A stretch of DNA of 44,254 bases. Source: Acuticoccus mangrovi (GTDB lineage: Bacteria > Pseudomonadota > Alphaproteobacteria > Rhizobiales > Amorphaceae). A program made the translations under genes and the position numbers. The stretch covers positions 1-44,254 of the forward strand of contig NZ_JAEKJA010000014.1 in the NCBI RefSeq assembly GCF_016411865.1. The letters are read 5' to 3'. Under the pieces are notes generated by a model that saw only the letters and a list, made by a program, of their open reading frames with translations, did no database searches and was not told the origin of the DNA. Positions 1-44,254 of the stretch are shown here, piece after piece. The number at the start of each line of letters is the position of its first letter. Position 1 is the stretch's first letter.

Positions 1-4
1 GGTT

Positions 5-39
5 CAGGAAAGACGACCGCTTCGCGGTCCTCTTGCCTG
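5..39. repeat. Stem-loop downstream of hisG (outer)
   Basis: Bases 5-20 and 24-39 are reverse complements at 14 of 16 positions around a three-base TTC loop. The structure lies about 125 bases beyond the hisG stop in hisG orientation, next to a second and longer inverted repeat. It has no run of T on either side, so it is not a classical intrinsic terminator. It could be an RNA 3'-end structure or part of a dispersed palindromic element. Confidence 0.6.
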
Positions 40-62
40 ACACCCTGCGACAAGCTTGGGGC

Positions 63-128
63 GGGTCGTGGGCGTGTCAAGGACAAGCCCTGCGGGCGCC
101 TTCGGCGTCCTTGACACGCCCACGACCC
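63..128. repeat. Perfect 22-base inverted repeat after hisG
   Basis: Bases 63-84 and 107-128 are perfect reverse complements (22 of 22) separated by 22 bases, which themselves can fold (CGCC-TTC-GGCG at 97-107). It starts 36 bases past the hisG stop codon. Its position suits transcription termination or mRNA 3'-end protection for the his operon. The arms are longer than terminators need and no U-tract follows, so a dispersed palindromic repeat is an alternative. Confidence 0.7.
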
Positions 129-163
129 TTCGGTGCCCGATTGCCGGCTCAGGTGGAGGCGGC

Positions 164-1132
164 TCAGGCGATGGCGGCGAGGAGGGCGGCCGTGAGGGGG
201 GTGTCTTCGTAGACGTCGGCGACCTGCGTGATGACGACCGCGCCGGCACCCTCGCCGCGCAGCCAGGCGGCGCACGCCGAGGCGCGGCGGCGGGCGACGT
301 GCAGCGTCAGCGGCGCCGGCGCCGGGCCGAACGGGGCGACGGCGCCGAACCGCTCGGCGGCCCCCGCCGCGGCCGCCGCGGGGTCGGGGAGCACGGCGCG
401 TAGCTCCAGGATCGCCTGGGCGCGCATGTCGGCGGCGATGCGCTCCACGATGGTCGCGGCGAGCGGGCGCGTCTCCTGCGTCCAGAGGGCGGCACGCGAG
501 GCGACGAAATGAGCCTGCGACTGCAGGATGACGCCGTCCGACAGCACCTTGAGCTGGTTCGCGGCGAGCGTCGCGCCCGTCGTGGTGATGTCGACGATGA
601 GCTCGGCCGCGCCCGCCGCGGGGGCGCCCTCCGTCGCGCCGAGGCTTTCGACGATGCGATAGTCGGCGACGCCGGCCGCCGCGAAGAAACGGCGGGTGAG
701 GTGCACGAACTTGGTGGCGACGCGCAGGGTGCGGCCGTGGCGGGCGCGGTGCATTTCGGCGACGTCGGCAAGGTCCGCCATCGTCTCGACGTCGATCCAG
801 CGTTCCGGCACGGCGACCACCACGTCGGCGCCGCCGAAGCCGAGGGGGGTGACGAGATGGAACTTCGCCGCCCGCTCGGCCGCGTCGTCGACCGTCTCGT
901 GGATGAGGTCGAGACCGGTTAGCCCCAGGTGGACGTTGCCGGCGGCGAGCTCGCGGGCGATCTCGGAGGCCGAGAGGAAGGCGACCTCCACCCCGTCGAG
1001 GCCGGGGATGACGCCGCGATAGTCGCGCCCGCCGCGGGCACGCTCGACCTTCATGCCGGAGCGCAGCAGCACGTCGAGTGCCTGCTCCTGCAGGCGGCCC
1101 TTGGAGGGGACGGCGAGAACGAGGTCGCTCAT
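164..1132 (-). CDS. hisG: ATP phosphoribosyltransferase catalytic subunit HisG
   Basis: Catalyses the first step of histidine synthesis, ATP plus PRPP to phosphoribosyl-ATP, in the cytosol. The N-terminus (VLAVPSKGRL) and the motif ELIVDITTTGATLAANQLK near residues 175-195 are typical HisG; the latter contains the PRPP-binding loop. At 322 residues it is longer than the short HisG (about 210-230) that normally pairs with HisZ. Roughly the last 90 residues form an extra C-terminal segment ending VITQVADVYEDTPLTAALL. The ATG overlaps the hisZ stop by 4 bases, so translation is probably coupled. It is the last gene of hisS-hisZ-hisG, and two hairpins follow. The function is secure; the role of the extension is not. 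Confidence 0.95.
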   Translation of the reverse strand: MSDLVLAVPSKGRLQEQALDVLLRSGMKVERARGGRDYRGVIPGLDGVEVAFLSASEIARELAAGNVHLGLTGLDLIHETVDDAAERAAKFHLVTPLGFGGADVVVAVPERWIDVETMADLADVAEMHRARHGRTLRVATKFVHLTRRFFAAAGVADYRIVESLGATEGAPAAGAAELIVDITTTGATLAANQLKVLSDGVILQSQAHFVASRAALWTQETRPLAATIVERIAADMRAQAILELRAVLPDPAAAAAGAAERFGAVAPFGPAPAPLTLHVARRRASACAAWLRGEGAGAVVITQVADVYEDTPLTAALLAAIA

Positions 1133-2220
1133 CGGGCGGCTCCCGGGATGCGGTCGAGCCAGACCGAGAAGCCCACCGCGGGCAGCGACTTCTTGGGATC
1201 GAGGAGGGCGATGAGCTTGTCGTAGCGCCCGCCCGCGATCACCTCGGCGCCGGGCCGGTCGGGGTCGAGCATCTCGAACACGAAGCCCGTGTAGTAGCCG
1301 ATGCGGCGGCCGAAGCGGGCGTCGAAGGTGACGGCGCTGGTGTTGAGGCCGAGCGCCACCATCGCCTCCACGCGAGCGGCGAAGAGGGCGATGGCGGCGT
1401 CGAGCTCGAGCCCTTCGGCGCGGGCGAAGGCGGTGAGCGCGTCGGCGGCGCGGTCGAGCGGGGCGCTCACCTCCAGATAGCGGGCGATGACGTCGACGGT
1501 GGCCGCGTCGCGCCCGGTGCCGGTGGCGAGCTCCAGGATGCGGGCGGCGATGTCGTCGCTGGTGCGGCCGCCGGCGGGCACCTGCGGCGGCAGCCCGATC
1601 ATCGCGTCGACGATGGCGCGCGCCTGGCGGCCGTCGACATGCGCGAGCGCGGGGGCGAGGCGGGCGGCGATGCCGTCCGGCTGGTCGCGCAGGGCGAGGC
1701 GGTTGAGGGCGGCGGCGAGGCGCGTCTCGTCGCCGAAGGCGGTGGAGAGGCGCTCACGCCAGGTGGCCGAGAGGCCCAGCGCCGCGGTGAGGGCGCCGAA
1801 GATGTTGGCGTCGCCCACCCGCACGGCGGGCGTGAGCTCGACGGCGTCGGCGCAGGCCATCGCGAGGGCGAAGAGGCGGGCGTCGGTCGCCATCTCGTCG
1901 GCGTGGCCGATCCACTCGGTGCCGGCCTGCTCGAATTCGGGCTCGCCCACCGCGCGGCGGCGGCGGAAGATCTTGCCTCGATAGGCGTAGGCGGTGGGGG
2001 CCTCGTGGGCGGTCGCGAGGTGCTCCAGGCACACCGGGATGGTGAAGTCGGGGCGCAGGCACAAGGTGGCGCCGTCGACGCCGTCGGTCACGAAGAGGCG
2101 CTTGCGGAACTCCTCCCCCGCGAGCTCCACGAAGATGTCGGCCGGCTGCAGCAGGGCGGGGGCGAGGGTCGCCTCGCTCGCCGCTTCGAGCACGGCCATG
2201 AGGCGGTCGGCGGGGCTCAT
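1129..2220 (-). CDS. hisZ: ATP phosphoribosyltransferase regulatory subunit HisZ
   Basis: A paralogue of the histidyl-tRNA synthetase catalytic core without tRNA charging activity; in the family it forms a hetero-oligomer with HisG and transmits histidine feedback. The 363 residues carry class II synthetase-like segments: [13 protein letters not shown] near residue 55, [23 protein letters not shown] in pieces near 80-100, and a motif 3-like GGRYDKL near 330. It lacks the C-terminal anticodon-binding domain of HisS. It lies between hisS and hisG with ATGA overlaps on both sides, which separates it from a second hisS. Confidence is high from context and motifs. Confidence 0.94.
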
Positions 2221-3635
2221 TTCAGGATGTCGCGGACCGCGGCGGCGATCGCGGCGATGTCGGCGTCGACCTCGATCTGGGCCGGGCGGGCGGCGACCCA
2301 GTCCTCGCGATTGTCGATCTCGGCGGCGGCGGCCTTGCCCGCGGCGAGGTCCTTGATCTGCACCTTGCCGGCCTCGCGCTCGTTGGAGCCCTGGATGACG
2401 ACGCAGGGGGCGTTGCGGCGGTCGGCGTACTTCAGCTGCGCCTTCATCCCGCTGTCGCCGATGTACATTTCCACCGGCACCTCGTCGCCCAAGGCGGCGC
2501 GGAGCTGAGTCGTCAGCGCCATGTAGTCGGCGATGGCGCCGCGGTCCATGACGGTGACGATGACGGGACCCGACGCGCGGTCGGCCGCCCCCTCGCGCAG
2601 GGCGAGGGCGGCGGCGAGGCGGGAGACGCCGACCGAGAAGCCCGTCGCCGGCACGTCCTCGCCGCGGAAGCGGCCAACGAGCCCGTCGTAGCGGCCGCCG
2701 CCGCCGACCGAGCCGAAGCGGACCGGGTTGCCCTTGTCGTCCTTCACCTCGAAGCGGAGCTCGGCCTCGAAGACGGCGCCGGTGTAGTATTCGAGCCCGC
2801 GCACCACCGAGGGGTCGACGATGACGCTGTCATAGCCCGCCGTCGCCACGATCTCGCCGATGCGCTGGAGGTCGTCGGAGATCCGGGGCGTTTCGTCGGG
2901 GTCGAGGAGGGCGAGGACGGTGTCGGTCTGCGCCGTGTCGAGGCCGGCGCCCTTGGTGAAGTCGCCGCTCTCGTCCTCGCGGCCGGGGCCGAGGAGCTTG
3001 GCGATCTCGGAGAGGGGGAATTTATCGGCCTTGTCGATCGCCCGCAGCACCGTCAGACGGCGCGGGTCGGCGTCGGGCAGGCCGATGTCGGAGAGGACGC
3101 CGTCGAGCACCTTGCGCGAGTTGACGCGGATCGCGAACTCACCCGGTCCGAAGCCGAGGGCGGTCATGGTGTCGGCGGCCATCATGCACACTTCGGCGTC
3201 GGCGAGGGGAGAGGCGGCGCCCACGATGTCGGCGTCGAACTGCATGAACTGGCGGAAGCGGCCCGGGCCCGGCTTCTCGTTGCGGAACACCCAGCCCGCC
3301 CGGTAGCTCTTGTAGGGCTTGGGGATGCGGTCGAAATTCTCCGCCACCATCCGCGCCAAGGGGGCGGTGAGGTCGTAGCGCAGCGACAGCCACTGCTCGT
3401 CGTCGTCCTGGAAGGCGAACACGCCCTCGTTGGGGCGATCCTCGTCGGGCAGGAACTTGCCGAGGGCGTCGGCATATTCGATGAACGGGGTCTCGACGGG
3501 CTCGAAGCCCCACCGCTCGTAGACGGCGCGGATCGTCGCCATCATCGCCTCGGTGCGTCGGATGTCCGCCGGGGTGCGATCGGCAAACCCGCGCGGCAGC
3601 CGCGCCTGCGGCCGGTTCGCCTTGTTCTTCGCCAT
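2217..3635 (-). CDS. hisS: Histidyl-tRNA synthetase
   Basis: Class II aminoacyl-tRNA synthetase that charges tRNA-His in the cytosol. Motif 2 reads [14 protein letters not shown] near residue 120 and motif 3 reads [10 protein letters not shown] near residue 310; a C-terminal anticodon-binding domain follows. I chose the ATG at 3635 (MAKNKANRP) because GGAGG sits 5 bases upstream of it; an in-frame ATG at 3647 would place that SD inside the gene. This gives 472 residues, longer than the roughly 420 of E. coli, as is common in alphaproteobacteria. The motif 2 wording belongs to the alphaproteobacterial branch. First gene of the his operon, divergent from the ATPase gene at 3741. Confidence 0.96.
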
Positions 3636-3740
3636 TGGTGCCTCCATTCGCGGCGGACATAGCCCCGATTGACGTCGTGCTCAACCGGATAGGTCGCGGC
3701 GCGCAACCCGGTTATGCTCGATCGAGATGGAGGAGGGACC

Positions 3741-5309
3741 ATGAGCGTCCTCAACGACGAAGCGATCTTTCTCGGCAGCGCCGCGACACCCCAATATCTC
3801 CGCCTCGACATGGCGAACCGCCACGGCCTCGTGACCGGGGCGACCGGCACCGGCAAGACGGTGACGCTGCAGATCCTCGCCGAGGGCTTTTCGCGCGCCG
3901 GGGTGCCGGTGTTCTGCGCCGACATCAAGGGCGACCTCTCGGGCCTTGCGACGGCCGGCGAAGCGAAGGACTTCCTCTTGAAGCGCGCCGCCGCCATCGG
4001 GCTCGACGACTATCGCTTCGAAGCCTCGCCGGCGGTGTTCTGGGATCTCTTCGGCAAGGCGGGCCACCCGGTCCGCACCACCATCTCGGAGATGGGGCCG
4101 GTGCTTCTCGCCCGCCTGCTCGAGCTCAACGACACGCAGGAGGGCGTGCTCGCCATCGCCTTCCGCTTCGCCGACGACGAAGGCCTCGCGATCCTCGACC
4201 TCAAGGATCTACGCGCCCTGATGCTCCACGTGTCGGACGAGGCCGCCACGCTGTCGCGCACCTATGGGCGCGTCTCGCCGGCCTCGGTGGCGGCGATCCA
4301 GCGGGCCCTTCTGGTGCTCGAGGAGCAGGGGGCGGACCACTTCTTCGGCGAGCCGGCGCTGTCCATTGCCGACCTGATGAGGACGCGGGACGGGCGCGGC
4401 GTCGTCAACGTGCTCGACGCGACGGCGTTGATGATGCGGCCGCGCCTCTATGCGACCTTCCTCCTGTGGCTCCTCTCCGAGCTCTTCGAGGAGCTGCCGG
4501 AGGTGGGCGATCCCGACAAGCCCGGCCTCGTCTTCTTCTTCGACGAGGCGCACCTCCTCTTCGACGACGCGCCGGCGGCGCTGATCGACCGGATCGAGCA
4601 GGTGGTGCGGCTGATCCGCTCGAAGGGGGTCGGGGTCTATTTCGTGACGCAGAACCCGCTCGACGTGCCGGAGACGGTGCTCGGCCAGCTCGGCAACCGG
4701 GTGCAGCACGCGCTGCGCGCCTTCACCCCGCGCGACCAGAAGGCGGTGCGCTCGGCGGCGGAGACCTTCCGGCCCAACCCCGCGCTCGACACTGCCGCCG
4801 TGATCACCGAGCTCGGGGTGGGCGAGGCGCTGGTCTCCACCCTCGGCGAGAAGGGCGTGCCGTCGATGGTGGAGCGGACCTTGATCCGTCCACCGTCGGG
4901 TCGGCTCGGGCCGCTCACGGAGGCCGAGCGGGCGGCGCTCGTCGCGGCGAGCCCGATGGGGGCGAAGTACGACGCGCCGCTCGACCGCGAGAGCGCCTAC
5001 GAGGTGCTGCAGAAGCGCGCGGCCGCGGCGGCGGCCGAGCCTGCCGACGCGCCGGCCGAGGCGCCGAAGAGGGAAAGCGAGCCGCAGGACGACGAACAGC
5101 GGGGCGCCGTGACGCGGCTCTGGTGGTTCCTGTTCGGTGGCCCGAAGCGGCGGCGGCTGACGGGCACGCAGCGCGCCGCCCGCAGCGCAGCCCGCTCGAT
5201 GGCGGCGGAGGCGGGGGGCCGGGTGGGGCGCGCCCTCGGCGGCGCCTCGGGGGCGCGGCTCGGCAAGCAGATCGCCCGCGGCGTGCTCGGCGGCATCCTG
5301 CGCCGGTGA
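3741..5309 (+). CDS. HerA-type ATPase, DUF853 family
   Basis: Cytosolic P-loop ATPase of the HerA/FtsK branch (DUF853), often annotated as a DNA double-strand break repair helicase. Walker A GATGTGKT is at residues 33-40 and Walker [10 protein letters not shown] near 260-268; a glutamine-containing sensor stretch ([12 protein letters not shown]) follows. An alternative ATG lies upstream at the window's base 3714, but GGAGG ends 8 bases before the ATG at 3741, giving 522 residues, usual for the family. The C-terminal 100 residues are Ala/Glu-rich then Arg/Gly-rich, a likely flexible basic tail. No NurA nuclease gene is adjacent, so a HerA-NurA pair is not supported. The substrate in bacteria is not settled. 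Confidence 0.88.
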
Positions 5310-5435
5310 GGTCGCCGCATGGCGCGGCTGAGGGCGCGCGATGCCCCGGCGCGGCTTGACAGCTTCCTGATGGCGCCCTCTGTGCAGTCGGTGGTCGCGG
5401 TCGATTGCGGCACCGAAGCAGAAAAGGAGAAGTCG

Positions 5436-5756
5436 ATGAAACGCCTTATTGCCATGGCCTTCGCGATGGTCGTCTTGGCGACGGCCGGCACCGCCGTGGC
5501 GCAGTCGCCCGAGCGGACGGCGTACCGAGCCTGCGAGCCCGTCGTCACTCGGGCCGTGCGCGACGAGCTCGGCGCCCGCCAGCGCGTCCAGTTCTTCGCC
5601 GACTCCACGCGCCTGGAGTTCGTCTCCAACGCCGAGAACAAGGTGCGCGGCCGTGGCCAGTACGAGACTCGCCGCGGCTTCTCCGAATTCTCCTACGTGT
5701 GCACCTACAACCACCGCACCGGCGAGACCTCCAAGATCCGCGTCGTCCAGCGCTGA
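5436..5756 (+). CDS. Small secreted protein of unknown function
   Basis: A 106-residue protein starting at an ATG with AAGGAG about 6 bases upstream. Residues 1-22 form a typical Sec signal peptide ending AVA-Q. The mature part has two cysteines (in YRACEP and SYVCTYN) that could form a periplasmic disulfide, and it ends in beta-prone sequence YNHRTGETSKIRVVQR. I do not recognise a named domain. It lies 126 bases after the HerA-type gene on the same strand and is convergent with the malonyl-CoA decarboxylase gene, with 16 bases between the stops. It is real on signal peptide, SD and codon use. Confidence 0.75.
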   Translation: MKRLIAMAFAMVVLATAGTAVAQSPERTAYRACEPVVTRAVRDELGARQRVQFFADSTRLEFVSNAENKVRGRGQYETRRGFSEFSYVCTYNHRTGETSKIRVVQR

Positions 5757-5772
5757 GGAGGAGGCGGGGCCG

Positions 5773-7191
5773 CTACGAGACGGGCATCCCGTCGGCGGCC
5801 TCGTCCGCGCTCGCCTCGGCCGGCGGGGCGAGCCGGCGCGGCGCCTCGCTCGGCTCGCGCGCGGCGATCTTCACCTGACGGGCGAGGCGGGTGATGGCGT
5901 TGGTCGTCGCCACCTTGCCCTCGTTGGCGAAGGCTTCGTGGTTCTTCTCCACGTCGGCGAGGATGTAGCGGTAGTTCACCATCATGCCGTGGGCGATGGC
6001 GAGGCCGCGCGGCGAGCGGTCGGCGCCGAAGTCGAGCTGCTCGAGCCGCGCGCCGTTGCCGAGGTGGAAGCGGGCGACGGGATCGAGCGGTCGACCGATG
6101 GGATCCTTCACCGCCGTCAGATAGTGAGCGAGAAGCGGGACGAGGGCGTTCTCGGCGGCCTTCGCGAGGGGGGCGTCGTCGAGGAAGTTGTCGCCGAGGC
6201 CGTCGAGCAGGGTGCGCGTCGGCTCGTCGACGGCGCTGGTGGGGCGGGCCGCCTCCTCGCGCAGCCACTTGGCGAAGCCCGGCACCGGCGACAGCGTCAC
6301 GAAGTTCTTGAGGTTCGGCAGCTCGCGCGCCAGGTCGTCGGCCACCTGCTTGATGAGGAAGGAGCCGAAGGAGATGCCCCGCAACCCGTCCTGGCAGTTG
6401 CTGATCGAATAGAACACGGCGGTGGTCGCGGTCCGCGGGTCGATGGGGTCGCGCCGCTCCGCCAGGATCGGGCCGATGGCGCTCGGGATCTCGTTGGTGA
6501 GGGCGACCTCCACGAAGATCAGCGGCTCGTCGCCGAGGCGGGGGTGGAAGAAGCCGAAGAGGCGCCGGTCCGGCACGTCGATGCGGCGGCGCAGGTCCTC
6601 CCAGTCGGTGATGGCGTGGACCGCCTCGTAGCGGATGATCTTTTCGAGGATCGCCGCCGACGTCTGCCAGTCGATCTCCTTGAGCACCAGGAAGCCGCGG
6701 TTGAACCAGGCGTTGAAGAGGCGCTTCAGATCGTCGTCCACCGTCCACAGGTCGGGGTGGTTGGGCAGCCGCTCGATCAGCTCCAGCCGCATCGCGACGA
6801 GCGCCTGGGTGCCGCCTTGCACCAGATTGAGGCGGCGGAAGATTTCCACGCGGCGCGGCTCGGCGGCCTTCTGGAGGGCCTTCGCCGTATCCTCGCTCGG
6901 GTTTTCCAGATAGCTCGCGCTCGCGGCGGCGAGGCGCTCCGGATCGGCCCCATAGTCGGCCGCGAGGGTGCGGAACACGAAGGTGCGGCCCGCCGAATCG
7001 AGATCGCGATAGGCACGCAAAAACTCCGCCGCCCGCTCGGTGGAGGAGGACTCGCCGCGGCCCGACAGCAACGCCTCGATCATCGTCGAGAGGTCGTCCC
7101 TGCTCGTTCGCCGCGGCTTGCGGCGCTCCCCGAACAGACGCGTGTCCGCGATCGTGTTGAGGAGATCGTTGATTACGCTGGTCTGGCGCAT
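5773..7191 (-). CDS. Malonyl-CoA decarboxylase
   Basis: Converts malonyl-CoA to acetyl-CoA and CO2. The 472-residue protein has the N-terminal helical domain and the C-terminal GNAT-like catalytic domain of the family. Recognisable pieces are SISNCQDGLRGISFG, the catalytic-serine region TLSPVPGFAKWL and the histidine segment ARFHLGNGARLE; a Ser-His pair is known to be essential in the human enzyme. The start is the ATG at 7191 with GGAGGG 4 bases upstream; an upstream in-frame start at 7251 is less likely. It stands alone here, without malonyl-CoA synthetase or a malonate carrier, so I infer a role in malonyl-CoA balance rather than malonate catabolism. Confidence 0.93.
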   Translation of the reverse strand: MRQTSVINDLLNTIADTRLFGERRKPRRTSRDDLSTMIEALLSGRGESSSTERAAEFLRAYRDLDSAGRTFVFRTLAADYGADPERLAAASASYLENPSEDTAKALQKAAEPRRVEIFRRLNLVQGGTQALVAMRLELIERLPNHPDLWTVDDDLKRLFNAWFNRGFLVLKEIDWQTSAAILEKIIRYEAVHAITDWEDLRRRIDVPDRRLFGFFHPRLGDEPLIFVEVALTNEIPSAIGPILAERRDPIDPRTATTAVFYSISNCQDGLRGISFGSFLIKQVADDLARELPNLKNFVTLSPVPGFAKWLREEAARPTSAVDEPTRTLLDGLGDNFLDDAPLAKAAENALVPLLAHYLTAVKDPIGRPLDPVARFHLGNGARLEQLDFGADRSPRGLAIAHGMMVNYRYILADVEKNHEAFANEGKVATTNAITRLARQVKIAAREPSEAPRRLAPPAEASADEAADGMPVS

Positions 7192-7268
7192 GGGACCCTC
7201 CCTCGTCGGGCGTGGCACGGCAGCGGCGGGACCGCTATAGCACAAGCGCATTCTATGGGGATTGTAGC

Positions 7269-7856
7269 GTGTCCGAACAGACCTATCACGTGCACCACCT
7301 TCGATCGATTTATCGCGGCTTCCTGAAGCTCGACCTCTACGACGCGACGATTGAGCGGGGCGATCGAAAGGTGGAGGTGGTGCGCGAGGTGCACGACCAC
7401 GGCAACGGCGCCGCGGTGCTGCCCTACGACGAGGCGCGGCGGACCTGCCTCCTCGTGCGCCAGGTGCGCGTTCCCGTCCACGTGGCGGAGGGGAACGGGC
7501 TGATCCTGGAGGTCGCCGCCGGCGTGATCGACCCGGAGGATGCGAGCCCCGCCGAGGCCGCCCGCCGCGAGGCCGCCGAAGAGCTGCGCTACCACGTGCA
7601 CGATCTTCAGAGCGTGGGTATGTTCTACCCCATGGCCGGCCTCGTGACGGAGCAGATGAACTGCTTCCTCGCCCGCTATACGCCCGCCGACCGCATCGAG
7701 AGCGGCTACGAGCAGGACGACGACGAGGTCATCGATGTCGAGGAGTGGGGGCTGAAGGACCTCTGGGAGGCCTTCCGCGACGGGCGGCTGCGCGACGGCA
7801 AGGCCATCGTCTGCCTTCAGGCGCTGCGGATCGAGCGGCCCGACCTCTTCGTCTGA
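7269..7856 (+). CDS. NUDIX hydrolase, ADP-sugar/NudK-like
   Basis: Predicted nucleoside-diphosphate-X pyrophosphatase. The NUDIX box runs from AGVIDPED to REAAEEL: the REaaEE core that binds magnesium is intact, but there is one extra residue between the first Gly and RE, and the conserved Gly after EE is Arg (ELRY). The following YPMAGLVTEQMNCFLARYTP resembles the ADP-ribose/GDP-mannose pyrophosphatase group (NudK-like). I chose the GTG at 7269 (VSEQTYHV), giving 195 residues; a GTG at 7212 would crowd the divergent malonyl-CoA decarboxylase start at 7191. No clear SD is seen. The substrate cannot be read from sequence. Confidence 0.85.
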   Translation: MSEQTYHVHHLRSIYRGFLKLDLYDATIERGDRKVEVVREVHDHGNGAAVLPYDEARRTCLLVRQVRVPVHVAEGNGLILEVAAGVIDPEDASPAEAARREAAEELRYHVHDLQSVGMFYPMAGLVTEQMNCFLARYTPADRIESGYEQDDDEVIDVEEWGLKDLWEAFRDGRLRDGKAIVCLQALRIERPDLFV

Positions 7857-7867
7857 GCCCGCGCCGG

Positions 7868-8641
7868 TCAGTCGCGGGTCTGGAGGTGCTTCACGACGGG
7901 CAGCACCACGCGGTGCGGCGAGGCCTTCGCGACGCCGGCGACGAGGCGGTTGGTGGTGCCGGTGATGACGACGCGGCGCCTCTTCTTGAAGCCGCGCCAG
8001 CCGATCTCGGCGACGGCCTCCGAGGTCATCCGCTTCACCGTCTTGAACACGCGGTGCTTGGCGAGGCCGGAGATCTCGCCGAACTCCGAATCGGTCGGCC
8101 CGGGGCAGATGGCGCACACCGTCACCCCCGACGGGCGGCACTCCTCGTAGAGCGCTTCGGAGAAGGACAGCACGAACGCCTTGGAGGCGTAGTAGACGGC
8201 CATGTTGGGGCCGGGCTGGAAGGCCGCGGTGGAGGCGATGTTGATGATGCCGCCATGCCCGCGCTGCAGCATCCCGGGGAGCAGGCGGTGGGTGAGCTCC
8301 ACGAGGGCGCGGATATTGAGATCGACCATGCCGAGCTGGGGGGCGAGGTCGGTCTCGGCGAAGGGTCCCGCGTCGCCGAAGCCGGCATTGTTGACGAGCA
8401 CGTCGACCGGTCGATCGAGCGCTTCGACGTGGCGGGCGAGGGTCTCGCCGGCGTCGTCGCGGGTGAGGTCGAGCGGCAGCGTCGCGTGGGTGCCGGGCAG
8501 CTCGGCGGCGAGGGCGGCGAGGCGGTCGGCGCGTCGGGCGACGAGGAGGAGGTCGTAGCCGTCTGCGGCCATCACGCGGGCGAGCGCCGTGCCGATCCCG
8601 GCGGAGGCACCGGTGAGGATGGCGAGGGGACGATTTGTCAT
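7868..8641 (-). CDS. Classical short-chain dehydrogenase/reductase
   Basis: NAD(P)-dependent SDR of 257 residues. The cofactor motif TGASAGIG is at residues 10-17, NNAG near 86-89, and the catalytic Ser-Tyr-Lys is complete (STAAF... then YYASK). The Arg pair after the second strand (ARRADR) favours NADPH. The C-terminal third is basic (WRGFKKRRRVVITG), as in the DltE/YqjQ-like group (COG0300). It is convergent with the NUDIX gene (11 bases apart) and follows the putrescine genes on the same strand after 52 bases, but nothing shows that it shares their pathway. The substrate is unknown. Confidence 0.85.
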   Translation of the reverse strand: MTNRPLAILTGASAGIGTALARVMAADGYDLLLVARRADRLAALAAELPGTHATLPLDLTRDDAGETLARHVEALDRPVDVLVNNAGFGDAGPFAETDLAPQLGMVDLNIRALVELTHRLLPGMLQRGHGGIINIASTAAFQPGPNMAVYYASKAFVLSFSEALYEECRPSGVTVCAICPGPTDSEFGEISGLAKHRVFKTVKRMTSEAVAEIGWRGFKKRRRVVITGTTNRLVAGVAKASPHRVVLPVVKHLQTRD

Positions 8642-8693
8642 CGGAGGTGTGGGCCCGGTTCTGTTGGTCGTCGCACTGGTCCGCGCCGCGGTC

Positions 8694-9998
8694 TCATCGG
8701 CCCCGTCGGCGGATCTTGTAGTGGTGGCTGAGGTCGATCCGGTCGCGCAGCGAGAACCACGCCATCGCCAGGTGGGCGAGCGGGGTCATGAAGCGCTTGC
8801 CGCCGGGAAAGGGCGGCACGGGGAAGTGGGCGAACACGTCGAGCTTCTCCTCGTCGCCGCGGATCGCGTCGGCGATCACCTTGCCGGCGAAGGCCGCGAG
8901 CCCCACCCCCTGGCCGGAGTAGCCGGCGGCGACGTAGAGCCCCGGCTCCAGCCGCCGCACCATGGGGCAGCGGGTGCGGGTGATGCCGAGCGTGCCCGAC
9001 CAGGCGGCGGCGATCGGGACGTCCTTCAGCTGCGGATAGACCTCGAGAAGATAGGGGCGGACGAAGGCGGCGACGTCGCCCGGCGGAGGCCCGTAGCTCT
9101 CGCCGCCGCCGAAGATCATCCGCCCCTCGGTGTCCTCGCGGAAATAGCGCACCACGCGGCGCGAGTCGGCGACGGCCTCGCCGCCCGCAATGAGCGGCGC
9201 GGTGAGCGGCTCGGTCGCGGCGATGTGGTTGACGAGGGGCATGATGCACCGCTCCACCCGTGGCTCCAGCCCGTCGAGATAGCCGTTGCCGGCGAGGAGG
9301 ACGGCGCCGACGTGGATGTCGTGCGGCCCCTCGTCGGCCGGCGTGAGGGTGACGCGCCATCCGCCCGCCTCGGCCGTGTAGTCGCTGGCGCGGGTGTTGG
9401 GAAAGAGGCGCGCGCCGCGATCCGCGGCGGCGACGGCGAGGCCGGTCGCGAAGGCGAGCGGGTTGAGCTGCCCGCCCGTCGCGTCGCGCACCCCGCCGAG
9501 ATAGCGATCCGAGCCGATCGCCGCCGCAAGCTCCCCACGCGACAGGATCTCCGTCTCGACGCCGTAGCGCTCGTTGAGGTGGTCGGCGTAGTGGCGCGTG
9601 TCGTCGAAGGCGGCGCTGGTGTGGGCGGCGTCGATGAGGCCGGGGCGGAAGCCGCAGTCGACGTCGAGCTCGGTGCGCAGCGTGTGGACGAGGGCGACCG
9701 CCTCCTCGCCCAGCGCCCAGAGCTCGTCGGCGATCTCCTCGCCGAGCCGTTCGGTGAGCCAGATCTGATCCTGCCGGTGACCCGGATGGAGCTGGCCGCC
9801 GTTGCGCCCGGAGGCCCCGTCGCCGAGCTCGCCGGCATCGACGAGCACCACCTTGCGGTCGGCGCGGGCGAGATGGAGAGCCGCCGACAGACCCGTCAGA
9901 CCGCCGCCGATCACCAGCGCGTCCGCCCGCTCGGGCAGATGCGAGGGAAGGGGGGGCGGCTCCTGCGCCACGTCCTGGGCGTATATCGTGTCCGACAA
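8694..9998 (-). CDS. puuB: FAD-dependent oxidoreductase, gamma-glutamylputrescine oxidase-like (PuuB)
   Basis: Flavoprotein of the DAO/GlyOx superfamily, 434 residues. The N-terminal dinucleotide-binding motif is IGGGLTGLSAALHLA; GASGRNGGQ, typical of PuuB/YgaF-like amine oxidases, follows near residue 65. GYSGQGVGLAAFAGK near residue 385 is the C-terminal FAD contact. The start is a TTG (MSDTIYAQ) with GGAG 7 bases upstream. It follows a PuuA-like ligase on the same strand after 53 bases; in the Puu route PuuA glutamylates putrescine and PuuB oxidises the product to the aldehyde. The PuuC dehydrogenase and PuuD hydrolase steps are not adjacent. Another secondary-amine substrate is possible. 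Confidence 0.8.
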   Translation of the reverse strand: MSDTIYAQDVAQEPPPLPSHLPERADALVIGGGLTGLSAALHLARADRKVVLVDAGELGDGASGRNGGQLHPGHRQDQIWLTERLGEEIADELWALGEEAVALVHTLRTELDVDCGFRPGLIDAAHTSAAFDDTRHYADHLNERYGVETEILSRGELAAAIGSDRYLGGVRDATGGQLNPLAFATGLAVAAADRGARLFPNTRASDYTAEAGGWRVTLTPADEGPHDIHVGAVLLAGNGYLDGLEPRVERCIMPLVNHIAATEPLTAPLIAGGEAVADSRRVVRYFREDTEGRMIFGGGESYGPPPGDVAAFVRPYLLEVYPQLKDVPIAAAWSGTLGITRTRCPMVRRLEPGLYVAAGYSGQGVGLAAFAGKVIADAIRGDEEKLDVFAHFPVPPFPGGKRFMTPLAHLAMAWFSLRDRIDLSHHYKIRRRGR

Positions 9999-10051
9999 GG
10001 GGCGGCTCCGCGTCTGCGTCCTTCGGACGTATCAGCAGAACCGCCGCCCAG

Positions 10052-11458
10052 CTAGACGTTGAGGAGCAGATACTCCCGCTCCCACGGGCTGATCACCCGC
10101 ATGAACGTCTCGTACTCCGCCTGCTTGATCGCCCGGAAGGTGGACACGAACGACTTGCCGAAGATGTCGGTGAGCGGCTCGCACTCCTCGAACAGCGTCA
10201 CCGCCTCGAGGAGGCCGCGGGGGAGACCGAACGGCATGTCGCGCGCCGAGCCTTCGATGGGGTCGTCGGGATGGCCGCCCTCTTCGAGCCCCAGAAGACC
10301 GCAGGCGAGCGAGGCGGCGATGGCGAGATAGGGGTTGGCGTCGGACGAGGGAATGCGGTTCTCGACGCGCCGCGCATCGGGCGGGCCGTGCGGCACGCGC
10401 AGCCCCACGGTGCGGTTGTCGTAGCCCCAGTGCACGTTGGTGGGACTCGCCGAGTAGCGCTCCAGCCGGCGGTAGGAGTTCACGTAGGGGGCGAGGATGC
10501 ACATCACTGCCGGCAGATAGCGCTGGTGGCCGTAGATGAAGGAGAAGAAGTCCTTGGTCGGGTCGCCGCTCTCGGTGGAGAAGATCGAGCGGCCGGTCTC
10601 GCTGTCGACCACCGAGGCGTGGATGTGCATCGCCGAGCCGGGCTCGTTCGACATCGGCTTCGCCATGAAGGTGGCGTACATCTTGTGGCGCAGCGCCGCC
10701 TCGCGGATGGTGCGCTTGAACAGGAACACCTGGTCGGCGAGGTCGACCGGGTCGCCGTGCAGGAGGTTGATCTCCATCTGCGCGGCGCCCTCCTCATGGA
10801 TGAGGGTGTCGATCTCGAGGCCCTGCGCCTCCGAATAGTCGTAGATGTCGTCGAAGAGGTCGTCGAACTCGTTGACGGCGGCGATGGAGAAGGACTGGCG
10901 GCCGATCTCGGGCCGGCCGGAGCGGCCGATGGGCGGCTCGAGCGGATAGTCGGGGTCGGTGTTGGGCTTGACGAGGTAGAACTCGATCTCCGGCGCCACC
11001 ACCGGGCGCAGGCCCTTGCGCTCGTAGAGCTCCATGACGCGCTTCAGGACCTGGCGCGGGGCGTGGTCGACCGGCCGGCCGTCCTTGTAGCGGGCGTCGT
11101 GGATGAGCTGGGCGGCAGGGTCGGAGGCCCACGGCACGATGGCGAGGGTGCCGTAGTCGGGATCGAAGATCAGGTCGCCGTCGGTCGGGTCGTGGGAGAA
11201 CTGCTCGTCCTCCTCCGGATAGTCGCCGGCGATGGTCTGGCTGAAGATCGACGTCGGCATGGTGATCGATGGCGAGCGGGCGAACTTCTCCGTCGGCATC
11301 AGCTTGCCGCGGGCGACGCCGGCCTGATCGGGCACGATGCACTCCACGTCCTGGATGCCGCGCCGTTTCAGCCATTCGACGGCTTCCATGTGGTCGGTCA
11401 CGCCGCGCGCTTTCGGCTCGGCGGATTCGGAGGGCGTCTGCGGGGAGGATTGGTCCAC
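10052..11458 (-). CDS. puuA: Glutamine synthetase family, gamma-glutamylputrescine synthetase-like (PuuA)
   Basis: ATP-dependent gamma-glutamyl ligase of the glutamine synthetase fold, 468 residues. Key pieces are the metal-binding APEIEFYL near residue 155, the catalytic-core MHIHASVVDSETG near residue 290 and the ATP/glutamate-binding stretch ending VENRIPSSDANPYLA. The N-terminal DVECIVPDQAGVARGK wording is that of the PuuA/SpuI group rather than GlnA. No adenylylation-site tyrosine motif of GlnA is visible. The start is uncertain: GTG at 11458 lacks an SD, and an ATG 23 codons inside is an alternative. It is paired with the PuuB-like oxidase downstream, consistent with polyamine use as a nitrogen source. 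Confidence 0.85.
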   Translation of the reverse strand: MDQSSPQTPSESAEPKARGVTDHMEAVEWLKRRGIQDVECIVPDQAGVARGKLMPTEKFARSPSITMPTSIFSQTIAGDYPEEDEQFSHDPTDGDLIFDPDYGTLAIVPWASDPAAQLIHDARYKDGRPVDHAPRQVLKRVMELYERKGLRPVVAPEIEFYLVKPNTDPDYPLEPPIGRSGRPEIGRQSFSIAAVNEFDDLFDDIYDYSEAQGLEIDTLIHEEGAAQMEINLLHGDPVDLADQVFLFKRTIREAALRHKMYATFMAKPMSNEPGSAMHIHASVVDSETGRSIFSTESGDPTKDFFSFIYGHQRYLPAVMCILAPYVNSYRRLERYSASPTNVHWGYDNRTVGLRVPHGPPDARRVENRIPSSDANPYLAIAASLACGLLGLEEGGHPDDPIEGSARDMPFGLPRGLLEAVTLFEECEPLTDIFGKSFVSTFRAIKQAEYETFMRVISPWEREYLLLNV

Positions 11459-11828
11459 GTTGTGCAGCCTGACGGAGTTTCATCGGGGCCGCCCGAGGCC
11501 GGCCTCAGGCGACTCCCTTTCAACAAGGCGCGCCCTGGGTGCCGCTGTCAACCAGGGGGGCGGCGCCATTTTGCAGCCGCACGGTGGCCACCCGGGCGCG
11601 GGTCGAGGGAAATCCCCAGCCGGTGCGGGCCGACGCTCGCCCGAACCTCGCCTAAGAATTGCCTCAACTTTCTCGGAACGAATTGCGAGCCCAATCAATT
11701 TACATCCCGCGACACGAAGTTAGGTTTGCCCAGTGCGCATGTATGACACCCATGACGGGGTTGAACGTTGTCACTGCGGCAGTCGATCGGATCTTCGTTA
11801 CTGTCACAGGATATGAAAAGGCTTCGCC
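11459..11828. promoter_or_regulatory. Divergent intergenic region, puuA / PRC-barrel gene
   Basis: A 370-base gap between divergently transcribed genes, with an AT-richer stretch (about 11650-11820) that stands out from the surrounding GC. Both promoters must lie here. I see GGAAC at 11675-11679, but no CGTT-type box 16-17 bases after it, so a general-stress (EcfG) promoter is not supported. No long palindrome and no ORF with convincing codon use was found. Confidence 0.45.
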
Positions 11829-12578
11829 ATGTCTAACAAGTCCAACATCTGGCTCGCCACCGTGTCTTCGCTCGTGCTGCTGGCTTCTCCCGTTCTGGCG
11901 GACGATGCCAACGTGACCATCGTCAAGCCGGACGGTCCTGCCGAGCAGGCGGGCGAAGCGGTGGACAATGCTGCGGCCGCGACGGCCGATACCGTCAGCG
12001 ACGCCGCCGACGCGACCGCCGATGCGACGGGCGACGCGGTGCAGGCGACCGAGCACGCCGCCAAGAACGCGGCCGATGCCGCTGAGAACGCCGCCGACCA
12101 CGCGGAAGTTGCCGCCGAGAATGCCGCGACCAACGCCGAGAAGGCGATGGACAGCGCCGCGACCAGCACCACGGCCTCGATGGAGAGCGCCGACGAGGCT
12201 GAAATCGCCGAGGGCACCCCGGTCGAGGGTCAGATCTTCGAGCAGAGCCCCGATACCTTCCTCGCCTCGACGCTGCTCGATACCGTCGTGATGAACGCCT
12301 CGGACGAGAAGATCGGCGACATCAACGACATGGTCATCACCGCCGACGGTCAGGTGTCGGGCGTCGTCATCGGCGTGGGTGGCTTCCTCGGCATCGGCGA
12401 GAAGGATGTCGCCATCGAGTTGTCGCGTCTCGACATCTCCGAGGACGAGGATGGCGATCTCGTGTTCATGCTCGACGCCACCGAGGAGGAGCTGAAGGCC
12501 GCGCCGGAGTTCATGACCCAGGAGGACGTGGCCGCGAACGACGCCGCGACGGCGCCGGCCGCCCCCGTCTCCAACTGA
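11829..12578 (+). CDS. Secreted Ala-rich PRC-barrel protein
   Basis: A 249-residue exported protein. Residues 1-24 form a Sec signal peptide (ending VLA-DD). Residues about 40-120 are an Ala/Asp/Glu/Asn-rich stretch of short heptad- or undecad-like units (AADAAENAADHAE, AAENAATNAEKA), predicted as a long amphipathic helix. Residues about 145-220 form a PRC-barrel-like domain (MNASDEKIGDINDMVIT, GVVIGVGGFLGIGEKDVAI). The tail is Ala/Pro-rich. PRC-barrel envelope proteins are common and often stress-induced in alphaproteobacteria. It is monocistronic, with a strong terminator 24 bases after the stop. The exact role is unknown; I infer an envelope-stabilising part. Confidence 0.85.
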   Translation: MSNKSNIWLATVSSLVLLASPVLADDANVTIVKPDGPAEQAGEAVDNAAAATADTVSDAADATADATGDAVQATEHAAKNAADAAENAADHAEVAAENAATNAEKAMDSAATSTTASMESADEAEIAEGTPVEGQIFEQSPDTFLASTLLDTVVMNASDEKIGDINDMVITADGQVSGVVIGVGGFLGIGEKDVAIELSRLDISEDEDGDLVFMLDATEEELKAAPEFMTQEDVAANDAATAPAAPVSN

Positions 12579-12601
12579 TCGCCGCGACCTTGCAAGCGAG
12601 G

Positions 12602-12628
12602 AAAGGGCTGCTTCGGCAGCCCTTTTTT
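12602..12628 (+). terminator. Intrinsic terminator with UUCG tetraloop
   Basis: A perfect 10-base stem (12602-12611 with 12616-12625) closes a C-UUCG-G tetraloop, and the T-run extends to 12628. It sits 24 bases past the PRC-barrel stop. The 5' A-run also makes it usable on the opposite strand for the convergent sulfotransferase gene, which ends at 12635. Confidence 0.95.
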
Positions 12629-12634
12629 CGTGCC

Positions 12635-13285
12635 TCAGGCGCTCTTGACCTCTCGGCCACCGAAATAGCGTGGATCGCCGTTCATCACCGTCGCGCCGAG
12701 GGGCGCGGCGGCCGCCGCGCCGAGCGGGACGTCGCAGAAGCGCGCGACGGCGGCCACGGTTTCGGCCGGGTGCTGCAGCGTCTTCTCGTAGGAGAGGAGG
12801 AGAGCGGGGGCGTTGAGGCCGGCGAGCTGGCGGCAGATGCGCAGATTGCCGCGCGCCGCCGCCTCCATGTTCTCGAGGAGATCGACGTCGGCGACGAGGG
12901 CGTTGCGCGCGGCGACGGCGACGGGGTCGCGCATCACCACGATCCAGCGCGGCGCCCGCATGACGGCCGAGAAGTCGGCGATGTGGTTGCGCAGCTTCGG
13001 CGACTTCAGCGTCCAGCGCGGATGGGCCGCGTCGGCGCGGCGGCACAGGGCGGCGAAACCCGCGACATCGCGGGCGAGGACGAGGGTGTTGACCTCGGGG
13101 CTTTCGAGCACGTCCTCGCCCACGGGCACGCCAGTCGGCAGGCCGAGGGCGGCGAGGATGCGTGCCACCATGGTGGTGCCGGACCGACCGACGCCGGTCA
13201 CCGCGATGGTGGCCTCGGCCGCGCACGGGGCGGCGTTCAGAACGCCGACGCCGAGATTGGGCGGCCCGGATCGCGCCTCGCTCAC
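12635..13285 (-). CDS. Small sulfotransferase-family protein
   Basis: A 216-residue P-loop protein like PAPS-dependent sulfotransferases. VTGVGRSGTTMVARIL near residue 20 matches the 5'-phosphosulfate-binding loop. WIVVMRDPVAVAARN near residue 110 matches the 3'-phosphate-binding Arg/Ser region, although the usual Ser is replaced. It is shorter than most family members (250-300). The start is the GTG at 13285, which overlaps the MscS stop as GTGA, so it is translationally coupled to the channel gene. The much longer open frame upstream is a shadow of the mscS gene. The acceptor is unknown. Confidence 0.75.
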   Translation of the reverse strand: MSEARSGPPNLGVGVLNAAPCAAEATIAVTGVGRSGTTMVARILAALGLPTGVPVGEDVLESPEVNTLVLARDVAGFAALCRRADAAHPRWTLKSPKLRNHIADFSAVMRAPRWIVVMRDPVAVAARNALVADVDLLENMEAAARGNLRICRQLAGLNAPALLLSYEKTLQHPAETVAAVARFCDVPLGAAAAAPLGATVMNGDPRYFGGREVKSA

Positions 13286-14160
13286 GCCGTCTCGGTGCCC
13301 GCCGCCGTGTCGGGCGCCGTTTCTGAGGCCGGTGGCGTCGGCATGATGATTTGACGATGCGGGTAGGGGATCGACATCCCCTTCGCTTCGATCTCCTCTT
13401 TCGCGGTCTTGGTGAGGAGACGCTTCAGCGGCCAGTAGTCGGACGCGGGCACCCAGATCCGCAGCGTCAGGTCGACCGAGGATTCGCCCATGCCGCTGAC
13501 GAAGGCGTCGGGCGCGGGCTCGGCCAGCACCTTGGGGTTCTCCGTCGCGATGGCGCGCAGCGTCTCGAGCGCGGTGTCGATCGGATCGCCGTAGTCGATG
13601 CTCACCTCGATATCGAGGAGACGTGTCGAATAGACCGAATAGTTGGTCACCGTGGCGTTCCACACCTGCGCGTTGGGCATCAGCTTCTGCACGTTGTCGT
13701 AGGTGGCGAGCTCGGTGAGGAAGAGGTTGATCGACTTCACCGTGCCCGCCTCGCCCGAGACCTCGATGTAGTCGCCGATCTTGAAGGGGCGCATGACGAT
13801 GATCATCACCCCCGCCGCGAGCGAGCTGAGCGAGCCTTGCAGCGCGAGGCCCACGGCGAGGGAGGCGGCGCCGAGAACGGCGATGAGGCTCGCCGTCTGC
13901 ACCCCCATGAGGTTGAGCGCCACGATGAGGAGGATCGCCAGGAAGCCGTAGTAGGCGAGGCTGGCGAGAAAGCTCTCCACGATCGGGTCGACGTGGCTGG
14001 TGCGCGAAAGATAGGCGGCCAGCGCGCGTTTCAGCATGCGCGACAGCCAGAAGCCGATGATCAGGATGAGGATGCCGACGAGGATGTTGATCCCCTGGAC
14101 CGTCATCCAGGCATAGATGCCGTCGAGGAAAGCGCGGCCTTCGTGTTCGATCTGTTCCAT
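13282..14160 (-). CDS. Small-conductance mechanosensitive channel (MscS family)
   Basis: Inner-membrane channel that opens under membrane tension to release osmolytes. It has 292 residues: three transmembrane segments at about 20-42, 65-85 and 88-115, then the MscS beta domain and C-terminal alpha/beta domain. TM3 carries the Gly/Ala packing pattern (AVLGAASLAVGLALQGSLSSLAAG) of the pore helix, and MRPFKIGDYIEV follows as the family signature. The C-terminus is a Pro/Thr/Glu-rich tail. The ATG at 14160 gives E. coli MscS-like length (286). It is coupled to the sulfotransferase gene by a GTGA overlap. Confidence 0.93.
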   Translation of the reverse strand: MEQIEHEGRAFLDGIYAWMTVQGINILVGILILIIGFWLSRMLKRALAAYLSRTSHVDPIVESFLASLAYYGFLAILLIVALNLMGVQTASLIAVLGAASLAVGLALQGSLSSLAAGVMIIVMRPFKIGDYIEVSGEAGTVKSINLFLTELATYDNVQKLMPNAQVWNATVTNYSVYSTRLLDIEVSIDYGDPIDTALETLRAIATENPKVLAEPAPDAFVSGMGESSVDLTLRIWVPASDYWPLKRLLTKTAKEEIEAKGMSIPYPHRQIIMPTPPASETAPDTAAGTETA

Positions 14161-14270
14161 CGGTGCCCCGTGCGACGTTCGGCGCCTCGTGGCGTCGGCG
14201 CCATCGTCGCATCTGCCGCCACGTCGCGTCGAGCCCCGTGGCGGCAGTCGGTGAGGCGGTTCCGCTCGGA

Positions 14271-14306
14271 TCTAGTGGTTCGACCCTAATGGATCGAACC
14301 ACTAGA
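14271..14306. repeat. 13-base perfect palindrome between amidase and mscS genes
   Basis: Bases 14271-14283 and 14294-14306 are perfect reverse complements around a 10-base loop. With the adjacent 14319-14400 structure it fills the 240-base gap between the amidase stop and the mscS start. It is AT-richer than its surroundings. Its nature is uncertain: operator, mRNA structure or a copy of a dispersed palindrome. Confidence 0.7.
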
Positions 14307-14318
14307 TTCTTTGTCGAT

Positions 14319-14400
14319 GGATCAACTTGTCCAAACATTTGAGCAGCTGAGCCTTGGGCGTTCGTCTCTGCCCGACGGACTCAAATGTTTGGGCCGATCC
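14319..14400. repeat. Second nested palindrome next to the amidase stop
   Basis: The 13-base arms 14331-14343 and 14380-14392 are perfect reverse complements with a 36-base spacer. An outer GGATC/GATCC pair (14319-14323, 14396-14400) extends the structure, and the spacer holds a short GGGC/GCCC pair. It ends one base before the amidase stop codon at 14402, so it lies at the 3' end of the long transporter-hydrolase operon and may terminate it or protect its mRNA. There is no U-tract. Confidence 0.65.
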
Positions 14401-14401
14401 G

Positions 14402-15736
14402 CTAGAGCGAAGGCGGTGTCGGGAAGGGGCCGCGCACGCTCTCGAAGGCCTCGCCGATGCGCAGCGCCAGCGGGTCGTCGAAGCGGCGGGTGAGGATCTG
14501 CAGCGCGGTGGGGACACCCTCGGCGGTGAGGCCGATCGGCACCGACAGGCCGCACAGGGCGAGATAGTTGCCCATCCGCGTGTAGAGCGAGACGCTGTAG
14601 TCGTCCTCGTTCACCTTGGTGTGGGGCATCGCGGTGATCGGGGCGGTGGGCAGCACCACGGCGTCGAGGTGGTCGATCGCGGCGAGGAAGTCGTTGATGT
14701 CCGTCACCTGCCGGCGCTGGGCGAGCACGCGGTCGCGCGCGGTGAAGCTCTTGCCCTGGAGGATGCGGGTGCGCGTCGTGTCGTTGAGCGGGGCTTCGTT
14801 GCTCTCGGCCATGTCGGCGTGGAAGGCGTAGGCATCGGTGGCGATGATCACCGTCGCCCGCCGCTGATATTCGAGCATCGGGTGGGGGAGTTCGATGGGC
14901 ACCACCGTCACCCCCGCGGCCTCGAGGAGGGCGACGGACTTTTCAAAGTCCGCCCGCACCTCGGGGGAAGCATCCTCGAGCATCGTGTCGGACAGGCGGC
15001 CGACGCGCAGGCCGGCGCCGCCCCGGTCGAGCTCGGCGAAGGGGTCCTTGCGGGCGATCCCCACGGTCGAGGGGTCGTCACGGTCTTCGCCCTGCATGAC
15101 ATCGAGCATCTCGGCGGCGCGGCGCACGGTGTCGGTGAGCGGGCCGATGGAATCGAAGGTGTCGGAGAGCGGCACGACGCCGGCCCGGCTGACGAGGCCG
15201 ATGGAGGTCTTGAGGCCGACGCAGCCGCACATCGCCGCCGGGATGCGCACCGAGCCGCCGGTGTCGGTGCCGAGACCGGCCGGCACGATGCCGCCGCCCA
15301 CCGCGGCGCCCGTGCCGGAGGAGGAGCCGCCGGTGGTGTGCGATTCGTCGGGCTTCCACGGGTTGCGCGGGTGGCCGGTGTTGGCGTTGGTGCCCCAGCC
15401 GCCGAAGGCATATTCCACCGTGTTCACCTTCGCGACGACCACGGCGCCGGCGGCGCGCAGCTTCTTCACCACGAAGGCGTCACTCTTCGCGCGCGTCGCC
15501 CCGGCGCGGGTGGCCGAGCCCGCGAGCGTCGGCACGCCGGCGACGTCGATGATGTCCTTCACCACCACCGGCACGCCGTGGAGGGGGCCGAGATCGACGC
15601 CCGCGGCGGCGAGGGCATCGAGATGTCGGGCCTCCTCCATCGCGGTGTCGCCCATGATCCGGGTGAAGGCGTGAAGGCGCGGCTCGGCCGCTTCGCAGGC
15701 GGCGACGGTCTTGGCGACGACGTCGGAGTGGCTCAT
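14402..15736 (-). CDS. Amidase signature family hydrolase
   Basis: Cytosolic amide hydrolase of 444 residues with the complete Ser-cisSer-Lys triad: Lys60 in VVVKDIIDV, cis-Ser138 in GGSSSG, and nucleophile Ser162 in GTDTGGSVRIP. Positions follow the spacing known from malonamidase E2. GatB and GatC are not nearby, so it is a catabolic amidase rather than GatA. It is the last gene of the SBP-permease-ATPase-asparaginase operon, 9 bases after the asparaginase-family gene, which suggests that it acts on an amide imported by that transporter or on its breakdown product. The substrate cannot be predicted. Confidence 0.88.
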   Translation of the reverse strand: MSHSDVVAKTVAACEAAEPRLHAFTRIMGDTAMEEARHLDALAAAGVDLGPLHGVPVVVKDIIDVAGVPTLAGSATRAGATRAKSDAFVVKKLRAAGAVVVAKVNTVEYAFGGWGTNANTGHPRNPWKPDESHTTGGSSSGTGAAVGGGIVPAGLGTDTGGSVRIPAAMCGCVGLKTSIGLVSRAGVVPLSDTFDSIGPLTDTVRRAAEMLDVMQGEDRDDPSTVGIARKDPFAELDRGGAGLRVGRLSDTMLEDASPEVRADFEKSVALLEAAGVTVVPIELPHPMLEYQRRATVIIATDAYAFHADMAESNEAPLNDTTRTRILQGKSFTARDRVLAQRRQVTDINDFLAAIDHLDAVVLPTAPITAMPHTKVNEDDYSVSLYTRMGNYLALCGLSVPIGLTAEGVPTALQILTRRFDDPLALRIGEAFESVRGPFPTPPSL

Positions 15737-15745
15737 CTTTCGGTC

Positions 15746-16741
15746 CTAGTAGGTGGCGAAGAGATCGGCGATGGCCTCGGGATCGGAGGTCTTCGTGAGG
15801 GCGAGAGCGAGGAGAATGCGCGCCTTCTGCGGATTGAGGTTGTCGCCGCCGATGAGGCCGGCCTCGCGCTGGCGGGTCACGATGGCGGCCCGGCCGCTCC
15901 CCGTGCGCGAGGACTGCACCACGGTGACGCCGGCCTTCACCGCCTCGGCGAGCGCCTCATGCTCGGCGGGCGGCACGAAGCCGGGGCCGAAGCCGGCGCT
16001 GACGATGCCCTTCGCGCCCGCTGCCACGAAGGCGCGCACCGCCGTGCCGTCGCACCCGGCATAGGCGTAGGAGACGTCGACGCGCGGCACCTTCTTCAGG
16101 GCCTCGATGTCGAACGGGCCGTTCGGCGCACCGGGACGCATCGGCCTGCGGTAGAAGCTGATGCGGTCGGCGTCGGCGTGGCCGAGGGCGCCGAAGTCCG
16201 GCGTACGGAAGGTCTGCATGCGCCAGGTGGAGGTCTTCGTCACCTCTCTGGCGCACTGGATCTCGTCGTTGAGGAGGGTGAGGACGCCCATCCCGCGCGC
16301 CTCCTGCGAGGCGGCGACGCGCACGGCGTTGGCAAAGTTCATCGCCCCGTCGGTGGAAAGGCCCGAGGCCGGCCGCTGGGCGCCGGTGAGAACGATCGGC
16401 ACCTCCGTCTTCGCCGTGAGGTTCAGCGCGTAGGCCGTCTCCTCGAGGGTCGCCGTGCCGTGGAGGATCACCACGCCGGCGACCTCCGGATCGGCCGTCA
16501 CCGCGTCGATGCGCTCCAGGATCATCACGTACTCGTCGAACGCGATGGCGGTGGAGGGCATCGGCGGGAAAGAGATCGGCACGAGGTCGGCGAGCGTCGC
16601 GACGTCGGCGAAGAACTCCACCATCTCGGCGGCGTTCATCATCTTGCCGAGGGTGATGTAGTCCTGGATGTCGAAGGGGTTGCGGCCGATCGAGGAGATC
16701 GTGCCGCCGGTGCCGATCACGGCAATCTTCTTCTTGCTCAT
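15746..16741 (-). CDS. Asparaginase/glutaminase-family hydrolase with altered substrate site
   Basis: Type II-like asparaginase fold, 331 residues, without a signal peptide, so cytosolic. The first catalytic threonine is in GTGGTISS (residues 10-17). The second motif reads HGTATLEET: Thr96 is kept, but the Asp that normally follows it and holds the substrate amino group is Ala97. The partner Lys (VTKTSTWRMQTF, Lys169) is present. The start is the ATG at 16741 (MSKKKIAV); a longer frame upstream is a shadow of the ATPase gene that ends 10 bases earlier. The T-A change suggests a substrate lacking a free alpha-amino group. Cotranscribed with the importer and amidase. Confidence 0.85.
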   Translation of the reverse strand: MSKKKIAVIGTGGTISSIGRNPFDIQDYITLGKMMNAAEMVEFFADVATLADLVPISFPPMPSTAIAFDEYVMILERIDAVTADPEVAGVVILHGTATLEETAYALNLTAKTEVPIVLTGAQRPASGLSTDGAMNFANAVRVAASQEARGMGVLTLLNDEIQCAREVTKTSTWRMQTFRTPDFGALGHADADRISFYRRPMRPGAPNGPFDIEALKKVPRVDVSYAYAGCDGTAVRAFVAAGAKGIVSAGFGPGFVPPAEHEALAEAVKAGVTVVQSSRTGSGRAAIVTRQREAGLIGGDNLNPQKARILLALALTKTSDPEAIADLFATY

Positions 16742-16751
16742 CGGGTGCGTC

Positions 16752-17732
16752 TCAAGCGAGTTCCTTGGCGGGGGCGCCCACGTGCACGCAGGCGGCAGTG
16801 TGGCCGGGCCCGGCGGTGCGGATCGCCGGCACCACCTGTCGGCACACGGGGATGCGTTCGCCGCAGCGCGGCTCGAAGGCACAGCCCGGCAACAATCGCG
16901 TGAGGTCGGGCGGCGACCCGTCGATCGCCTTCATGCGCTGACCCTTCATGTCGCCGTGCACCGTGGAGGCCATGAGACCCTTGGTATAGGGGTGGGCGGG
17001 CCGGGAGAAGACCTCGCGCGTCGAACCCATCTCCACGAAGCGCCCCGCGTACATCACCGCGATGCGGTCCCCCACCTCCACGGCGACGCCGATGTCGTGG
17101 GTGACGAACATGATCGCCATGCCGAGCTCCTGCTGCAGCTCGCGCAGGAGGAGGAGGATCTGGATCTGCACCGTGGCGTCGAGGGCGGTGGTGGGCTCGT
17201 CGGCGAGGAGCAGACTGGGGCGGCAGGACAGGGCGAGCGCGATCATCGCCCGCTGCCGCATGCCGCCCGACATCTCGAACGGGTAGTTCTTCAGCCGCGC
17301 CTTGGGCGAGGGGATGCGGACCCGCTCGAACAGCTCCAGCGCCCGCGCCTCCGCCTCGCGCTCGGAGATCTTCTCGTGGCGCTTGATCGTCTCCACGATC
17401 TGCGTGCCCACGGTGAAGACCGGATCGAAGGCGGTCATCGGCTCCTGGAAGATCATCGCCACCGTCGGGCCGCGGAGGTCGGCCATCTTGCGCTCGTCGA
17501 GCGACAGGATGTCGTGCTCGGCGACGCGGATGCGGCCCGAGATCGTCGTCCGCCTCTTCGGCAGGAGCTGCATCAGCGCCCTGAGGGTGACGGACTTGCC
17601 CGACCCCGACTCGCCGAGGATGCAGACCACCTCGCCGGGCTCGACCTCGAGATCGACCCCGTTGATGACGTTCGCCGTCCCCTCGTCGGTGCGGAACGAG
17701 ACGTGGAGATTTTCGATCTCGACGAGGCTCAT
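16752..17732 (-). CDS. Peptide/nickel-type ABC transporter ATPase, DppD-like
   Basis: Nucleotide-binding subunit on the inner face of the membrane, 326 residues. Walker A GESGSGKS is at about 40-47, the signature MSGGMRQR near 155, and Walker B LLLADEPT near 176, with the H-loop in THDIGV. The C-terminal oligopeptide-transporter extension has the family Cys pattern ([18 protein letters not shown] and AACVHV), which in DppD/OppD relatives can bind an iron-sulfur cluster. The ATG overlaps the partner ATPase stop as ATGA. With the 17729-18769 gene it forms the ATPase heterodimer of the operon. Confidence 0.93.
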
Positions 17733-18769
17733 GCGGCAACCCTCTGCGGTGCTTGGGAATGTCCCGACCCTTCGATCGCCATGTGGCAGGCGCTGAAGTG
17801 CCCCTCTCCGGCGACGCGGGTGAGGAAGGGCTCCTTGAGCTTGCACACCTCCTCGGCGTGGACGCAGCGGGTATGGAAGCGGCAGCCGGGGGGCGGGTTG
17901 ATGGGGTTTGGCGGATCGCCGGCGAGCGGCGGCTCGGTCGCGCGCTTGTCGGGATCCATCGCCGGCATCGCCGACAGGAGCGCGCGCGTATAGGGGTGCT
18001 GCGAGGCGGTATAGAGCATCTCGACCGGCCCCACCTCCACCACCTTGCCGAGATACATCACGAGCACCCGGTCCGACACGTAGTGCACCACGTTGAGGTC
18101 GTGGCTGATGAAGAGGTAGGTGAGGTCGAAGTCGCGCTTGAGGTCCATCAGGAGGTTGAGGACCTGCGCCTCGACCGACTTGTCGAGCGCCGACACCGCC
18201 TCGTCGAGGATGACGATGTCGGGCTCGAGCGCCAGCGCGCGGGCGATGTTGACGCGCTGGCGTTGGCCGCCGGAGAGCTCGTGCGGATAGCGGCGGATGA
18301 AGGAGTTGGGGTCGAGCCCCACCTTGGCGAGGAAGTCGCGCGCCCGCTGCTTGGCGACCTTCACCGGCACGCCGTGCACCTTGGGGCCGAAGGCGATGGT
18401 GTCCTCGATGGTGAGGCGAGGGTTCAGCGAGGCGTAGGAATCCTGAAACACCATCTGCATGCGCCGGCGCATCTCGCGCAGGCCGCGGCGGCCGCGCCGC
18501 ACCTCCTCGCCGCCGACGCTGATCGCCCCGGCGTCGGGCTCGATCAGGTGCATCAGGAGCTTGGCGGTGGTGGACTTGCCGCAACCCGACTCGCCGACGA
18601 TGCCGAGCGTCTCGCCGCGGCGCACCTCGAAGCTGACGCCGTCGACGGCCTGCACCGCCCCGACCTGGCGGTTGAGCGCGCCGCCGAAGATGGGGAAGTG
18701 CTTCTTGAGATCGTCCACCTGCAGGAGGACGGGTGGTCGCTCGGTGCTGGTCGCGGTCGTGTCGGTCAT
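17729..18769 (-). CDS. Peptide/nickel-type ABC transporter ATPase, DppF-like
   Basis: Second nucleotide-binding subunit, 346 residues from the ATG at 18769 (MTDTTATS). Walker A GESGCGKST is near residue 60, MVFQDSYASLNPR follows as the DppF-type Q-loop wording, the signature is LSGGQRQR and Walker B is IVILDEAVSALD. The third D-loop residues read DEAVSALD as in other DppF proteins. The C-terminal zone has GCRFHTRC and C...C spacing of the oligopeptide-transporter C domain. It overlaps the DppC-like permease stop by 4 bases. The open frame upstream of 18769 is a shadow of that permease gene. Confidence 0.93.
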   Translation of the reverse strand: MTDTTATSTERPPVLLQVDDLKKHFPIFGGALNRQVGAVQAVDGVSFEVRRGETLGIVGESGCGKSTTAKLLMHLIEPDAGAISVGGEEVRRGRRGLREMRRRMQMVFQDSYASLNPRLTIEDTIAFGPKVHGVPVKVAKQRARDFLAKVGLDPNSFIRRYPHELSGGQRQRVNIARALALEPDIVILDEAVSALDKSVEAQVLNLLMDLKRDFDLTYLFISHDLNVVHYVSDRVLVMYLGKVVEVGPVEMLYTASQHPYTRALLSAMPAMDPDKRATEPPLAGDPPNPINPPPGCRFHTRCVHAEEVCKLKEPFLTRVAGEGHFSACHMAIEGSGHSQAPQRVAA

Positions 18770-19662
18770 ATGCGCACATCCATGGCCGAACGCAGGCCGT
18801 CGCTGAGAAGGTTGAAGCTGAGCGAGGTGATGAAGATGGCGACGCCCGGCAGCGCGGCGATGGTGGGGTTCACGTAGATCGCCTGCCGCAGCGTATTTAG
18901 CATCAGCCCCCATTCGGGCTCCGGCGGCTTCACCCCGAGGCCGAGGAAGGAGAGGCCCGAGGCGAGGATGATCGACACCGAGATGAGGCTGGTCGCGTAG
19001 ATGAAGATCGAGCCGAGCACGTTGGCGAGCACGTGGACGCGGATGATGGTGAGGCTCCCCGCGCCCGAGGCGCGCGCCGCCTCCACGTAGTCGAGCTTGC
19101 GCACCTGGGTCGTCACGCTTTCGGCGACGCGGGCGAGCGGCGGGATGAAGACGAGCGTCAGCGACAGGACGGCGTTGCCGATGCCCGCGCCGAGCGCGCC
19201 GGAGATCGCGATCGCGAGGAGCACCGAGGGGAACGCGTAGAAGACGTCCATGGTGCGCATGATCGCCATGTTGGTGGCGCCGCCGACGAAGCCGGCGATG
19301 ATGCCGAGCGCGCCGCCGATGACGAGCGCGTAGAGCACCGGCATGATGCCCATGAAGAGGGAGAGGCGCCCGCCGTAGAGGAGGCGGGAGAGCATGTCGC
19401 GCCCGGTCTCGTCGGTGCCGAGGAGGTGGCCTTCGGTGCCGAGCGGCTTCAGGCGCAGGATCATGCTCGCCTTGTAAGGGTCGGCGGGCGCGAGGAGCGG
19501 TGCGAACACCGCCGACAGGATGATGAGGAGCACCACGGCGCCGAAGAACAGCGTGACCGGGTCGCGCCGCACCCGCCTCGCCACCGTCGCCCAGTAGCCG
19601 CGCGAGGACACGACGACCTGGGCCGTGTCCACCGAGGCGTCGTTGATGGTGGTGTCGGTCAT
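18766..19662 (-). CDS. Peptide/nickel-type ABC transporter permease, DppC-like
   Basis: Inner-membrane permease, 298 residues, with an N-terminal cytosolic segment then about six membrane segments, the first at LFFGAVVLLIILSAVFA. The LGTDETGRDMLSRLLYG signature after TM1 and the EAA loop (VEAARASGAGSLTIIRVHVLANV) that docks on the ATPases are both clear. The start is the ATG at 19662 (MTDTTIND), 5 bases past the DppB stop. MTDTT also opens the downstream ATPase, a small N-terminal coincidence between neighbours. Second permease of the heterodimer. Confidence 0.93.
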   Translation of the reverse strand: MTDTTINDASVDTAQVVVSSRGYWATVARRVRRDPVTLFFGAVVLLIILSAVFAPLLAPADPYKASMILRLKPLGTEGHLLGTDETGRDMLSRLLYGGRLSLFMGIMPVLYALVIGGALGIIAGFVGGATNMAIMRTMDVFYAFPSVLLAIAISGALGAGIGNAVLSLTLVFIPPLARVAESVTTQVRKLDYVEAARASGAGSLTIIRVHVLANVLGSIFIYATSLISVSIILASGLSFLGLGVKPPEPEWGLMLNTLRQAIYVNPTIAALPGVAIFITSLSFNLLSDGLRSAMDVRI

Positions 19663-19667
19663 GGGGG

Positions 19668-20621
19668 TCAGCTCCGGCGCATGCGCGGGTCGACCGCGGT
19701 CTGAAGGATGTCGACGGCGAGGTTGAGGACCACGAAGAACATCGCCAGCACCAGGATGGTGCCCTGGAGGGTGGGAATGTCGCGGCGGAAGATCGCGTCG
19801 TTGAGGAGATAGCCGGTGCCCGGCCAGTTGAAGACGGTCTCCACCAGGATCGAGCCGCCGAGGAGGTAGCCGAGCTGCAGGCCCATCACCGCGAGCACGG
19901 TGGGGGCGGCGTTCTTGATGATGTGCAGCATCACGCGGCCGTGGAGGAGGCCCTTGGCGTGGAGCGCCTGCACGAACTCCTGGCTGAGGATTTCGGCGAC
20001 CGTCGCCCGCACCGTGCGGGTGATGATGCCGCAGGGGATCACCGACAGCGTGATGGCGGGAAGCACCAGATGGCGCAGGTGGGTCCAGTTCCACTCCCAG
20101 CCGGCCGACCCGCCGGGGCCCATCCCCATGGCCGGCAGCACGTTGAACTCCACCGCGAAGATGATGACGAGAACGATGCCGAGCCAATAGTGCGGCACCG
20201 ACACGCCGGTGACGCCGAAGCCGGTGGCGATCTTGTCGATCCAGGTTCCCTGAAAGTAGCCCGCGAGGCCGCCGAGGCAGGCGCCGAGCACGAAGCCGAT
20301 GAGGGTGGCGGTGATCGCCAGCATGAGCGTGTTGGGCACGGCGATGGCGAGGGAGGCGGCGACGGGCTGGTTGTTCACCACCGAGTTGCCGAGATCGCCG
20401 GTGAGGGCGCGTCCGAGCCAGCGGGCATATTGAAAGGGCAGCGGCTGATCGAAGCCGTAGTCACGCTTCAGCTTCTCCACCACCTCGGCGGGGGCGTCGG
20501 CGCCCACCACGGCGTTGAGCGGATCGCCGGGCGCGATGTGGACGAGCGCGAAGGCGATGATGGTGACCCCGAGCGAGATCGGGATGACGTAGAGAATCCG
20601 GCGGATGATGTAGGCGAGCAC
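19668..20621 (-). CDS. Peptide/nickel-type ABC transporter permease, DppB-like
   Basis: Inner-membrane permease, 317 residues, six membrane segments, beginning MLAYIIRRILYVIPISLGVTI as is standard for DppB. HIAPGDP follows TM1, and the EAA loop (VQALHAKGLLHGRVMLHIIKNA) is near residue 225. The start is a GTG at 20621 with GGAGGG about 10 bases upstream. A strong hairpin (20677-20703) separates it from the binding-protein gene, as is usual where binding protein must be made in excess over the membrane parts. Confidence 0.93.
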   Translation of the reverse strand: MLAYIIRRILYVIPISLGVTIIAFALVHIAPGDPLNAVVGADAPAEVVEKLKRDYGFDQPLPFQYARWLGRALTGDLGNSVVNNQPVAASLAIAVPNTLMLAITATLIGFVLGACLGGLAGYFQGTWIDKIATGFGVTGVSVPHYWLGIVLVIIFAVEFNVLPAMGMGPGGSAGWEWNWTHLRHLVLPAITLSVIPCGIITRTVRATVAEILSQEFVQALHAKGLLHGRVMLHIIKNAAPTVLAVMGLQLGYLLGGSILVETVFNWPGTGYLLNDAIFRRDIPTLQGTILVLAMFFVVLNLAVDILQTAVDPRMRRS

Positions 20622-20676
20622 GAAACGCGTCCCTCCGGCACACGGACCGCGGAAGCCGCGGCGGACAAAGCGAAAG

Positions 20677-20703
20677 GGGACGCGCGCCGGCGGCGCGCGT
20701 CCC
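20677..20703 (-). promoter_or_regulatory. GC-rich hairpin between binding-protein and permease genes
   Basis: A perfect 12-base stem (20677-20688 with 20692-20703) with a three-base loop lies 17 bases after the SBP stop in the direction of transcription. Only a weak T-rich stretch (CTTTCGCTTT) follows. It probably acts as a partial terminator or a 3' stabiliser of the SBP message. Confidence 0.75.
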
Positions 20704-20719
20704 GGAGGAGGTCAGGCGA

Positions 20720-22333
20720 TCACTCTTCCATGTAGACGCCGGTGAGGCTCTGGAACCAGTTCTGGGCCGGCACGAAGCCCTTCACCTTGCTCGTCATCGC
20801 GCGCGGCGCCACGTCGTGCACCACCCACAGGAAGAGGGCGTCGTCGACCATCTTGGTGTGCACCTTGGCGAGCAGCTTGTCGCGTTCGGCGGCATCGAAG
20901 GTGGTCTGGATGTCGGTGAAGAGCTGGTCCATCTCGGCGTCGGAGTAGTAGCCGAAGTTCACCCCGTTCGGCGCCGCGAGGTCGGAGCGGATGAAGCGGG
21001 TGAAGGCGCTGTAGGGGTCCTGCGTGGTATAGGACACGTTCACCCCGTCGGTGCCGTTCGCCTGCGGCGACTTCGCGCCGGCGCGCCAGATGTCAAGCAG
21101 CGCCTGCCACTCCACCACGTCGAAGTCGACGTTGATGCCCACCTCGGCGAGGTTCTGCTGGATGTACTCGTTCATCTGCAGCGGCAGCATCTGGCCGGAG
21201 CCGGAGGCCGAGATGGTCATCTTGACGTCGAGCGGATGGTCGGGGCCGTAGCCCGCCTCTGCCATCAGCTTCTTGGCCGCCTCCACGTCGGTCTTCACCT
21301 CGAAGGAGGGGGTGCCGAACCAGGCGTTGGAGGGCACCACGTGGCCCTTCGCCGCGACGCCGTAGCCGCCGAGGAGCTGAACGATACCGTCACGATCGAT
21401 GGCAAGGTTCGCCGCCTTGCGCACCTTGATGTCGTTCCACGGCGAGCCCTCCACGCGGCTGAAGTGCCAGGGCCAGATGTGGGGGTAGACGTTGGAGACG
21501 ACCTCCATGCCCTGGCTCTTGATGCGGGGGATGGCGTCCGGCGCCGGTGCTTCGATCCAGTCGACCTGGCCGGAGAGGAGGGCGGCGGTGCGGGCCGAGG
21601 GGTCGGGCAGCGGCAGGAGGATCAACCGCTCGAGCTTCGGCACGCGATCCGGGTCCCAATATTCCGCGTTGGGCACGAGTTCGGCCCGCTCGCGGGCGGT
21701 CAGGACGTCGAGCTTGAAGGGGCCGGTGCCGGCCGGGTCCTGGGCGAACGCGTTCCAGTCCTTCGTCTCCTCCCACTTGGAGGGCGAGGCCATCAGGAAG
21801 TAGCTGATCTGGAAGGGGAAGAAAGAGTCGGGCTCCTTCGTGGTGAACTCGACGGTGTAGTCGTCGACCTTCTCCACCTTCTCGAAGCCCGGCATGCGGA
21901 AGTTCACGAGCGAGGCCTGGCGCGCGCTGTATTGAGGCGAGTCCTCGTCGAACAGCTTGGCGAAGTTCCACACCACGGCGTCGGCGTCGAAGTCGGTGCC
22001 GTCGTGGAATTTCACGCCTTCGCGCAGCTTGAAGGTCCACTTGGTGGGATCGTCGGGGTTCACCTCCCAGCTCTCGGCGAGACCGGGGATCAGCACCGAC
22101 GGCTTGTCGGCGCTCGACAGGTCCCAGTTGATCAGCGCGTCGTAGAGCTGGAGGCCGACGAAGCGGAAGCCTTCGAAGCCGTTGTCCGGCTGGCCCCAGG
22201 TCAGCGGCACGTCGTTGGCCGTCATTCCGAGCCGCAGGGTGCCCTGCGCGGCTGCCGGCAACGCCATCGCGCCGGCAAGGGTCAGCGCCACTGCTGTTGT
22301 CCGCAGTGTTCGCAGGAACGGTCTCACCACCAT
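20720..22333 (-). CDS. Extracellular solute-binding protein, family 5
   Basis: Periplasmic substrate receptor of the peptide/nickel ABC class, 537 residues. Residues 1-30 are a Sec signal peptide (MVVRPFLRTLRT, hydrophobic core, cut near AAAQ-G). Typical family pieces are LAESWEVNPDDPTKWTFKLR, a FHDGTDF loop and DVEAAKKLMAEAGY. The start is the ATG at 22333 with GAGGTGAT 7 bases upstream. First gene of the operon that continues through two permeases, two ATPases, the asparaginase-family hydrolase and the amidase. The downstream genes suggest an amide or peptide-like ligand; the pocket cannot be read from sequence. Confidence 0.93.
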   Translation of the reverse strand: MVVRPFLRTLRTTAVALTLAGAMALPAAAQGTLRLGMTANDVPLTWGQPDNGFEGFRFVGLQLYDALINWDLSSADKPSVLIPGLAESWEVNPDDPTKWTFKLREGVKFHDGTDFDADAVVWNFAKLFDEDSPQYSARQASLVNFRMPGFEKVEKVDDYTVEFTTKEPDSFFPFQISYFLMASPSKWEETKDWNAFAQDPAGTGPFKLDVLTARERAELVPNAEYWDPDRVPKLERLILLPLPDPSARTAALLSGQVDWIEAPAPDAIPRIKSQGMEVVSNVYPHIWPWHFSRVEGSPWNDIKVRKAANLAIDRDGIVQLLGGYGVAAKGHVVPSNAWFGTPSFEVKTDVEAAKKLMAEAGYGPDHPLDVKMTISASGSGQMLPLQMNEYIQQNLAEVGINVDFDVVEWQALLDIWRAGAKSPQANGTDGVNVSYTTQDPYSAFTRFIRSDLAAPNGVNFGYYSDAEMDQLFTDIQTTFDAAERDKLLAKVHTKMVDDALFLWVVHDVAPRAMTSKVKGFVPAQNWFQSLTGVYMEE

Positions 22334-22738
22334 AGCGATCACCTCGTGGTCATGGGCGGTTGTTGGTGCCGGTGTTCCAATGCAAGGGGGGTGCCAGCGA
22401 CGCGGCGGCATCGTGGCGGTGCTTGTAACATGTCAGAATAAGTGCGTACTTTTATCTGAACAGGTAAAACTATAGTTTGTAAGGTGTTGGTTTACTCGCC
22501 TCGTCGACAAAGCAATTCTTGGTTGAGGATCGGCGGGACGCGGACCTTCTCCGGGGAGAGGCCGGCGCGCATCCGCGGGCTCGACGATGGGCCGGCGACG
22601 TTTTGGAAATCTCGCGCGGATCGCCATGGGCTGCGGCGCGGCCGGCCCGTCGAGGGCGTCCGCGGACGGCGGCGATTTCCCCCGCGGGCGAACTTGATCT
22701 AGGCTTCGAGCAAAATCATAAGTTCGGAGGATCGCCCG
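22334..22738. promoter_or_regulatory. Divergent intergenic region, SBP operon / SAF oxidoreductase
   Basis: A 405-base region that must hold the promoters of the seven-gene transporter operon (minus) and the oxidoreductase (plus). An AT-rich block at about 22425-22520 contains a 20-base palindrome (listed separately). The remainder up to 22700 is GC-rich with no recognisable gene. No regulator gene is adjacent. Confidence 0.5.
22450..22469. promoter_or_regulatory. Candidate operator palindrome
   Basis: TTTTATCTG, AA, CAGGTAAAA: 9-base half-sites matching at 8 of 9 positions. It lies 117 bases upstream of the SBP start in an AT-rich block within otherwise GC-rich DNA, the arrangement expected of a GntR- or LacI-sized repressor site. 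It is placed to control the transporter operon and possibly the divergent gene. Confidence 0.5.
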
Positions 22739-24055
22739 ATGTTTCTCTATCGAAAGCTGCTCGCACGCAGCAGCGAGACGCCGGTTCGCGTCTGCCTGAT
22801 CGGCGCCGGCAAATTCGGCTCCATGTTTCTGAGCCAGGTGCCGTCGACCCCCGGCCTGGAAGTGGCGGTGATTGCCGACCTGCGCGTCGACGCCGCCCGC
22901 AGCGCCTGCCGCTCGGTGGGCTGGCCGGCCGACCTCGTCGCCGACACCGACTTCACCGACGACGCGCTGACCGCGATCGCCCGCGACGACGTCGACGTGG
23001 TGGTGGAGGCGACGGGCCATCCGCGCGCCGGCATCGCCCATGCGCGGGCGGCGTTCGCGGCCGGAAAGCACATCGTGATGGTCAACGTGGAGGCCGACGT
23101 TCTCGCCGGCGTCGCCCTCGCCCGCGAGGCGGCGTCGGCCGGCGTCGTCTACAGCATGGCCTACGGCGACCAGCCCGCCCTCGTCGCCGAGATGGTCGAC
23201 TGGGCGCGCTGCTGCGGCTTCGGCGTCGCCGCGGCGGGCAAGGGCACCAAGCACATGGCCCACTTCCACCAGTCGACGCCGGACAATGTGTGGGATCAGT
23301 TCGGCATCACCCCGGAGGCCGCCCGGCTCGCCGGGATGAACCCCAAGATGTTCAACTCCTTCGTGGACGGCACCAAGTCCGGCATCGAGATGGCCGCGAT
23401 CGCCAACGCGTGCGACCTCGCCGTGCCGTCGGACGGGCTGCTCTTCCCGCCCGCCGGGGTGCACGACCTCGCCCACATCCTGCGTCCGCGCGCGCTCGGC
23501 GGGGTGCTGGAGCGCACCGGCATCACCGAGGTCGTCACCTCGATGGAGCCCGACGGGCGCGAGACGGCGGACCATCTGCGCTGGGGCGTCTACGTGGTGC
23601 TCGAGGCGCCCAACGACTATGCGGCCGCCTGCTTCAAGCAATACGGCATGGCGCCCGATTCCACCGGGCGCTTCGCGGCGATGTACCGGCCCTTCCATCT
23701 CATCGGGCTAGAGTTGAATATGTCCGTTCTTGCCGCGGCGCTCGAAGGCAAGTCCACCGGCACTTCGCGGGCGTTCGTGGGGGATGCGGTGGCGTGCGCC
23801 AAGCGCGATCTCGCAGCAGGCGAGGTGCTCGACGGCGAGGGCGGCTACTGCGTGTGGGGCAAGCTGATCCCGGCGGAGCGGTCGTTGCGCGAGGGGGCGC
23901 TGCCCATCGGCCTTGCGCAGGAGGTGACGCTGACCCGCCCGATCCCGGCCGGCCAGGTGGTGAGCTGGAACGACGTCGTGTTCAAGGAGGGGGACGACAC
24001 CGTCGCCTATCGTCGCGCGATGGAAGAGGTGGAGAAGCCGCGCCAGGCGGCGTGA
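22739..24055 (+). CDS. Rossmann-fold oxidoreductase with SAF-type C-terminal domain
   Basis: A 438-residue cytosolic protein starting at an ATG with GGAGG 8 bases upstream. Residues about 17-160 form an NAD(P)-binding Rossmann domain (VCLIGAGKFGSMFL, then EATGHPRAGIAHARAAFAAGKHIVMVN) like homoserine dehydrogenase and Gfo/Idh proteins. A central domain follows (DGTKSGIEMAAIAN). The last 90 residues (GEVLDGEGGYCVWGKLIPAERS to PIPAGQVVSWNDV) are a SAF-like domain, as in sialate synthase and UxaA proteins. Such fusions are usually annotated only as NAD(P)H-dependent oxidoreductase. It is divergent from the transporter operon. The substrate is unknown. Confidence 0.8.
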   Translation: MFLYRKLLARSSETPVRVCLIGAGKFGSMFLSQVPSTPGLEVAVIADLRVDAARSACRSVGWPADLVADTDFTDDALTAIARDDVDVVVEATGHPRAGIAHARAAFAAGKHIVMVNVEADVLAGVALAREAASAGVVYSMAYGDQPALVAEMVDWARCCGFGVAAAGKGTKHMAHFHQSTPDNVWDQFGITPEAARLAGMNPKMFNSFVDGTKSGIEMAAIANACDLAVPSDGLLFPPAGVHDLAHILRPRALGGVLERTGITEVVTSMEPDGRETADHLRWGVYVVLEAPNDYAAACFKQYGMAPDSTGRFAAMYRPFHLIGLELNMSVLAAALEGKSTGTSRAFVGDAVACAKRDLAAGEVLDGEGGYCVWGKLIPAERSLREGALPIGLAQEVTLTRPIPAGQVVSWNDVVFKEGDDTVAYRRAMEEVEKPRQAA

Positions 24056-24141
24056 AGAAGGCGCCCCCGGGAGCCTCCCGTCGGCATCGGTCGCGCCGGC
24101 GCGAAAGGGGCGCCCGGGCGTACGGGGTGCCGAGGTGAATG

Positions 24142-24166
24142 GGTGCGGCCGCGAACCGGCCGCACC
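24142..24166. terminator. Hairpin between convergent genes
   Basis: A perfect 10-base stem (24142-24151 with 24157-24166) and CGAAC loop lies in the 118 bases between the oxidoreductase stop and the convergent SDR stop, 7 bases from the SDR. There is no T-run on either strand, so it is a probable 3'-end structure rather than a proven intrinsic terminator. Confidence 0.55.
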
Positions 24167-24173
24167 GTCGGGC

Positions 24174-24956
24174 TCAGCCCATCGTGGAGTTGAAGGCGCC
24201 GCCGTCGAGAAGCACGTTCTGGCCCACCATGAAGCCCACGTGCTCGGAGCAGAGGAAGGCGCAGACGGCGCCGAACTCGGCCGGGGTGCCGAAGCGACCG
24301 CGGGGGATCACCGACTGCGCCCGCTCGCGCGCCTCCTCCACGGAGATGTTCTCGGTGCTCGCGACGTTGCCCATCAGCCCCTTGATGCGATCGGTGTCGT
24401 GCTGGCCGGGGAGCAGATTGTTCATGATGACGCCATGCTTGGCGACCTGGCGGGCGGTGCCCGCGACGAAGCCGGTGAGGCCGGCGCGGGCGGAGTTCGA
24501 AAGGCCGAGGCGCGGGATCGGCGCCTTCACCGAACCCGACGTGATCGACACGACGCGGCCCCAGCCCCGCTCGATCATCCCCGGCAGCACCGCGGTGGCG
24601 AGGAGGATCGGGGTGAGCATGTTCGATTCCACCGCCTTCAGCCACTCCTCGTGACCCCAGTCGGACCACACCCCCGGGGGCGGGCCGCCGGCGTTATTCA
24701 CCAGAATGTCGGGGTTGGGCTCGGCCTCGAGGAGAGCGGCACGGCCTTCCTCGGTGGTGACGTCGACCGCCACGGTCTTCACGGTCACGCCGTAGGCGGC
24801 GCGAATCGCGTCGGCGGTCGCCTCGAGCGTTTCGGCGGTGCGCGCGTTGAGGGTGAGGTCGACGCCCGCCGCGGCAAGCGCCTCGGCCGACCCGCGACCA
24901 AGCCCCTTCGACGACGCGCAGACGATGGCGCGACGGCCCTTGATCCCAAGATCCAT
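24174..24956 (-). CDS. SDR-family protein with non-canonical active site
   Basis: A 260-residue Rossmann SDR. The cofactor loop is CASSKGLG at residues 13-20, NNAG is at 87-90 and the active-site Ser is at about 138-140. The Tyr-x-x-x-Lys pair that should follow 13 residues later is Ser153-Asn-Ser-Ala-Arg157, so both the catalytic Tyr and Lys are absent. This SNSAR wording occurs in a known BKR-like side branch of the family. The start is the ATG at 24956 with GAGGAG 7 bases upstream; an upstream in-frame start at 24980 is not favoured. Convergent with the SAF oxidoreductase. Activity and substrate are open. Confidence 0.82.
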   Translation of the reverse strand: MDLGIKGRRAIVCASSKGLGRGSAEALAAAGVDLTLNARTAETLEATADAIRAAYGVTVKTVAVDVTTEEGRAALLEAEPNPDILVNNAGGPPPGVWSDWGHEEWLKAVESNMLTPILLATAVLPGMIERGWGRVVSITSGSVKAPIPRLGLSNSARAGLTGFVAGTARQVAKHGVIMNNLLPGQHDTDRIKGLMGNVASTENISVEEARERAQSVIPRGRFGTPAEFGAVCAFLCSEHVGFMVGQNVLLDGGAFNSTMG

Positions 24957-25442
24957 AGTTGAACTCCTCGTTGGTCGCATGCCGATGCCACGGGCGACCG
25001 CCGTACGGCAAGGCGACTTCGCCGCACCGGACGGATCAAGCCGCCCGATCTTTGGGCAGCCGATCGAATTCGCTTGGCATAAGGTTCATGATGTGCATTC
25101 GTTGCGGTCTGAGCCACGTAAGAGCATGCGGGGATGAGTGTGGCTGAGCGGGAGATCGGCGGATCGGGCGGTCAGCCTAGGTTGTCGGCCTCAAGAAGAC
25201 GGGAAGATTGTCGTCCCGAGGACGACAATGAAATGTGAGCCGCAGGCGAATGTTTCTGCGGCGGCGTGATGACTAACTACGACCTCAACCAACAGATTGG
25301 GTCGACAAAGCGGCGTGACGGGCGCGACCGAGGGTTCGGAACGCCAGCCACGACGTAAGGGTTCGCGGTTGCCGCGAGCCATGAGATTTCGACGCCGGGT
25401 GCGGGGCCAGGCGCGGAAGGTACCGGGAGACAGGAGGCCGTC
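24957..25442. promoter_or_regulatory. Long intergenic region / cspA leader with hairpins
   Basis: A 486-base gap between the divergent SDR and cspA genes. On the plus strand it holds a perfect 10-base hairpin with a three-base loop (25207-25216 with 25220-25229), followed by a 6-base stem CCGCAG/CTGCGG (25240-25245 with 25256-25261). Cold-shock genes commonly have long structured leaders, and this one fits that pattern. No gene with convincing codon use was seen. Confidence 0.5.
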
Positions 25443-25652
25443 ATGGCGACAGGTACAGTCAAGTGGTTCAATGGAACCAAGGGTTACGGGTTTATTCAGC
25501 CGGACGAGGGCGGGGCCGATGTATTCGTCCACATCTCGGCGGTTGAGCGTGCGGGGATGAATTCCCTCACCGAGGGGCAGCGTGTGTCTTACGAGCTGTT
25601 CAAGGACCCGAAGCGCGGGCGCACGTCCGCCGAGCAGCTTAAGGCGGTCTGA
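25443..25652 (+). CDS. Cold-shock domain protein (CspA family)
   Basis: A 69-residue single-strand nucleic-acid-binding beta-barrel. RNP1 (KGYGFIQP) and RNP2 (VFVHIS) are intact, and the N-terminal GTVKWFN signature is present. It acts as an RNA chaperone in the cytosol. The ATG has GGAGG 5 bases upstream. It is monocistronic, with a long leader and a hairpin about 70 bases past the stop. Which paralogue this is, and whether it is cold-induced or constitutive, cannot be told. Confidence 0.96.
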
Positions 25653-25724
25653 CAGCAGATATCGTCTCAACAGAACGTGACCAGCGCCGGCGACCCGTGA
25701 ACAGATCGTCGGTGTTTTTGTGAG

Positions 25725-25754
25725 CGGCCGCCGCGACCGATGTCGCGGCGGCCG
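25725..25754. terminator. Bidirectional hairpin between cspA and arginase genes
   Basis: A perfect 12-base GC-rich stem (25725-25736 with 25743-25754) with a six-base loop lies between convergent genes. A short TTTTT run precedes it at 25715-25719, and a weak T-rich stretch follows. It probably ends cspA transcripts and perhaps arginase transcripts. Confidence 0.65.
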
Positions 25755-25810
25755 ATTCGTTTGCGGCCCACCGTGCGTGGGCGCGGCCTCGCGCGATGGA
25801 CGGCGGGGGA

Positions 25811-26725
25811 TCACCACGCCTGCGTCGGACGGTCCATGATGGTGCGACCGAAGAGGCTCGCCGCGAGATCCACCATGAGGTGCGCGGTACGGCCGCGCTC
25901 GTCGAGAAACGGGTTGAGCTCCACGAGGTCGAGCGAGCCGACGAGGCCGCTCTCGTGGAGGAGTTCCATCACGAGATGCGCCTCGCGCACCGTCGCTCCG
26001 CCCGGCACCGTGGTGCCCACGGCAGGGGCGATGTCGGGGTCGAGAAAGTCGACGTCGAGGCTCACGTGCAGCCGGGCGCCTTCGGCGGCGACGCGCTTCA
26101 GCGTCTGACGCACCAGCGCGCCCATGCCGTACTCGTCGACGTCGCGCATGTCGTGCACCGTCACGCCGTGGGCGCGCAGCAGCGCCCGCTCGTCCGGGTC
26201 CACCGAGCGGATGCCGATCATCGTCACCCGCCGCGGGTCGATCGGCGTGATCGGCGCGCCGTAGATCACGTCCGCCCCGTCGAGGCCGGCGGCGAGCGCC
26301 ACCGGCGTGCCGTGCAGGTTGCCCGTGGTGGTGGTCGTGAGCGTGTTGAAGTCGGGGTGGGCGTCGAGCCACAGGATGTGGCTCCCGGGGGCGACATCGG
26401 TGAGGGCGGCGAGCGAGCCGGCGGCGATCGAGTGGTCGCCGCCCATCAGGATCGGCACCCGGCCGGCGCCGAGGGCGTCGGCGACGGCGCGGCGGATCGC
26501 GCGGGTCCACCCCGCCATTTCACCCACATGATGGGCCGGGGCGTAGGGGCCGTCGTCGATCCCGACGATGTCGGGGATGATGTCGCGGTCCTCCGCCACC
26601 TGATGGCCGAGCTCGCCGAGCATCTCCACGATGCCTGCGGTGCGCAGCGCCGCCGGCCCCATCAGACAGCCGCGCCGATAGGTTCCGCTCTGGGTGGGCG
26701 CTCCGAGCACCGACACTGTCGCCAA
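25811..26725 (-). CDS. rocF: Arginase
   Basis: Hydrolyses L-arginine to ornithine and urea with a binuclear manganese centre. The 304 residues show all metal-ligand motifs: GGDHSIAAG near 94, WLDAHPDFN near 119 and SLDVDFLDP near 221. GNLHGTPVALA near 135 has the arginase-type wording rather than that of agmatinase. The start is a TTG at 26725 with GGAGGA 5 bases upstream, and no ATG fits better. It is alone here, without urease, ornithine aminotransferase or a transporter next to it, and its start is 187 bases downstream of the cobB stop. Confidence 0.93.
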   Translation of the reverse strand: MATVSVLGAPTQSGTYRRGCLMGPAALRTAGIVEMLGELGHQVAEDRDIIPDIVGIDDGPYAPAHHVGEMAGWTRAIRRAVADALGAGRVPILMGGDHSIAAGSLAALTDVAPGSHILWLDAHPDFNTLTTTTTGNLHGTPVALAAGLDGADVIYGAPITPIDPRRVTMIGIRSVDPDERALLRAHGVTVHDMRDVDEYGMGALVRQTLKRVAAEGARLHVSLDVDFLDPDIAPAVGTTVPGGATVREAHLVMELLHESGLVGSLDLVELNPFLDERGRTAHLMVDLAASLFGRTIMDRPTQAW

Positions 26726-26912
26726 GATGGTCCTCCTCGAAGGCGGCTCCCGGCGAAGGGGGCGCGCTCTGTTGCGATGCGCGGAGCCGCGTCATTTCCA
26801 TGGCCGGAGCGCGCGTTGTGGCACGGGGGCGTTTTAGCGGCGGAGGCCCGGGGTTCAAGGGCGGGGGTGTCGGGGAGAGGCGGCCGGGCGCGGTGCCGCT
26901 GCCGGCATCCTC

Positions 26913-28199
26913 TCACGCCACCATGTCGATGACGTGACCGAAGGAGCCGCCGACGCGGCCGACGCGGCTGCCCATCGGGCCGAGCGGGTCGCCGCCGGTG
27001 TCCTCGACCTGGAACAGCGGCTCGCCCTCGGCGCCGACGACGCGCGCGTAGTGGAACTCGTGCCCCTTGAGCGCACGGGGGAAGAGGGGGCCGTCGTGGG
27101 TGAAGCGGCGGTAGCCGAGGGTGCGGCGCGGCTCGGCGAAGCTCGTGGTGACGGGCAAGAGGCCGGCCATCCGATGGGCGATGCCGTCGGCGTCGATCAG
27201 CCGTTCGCCGAGGGCCATGTAGCCGCCGCACTCGCCGTAGACGACGGCGCCACGCCGGGCGGCTGCGACGAGCCCATCGCGCCACAGAGGGGCGGCGGCG
27301 AGGGAGCCGGCGTGGAGCTCGGGATAGCCTCCCGGCAGGAAGATCGCGTCGGCGGCCCCGTCGGGCGCCTCGCCGGCAAGCGGCGAGAAGGGGTGCAATG
27401 AGGCGCCGGCCCGGTGCCAGCCGTCGAGAAGGTGGGGATAGGCGAAGGCGAAGGCCGCGTCGCGGGCGATGGCGATGCGGCTGCCGAAGGGCGGGAGCGG
27501 CGGCGGGGCGCCGGCATCGTCCGGCGCGTCGGGCGTCTCGGGCGCCGCGGTGGCGAGGCTCGCGAGGGCGTCGAGATCGCAGTGGGCGGCGACCACGTCG
27601 GCGATCGCGGCGATGCGCGCGGCAAGGTCCGGGTCCTCGACCGCCTGGGTGAGGCCGAGATGGCGCGACGGCAGGGCGAGCGCCGCGTCGCGCGGGATCA
27701 TGCCGAGGAGCGGGGTGGCACGCTCGGAAAGGGCATCGCCCAGCATTGCGGCGTGGCGGGGGCTCGCGACGCGGGTGAGGATCACGCCGGCGAGCCGCAC
27801 CTTCGGGTCGAACGTCGCGAAGCCGTGGACGAGAGCGGCGACGGAGTGGCTCTGCCGCTCGGCGTTGACGACGAGGACCACGGGGAGGCCGAACCGCTTG
27901 GCGACGTCGGCGGAGGATCCCGACCCGCTCGACGGGCCGTCGAAGAGGCCCATGACGCCCTCCACCACCAGCGCGGCCCGGCGGGCGAGGTGGCGGGCGA
28001 GGGCGGGGCGCATCGCCCAGAGGTCGAGATTGACGGCGGGCACGCGGGCGGCGGCGGCGAGGTAGCCGGGGTCGATATAGTCGGGCCCCACCTTGGCCGG
28101 GGCGACCGGAACGCCGCGGCGGGCGAGGGCGGCGAGGATGCCGGTGGTGGTCACCGTCTTGCCGGAGCCGGAGGCCGGGGCGGCGACGAGGAAGCTCAT
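26913..28199 (-). CDS. cobB: Cobyrinic acid a,c-diamide synthase (CobB/CbiA)
   Basis: Glutamine- and ATP-dependent amidation of the a and c side chains of the corrin ring, in the cytosol. The 428 residues comprise an N-terminal dethiobiotin-synthetase-like ATPase (P-loop PASGSGKT, residues 8-15) and a C-terminal class I glutamine amidotransferase domain with nucleophile Cys in VYGECGGYMALG. The start is the ATG at 28199 (MSFLVAA); a longer frame upstream has poor family fit. Aerobic CobB uses hydrogenobyrinate and CbiA uses cobyrinate; sequence alone does not decide, but CbiX and CbiD nearby favour cobyrinate. Upstream, 28200-28466 holds no gene and no convincing riboswitch. Confidence 0.93.
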   Translation of the reverse strand: MSFLVAAPASGSGKTVTTTGILAALARRGVPVAPAKVGPDYIDPGYLAAAARVPAVNLDLWAMRPALARHLARRAALVVEGVMGLFDGPSSGSGSSADVAKRFGLPVVLVVNAERQSHSVAALVHGFATFDPKVRLAGVILTRVASPRHAAMLGDALSERATPLLGMIPRDAALALPSRHLGLTQAVEDPDLAARIAAIADVVAAHCDLDALASLATAAPETPDAPDDAGAPPPLPPFGSRIAIARDAAFAFAYPHLLDGWHRAGASLHPFSPLAGEAPDGAADAIFLPGGYPELHAGSLAAAPLWRDGLVAAARRGAVVYGECGGYMALGERLIDADGIAHRMAGLLPVTTSFAEPRRTLGYRRFTHDGPLFPRALKGHEFHYARVVGAEGEPLFQVEDTGGDPLGPMGSRVGRVGGSFGHVIDMVA

Positions 28200-28466
28200 G
28201 GACGGCGGCTCCGGTTCGGTCCGCCATCCGGATCGGCGCTCGGCGGGAGAGGTGCCGGTCTGCGGAGCGGAGCTGGCGGGCGCGCTCTTGAAGGACGGCC
28301 ACGCCGAGGTGGCCCTTGAGGCTGCCACGCTAACGTGGTGGCTCCGCTATGCCAATGTGGCCGCCGGGACTGCTGCGCCGACGTGATCGGCAGGGACGTC
28401 AGGCGGCGGTGATGGTGCCGCTCTAGCGCAACGGGGGCGGCGAGGGGAGGCCCGCCCGCCGCGGTC

Positions 28467-29309
28467 CTACCACCGGTCGAGCCGGCGCCAACGGTTCCAC
28501 TGCTTTTCGCCCACCGCGCAATCGACGCGGGGACGGTCGGAGTGGGAGCTGTAGCCTGCGGGGATCACATGGGGATCGGAGCGGGAGGCGTAGCCCGCCG
28601 GGATCACGCGGGGCTGGATCGCGGCGATCTCGAGGATGAGCTTGCGGCGGATCGCCTCTTGGAGCCGCTTCTTGTCGTTGACGGTGATCATGAAGGCGCC
28701 GAAGCCGCCGATGACGCAGTCCTCGTAGTATTTGTCGAGGGATTCGAGGTGGAAGTAGCCGGCCGAGCGGTTGGTTTTGATCATGATCGGCAGGCCGTTG
28801 ATGGTGATGCCCTGCCGCAAGACGAGGTCGCGCGCGTCGGTGACGAGCGTACCCATATTGTTCGGTCCGTCGCCCGACACGTCCACCACGCGGCGGAAGC
28901 TGTCGATGCCGTTGTCGAACAATGTGGCGCTGTGGATCAGGATAGAGCTGATCGAGGTGCGGCGCATGCGGCCGATCGGGGCCTCTTCCAGCTGGTTCGC
29001 GAACGCATTCGCACTTGCATCGTCTTCGATTATCGTCCATGGGACCAGCGTGCGCTCAAGGCCAACTCCGGCCCATTCGACGTAGGTTACCGCAATGCGG
29101 CCCCAATCGCCCTTGCGGATCGCGGCGATGACGTCGGGGTGGCGGATCGCATCAACATAACCTTGACGTTGCAGCCGCTGCTCGTCGAGGTCCATAGACC
29201 AAGACACGTCGACGGCGAGAATCAGCTCGACATCGACGACGGGGGGTGTTGCGCGTGCCGTCGCGGAAGCGGCGACGAGTGAGACAGCGAGTGCAATCGT
29301 CCGAAGCAT
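28467..29309 (-). CDS. Secreted VWA-like protein, DUF1194 family
   Basis: A 280-residue exported protein with a signal peptide at residues 1-20 and a von Willebrand factor A-like fold. The metal-site motif DVSWSMD is at 34-40, and VVDVSGDGPNNMG near 140 is the second metal-contact strand, both typical of DUF1194. Near the C-terminus the unit VIPAGYxSxSD occurs twice in tandem (about residues 239-262), a small duplication followed by a short tail with one Cys. Its function is not known in the literature I can recall. It lies between cobA and cobB on the same strand, separated by 297 and 267 bases, so it probably has its own promoter. Confidence 0.85.
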   Translation of the reverse strand: MLRTIALAVSLVAASATARATPPVVDVELILAVDVSWSMDLDEQRLQRQGYVDAIRHPDVIAAIRKGDWGRIAVTYVEWAGVGLERTLVPWTIIEDDASANAFANQLEEAPIGRMRRTSISSILIHSATLFDNGIDSFRRVVDVSGDGPNNMGTLVTDARDLVLRQGITINGLPIMIKTNRSAGYFHLESLDKYYEDCVIGGFGAFMITVNDKKRLQEAIRRKLILEIAAIQPRVIPAGYASRSDPHVIPAGYSSHSDRPRVDCAVGEKQWNRWRRLDRW

Positions 29310-29606
29310 CGGTCGGCCTCCTGGTGCGATGGGCTCAGGCTGGTGGCATGCACGCCGCCGGGTCGTGCATGTTGTGTGCCAGCACGTTGGTTTACCGGCT
29401 AAGCGTGACCCGCTTTCAGGTACGCGTCAACGCGTAGCTTGGCCGAGGCTGTCATCGAATTGTAATTTGTGCAGTGCGGCAACAGGTTGGCGATACTCAC
29501 TTTTTCGCGACGCCCCTGTGGACGGCTTGCTTCGCCGCCAGCTCCCGGCTGTCACAATCGGCCGGGTTTCTCCATCAGATCAGTGCACTGAAGATTGTTT
29601 TGCCGG
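29310..29606. promoter_or_regulatory. Intergenic region cobA / DUF1194 with two palindromes
   Basis: A 297-base, AT-richer gap upstream of the DUF1194 gene. It contains CATGCAC/GTGCATG arms (29347-29353, 29365-29371) and a compact palindrome TACGCGT-CA-ACGCGTA (29421-29436), the latter a plausible protein-binding site. It starts at the cobA stop on its far side. I found no cobalamin-riboswitch core in it. Confidence 0.4.
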
Positions 29607-30446
29607 CTAGCCGAATAGTCCCCGACTTGCTGCCGCGTCGAACCATTCGAGGCTCTCCGACTTGGTGACCGCACGGCCGAGGACGACGACCGCCGGCGTG
29701 GGCAGGTCGCGCGGCGTCGTCGCCTCCCCAAGCGACAGACGAATCACCGCCTGATCGGGCAGCGTCGCGTGGGCGATGACCGCCACGGGCTCGTCGGGCG
29801 CGCGGCCGCCGGCGATGAGGCGTTGGGCGATGGCCGGAAGGTGCTTGGCTGCCATATACATGACGACGACCGGCGAGGCCTTGGCGACCATCGGCCAGTC
29901 GATCGCGTGGGGTAGGGCGCCGGTGAGATCGTGCCCGGTGAGAAAGGTGACGGATTGGTTGATGTCGCGATGGGTGGCCGGGAGCCCCGCATAGGCGAGC
30001 CCGCCGAGACCGGCCGAGATGCCCGGCACCACGCGGTAGGCGATGCCGGCGCGGTAGAGCGCCTCGCACTCCTCGCCGCCGCGCCCGAACATGAACGGAT
30101 CGCCGCCCTTGAGGCGCAGCACCCGCGCGCCGGTCCGCGCCTCACCGATCAGCGTCTCGGTGATGTCGGCCTGGACGGCGGACGGCTTGCCGCCCCGCTT
30201 GCCGGCGTAGATGCGGCGCGTGCCGGGGCGGGCGAAGCCGAGCACCGCCTCGCCGACGAGGGCGTCGTGCACCACCACGTCGGCGTGGCAGAGGGCGTGG
30301 TAGCCGAGGAGGGTGAGGAGCCCCGGCGCTCCGGGGCCCGCGCCCACGAGCCAGACGCTGCCCGGCGCGAAGTCGGGGAAGGGCGCGCCGTCGAGGGCGG
30401 CGAAGCGGCCTTCGTCGCCGCGCCCGTCGTTGCTGCAGCCGTTCAT
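29607..30446 (-). CDS. cobA: Uroporphyrinogen-III C-methyltransferase (SUMT)
   Basis: Adds methyl groups at C2 and C7 of uroporphyrinogen III to give precorrin-2, the entry to corrins (and sirohaem). 279 residues. VGAGPGAPGLLTLLGY near residues 33-48 is the SAM-binding start of the tetrapyrrole methylase fold, and [21 protein letters not shown] and THRDINQS are typical SUMT motifs. About 30 extra residues precede the domain. The ATG at 30446 has GAGGG 4 bases upstream. No CysG-type dehydrogenase domain is fused. The start codon shares its first base with the TTG of the divergent cbiD gene. Confidence 0.94.
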   Translation of the reverse strand: MNGCSNDGRGDEGRFAALDGAPFPDFAPGSVWLVGAGPGAPGLLTLLGYHALCHADVVVHDALVGEAVLGFARPGTRRIYAGKRGGKPSAVQADITETLIGEARTGARVLRLKGGDPFMFGRGGEECEALYRAGIAYRVVPGISAGLGGLAYAGLPATHRDINQSVTFLTGHDLTGALPHAIDWPMVAKASPVVVMYMAAKHLPAIAQRLIAGGRAPDEPVAVIAHATLPDQAVIRLSLGEATTPRDLPTPAVVVLGRAVTKSESLEWFDAAASRGLFG

Positions 30447-31543
30447 TGAGCCCTCACCGCGACAGCATTGGGGAGAGCGACCGTCCGCTGCGTTCGGGCT
30501 GGACCACCGGGGCCTGCGCGACGGCGGCGGCGAAGGCGGCCTACGCCGCGCTCCTCACCGGCGCCTTTCCCGACCCCGTGGCGATCACCCTGCCGCGGGG
30601 CGGCACCGCGAGCTTCGCTCTCGCCGAGGAGCGGCTCGGCGAGGGCGAAGCGATGGCGGGCGTGGTGAAGGACGCCGGCGACGACCCCGACGTCACCCAC
30701 GGGGCGACGGTGTGGGCGCGGGTGCGGCGGCGGGCGGCGGGCGGCGTCGCCTTCGTCGCCGGCGAGGGGGTCGGCACCGTTACCCGGCAGGGCCTTCCGA
30801 TCGACGTCGGCGAACCCGCCATCAACCCGGTGCCGCGCCGCATGATCGCGACGGCGATCGCCGAGGTGGCGGCACAGAACGGAGCGGACGGCAACGTCGT
30901 CGTCACGATCGGCGTGGTCGACGGGGAGCGGCTCGCGGCGCGCACCTGGAACCCGCGCCTCGGCATTCTGGGGGGGCTGTCGATCCTCGGCACCACCGGG
31001 ATCGTGACGCCCTATTCGTGCTCGGCGTGGATCCATTCGATCCACCGCGGCATTGATGTGGCGCGGGCCGAAGGCGTGCCGCACGTCGCGGCGGCCACCG
31101 GCTCCACGTCGGAGCGGACCGCCCAGACCGTGCTCGGTCTGCCCGACCACGCGATGCTCGACATGGGCGATTTCGCGGGAGGCGTCTTGAAATATCTGCG
31201 TGATCATCCTGTGCCGAGGCTGACGATCGCCGGAGGCTTTGCCAAGCTGTCGAAGCTTGCGGCGGGGGCGCTCGATCTTCACTCCTCGCGCTCGGAGGTG
31301 GATATGGGGGCGCTCGGCCAGTGGGCCGCCGAGGCGGGTGTCGATGCCGGGACGGTCGCGGCCATCACCGCGGCGCCGACGGCGATGGCCGCCTTGGCGG
31401 TGGCGCGGGAGCGGGGGGCGCCGCTCGCCGACCTCGTCGCCGTGCGGGCGCGGGCGGCGGCGCTGAAGCATCTGCGTGGTGCGCCGGTCGCCGTCGGCAT
31501 CCTGGTGGTCGATCGCAAGGGGGAGGTGGTGGCGCATGTCTAA
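30446..31543 (+). CDS. cbiD: Cobalt-precorrin-5B C1-methyltransferase (CbiD)
   Basis: Methylates C1 of the corrin ring in the cobalt-containing (anaerobic-type) route. 365 residues with the N-terminal LRSGWTTGACATAAAKAA signature, and GEPAINPVPRRMI, LGILGGLSILGTTGIV and PRLTIAGGFAKLSKLA further on. The only in-frame start that keeps the family N-terminus is the TTG at 30446, without a visible SD, which touches the cobA ATG on the other strand. CobF, the aerobic counterpart, is absent from the window. It overlaps cobK by 8 bases at its 3' end. Confidence 0.93.
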   Translation: MSPHRDSIGESDRPLRSGWTTGACATAAAKAAYAALLTGAFPDPVAITLPRGGTASFALAEERLGEGEAMAGVVKDAGDDPDVTHGATVWARVRRRAAGGVAFVAGEGVGTVTRQGLPIDVGEPAINPVPRRMIATAIAEVAAQNGADGNVVVTIGVVDGERLAARTWNPRLGILGGLSILGTTGIVTPYSCSAWIHSIHRGIDVARAEGVPHVAAATGSTSERTAQTVLGLPDHAMLDMGDFAGGVLKYLRDHPVPRLTIAGGFAKLSKLAAGALDLHSSRSEVDMGALGQWAAEAGVDAGTVAAITAAPTAMAALAVARERGAPLADLVAVRARAAALKHLRGAPVAVGILVVDRKGEVVAHV

Positions 31544-32261
31544 GCTACTGATCCTCGGCGGGACGGAGGAGGCGCGCGAGCTCGCCGAACGGCTCGACGA
31601 GCGCGGCGCCGACTTCACCGTCTCCCTCGCCGGCCGCACCTCGGCCGACTATCCGGGCACCGTCCGCCGCGGCGGCTTCGGCGGCGAGGAGGCGCTCACC
31701 GCCTATCTGAAGGCCGAGGAGGTGGAGGTGCTCGTCGACGCCTCCCACCCCTTCGCCGCCACCATCAGCCCGGCCGCCAAGCGGGCCGCGCGCGCCGCCG
31801 GGGTGCGCTATTTCCGCCTGGAGCGCCCTCCTTGGCGCCGTGCACTCGGCGATCGATGGATCGACGTGCGCACCCTCGAGGAGGCCGCCGAGCGGATCGA
31901 CGAGGGCTCGCGCGTGTTTCTGACGGTGGGGGCGGGCGGCCTCGCCCCCTTCCTCGCGCGGCGCGACCTCGAGCTCGTCGCCCGCACCATCGAGGTGCCC
32001 GACCTCGGCTCGCGCAAGGACGTGGTGGTGATCCGCGAGCGTGGCCCCTTCGACATCGAGCACGAGCGGGCGATCTTCGACCGCTTCCGCTTCGACGCCA
32101 TGGTGACGAAGAATGCCGGCGGCGAGGCGACGGCGGCCAAGCTGGTCGCCGCCCGCGAGCGGCGTCTGGTAGTCTACATGGTGCAGCGCCCGCGAGGCCA
32201 GCCCCACGCCAACGCCCGCGACGTCGACACCATGATGCGCCGCCTCCGCCACTATCTCTGA
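31536..32261 (+). CDS. cobK: Precorrin-6A / cobalt-precorrin-6A reductase
   Basis: NADPH-dependent reduction of the macrocycle of (cobalt-)precorrin-6A. 241 residues; the N-terminus [20 protein letters not shown] and the segments [19 protein letters not shown] and [18 protein letters not shown] match CobK/CbiJ. The start is the ATG at 31536 inside the end of cbiD, with GGAGG 9 bases upstream, so translation is coupled. Its 3' end overlaps the convergent cobM by 10 bases. The fold does not tell whether cobalt is already in the ring; cluster context suggests it is (CbiJ role). Confidence 0.93.
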
Positions 32262-33019
32262 GCCGTCTTCTGGTTGCGGAAGATGTGGCGGTGGGCCGGG
32301 TCGTAGAGGGCGGAGTCGGTGAAGTCGCCGGCATCGAGCACCCGCCCCACCAGGATGAGGGCGGTGCGGGTGATTTTCGCCGCCCGCACCAGTCCGGCGA
32401 TGGTCTGAAGCGTTCCCCGGATCACCTCCTCGTCGGGCCAGGAGGCGCGCACCACGACCACCACCGGGCAGTCGGCGCCGTAGTGCGGTGTCAGCTCCGC
32501 CACCACGTGACGGATGTTGCGCACCGAGAGATGGATCGCGAGCGTCGCCCCCGAGGCGCCGAGCGTCGAAAGGTCTTCCCGGTTGGGCATCTTCGACGAC
32601 TTCATGGCGGTGCGGGTGAGGATCACCGTCTGGGCGACGTCGGGAAGGGTGAGCTCAGTCTTGAGCGTCGCCGCCGCGGCGGCGAAGGCGGGCACGCCCG
32701 GCACGATGTCGTAGGGGATCGACAGGGCGTCGAGCCGGCGCATCTGCTCGCCCGTCGCGCCGTAGAGGGAGGGGTCGCCGGAATGGACGCGGGCGACGTC
32801 GTGGCCCGCCGCGTGGGCGGCCACCATCTCGGCGAGGATGTCGTCGAGCGTCATCGATGCGGTGTCGACGACGCGGGCGCCCTCCGGCGCCTCGGCCACC
32901 ACCGCCTCCGGCACCAGCGACCCGGCGAAGAGGCAGACGGGCGAGGAGCGGATCAGGTTGAGGCCGCGCACCGTGATGAGATCGGGCGCGCCGGGCCCGG
33001 CGCCGATGAAGTGGATCAT
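32252..33019 (-). CDS. cobM: Precorrin-4 / cobalt-precorrin-4 C11-methyltransferase (CobM/CbiF)
   Basis: SAM-dependent tetrapyrrole methylase, 255 residues. [19 protein letters not shown], the LFAGSLVPE and TASMTLDD segments and [15 protein letters not shown] identify the CobM/CbiF branch; [12 protein letters not shown] and [10 protein letters not shown] are further family pieces. The ATG overlaps the stop of the triple-fusion gene as ATGA, with GAGG a few bases upstream. Last gene of the minus-strand corrin operon that begins near 38774, and convergent (10-base overlap) with cobK. Confidence 0.94.
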
Positions 33020-35511
33020 GGGTGAACCTCGTAGCCGCGCGGGGTGTAGACGTGGATCCGGCCGTCGCCCCGGGTGAAGCGGTGCGTGGTGGAGGCGCCG
33101 ACGAGGACGGTGGCGAGCATGTCGACCCGCTCCGCGTCGAGGGCACCGAGGGTGGTGTGGTGGAGCGCTTCGGCGGGGCGGCCGAGGCTCGCGGCGACGA
33201 CCACGGGCGTCGCGGCGGGCCGGTGGGCGCGGAAGATCTCGAGCGCCTCGGTGAGCTGCGACGTGCGGCGCCGCGAGCGCGGATTATAGAGGGCGACGAC
33301 GAAATCGCCCACTGCTGCCGCCTCCAGGCGCCGGCGGATCGCCTCCCACGGCGTCATCAGGTCGGAGAGGGAGACGAAGGCGAAGTCGTGCCCGAGCGGT
33401 GCGCCGAGGCGGGCGGCGGCGGCCTGCGCCGCGGAGATTCCGGGCACCACCTCCACCGCCACGCGGCGGGCGCCCTCGCTGAGGTTGCCGGTGTCGAGGA
33501 GCTCCATCGCGAGCGTCGCCATCGCGTAGATGCCGGGGTCGCCGGAGGAGATCAGCGCCACGTCGCGCCCCGTGCCGGCGAGCTCCAGCGCGTAGCGGAC
33601 GCGGGCGGTCTCCTCGCCGAGGGCGAAGTCGTGCCGGCTCTGGCTGCCGCGCAGATCCTCCACGAGGTCGAGGTAGAGAGTGTAGCCGACGAAGGCGTCG
33701 GCGCGGGCGAGGGCGTCGAGGCATTCGAGGGTGCGCCAGCGCGCGGTGCCGGGGCCGATGCCGACGACGCGCAGGCGCCCGCGTGCCCGCCCCACGGTGG
33801 GGGTGATCGGGCGCACTGCCGCCGCGAGCGCCAGCGTGAGGGCGCCCTCGACGCGCTTGGGCATGATGAGAGCGCCGTCCGGACCGGCGGCGGCGAGCGC
33901 GGCGGCCTCGGCGACGCCGGCGACGCCCACCGCCGCCCGCACCGTTTCGGACGGGGTGGCGAGGCGCGGCTCCTGCGCGGCGAGGGTGGCGGCGTCGAAC
34001 ACGCGCAGCGGCGCGCCGAGATCGGCGGCGACGGCGGCGAGGGCCGCCTCGTCGGCCTTCTTGTCGAGCGACACGACGACGGCGACGGCGCGCGGGTCGA
34101 TCGCCGCCGCGTCGAGCGCGGCGCGGGCGAAGTCTACGGCGGCGGCCGGGTCGGCATGGCGTTCCGCCCCCATGCCGAGCGCCACGCGGCGGGCGACATA
34201 GGTGGGCACGATGTCGGCGTCCGCGGCGGGGTGGATGGTGGAGCGGATCGGCGCCGCACCCGCGGGGAGCGAGGCGAGGAAGTCGAGCGAGGGATCGGGC
34301 GCCGCCCCGCCGCCGGCGGCAAGGTCGGCGGCGAGCCGCTTGAAGGGGCGCGGATCGGCGACGCGCCAGCCCGCCGGCGGGTCGTCGAGCGCGACGCCGA
34401 GGCGCACCTCGCCCTGGGTGGTGGCGGCGGGTGCGACGCCGAACGTCTCACCGAGGAGGGTGGCGATCCGGCCGCCGCCGCGATGGGCGCCGAGGAGGGG
34501 CACCACAGCGCTGCCGTCCTCGGCGAGGGCGAGGAGGGCGGGCTCGGCGGGCTTGTCGGCAAGGTAGGGCGCGACGGCGCGGATCAGGATGCCGGCCGAC
34601 ATCACCCCCACCACCGTGTGGCCGGTCGCGAAGAGGTGGCCGATGTGATGGCGCGCGGCCGCGAAGGGCACGTCGACCGCCTCCGCCTCCACCCGCGCGA
34701 CGAGGCCGTGGAGGCGCGCGTCGATGCCGGCCGCGGCGAGCGTGGCCTTCGCCGCCCGCGCGGTCGCGAGCGCCGAGGGGCCGAGCACCACGACCGCGAC
34801 CGGCGCGTCGACGTCCACGGCCGGCCGCGAGGACATGTCCGAGCTCGCGGCGGGCACGAGGACGGTCGAGAAATAGGGCTTGGGGCCGGGGGGCGCGTCG
34901 TTGAGCGGGGTGATCTCCTGCTCGGGCAAGGTCGCGCGGGCGATCAGCGTGCCGTCGCGCCCGGCAGCCCGGATCAGCGCTTTGACGGCGTCGAAATGGC
35001 GGCCGATCTTGTAGATCACCAGCGCACCGTCGGCGGCGAGGGATGCGCGCAGCCTCTCCGCCGAGGCGGTGGCGGGCAGGATCGTCAATGGCTCGGAGTA
35101 GCGCACCATGCTGGTGCCTGACACCGCCGCGCACGCGGAGGCGGCCGTGACGCCCGGCACCACGTCCACCGCGAAGCGTCCGGCGAGGCGCGCCATCACC
35201 GACGCGGCGCTGCCATAGAGCATCGGATCGCCTTCGCACAGGAGCGCGACGGTGCGGCCGGCTGAGAGGTGGCCGGCGATGGTCTCGGCTGCGGCGTCGT
35301 AGGCGGCCTCGGCGGCGCCATCCCCCGACATCGGGATCGCGAAGGCGAAGTGCTCGGCCGCGCCGATGTGGGCGGCCGCGATGCGGGCGGCGAAGCTTCC
35401 CTGCGAGCTGACGGGGTAGGCGACGACGTCGGCCGCGGCGAGGATGCGGACCGCCTTCAGCGTCAGGAGTTCGGGATCGCCGGGGCCGACGCCCACGATT
35501 GTGAGGGTCAT
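33016..35511 (-). CDS. CobI-CbiG-CobJ triple-domain corrin enzyme
   Basis: An 831-residue cytosolic fusion of three consecutive activities. Residues 1-225: precorrin-2 C20-methyltransferase (CobI/Cbi[28 protein letters not shown]). Residues about 238-570: CbiG/CobE, the lactone-opening deacylase in the cobalt route ([42 protein letters not shown]). Residues 579-831: precorrin-3B C17-methyltransferase (CobJ/Cbi[38 protein letters not shown]). In the CbiG C-terminal part the usual GxGCR is GMGAER. The ATG has GGGAG 8 bases upstream. CbiG-CobJ fusions are known; adding CobI places C20 and C17 methylation and ring-contraction partners in one chain. Confidence 0.9.
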
Positions 35512-35575
35512 GTCATCCGCTCCCGGCGGTCGCGTCGCCGCGCCGCCGCCGTGGTTGTGATGTGGCGCGCCGCGC

Positions 35576-36727
35576 TCAAGGCTTCACCCCCCGCCACTGG
35601 AGGACGGGCATCGCGGGCTTCATGGCGACGAGCCGGCCAACGGGCTCGGCGTGGGAAAGGGCGATGCGTGTCAGGCGGCCGCCGTGGAGGGCGTAGCGGG
35701 CAAGGGTCGCCGCCTCGCCGGACAGGGTGACGGCGTTGGAGACGATCACGCCGCCGGGCGGCAGGCGCTGCCAGAGCGCTGCGAACAGAACGTCGTCGGC
35801 GACGCCGCCGCCGAGGAACACGGCGTCGGGGGGCGCGGCCTCGGCGAGCCGGTCGGCCGCCTCGCCGGCGAGGAGGGTGGCGCGGGTGCACGTCGCCGCG
35901 AGGTTCTCCCGGATCGCCGCGATGCGGGACGGGACGCGCTCGAAGAGCGTCGCCGTGCCGCCGGTGCGGCACCAGTCGATGGCGACGGCGCCGCTGCCCG
36001 CCCCGACGTCCCAAAGATGGCCGGGCGCGCCGAGGGCGGCGAGGGTGAGGGCGCGGATTTCGTCGCGCGTGACGCAGCCGTCGTGGACGAGATCGTCGAC
36101 GCCGACGGGGCCGGGGCGGCGGCACTCCACCGAGACGACGTTGAGCGCGGCGAATTCGCCGGCGACGGAGCGGGCGATGGTGGCCTCGACGGCGGCCTCG
36201 GGGCTGCCGAGATTCTGCAGGATGTGGACGGGGCTGTCGCCGTAGCCGGCGCCCGTCAGGATGGCGGCGATGCGGGCCGGCGCGCCGCCGTCGCGGGTCA
36301 GCGCCAGGAGGCGTCGGCCGGGGGCGGCGTGGGTGAGGATGTCCGTTTCGGGTGCGGCGTGGAGGGAGAGGGTGGTGACGCTCTCCTGCGCCCAGCCGTG
36401 TCGTGCCGCCGCCAGCGCGAACGCGGAGGGCGCCGGGTAGACGCTCATCTCCTCGATCGGGACGTGGGCGAGGAGCGTGGTGGCGACGCCGTAGTGCAGC
36501 GGATCGCCCGAGGCGAGCACCGTCGTGGGGGTGCCGCGCCGGGCGAGGATCGCGGCGATGCCCTCCGAAAAGGGGCGCGGCCAGGGGTGGCGGGCCGCCG
36601 CCGGCACCCCGACCGCCTCGAGCAGGCGGGGGGCGCCGAACACCGCCCCCTCGAGCGCCCCACGGGGCGCGCGAGGGGCGAGGGTGCCGTCGGGAAGGCA
36701 GCCGATCACGGTGAGCCAGGGGGCCAT
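35576..36727 (-). CDS. cobL: Precorrin-6Y C5,15-methyltransferase (CbiE-CbiT fusion, CobL)
   Basis: Methylates C5 and C15 and decarboxylates the acetate chain at C12. 383 residues in two domains: CbiE-type methylase at about 1-200 (SGDPLHYG at 73-80; SEGIAAIL, VYPAPSAFALA) and CbiT-type Rossmann methyltransferase at about 210-383 (WDVGAGSGAVAIDW at 239-252; VFLGGGVADDVL). Fused CobL is the normal aerobe form; anaerobes often have separate CbiE and CbiT. It starts 4 bases after the CbiX-CbiC stop and is followed after 64 bases by the triple fusion, all in one operon. Confidence 0.94.
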   Translation of the reverse strand: MAPWLTVIGCLPDGTLAPRAPRGALEGAVFGAPRLLEAVGVPAAARHPWPRPFSEGIAAILARRGTPTTVLASGDPLHYGVATTLLAHVPIEEMSVYPAPSAFALAAARHGWAQESVTTLSLHAAPETDILTHAAPGRRLLALTRDGGAPARIAAILTGAGYGDSPVHILQNLGSPEAAVEATIARSVAGEFAALNVVSVECRRPGPVGVDDLVHDGCVTRDEIRALTLAALGAPGHLWDVGAGSGAVAIDWCRTGGTATLFERVPSRIAAIRENLAATCTRATLLAGEAADRLAEAAPPDAVFLGGGVADDVLFAALWQRLPPGGVIVSNAVTLSGEAATLARYALHGGRLTRIALSHAEPVGRLVAMKPAMPVLQWRGVKP

Positions 36728-36731
36728 GATG

Positions 36732-38570
36732 TCAGCGGGCGATGGCGTTGAGCGCGGCGCCCGCCATGGCGCTGCCGCCGCGACGGCCGGTGAGCGTCGC
36801 GAACGGCACGTCCGGGTCGAGGGCGACGAGGGCCGCCTTCGATTCCAGCGCGCCGACGAAGCCCACCGGGAAGGCGAGGATGGCCGCCGGCCGCACCCCC
36901 TTGTTGAGGAGATCGATCAGCTCGAAGAGCGCCGTCGGCGCGTTGCCGATCACGACGATGCCGCCCGCGATCTCCGCCGCCGCCCGCCGGATCGCGATCG
37001 CCGAGCGCGTGGTGGCGGCGGCCTCGGCCTCGGCGGGCGTCGCCTCGTCGTTGAGGTGGCAGACGACGCGGGCGGGATCGACGTAACGCGCCGAGATCGC
37101 GTGGCGCGTCATCTCGCTGTCGACCACCACGGGCGCACCGGCGGCGAGGGCGGCGCGCGTCGCCGCCACGAGATCGCCGGAGAACACGAGGTCGTCCAGG
37201 ATCTCCGTGTCGCCGGCGGCGTGGGCGATGCGCTCGGCGACGGGGGCGTTGACCCCGAAACGCTCGAGATCGGCTTCGGCGCGGATGATCGCGAACGACT
37301 TCGCCGTGATCGCCTCCGGGTCGCGCTCATAGAGCACGGCACCGTCGCGCACCACGCTCACCGGCCCGAACGGATGCTTCTCGTGCGGGTAGTGGTGGTG
37401 ATGGTCGTGGCCGTGATCGTGCCCATTATGATGGTGCTCATGATCATGCGCGTCGCCATGGTGATGATCATGGTCGTGAGCGTGAGCGTGAGCGTGCCCG
37501 TGGGCGTGCGTGTGGCCGTGATGGTGGCTGTGCGAGTGACCCTCGCCATGGTCGTGGTCATGCCCATGGTCGTGGCTGTGCCCATGATCGTGGTCATGCC
37601 CGTGATCGTGGGGGAGGAGCACGCGGCAGGCCCCGGTGCAGAAGGTGTCGCACAGGCTGCACGTCTCGACCGAGGAGCCGGGGGCGGAGGCGCCCATGCC
37701 CTCCACGTGATGGTGGTGGCTTTCCTGCGGCGCGCCGACGTCGACCTCGAAGCCCAGCACCTGGGTGCGGTACTTGCACATGCCGCAGTTCATCACCGCC
37801 TGGCCTTGGAGGATCTCGGTGACGCGCTCTTCGAAGGTGTCGAGCACGGCCGGATGGTCGCCGAGATAGGCGGCCTTGGCGAAGTGAATCTCGGGATGCC
37901 GGGCCGCCACGCGGTCGGTGAAACCGTAGATGCGGTCGATCAGGATCCCCGAGAACAGGAAGTAGGGGAACACGATCACCCGGCGGAAGCCGAGCCGCGT
38001 CACCCTGTCGAGACAGGGCTCGACCAGCGGGAAGGTGACCCCGGAATAGCCGATCTCGCACCAGCCGAAGCCGAAGCCCTCCCAGAGGAGCCGGGCGACC
38101 TTCGCCACGTTGGCGTTGGCGTCGGGGTCGGAGGCGCCGCGGCCGATCACGACGAGGCAGGTATCGGAGGCGGGAGCCTCGCCGTGGGCCGCGTTCAAGG
38201 CGTCGATCGCCGCCTGCACCCGGTCCGCGGCGGCCTTCAGCATGCGCGCGTCGACGCCGAGGTCGCGGCCGTAGTCGATGCGGATGCCGTGCTTCAGCGC
38301 GTAGGCGTTGAGGACGCTCGGAATGTCGTTCTTGGCGTGCGAGGCGGCGAACAGCATCCCCGGCACGGCGAGGACGTGCTCCACGCCCTGGCCGCGCAGT
38401 TTGTCGAGCCCGTCGCGGATGACGGGATTGGCGAACTCCAGATAGCCATACTCCACCGGCCATTGCGGAAAGCGGGTACGCAGGGCCTCCGCCACGGTCG
38501 CGAATTCGGCGACCGCGCTCCCGGAGCGGGAGCCATGGCCGCAGACCATGACCCCGATATGCTCGTTCAT
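36732..38570 (-). CDS. CbiX cobaltochelatase - His-rich linker - CbiC/CobH methylmutase fusion
   Basis: A 612-residue fusion. Residues 1-260: long-form CbiX sirohydrochlorin cobaltochelatase, with catalytic histidines His12 (CGHGSR) and His78 (AASHAKND). Residues 260-265 read MNCGMC, the MXCXXC motif that holds a 4Fe-4S cluster in Bacillus megaterium CbiX; a second Cys group lies at 304, 307, 311 and 315. Residues 321-400 are His/Asp-rich, 41 His in 80, a metal store or delivery segment. Residues about 400-612: precorrin-8X methylmutase (CobH/CbiC), with the probable catalytic His450 in RIAHAAGD. The two enzymes act at the beginning and near the end of the corrin route. It follows the 66-residue gene by 3 bases. 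Confidence 0.92.
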   Translation of the reverse strand: MNEHIGVMVCGHGSRSGSAVAEFATVAEALRTRFPQWPVEYGYLEFANPVIRDGLDKLRGQGVEHVLAVPGMLFAASHAKNDIPSVLNAYALKHGIRIDYGRDLGVDARMLKAAADRVQAAIDALNAAHGEAPASDTCLVVIGRGASDPDANANVAKVARLLWEGFGFGWCEIGYSGVTFPLVEPCLDRVTRLGFRRVIVFPYFLFSGILIDRIYGFTDRVAARHPEIHFAKAAYLGDHPAVLDTFEERVTEILQGQAVMNCGMCKYRTQVLGFEVDVGAPQESHHHHVEGMGASAPGSSVETCSLCDTFCTGACRVLLPHDHGHDHDHGHSHDHGHDHDHGEGHSHSHHHGHTHAHGHAHAHAHDHDHHHGDAHDHEHHHNGHDHGHDHHHHYPHEKHPFGPVSVVRDGAVLYERDPEAITAKSFAIIRAEADLERFGVNAPVAERIAHAAGDTEILDDLVFSGDLVAATRAALAAGAPVVVDSEMTRHAISARYVDPARVVCHLNDEATPAEAEAAATTRSAIAIRRAAAEIAGGIVVIGNAPTALFELIDLLNKGVRPAAILAFPVGFVGALESKAALVALDPDVPFATLTGRRGGSAMAGAALNAIAR

Positions 38571-38573
38571 GGC

Positions 38574-38774
38574 TTAGCGGGCGCGGCGTTTGGCGAGGCG
38601 AGCGCGATGGATCCGGACCGCCGTCGGCAGGAGCGCGAGGACGATGAGCGCCGCCATCGTGATCAGCCCGAAGGCGATGTAGTGGGTATGCCCGGAGACC
38701 TCTCCCACGTGGCCCGGGTGGGCGAACGCGGCGGTCGCGGCAAGGAGAAGGTTGAGAACGATGATCGTGCGCAT
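38574..38774 (-). CDS. Small His-containing membrane protein at head of corrin operon
   Basis: A 66-residue protein: an N-terminal hydrophobic segment or signal peptide (residues 2-18, ending AFA), a short loop HPGHVGEVSGHTHY with five His in 14 residues, a second membrane segment (about 33-52) and a very basic tail (HRARLAKRRAR). Topology suggests the His loop is periplasmic. Similar tiny proteins occur beside cobalamin genes in alphaproteobacteria (I recall the label DUF6732, unchecked). The start is the ATG at 38774 with GAGAGG 4 bases upstream. It is the first gene of the CbiX-CbiC / cobL / triple-fusion / cobM operon. I infer a role in cobalt or other metal handling. Confidence 0.75.
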   Translation of the reverse strand: MRTIIVLNLLLAATAAFAHPGHVGEVSGHTHYIAFGLITMAALIVLALLPTAVRIHRARLAKRRAR

Positions 38775-38960
38775 GGTGCCTCTCGTGTTGGCCGATGCGC
38801 GCACCACGAGGGCCGATCCCACGGCGGGACCGTCATCCGGCAGCCACGGATTTGGCCCCCGAGTTGGGTCGGCCGCACCGCGATCGCTTTCAGTTCCTTC
38901 GAGGAACGCTGCGGCACGGGGGGTATCAGCCGGCGGCGCGCGGCACAAGGGGCGGCTGGA
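38775..38960 (-). promoter_or_regulatory. Structured leader of the corrin operon, riboswitch-like candidate
   Basis: Read on the minus strand, the leader holds several stems: GGTCCC/GGGATC, and CTCGTG paired with CACGAG, whose right arm abuts the GAGAGG SD of the 66-residue gene, so folding could hide the ribosome site. A segment matching the cobalamin-riboswitch core pattern AATCCnnnGCnG is present (AATCCGTGGCTG), with CCCGCC downstream, but the usual B12 box (AGnCAGGAnACC type) was not found. The basis is partial pattern plus context; it may be a degenerate or variant element or coincidence. Confidence 0.3.
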
Positions 38961-39087
38961 AAGCGTTCATTCGGGCAAGCTTGTGCTATGATCATCGTCT
39001 TCGGCCGCATGCGGCCGCTGTTTGACGTGAGGCACGGCCTTTCAATGGCGCCGGCAGCGCCCAAGGTACTGATGGAGTTTTCTGTTG

Positions 39088-39585
39088 ATGCTAAAGATTT
39101 TCGCACCTGCGATCGCCGTTGCATTGATGCTCGGTAGCCCGGCCGTTGCGGTCAACGAGTCGCCGGACATGACCGGCCCCTGGTCGGGCAAGGGCTTCGT
39201 CCAGAAGGACGAGGGGTCGCGTCCGATGAACGTCTCGTGCAAAATCAAGGGTGAGCAGACCGCCGACACGATCGGCTTCGCCGGCGCCTGCCGCGCGATG
39301 CTCATTCTGAAGCGCGAGATCGGCGCGCAGCTCAAGCGGGTGGGAGATCGCTTCGTCGGCACCTACAAGGGCGCCGACGTCGGCATCGCCGAACTCGACG
39401 GCAGCTATGTCGACGGCGAGACCGTCGAGCTGACCATGACCTTCCCGCGCTCCGTCAACGGCGACGACGTCGCCAAGATGACCATCACGACGCCCGGCGA
39501 CGGCACCTTCACGATCGAGACCAGCGACAAGATGGAATCGGGCGTCGAGGTGACGACGTCGTCGATCCTCTTCTCGCGCGACTGA
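39088..39585 (+). CDS. Secreted protein of unknown function
   Basis: 165 residues from the ATG at 39088; a TTG one codon earlier is an alternative, and the upstream TGGAG is 12 bases away. Residues 1-22 are a signal peptide (LKIFAPAIAVALMLGSPAVA). The mature part begins TGPWSGKGFVQKDEGSRPMNVSC, has two Cys (SCKIKG and AGACRAM), and continues as alternating beta-prone segments (DRFVGTYKGADVGIAELDGSYVDGETVEL), suggesting a small periplasmic beta-barrel or lipocalin-like sandwich. I do not recognise a named family. Convergent with the CoxG-like gene (16 bases between stops). Confidence 0.72.
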   Translation: MLKIFAPAIAVALMLGSPAVAVNESPDMTGPWSGKGFVQKDEGSRPMNVSCKIKGEQTADTIGFAGACRAMLILKREIGAQLKRVGDRFVGTYKGADVGIAELDGSYVDGETVELTMTFPRSVNGDDVAKMTITTPGDGTFTIETSDKMESGVEVTTSSILFSRD

Positions 39586-39601
39586 GGCGGAGGCGGACGG
39601 C

Positions 39602-40546
39602 TCAGAAGCCGTTGCTGAGCAGCATCGCGATGACGACGGCGCCGATGATGGCGAAGAGCCAGCGCCAGAGCTTGCTGCCTCCCTCGGACTGATCCTCGGC
39701 GCGGGGGCGGCTCGGCCTGCGTGCCGAGAACGAGGTCGACGAGGTGGGCCGCCGCCATTCGGCGGGGGGCTCGGCCGCGGGGCCCTCGTCCTCGGCCGGG
39801 ATCACGGTGGCGCGCTCGTAGTAGATGTCGTCGGTGGGGGTGCGGGCGGGCCGCTCCTCGATCCATGCGCCCGTCGCGTCGGTGGCGGGGCTCGCCTCTT
39901 CCACCTCGTGCTCCCGTTCCAGCTCGGGCTCCCGTTCCACCTCGGGTTTCTTGGGGGAGACCTCCGCACTCGCCCACTCGTCCGCCGCGCTGGCGTCGGG
40001 CTCGCGGCTCTCGGGAAATTCCGGCAGGGCTTCGGCGCCCCGGTCGTGCGGCGGGCTCGGCCGGCGCTGGCTCGCGGGCTCGGTGAGGGCGGCCGGCGGC
40101 GCGTCGTCTTCGAGAAGCAGCGAGAGGCGGGAGAAAAACTCGGCGGCGAGCGTCTTCGCCGTCGACTGCAGGATGGTGTCGGGGATCGAGGCGAGGTCGC
40201 CCGACAGCGCCACCGCCATCTGATAGGCGAGGTTGGTGCTGTCGGCGTCGATGGCGGCGAGGGCGATGTGGGCCCCGCCGGTCGCCGTGCCGAGATGACC
40301 GCCGTCGGCGTTGCCCGAGAGGGCGTAGGAGTTCGGCGGCTCGGCCTTCGTCACCTCGATGATGCCGACGAAGGTGGAGCGCGCCGAGCCGATCTTGAGC
40401 CCGGCGGTGATCTCGTAGCGCTCGTCCGACAGCCGTGTCAGCGCCTGACACCCCGGGATCGCCTGACGGAGGATGACAGGATCCCGCAACGCATCGAACA
40501 CGCGCGACTGCGGCGCGTTGATGACCCTCTCGCCCGTCAATTCCAC
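39602..40546 (-). CDS. CoxG-like SRPBCC protein with C-terminal membrane anchor
   Basis: 314 residues. Residues 1-150 are a CoxG-type SRPBCC domain (MELTGERVINAPQSRVFDAL, IPGCQALTRL). Residues about 150-290 are a disordered Pro/Glu/Arg-rich linker with an EREPELEREHE run. The last 18 residues (LFAIIGAVVIAMLLSNGF) are a hydrophobic tail anchor, placing the domain on the cytosolic face of the inner membrane. CoxG proteins assist maturation or membrane attachment of CO-dehydrogenase-like molybdenum enzymes. No CoxMSL genes are in the window, so this is an orphan. The start is a GTG at 40546 with a weak SD. Upstream, 40547-40738 holds no gene. Confidence 0.85.
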   Translation of the reverse strand: MELTGERVINAPQSRVFDALRDPVILRQAIPGCQALTRLSDERYEITAGLKIGSARSTFVGIIEVTKAEPPNSYALSGNADGGHLGTATGGAHIALAAIDADSTNLAYQMAVALSGDLASIPDTILQSTAKTLAAEFFSRLSLLLEDDAPPAALTEPASQRRPSPPHDRGAEALPEFPESREPDASAADEWASAEVSPKKPEVEREPELEREHEVEEASPATDATGAWIEERPARTPTDDIYYERATVIPAEDEGPAAEPPAEWRRPTSSTSFSARRPSRPRAEDQSEGGSKLWRWLFAIIGAVVIAMLLSNGF

Positions 40547-40738
40547 GATATTGTCTCGTTACATTTAGGTTGCCTTCGTCTGAAATAAGGATGCTGCCCA
40601 GTTCCGTCAAAGCGCAGCGCCGATTGCCCGATATGCGGCGGGCCGAGGGGGGCGCCCCCGGGCGCGAGCGCGCGGGCCGGGGAGGGTGGAGATTGCCGCT
40701 CTGCGAGAGGCGGCGGCCCGACGGGCCGGCGGGATGGC

Positions 40739-41257
40739 TCAGCCGGACGGAGCGGCGGTCGCGTCGAACTTCGGAATGGCCATCTCGGAGGCGGGCGTCG
40801 GCTCGATGCCCGGCCAGTTGGCTTCCGCCTTGTCGATGTTGCCCGCGACGTCCTCCTCCCAGAAGGAAACGACGTTGGGGGTGATGTTCAGGTAGAGCTT
40901 GCCGTCGCGGATGCGCCAGAGGTGGGGGTTGCCGGGCACCTTGCCGCCTTGGGCGACGCCGTAGGCGCAGTGCCCGTCATATTGCGGCGCGAAGCGGGCG
41001 GGATCGGCGAGGAAACGATCGCGATTGTGAGCGTTCGCGAAGGCGAAGGCGGCGCCGTTGTAGGTGGCGGTGAAGCGCGGTGAGCCCGGCACGGCTTCGG
41101 GCTGGGCGGCACCGAGCGGCGCCTGCTCGAGGTCGAAATAGGCCACGACGTCGTAGCCGGCGTTGGCGTAGCCGCTGGCGTTCACATACTGCTCGCCGGC
41201 GGTGGCGGCGGAGGTTGCAAGGAGCGCCGCGCCGAAGATCGCAATGAACCATCGCAT
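40739..41257 (-). CDS. Secreted YHS-domain protein
   Basis: 172 residues from the ATG at 41257 with GGAGG 9 bases upstream; a longer frame to 41341 has no signal peptide at its front. Residues 1-21 are a signal peptide (MRWFIAIFGAALLATSAATA). The core YVNASGYANAGYDVVAYFDLEQA... with NAHNRDRFLADPARFAPQYDGHCAYGV is the YHS-type fold widespread in proteobacteria, with one conserved Cys and several His that could bind metal or haem. LWRIRDGKLYLNIT and a Trp-containing C-terminal helix (NWPGIEPTP) follow. Usually annotated only as YHS domain-containing protein; function unknown. Confidence 0.85.
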   Translation of the reverse strand: MRWFIAIFGAALLATSAATAGEQYVNASGYANAGYDVVAYFDLEQAPLGAAQPEAVPGSPRFTATYNGAAFAFANAHNRDRFLADPARFAPQYDGHCAYGVAQGGKVPGNPHLWRIRDGKLYLNITPNVVSFWEEDVAGNIDKAEANWPGIEPTPASEMAIPKFDATAAPSG

Positions 41258-41432
41258 GGGACTGAGCCTCCGTGGGCCGGGCATGGCCCGCATCCTTTCA
41301 ATAATGGCTCCGAGCGTGGGATGCGGATCACGTTGCATCACGAAGAGGTGGTGACGGGCGCGGCACCGCGTCGAGATGTTTGCCAGCCGGTCGAGGCTGC
41401 GCCATGTTTTATGGAACTCAGGAGATCGACTC

Positions 41433-41894
41433 GTGCTTCAGGCCCTTACCGACTGGATTAACAAGCTCTCCCATGCCGGCGAAGGCGAAGAGACCTTTTC
41501 AGCAGCGGACGCGCGTTTGTCGGTGGCGGCGATCCTCGTCCACATCGTCGCGGTCGACGGGGTGGTGACGGAGGACGAGAAGCGCACCCTGCGCGCCGTT
41601 CTCGGCAAGCACTACGAGCTGAGCCCGACCGAGACCGAGGAGCTCGTCAGCGAGGCCACCCGGCGGGACGACGACGCCGTCGACCTCTACGGCTTCACCT
41701 CCGTCCTGAAGCGCGAGCTCGACGAGGAGGGCCGCCGCGACGTGGTGGCGCTGATGTGGGAAATGGTGTTCGCCGACGGCGAGGTGTCGGAGTTCGAGGA
41801 CAACGTGGTATGGCGCGTTGCCGAACTCCTCGGCGTGACCGCCCGCGAGCGGGTGATGATCCGCAAACGCATCGAGGAGAAGCGGGGCCTGTGA
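41433..41894 (+). CDS. TerB-family protein
   Basis: 153 residues, all-helical TerB/COG4103 type. Two repeats of an acidic metal-binding pattern are seen: AVDGVVTEDEKRTL near 45 and FADGEVSEFEDNVV near 115, the DGxxxxxE wording of TerB calcium/divalent-metal sites. The start is a GTG at 41433 with GGAG 8 bases upstream (VLQALTDWINKL); a longer frame from 41376 lacks an SD. TerC, TerD or other ter genes are not present, so tellurite resistance is not implied. It is followed 36 bases later on the same strand by a glutamine amidotransferase. Role unknown. Confidence 0.85.
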   Translation: MLQALTDWINKLSHAGEGEETFSAADARLSVAAILVHIVAVDGVVTEDEKRTLRAVLGKHYELSPTETEELVSEATRRDDDAVDLYGFTSVLKRELDEEGRRDVVALMWEMVFADGEVSEFEDNVVWRVAELLGVTARERVMIRKRIEEKRGL

Positions 41895-41930
41895 TGGCGC
41901 ACCGCAACATTGTCTGATACATTTCGAACC

Positions 41931-42725
41931 ATGATGAAAATCAAGGCACGAGTAAGTGAGACCGGCGGCGTGGCAAAGCACGAACGTCCCATCCTGATCG
42001 TCCTCCATCAGGCGCATTCGACGCCCGGCCGCGTCGGGCAGATGCTCGCCGCGCGCGGCTATCGGCTCGACATCCGCCGCCCCGCGCTCGGCGACAGCTT
42101 GCCGAAGTCCACCGCGGAGCACGCGGGCGTCGTGATCTTCGGCGGTCCGATGAGCGCCAACGACACCGAGGCGTTCGTCAGGCGCGAGATCGATTTCATC
42201 AACGTTCCGCTGCGCGAGGAGACGCCCTTCCTCGGCATCTGCCTCGGGGCGCAGATGCTGGCGAAGACCATCGGCGGCACCGTGGGTCCCCACCCCGACG
42301 GCCAGGTGGAGGTGGGCTACTACGACGTCATGCCCACGCCGGCGGGCGAGCAGCTGATGGAGTGGCCGGACAAGGTCTACCAGTGGCACCGCGAGGGCTT
42401 CCGCACGCCCAAGGGCACCGAGGTCCTGCTGAAGGGTCACCACTACGAGGAGCAGGCGATCCGCGTCGGCAAGAACGCCTACGGCCTCCAGTTCCATCCC
42501 GAGATCACCCTCGCGATGCTCTATCGCTGGACGACGCGCGGCCACGAGCGGATGAAGCTGCCGGGCGCGCGCAATCGCCGCGATCATTTCGCCGGCCGTG
42601 CCGTGTACGACGGCGCCGTGCGGGCGTGGCTCACCCGCTTCCTCGATCTGTGGACGGGAGTCGCCGATCAGGGCGCGCTGCCGGCGGCGGAGACGGTGAT
42701 GCAGCCGATGCGCCTCTCCGCCTGA
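41931..42725 (+). CDS. Class I glutamine amidotransferase, GMP-synthase-like
   Basis: 264 residues with a complete class I triad: nucleophile Cys104 in GICLGAQML, His189 and Glu191 in LQFHPEI. FGGPMSANDTE near 70 is typical of the stand-alone COG0518 group. The start is unclear: ATG 41931 has no good SD, and TTG 41910 or GTG 41970 are alternatives. It is not next to the puuA/puuB pair, and it resembles COG0518 more than the PuuD gamma-glutamyl hydrolases. The substrate is unknown. It may share a transcript with terB upstream. Confidence 0.85.
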   Translation: MMKIKARVSETGGVAKHERPILIVLHQAHSTPGRVGQMLAARGYRLDIRRPALGDSLPKSTAEHAGVVIFGGPMSANDTEAFVRREIDFINVPLREETPFLGICLGAQMLAKTIGGTVGPHPDGQVEVGYYDVMPTPAGEQLMEWPDKVYQWHREGFRTPKGTEVLLKGHHYEEQAIRVGKNAYGLQFHPEITLAMLYRWTTRGHERMKLPGARNRRDHFAGRAVYDGAVRAWLTRFLDLWTGVADQGALPAAETVMQPMRLSA

Positions 42726-42766
42726 GCGGAGCCCGTCGGAAGCGGAGGCCGTCGGCAGGGGAGGCG

Positions 42767-43237
42767 TCAGCGCCGGTGGGGGTCGAACCAGTTGAGTTCG
42801 AGCCAGTAGCCGGCGGTGCGCCCCGCGATCATCCAGTAGACGAAGCCGCCGATGGCGCCGCAGGCGACGCTGAGCTCGGCGCTGCGCATCGTCACCATCA
42901 TGGTGTCGCCGCCGTTCAGCATGACGCCGGTGTGGAAGGCGCTCGCAAGGCCCACCGCCGCGCCGGCGAGCGCATAGGCGACCAGCCCGCGCAGCTTGAG
43001 CCCTTCGGTGATGGCGATGGCGATCACCGCCGGCCAGAAGGCCGAGACGAAGGCGGAGAAGGCGGTGGAGAGGGCGAGGATGGTGAACTCGATCACCGTC
43101 CCGGGGTCGCCGCTGAGGTCGGCGGGCGTCAGGTTGAGGATCGCCACCACCGCGAAGGCGCCCGCCGCAAGGCACGCGGCCGTGTAGGCGATGGCGATCA
43201 TGCAGGACTGTGCGGTGGCAGCCCAGATGGCGGTCAT
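42767..43237 (-). CDS. Small membrane protein of unknown function
   Basis: 156 residues with four predicted membrane segments (about 10-34, 48-70, 82-102 and 118-137). The second half (VAYALAGAAVGLASAFHTG) is Gly/Ala-rich and includes a possible metal- or proton-binding His; the C-terminus LELNWFDPHRR is short and cytosolic or periplasmic. No family name recognised. Its ATG lies 4 bases after the rlmN stop, so it is probably cotranscribed and read by coupling. No functional link to RlmN is implied. Confidence 0.7.
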   Translation of the reverse strand: MTAIWAATAQSCMIAIAYTAACLAAGAFAVVAILNLTPADLSGDPGTVIEFTILALSTAFSAFVSAFWPAVIAIAITEGLKLRGLVAYALAGAAVGLASAFHTGVMLNGGDTMMVTMRSAELSVACGAIGGFVYWMIAGRTAGYWLELNWFDPHRR

Positions 43238-43241
43238 GGCG

Positions 43242-44254
43242 TCAGGCCGGCTCGCTGTCGAGAGCGCGTCGCTCCCGCGCCGACAGCTTCTTCGACTGCG
43301 ACCGCAGCTGGCCGCAGGCGGCGAGAATGTCCTGCCCGCGCGGCGTGCGCACGGGGGAGGCGTAGCCCGCCCGGTTGACGATGTCGGCGAACGCCTCGAT
43401 GCGCTCCCAGTCCGAGCACACGTAGGGCGAGCCGGGCCAGGAGTTGAAGGGGATCAGGTTGATCTTCGCCGGGATGCCGCGGATCAGCTCCACCAGGGCA
43501 CGGGCGTCGGCATCGCTGTCGTTGACGTCCTTCAGCATCACGTACTCGAAGGTGATGCGGCGGGCGTTGGAGAGGCCCGGATAGCGCCGGCAGGCGTCCA
43601 TCAGCTCGGCGATGGGGTATTTCTTGTTGAGCGGCACGAGGACGTCGCGAACCTCGTCGCGCACGGCATGCAGCGAGATCGCGAGCATCACGCCCATCTC
43701 GCGGCCGACGCGCTCGATCATCGGCACCACGCCGGAGGTGGATACGGTGATGCGCCGCTTGGAGAGGGAGAGGCCGTCTCCGTCCGAAGCGACGGCCATC
43801 GCCGCCTTCACGGCGTCGAAGTTGTAGAGCGGCTCGCCCATTCCCATCAGCACGATGTTCGACACCATGCGTCCGCCCACGGGACCGCCGGTGGCGCTGC
43901 GGTCCGATGCGAAGTCGCCCAGGCGGCGGCGGGCGAACACCACCTGCTCCACGATCTCGTGGGCGGTGAGGTTGCGCACCAGGCGCTGGGTGCCGGTGTG
44001 GCAGAAGCTGCAGTTGAGAGTGCAGCCCACCTGGCTCGACACGCACAGCGTCCCGCGATGGTCCTCGGGGATATAGACGGTCTCCACCTCCACCGGGGCG
44101 CCGGGGCCGCGGGCAGGAAAGCGCAGCAGCCACTTGCGCGTGCCGTCGGTGGAGATCTGCTCGTCGACGAGCTCGGCCGAGCCCACCGCCACCCGTTCGG
44201 CGAGGGCGGTGCGCACCGGGGCGGCGACGTTGGTCATCTGCGCGAGATCGTCGA
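43242..44254 (-). CDS. rlmN: 23S rRNA / tRNA adenine C2-methyltransferase RlmN (5' end outside window)
   Basis: Radical SAM enzyme that methylates C2 of adenine 2503 of 23S rRNA and adenine 37 of some tRNAs. The cluster motif is [12 protein letters not shown] (CxxxCxxC), MGMGEPLYN and STSGVVPMI follow, and the methyl-carrying Cys is in [14 protein letters not shown] near the C-terminus. An ATG at 44237 would open the frame, but the preceding codons (DDLAQ before MTNVAAPVR) continue in frame and match the internal RlmN N-domain wording (...MTxxxxxLR). The real start therefore lies beyond base 44254 and the gene is cut by the window edge. Confidence 0.95.

Follow-up and report, generated by a model that had tools for sequence, protein, structure and literature searches.

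A single open reading frame of Acuticoccus mangrovi joins a long cobalt chelatase, CbiX, to the precorrin-8X methylmutase CbiC, and it lies in the window, the 44,254-nucleotide stretch of DNA that was analysed (contig NZ_JAEKJA010000014.1; Table 1). The favoured reading, to which a probability of about three in four is given, is that the frame encodes one bifunctional B12 enzyme that arose when two adjacent genes were joined once, in a near-neutral event, in an ancestor common to most of the genus. This corrects a tempting reading in which the metal-rich stretch between the two enzymes would itself be the novelty, as that stretch is a tail present in close relatives without the fusion and it is mainly the joining that is new.

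Table 1. Features of the fused gene, its cluster and the late cobalt-insertion genes of the same genome (G000). Positions are those of the window unless a contig is named.
Feature	Position	Strand	Details
Fused cbiX-cbiC ORF	36732..38570	-	612 aa plus stop; ATG start, no internal stop
CbiX-L chelatase part	37806..38570	-	residues 1-255; Pfam PF01903
MNCGMC (MxCxxC motif)	37776..37793	-	residues 260-265
Second Cys group, C304-x2-C307-x3-C311-x3-C315	37626..37661	-	residues 304-315
His-rich tract	37371..37610	-	residues 321-400, 41 His
CbiX end motif YPHEKHPFGP	37362..37391	-	residues 394-403
Fusion junction	37332..37352	-	7 residues, 407-413, between GPVSV and YERDP
CbiC precorrin-8X methylmutase part	36735..37331	-	residues 414-612; Pfam PF02570
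cbiET	35576..36727	-	4 nt downstream of fused ORF; CbiE and CbiT profiles score slightly below cut-off
CbiL-CbiG-CbiH (CbiH/CobJ) triple fusion	33016..35511	-	one 831-aa chain; profile matches
cobM/cbiF	32252..33019	-	TIGR01465 over cut-off
cbiD (cobalt-early type)	30446..31543	+	TIGR00312 over cut-off
cobK/cbiJ	31476..32261	+	NF005968 over cut-off
DUF6732 small protein	38574..38774	-	66 aa from inner ATG; PF20506 over cut-off; 3 nt upstream of fused ORF
cobW-cobN region	G000 C1 (L117, L138)		late cobalt-insertion genes
cobT	G000 C63:183945-185744 (L139)		late cobalt-insertion gene

The Fused Protein

Pfam places both domains in the 612-residue frame, CbiX first (E 6.4e-49 in two stretches, the best at 12-114) and CbiC last (E 6.2e-56 at 421-611), which bears out the claim of an earlier, sequence-only reading that the two lie on one chain. 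The 41 His in 80 residues, the MNCGMC motif and the C-x2-C-x3-C-x3-C group that it described are likewise all present. Coding appears to run uninterrupted through the His tract, since both His codons are used in residues 319-397 (26 CAC and 14 CAT) and GC3 is 0.70-0.97 across the five segments of the frame that were tested. Short repeats of 6, 12 and 18 nt are found within the tract by Tandem Repeats Finder, and variation in its length may stem from such repeats. When compared with the fused genes of Acuticoccus kalidii (L002) and A. yangtzensis (L004), the CbiX and CbiC parts give dS values of 0.55-0.74 and dN values of 0.12-0.20 (four comparisons), and the resulting dN/dS of about 0.2-0.3 indicates purifying selection on both.

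Judged from its sequence, the chelatase part is intact. The CbiX domain is duplicated within the chain, with two PF01903 stretches, a two-lobed SirB match spans residues 7-254, and the best fold matches are SirB 6jv6 and 5zt7 (TM by target 0.78-0.82). The catalytic-type residues His12 and His78 both lie in the N-terminal lobe and are invariant in 21 of 21 rows. Of 243 relatives found by scanning public genomes, the best 80 by similarity are the nearest loci referred to here; CGHGSR is present in all 80 and FAAxHxKNDIP in 78. The chain also has the MxCxxC motif and the His-rich C-terminal extension that distinguish CbiX-L.

The CbiC part is intact by sequence as well. It covers positions 2-194 of the 196 in PF02570, a full-length CbiC fold, its model has a pLDDT of 97.2, and its top PDB matches are 3e7d and 1f2v, at TM 0.91-0.92 and 47-51 percent identity. 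H450, invariant in 20 of 20 rows, aligns with a His of 1f2v that we take to be the catalytic one, His43 in CobH. Across these 20 rows, three of them fused, 38 CbiC columns are invariant.

The Linker and the Tail of CbiX

The sequence-only reading had called a fusion to CbiC with a linker of this size and a second Cys group unusual, and for the linker and the Cys group this holds only in part: the arrangement is common in near relatives, while the second Cys group is rare in farther members of the class and the tail in the window stands at the high end. Among the 80 nearest loci (the two fused ones counted), MNCxxC occurs in 74, NCxxC in the remaining six and HHHH(V/S)EG in 79. Seventy loci have the second Cys group, spaced 2-3-3 in 56 of them; L054, among the ten loci without the group, is masked there. 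A loose form of the end motif, YP(H/Q/R)xxHPxG(P/T), is found in 78 loci and the strict form YPHxxHPxGP in 65, the two loci without either being L054, whose tail is masked, and L017, which is cut by the contig end. The strict motif is kept, for example in L013, L042 and the window, though the tract that precedes it varies freely.

Separate CbiX tails are 51-135 aa long and contain 11-47 His, with at least four Cys in 67 (n = 76, L020 and L054 being left out for their unknown residues). Fused tails are 87-127 aa long with 24-44 His (n = 6), and that of the window, with 44 His in 127 aa, lies at the long, His-rich end of the range; its densest 80 residues, starting at residue 321, hold 41 His and 12 Asp. 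In length the fused tails exceed the separate ones (6 vs 76, Mann-Whitney p 0.001), but not in His content (p 0.31), the His fraction being similar in separate CbiX; both p values overstate the case because the species share ancestry. In a wider sample of 20 more distant class members, which is not a random draw, tails are 31-92 aa long with 4-31 His; MNCxxC is present in all 20, at least ten His in 19, the loose end motif in eight and the second Cys group in one. The MxCxxC motif and the His tail are general, while the second Cys group is a feature of nearer relatives, a part of the class.

Because the tail occurs without the fusion in both samples, the linker is best read as the C-terminal tail of CbiX, enclosed by the fusion, and the tail is most likely older than the fusion. 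Residues 261-304 and 306-416 are modelled below pLDDT 50 (residue 305 excepted), as would be expected for a flexible tail, although low confidence is not proof of disorder. According to part of the text of a review, the CbiX-L extension of Bacillus megaterium holds a 4Fe-4S centre together with a His-rich region, its deletion leaves cobalt insertion unaffected, and storage and delivery of cobalt have been proposed (PMC7689651). The cobalt buffering that the sequence-only reading had suggested for the linker would correspond to that proposal. The fusion represents a natural experiment in which a CbiX tail has lost its free end and stayed His-rich, and close relatives with and without the fusion could be compared to test what the CbiX-L tail and its Cys groups do.

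Distribution and Origin of the Fusion

Separate cbiX and cbiC ORFs lie on the same locus in 75 of the 80 nearest loci, in a shared frame in 18 and in different frames in 57. Both domains are in one frame in two loci, those of A. kalidii and A. yangtzensis, and no CbiC ORF was found on the locus in the other three (L017, L053 and L061). CbiC is present in all eight genomes of the window's GTDB genus, and the fusion is stop-free in six of them, namely the own genome (G000), G001, G002, G003, G004 and G007; besides the own genome, it runs without a stop in L002, L004, L083, L084 and L086, and the sequences of G001 and G007, where printed, are identical to those of L002 and L004. G006 shows a pattern that fits a fusion broken by assembly, its CbiC contig (L088) opening in frame inside the His tract and its CbiX part ending another contig. 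The two remaining genomes of the family have the two genes apart (G024) or a match in CbiC only (G136).

The corrin route differs inside the genus, since G005 (L082) gave no CbiX match and has only an aerobic-type CobH, grouped with L089, L091 and L092 from other families.

Between GPxSV and YERDP, the junction measures 7 residues in all seven fused genes (the six stop-free fusions and L088, counted although its contig starts inside the tract), while the length of the tract varies. The two contigs of G006, ending inside the repeat-rich tract, are the kind of break that an assembly or sequencing artefact might produce, but several species' assemblies agree in frame and in junction length, and the chance that the fusion is such an artefact is vanishingly small; a long CbiX is genuinely fused to CbiC. 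The sequence-only reading had also considered that relatives might encode two ORFs and that the fusion might come from a sequencing frameshift. Relatives with two ORFs do exist, as the 75 loci demonstrate, but a frameshift is ruled out by stop-free fusions in multiple assemblies and the constant junction. The same junction speaks to whether the protein is cut, or started internally, to yield separate CbiX and CbiC in the cell. The stretch modelled at low confidence, residues 261-416 with 305 excepted, might resemble an open, protease-prone tether, but no ATG codon lies in the junction of any of the seven fused genes and no GTG codon there is common to all of them, and separation of this kind is considered improbable.

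In a tree of 42 rows, the seven fused-type CbiC domains (L088 included) form one clade with support of 100/98, and the unfused L010 (99/85) and L013 (80/95) are the next branches beside it. There was one joining of adjacent genes, at the genus level, and it was most likely easy because the genes already lay end to end in one operon. Among the matches listed, the fusion is seen only in this genus. Surveys of 385 genomes of the class and 398 of the phylum (partly the same), with at most three candidates per genome scored, gave the own genome as the only stop-free whole-protein match among those listed, and rare fusions may be missed at this depth. Twenty class loci were fetched, either because CbiC was reached through one stop or because the frame was long, at about 560 aa and above, and all 20 have separate ORFs; G628, which seemed stop-free in the class list, proved to have separate cbiX and cbiC on the fetched locus. 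In the survey of the order with the CbiC family, at least 247 of 297 genomes gave a match, and among its long frames the one examined, L090, is a CobG-CobH frame. A CbiX-CbiC fusion of this type appears in no title or abstract opening among the literature matches listed, and CbiX and CbiC are both absent from the main text of a paper on gene fusions in metabolism (PMC4921024).

Other upstream partners occur in one frame with CbiC or CobH too, namely an unnamed domain in three loci scanned and CobG in G231, and joining is thus not special to CbiX. At eight loci (L015:6083-7558, L019, L024, L027, L028, L043, L046 and L068), CbiC starts beyond residue 280 of its frame; in L015, L043 and L068, the stretch ahead of it has no Pfam match and matches the unknown domain of NCBIfam PRK14495, a MobB/unknown fusion. 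In L090 (G231), CobG and CobH lie in one open frame on the minus strand that is cut at the locus edge, with NCBIfam scores of 243 for CobG (cut-off 234.8) and 345 for CobH (cut-off 276).

The B12 Cluster and Cobalt Insertion

CobA and CobB are also found near the cluster of the fused ORF (Table 1), and no cobalamin riboswitch or other Rfam family is detected in the window at the gathering threshold. The small DUF6732 protein encoded just upstream has a signal-peptide-like start, an HxGH...GHxH motif and one hydrophobic stretch. In 33 of the 80 nearest loci, a homologue ends no more than 600 nt ahead of cbiX, and 30 of these 33 have the motif; none was found elsewhere on the loci, nor upstream of the fused gene in L002 and L004. 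The protein is a candidate cobalt-handling partner.

In the own genome, matches to the CobF and CobG models all fall below the cut-offs, and CbiD and CbiG are present, which makes the corrin genes cobalt-early in type. The same genome further carries genes for CobN (1375 bits, cut-off 822), CobW (398, cut-off 332) and CobT (965, cut-off 759); beside CobN stand CobW, CbiB and genes of the cobU, cobO and cobQ types. Part of the text of PMC6593275 treats CbiK/X and CobN as signatures of two routes that are alternatives to each other. Among the 385 class genomes, with the CbiX-L type defined by a best E below 1e-60, 100 have a CbiX-L-type match and 140 a strong CobN match; 98 have both and 42 CobN only, and CbiX-L without CobN is found in G425 and G487 (64 percent complete). 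Nineteen genomes with weaker matches to the CobN model were dropped from this count (best E of 1e-64 to 1e-97 in 17, 1e-10 and 1e-12 in two). As 136 genomes exceed the CobN cut-off, at least four of the 140 are below it; G522 and G566, among the 98, have only contig-cut pieces of CobN, which score under the cut-off. The association has a Fisher p of 1e-54, overstated because the genomes are related. This near-constant company calls into question the assignment of a genome to the early or the late cobalt route from either gene alone. CbiX and CobN have also been noted together in haloarchaea, where a salvage role was suggested, according to part of PMC8305020 (section 3.3); for Alphaproteobacteria, the company of CbiX-L and CobN is treated in no title or abstract opening among the matches listed.

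Function of the Fusion

CbiX and CbiC catalyse steps that are many reactions apart in the pathway, and no direct hand-over is therefore implied. In the bifunctional enzyme proposed here, the CbiX part would insert Co(II) into sirohydrochlorin by means of His12 and His78, and the CbiC part, some 150 residues further along a flexible tether, would shift a methyl group of cobalt-precorrin-8 from C11 to C12. Each part would act independently of the other, the fusion providing 1:1 production and a shared location as opposed to channelling, and whichever part the tail plays in holding metal in separate CbiX would be unchanged. The earlier suggestion that the linker keeps the enzymes together follows from their being one chain.

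Selection for the fusion, in which CbiX, a metal-loaded tail serving as cobalt store and CbiC would be tied together as part of a pathway complex, appears unlikely. Retention in six of eight genus genomes, a constant junction length, purifying selection on both parts and the greater length of fused tails are consistent with it, and the existence of a bifunctional CbiX/CbiC family, NF004449, points to the pair having been joined elsewhere too. The distance between the two steps argues against it, however, as do the adjacency of the genes, which alone makes joining likely, the joining of CbiC/CobH to other upstream neighbours, and the single origin in one genus with no repeated pattern among the Alphaproteobacteria matches listed. 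The longer fused tails could nevertheless reflect some adaptation to use as a tether, which counts against the favoured reading, as do the presence of the second Cys group in only one of the 20 more distant members, by which the tail is not uniform, and a score against NF004449 below its cut-off. The odds of the fusion reading are unaffected by the restriction of the second Cys group to part of the class, since that reading does not rest on it.

It is also conceivable, though highly improbable, that the fused CbiC doubles as a product sensor, binding late corrin intermediates and tuning the release of cobalt by the chelatase and its His store, in a pathway that uses early CbiX-L and late CobN/CobW together. 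A precedent is offered by the cobalt regulator CoaR, which has a CobH-like tetrapyrrole-binding domain according to part of the text of PMC7689651, together with the fold matches of the fused CbiC.

Comparison with Known Systems

The CbiX-L of B. (Priestia) megaterium resembles the fused protein in being a two-lobed class II chelatase with its catalytic His pair in the N-terminal lobe and, by description, in its MxCxxC motif and long His-rich extension; unlike the fused protein, it is not described as joined to CbiC in the part of the text drawn on here (PMC7689651). CbiC/CobH proteins of known structure (1f2v and 3e7d) have the same fold and length as the fused CbiC, which differs in that it has no start of its own and forms the C-terminal part of a larger chain.

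The closest family by name is NCBIfam NF004449, the bifunctional sirohydrochlorin cobalt chelatase/precorrin-8X methylmutase, which presumably describes archaeal proteins. By that name its two activities in one chain are the same, and CbiC occupies the second half of the model, but at 333 aa the model is too short for a long CbiX with its tail, and the fused protein scores 122.4 bits against it, below the cut-off of 298. Both domains and the tail are thus of known kinds, and what is new is the fusion of a long CbiX with its tail enclosed, in one genus as far as seen.
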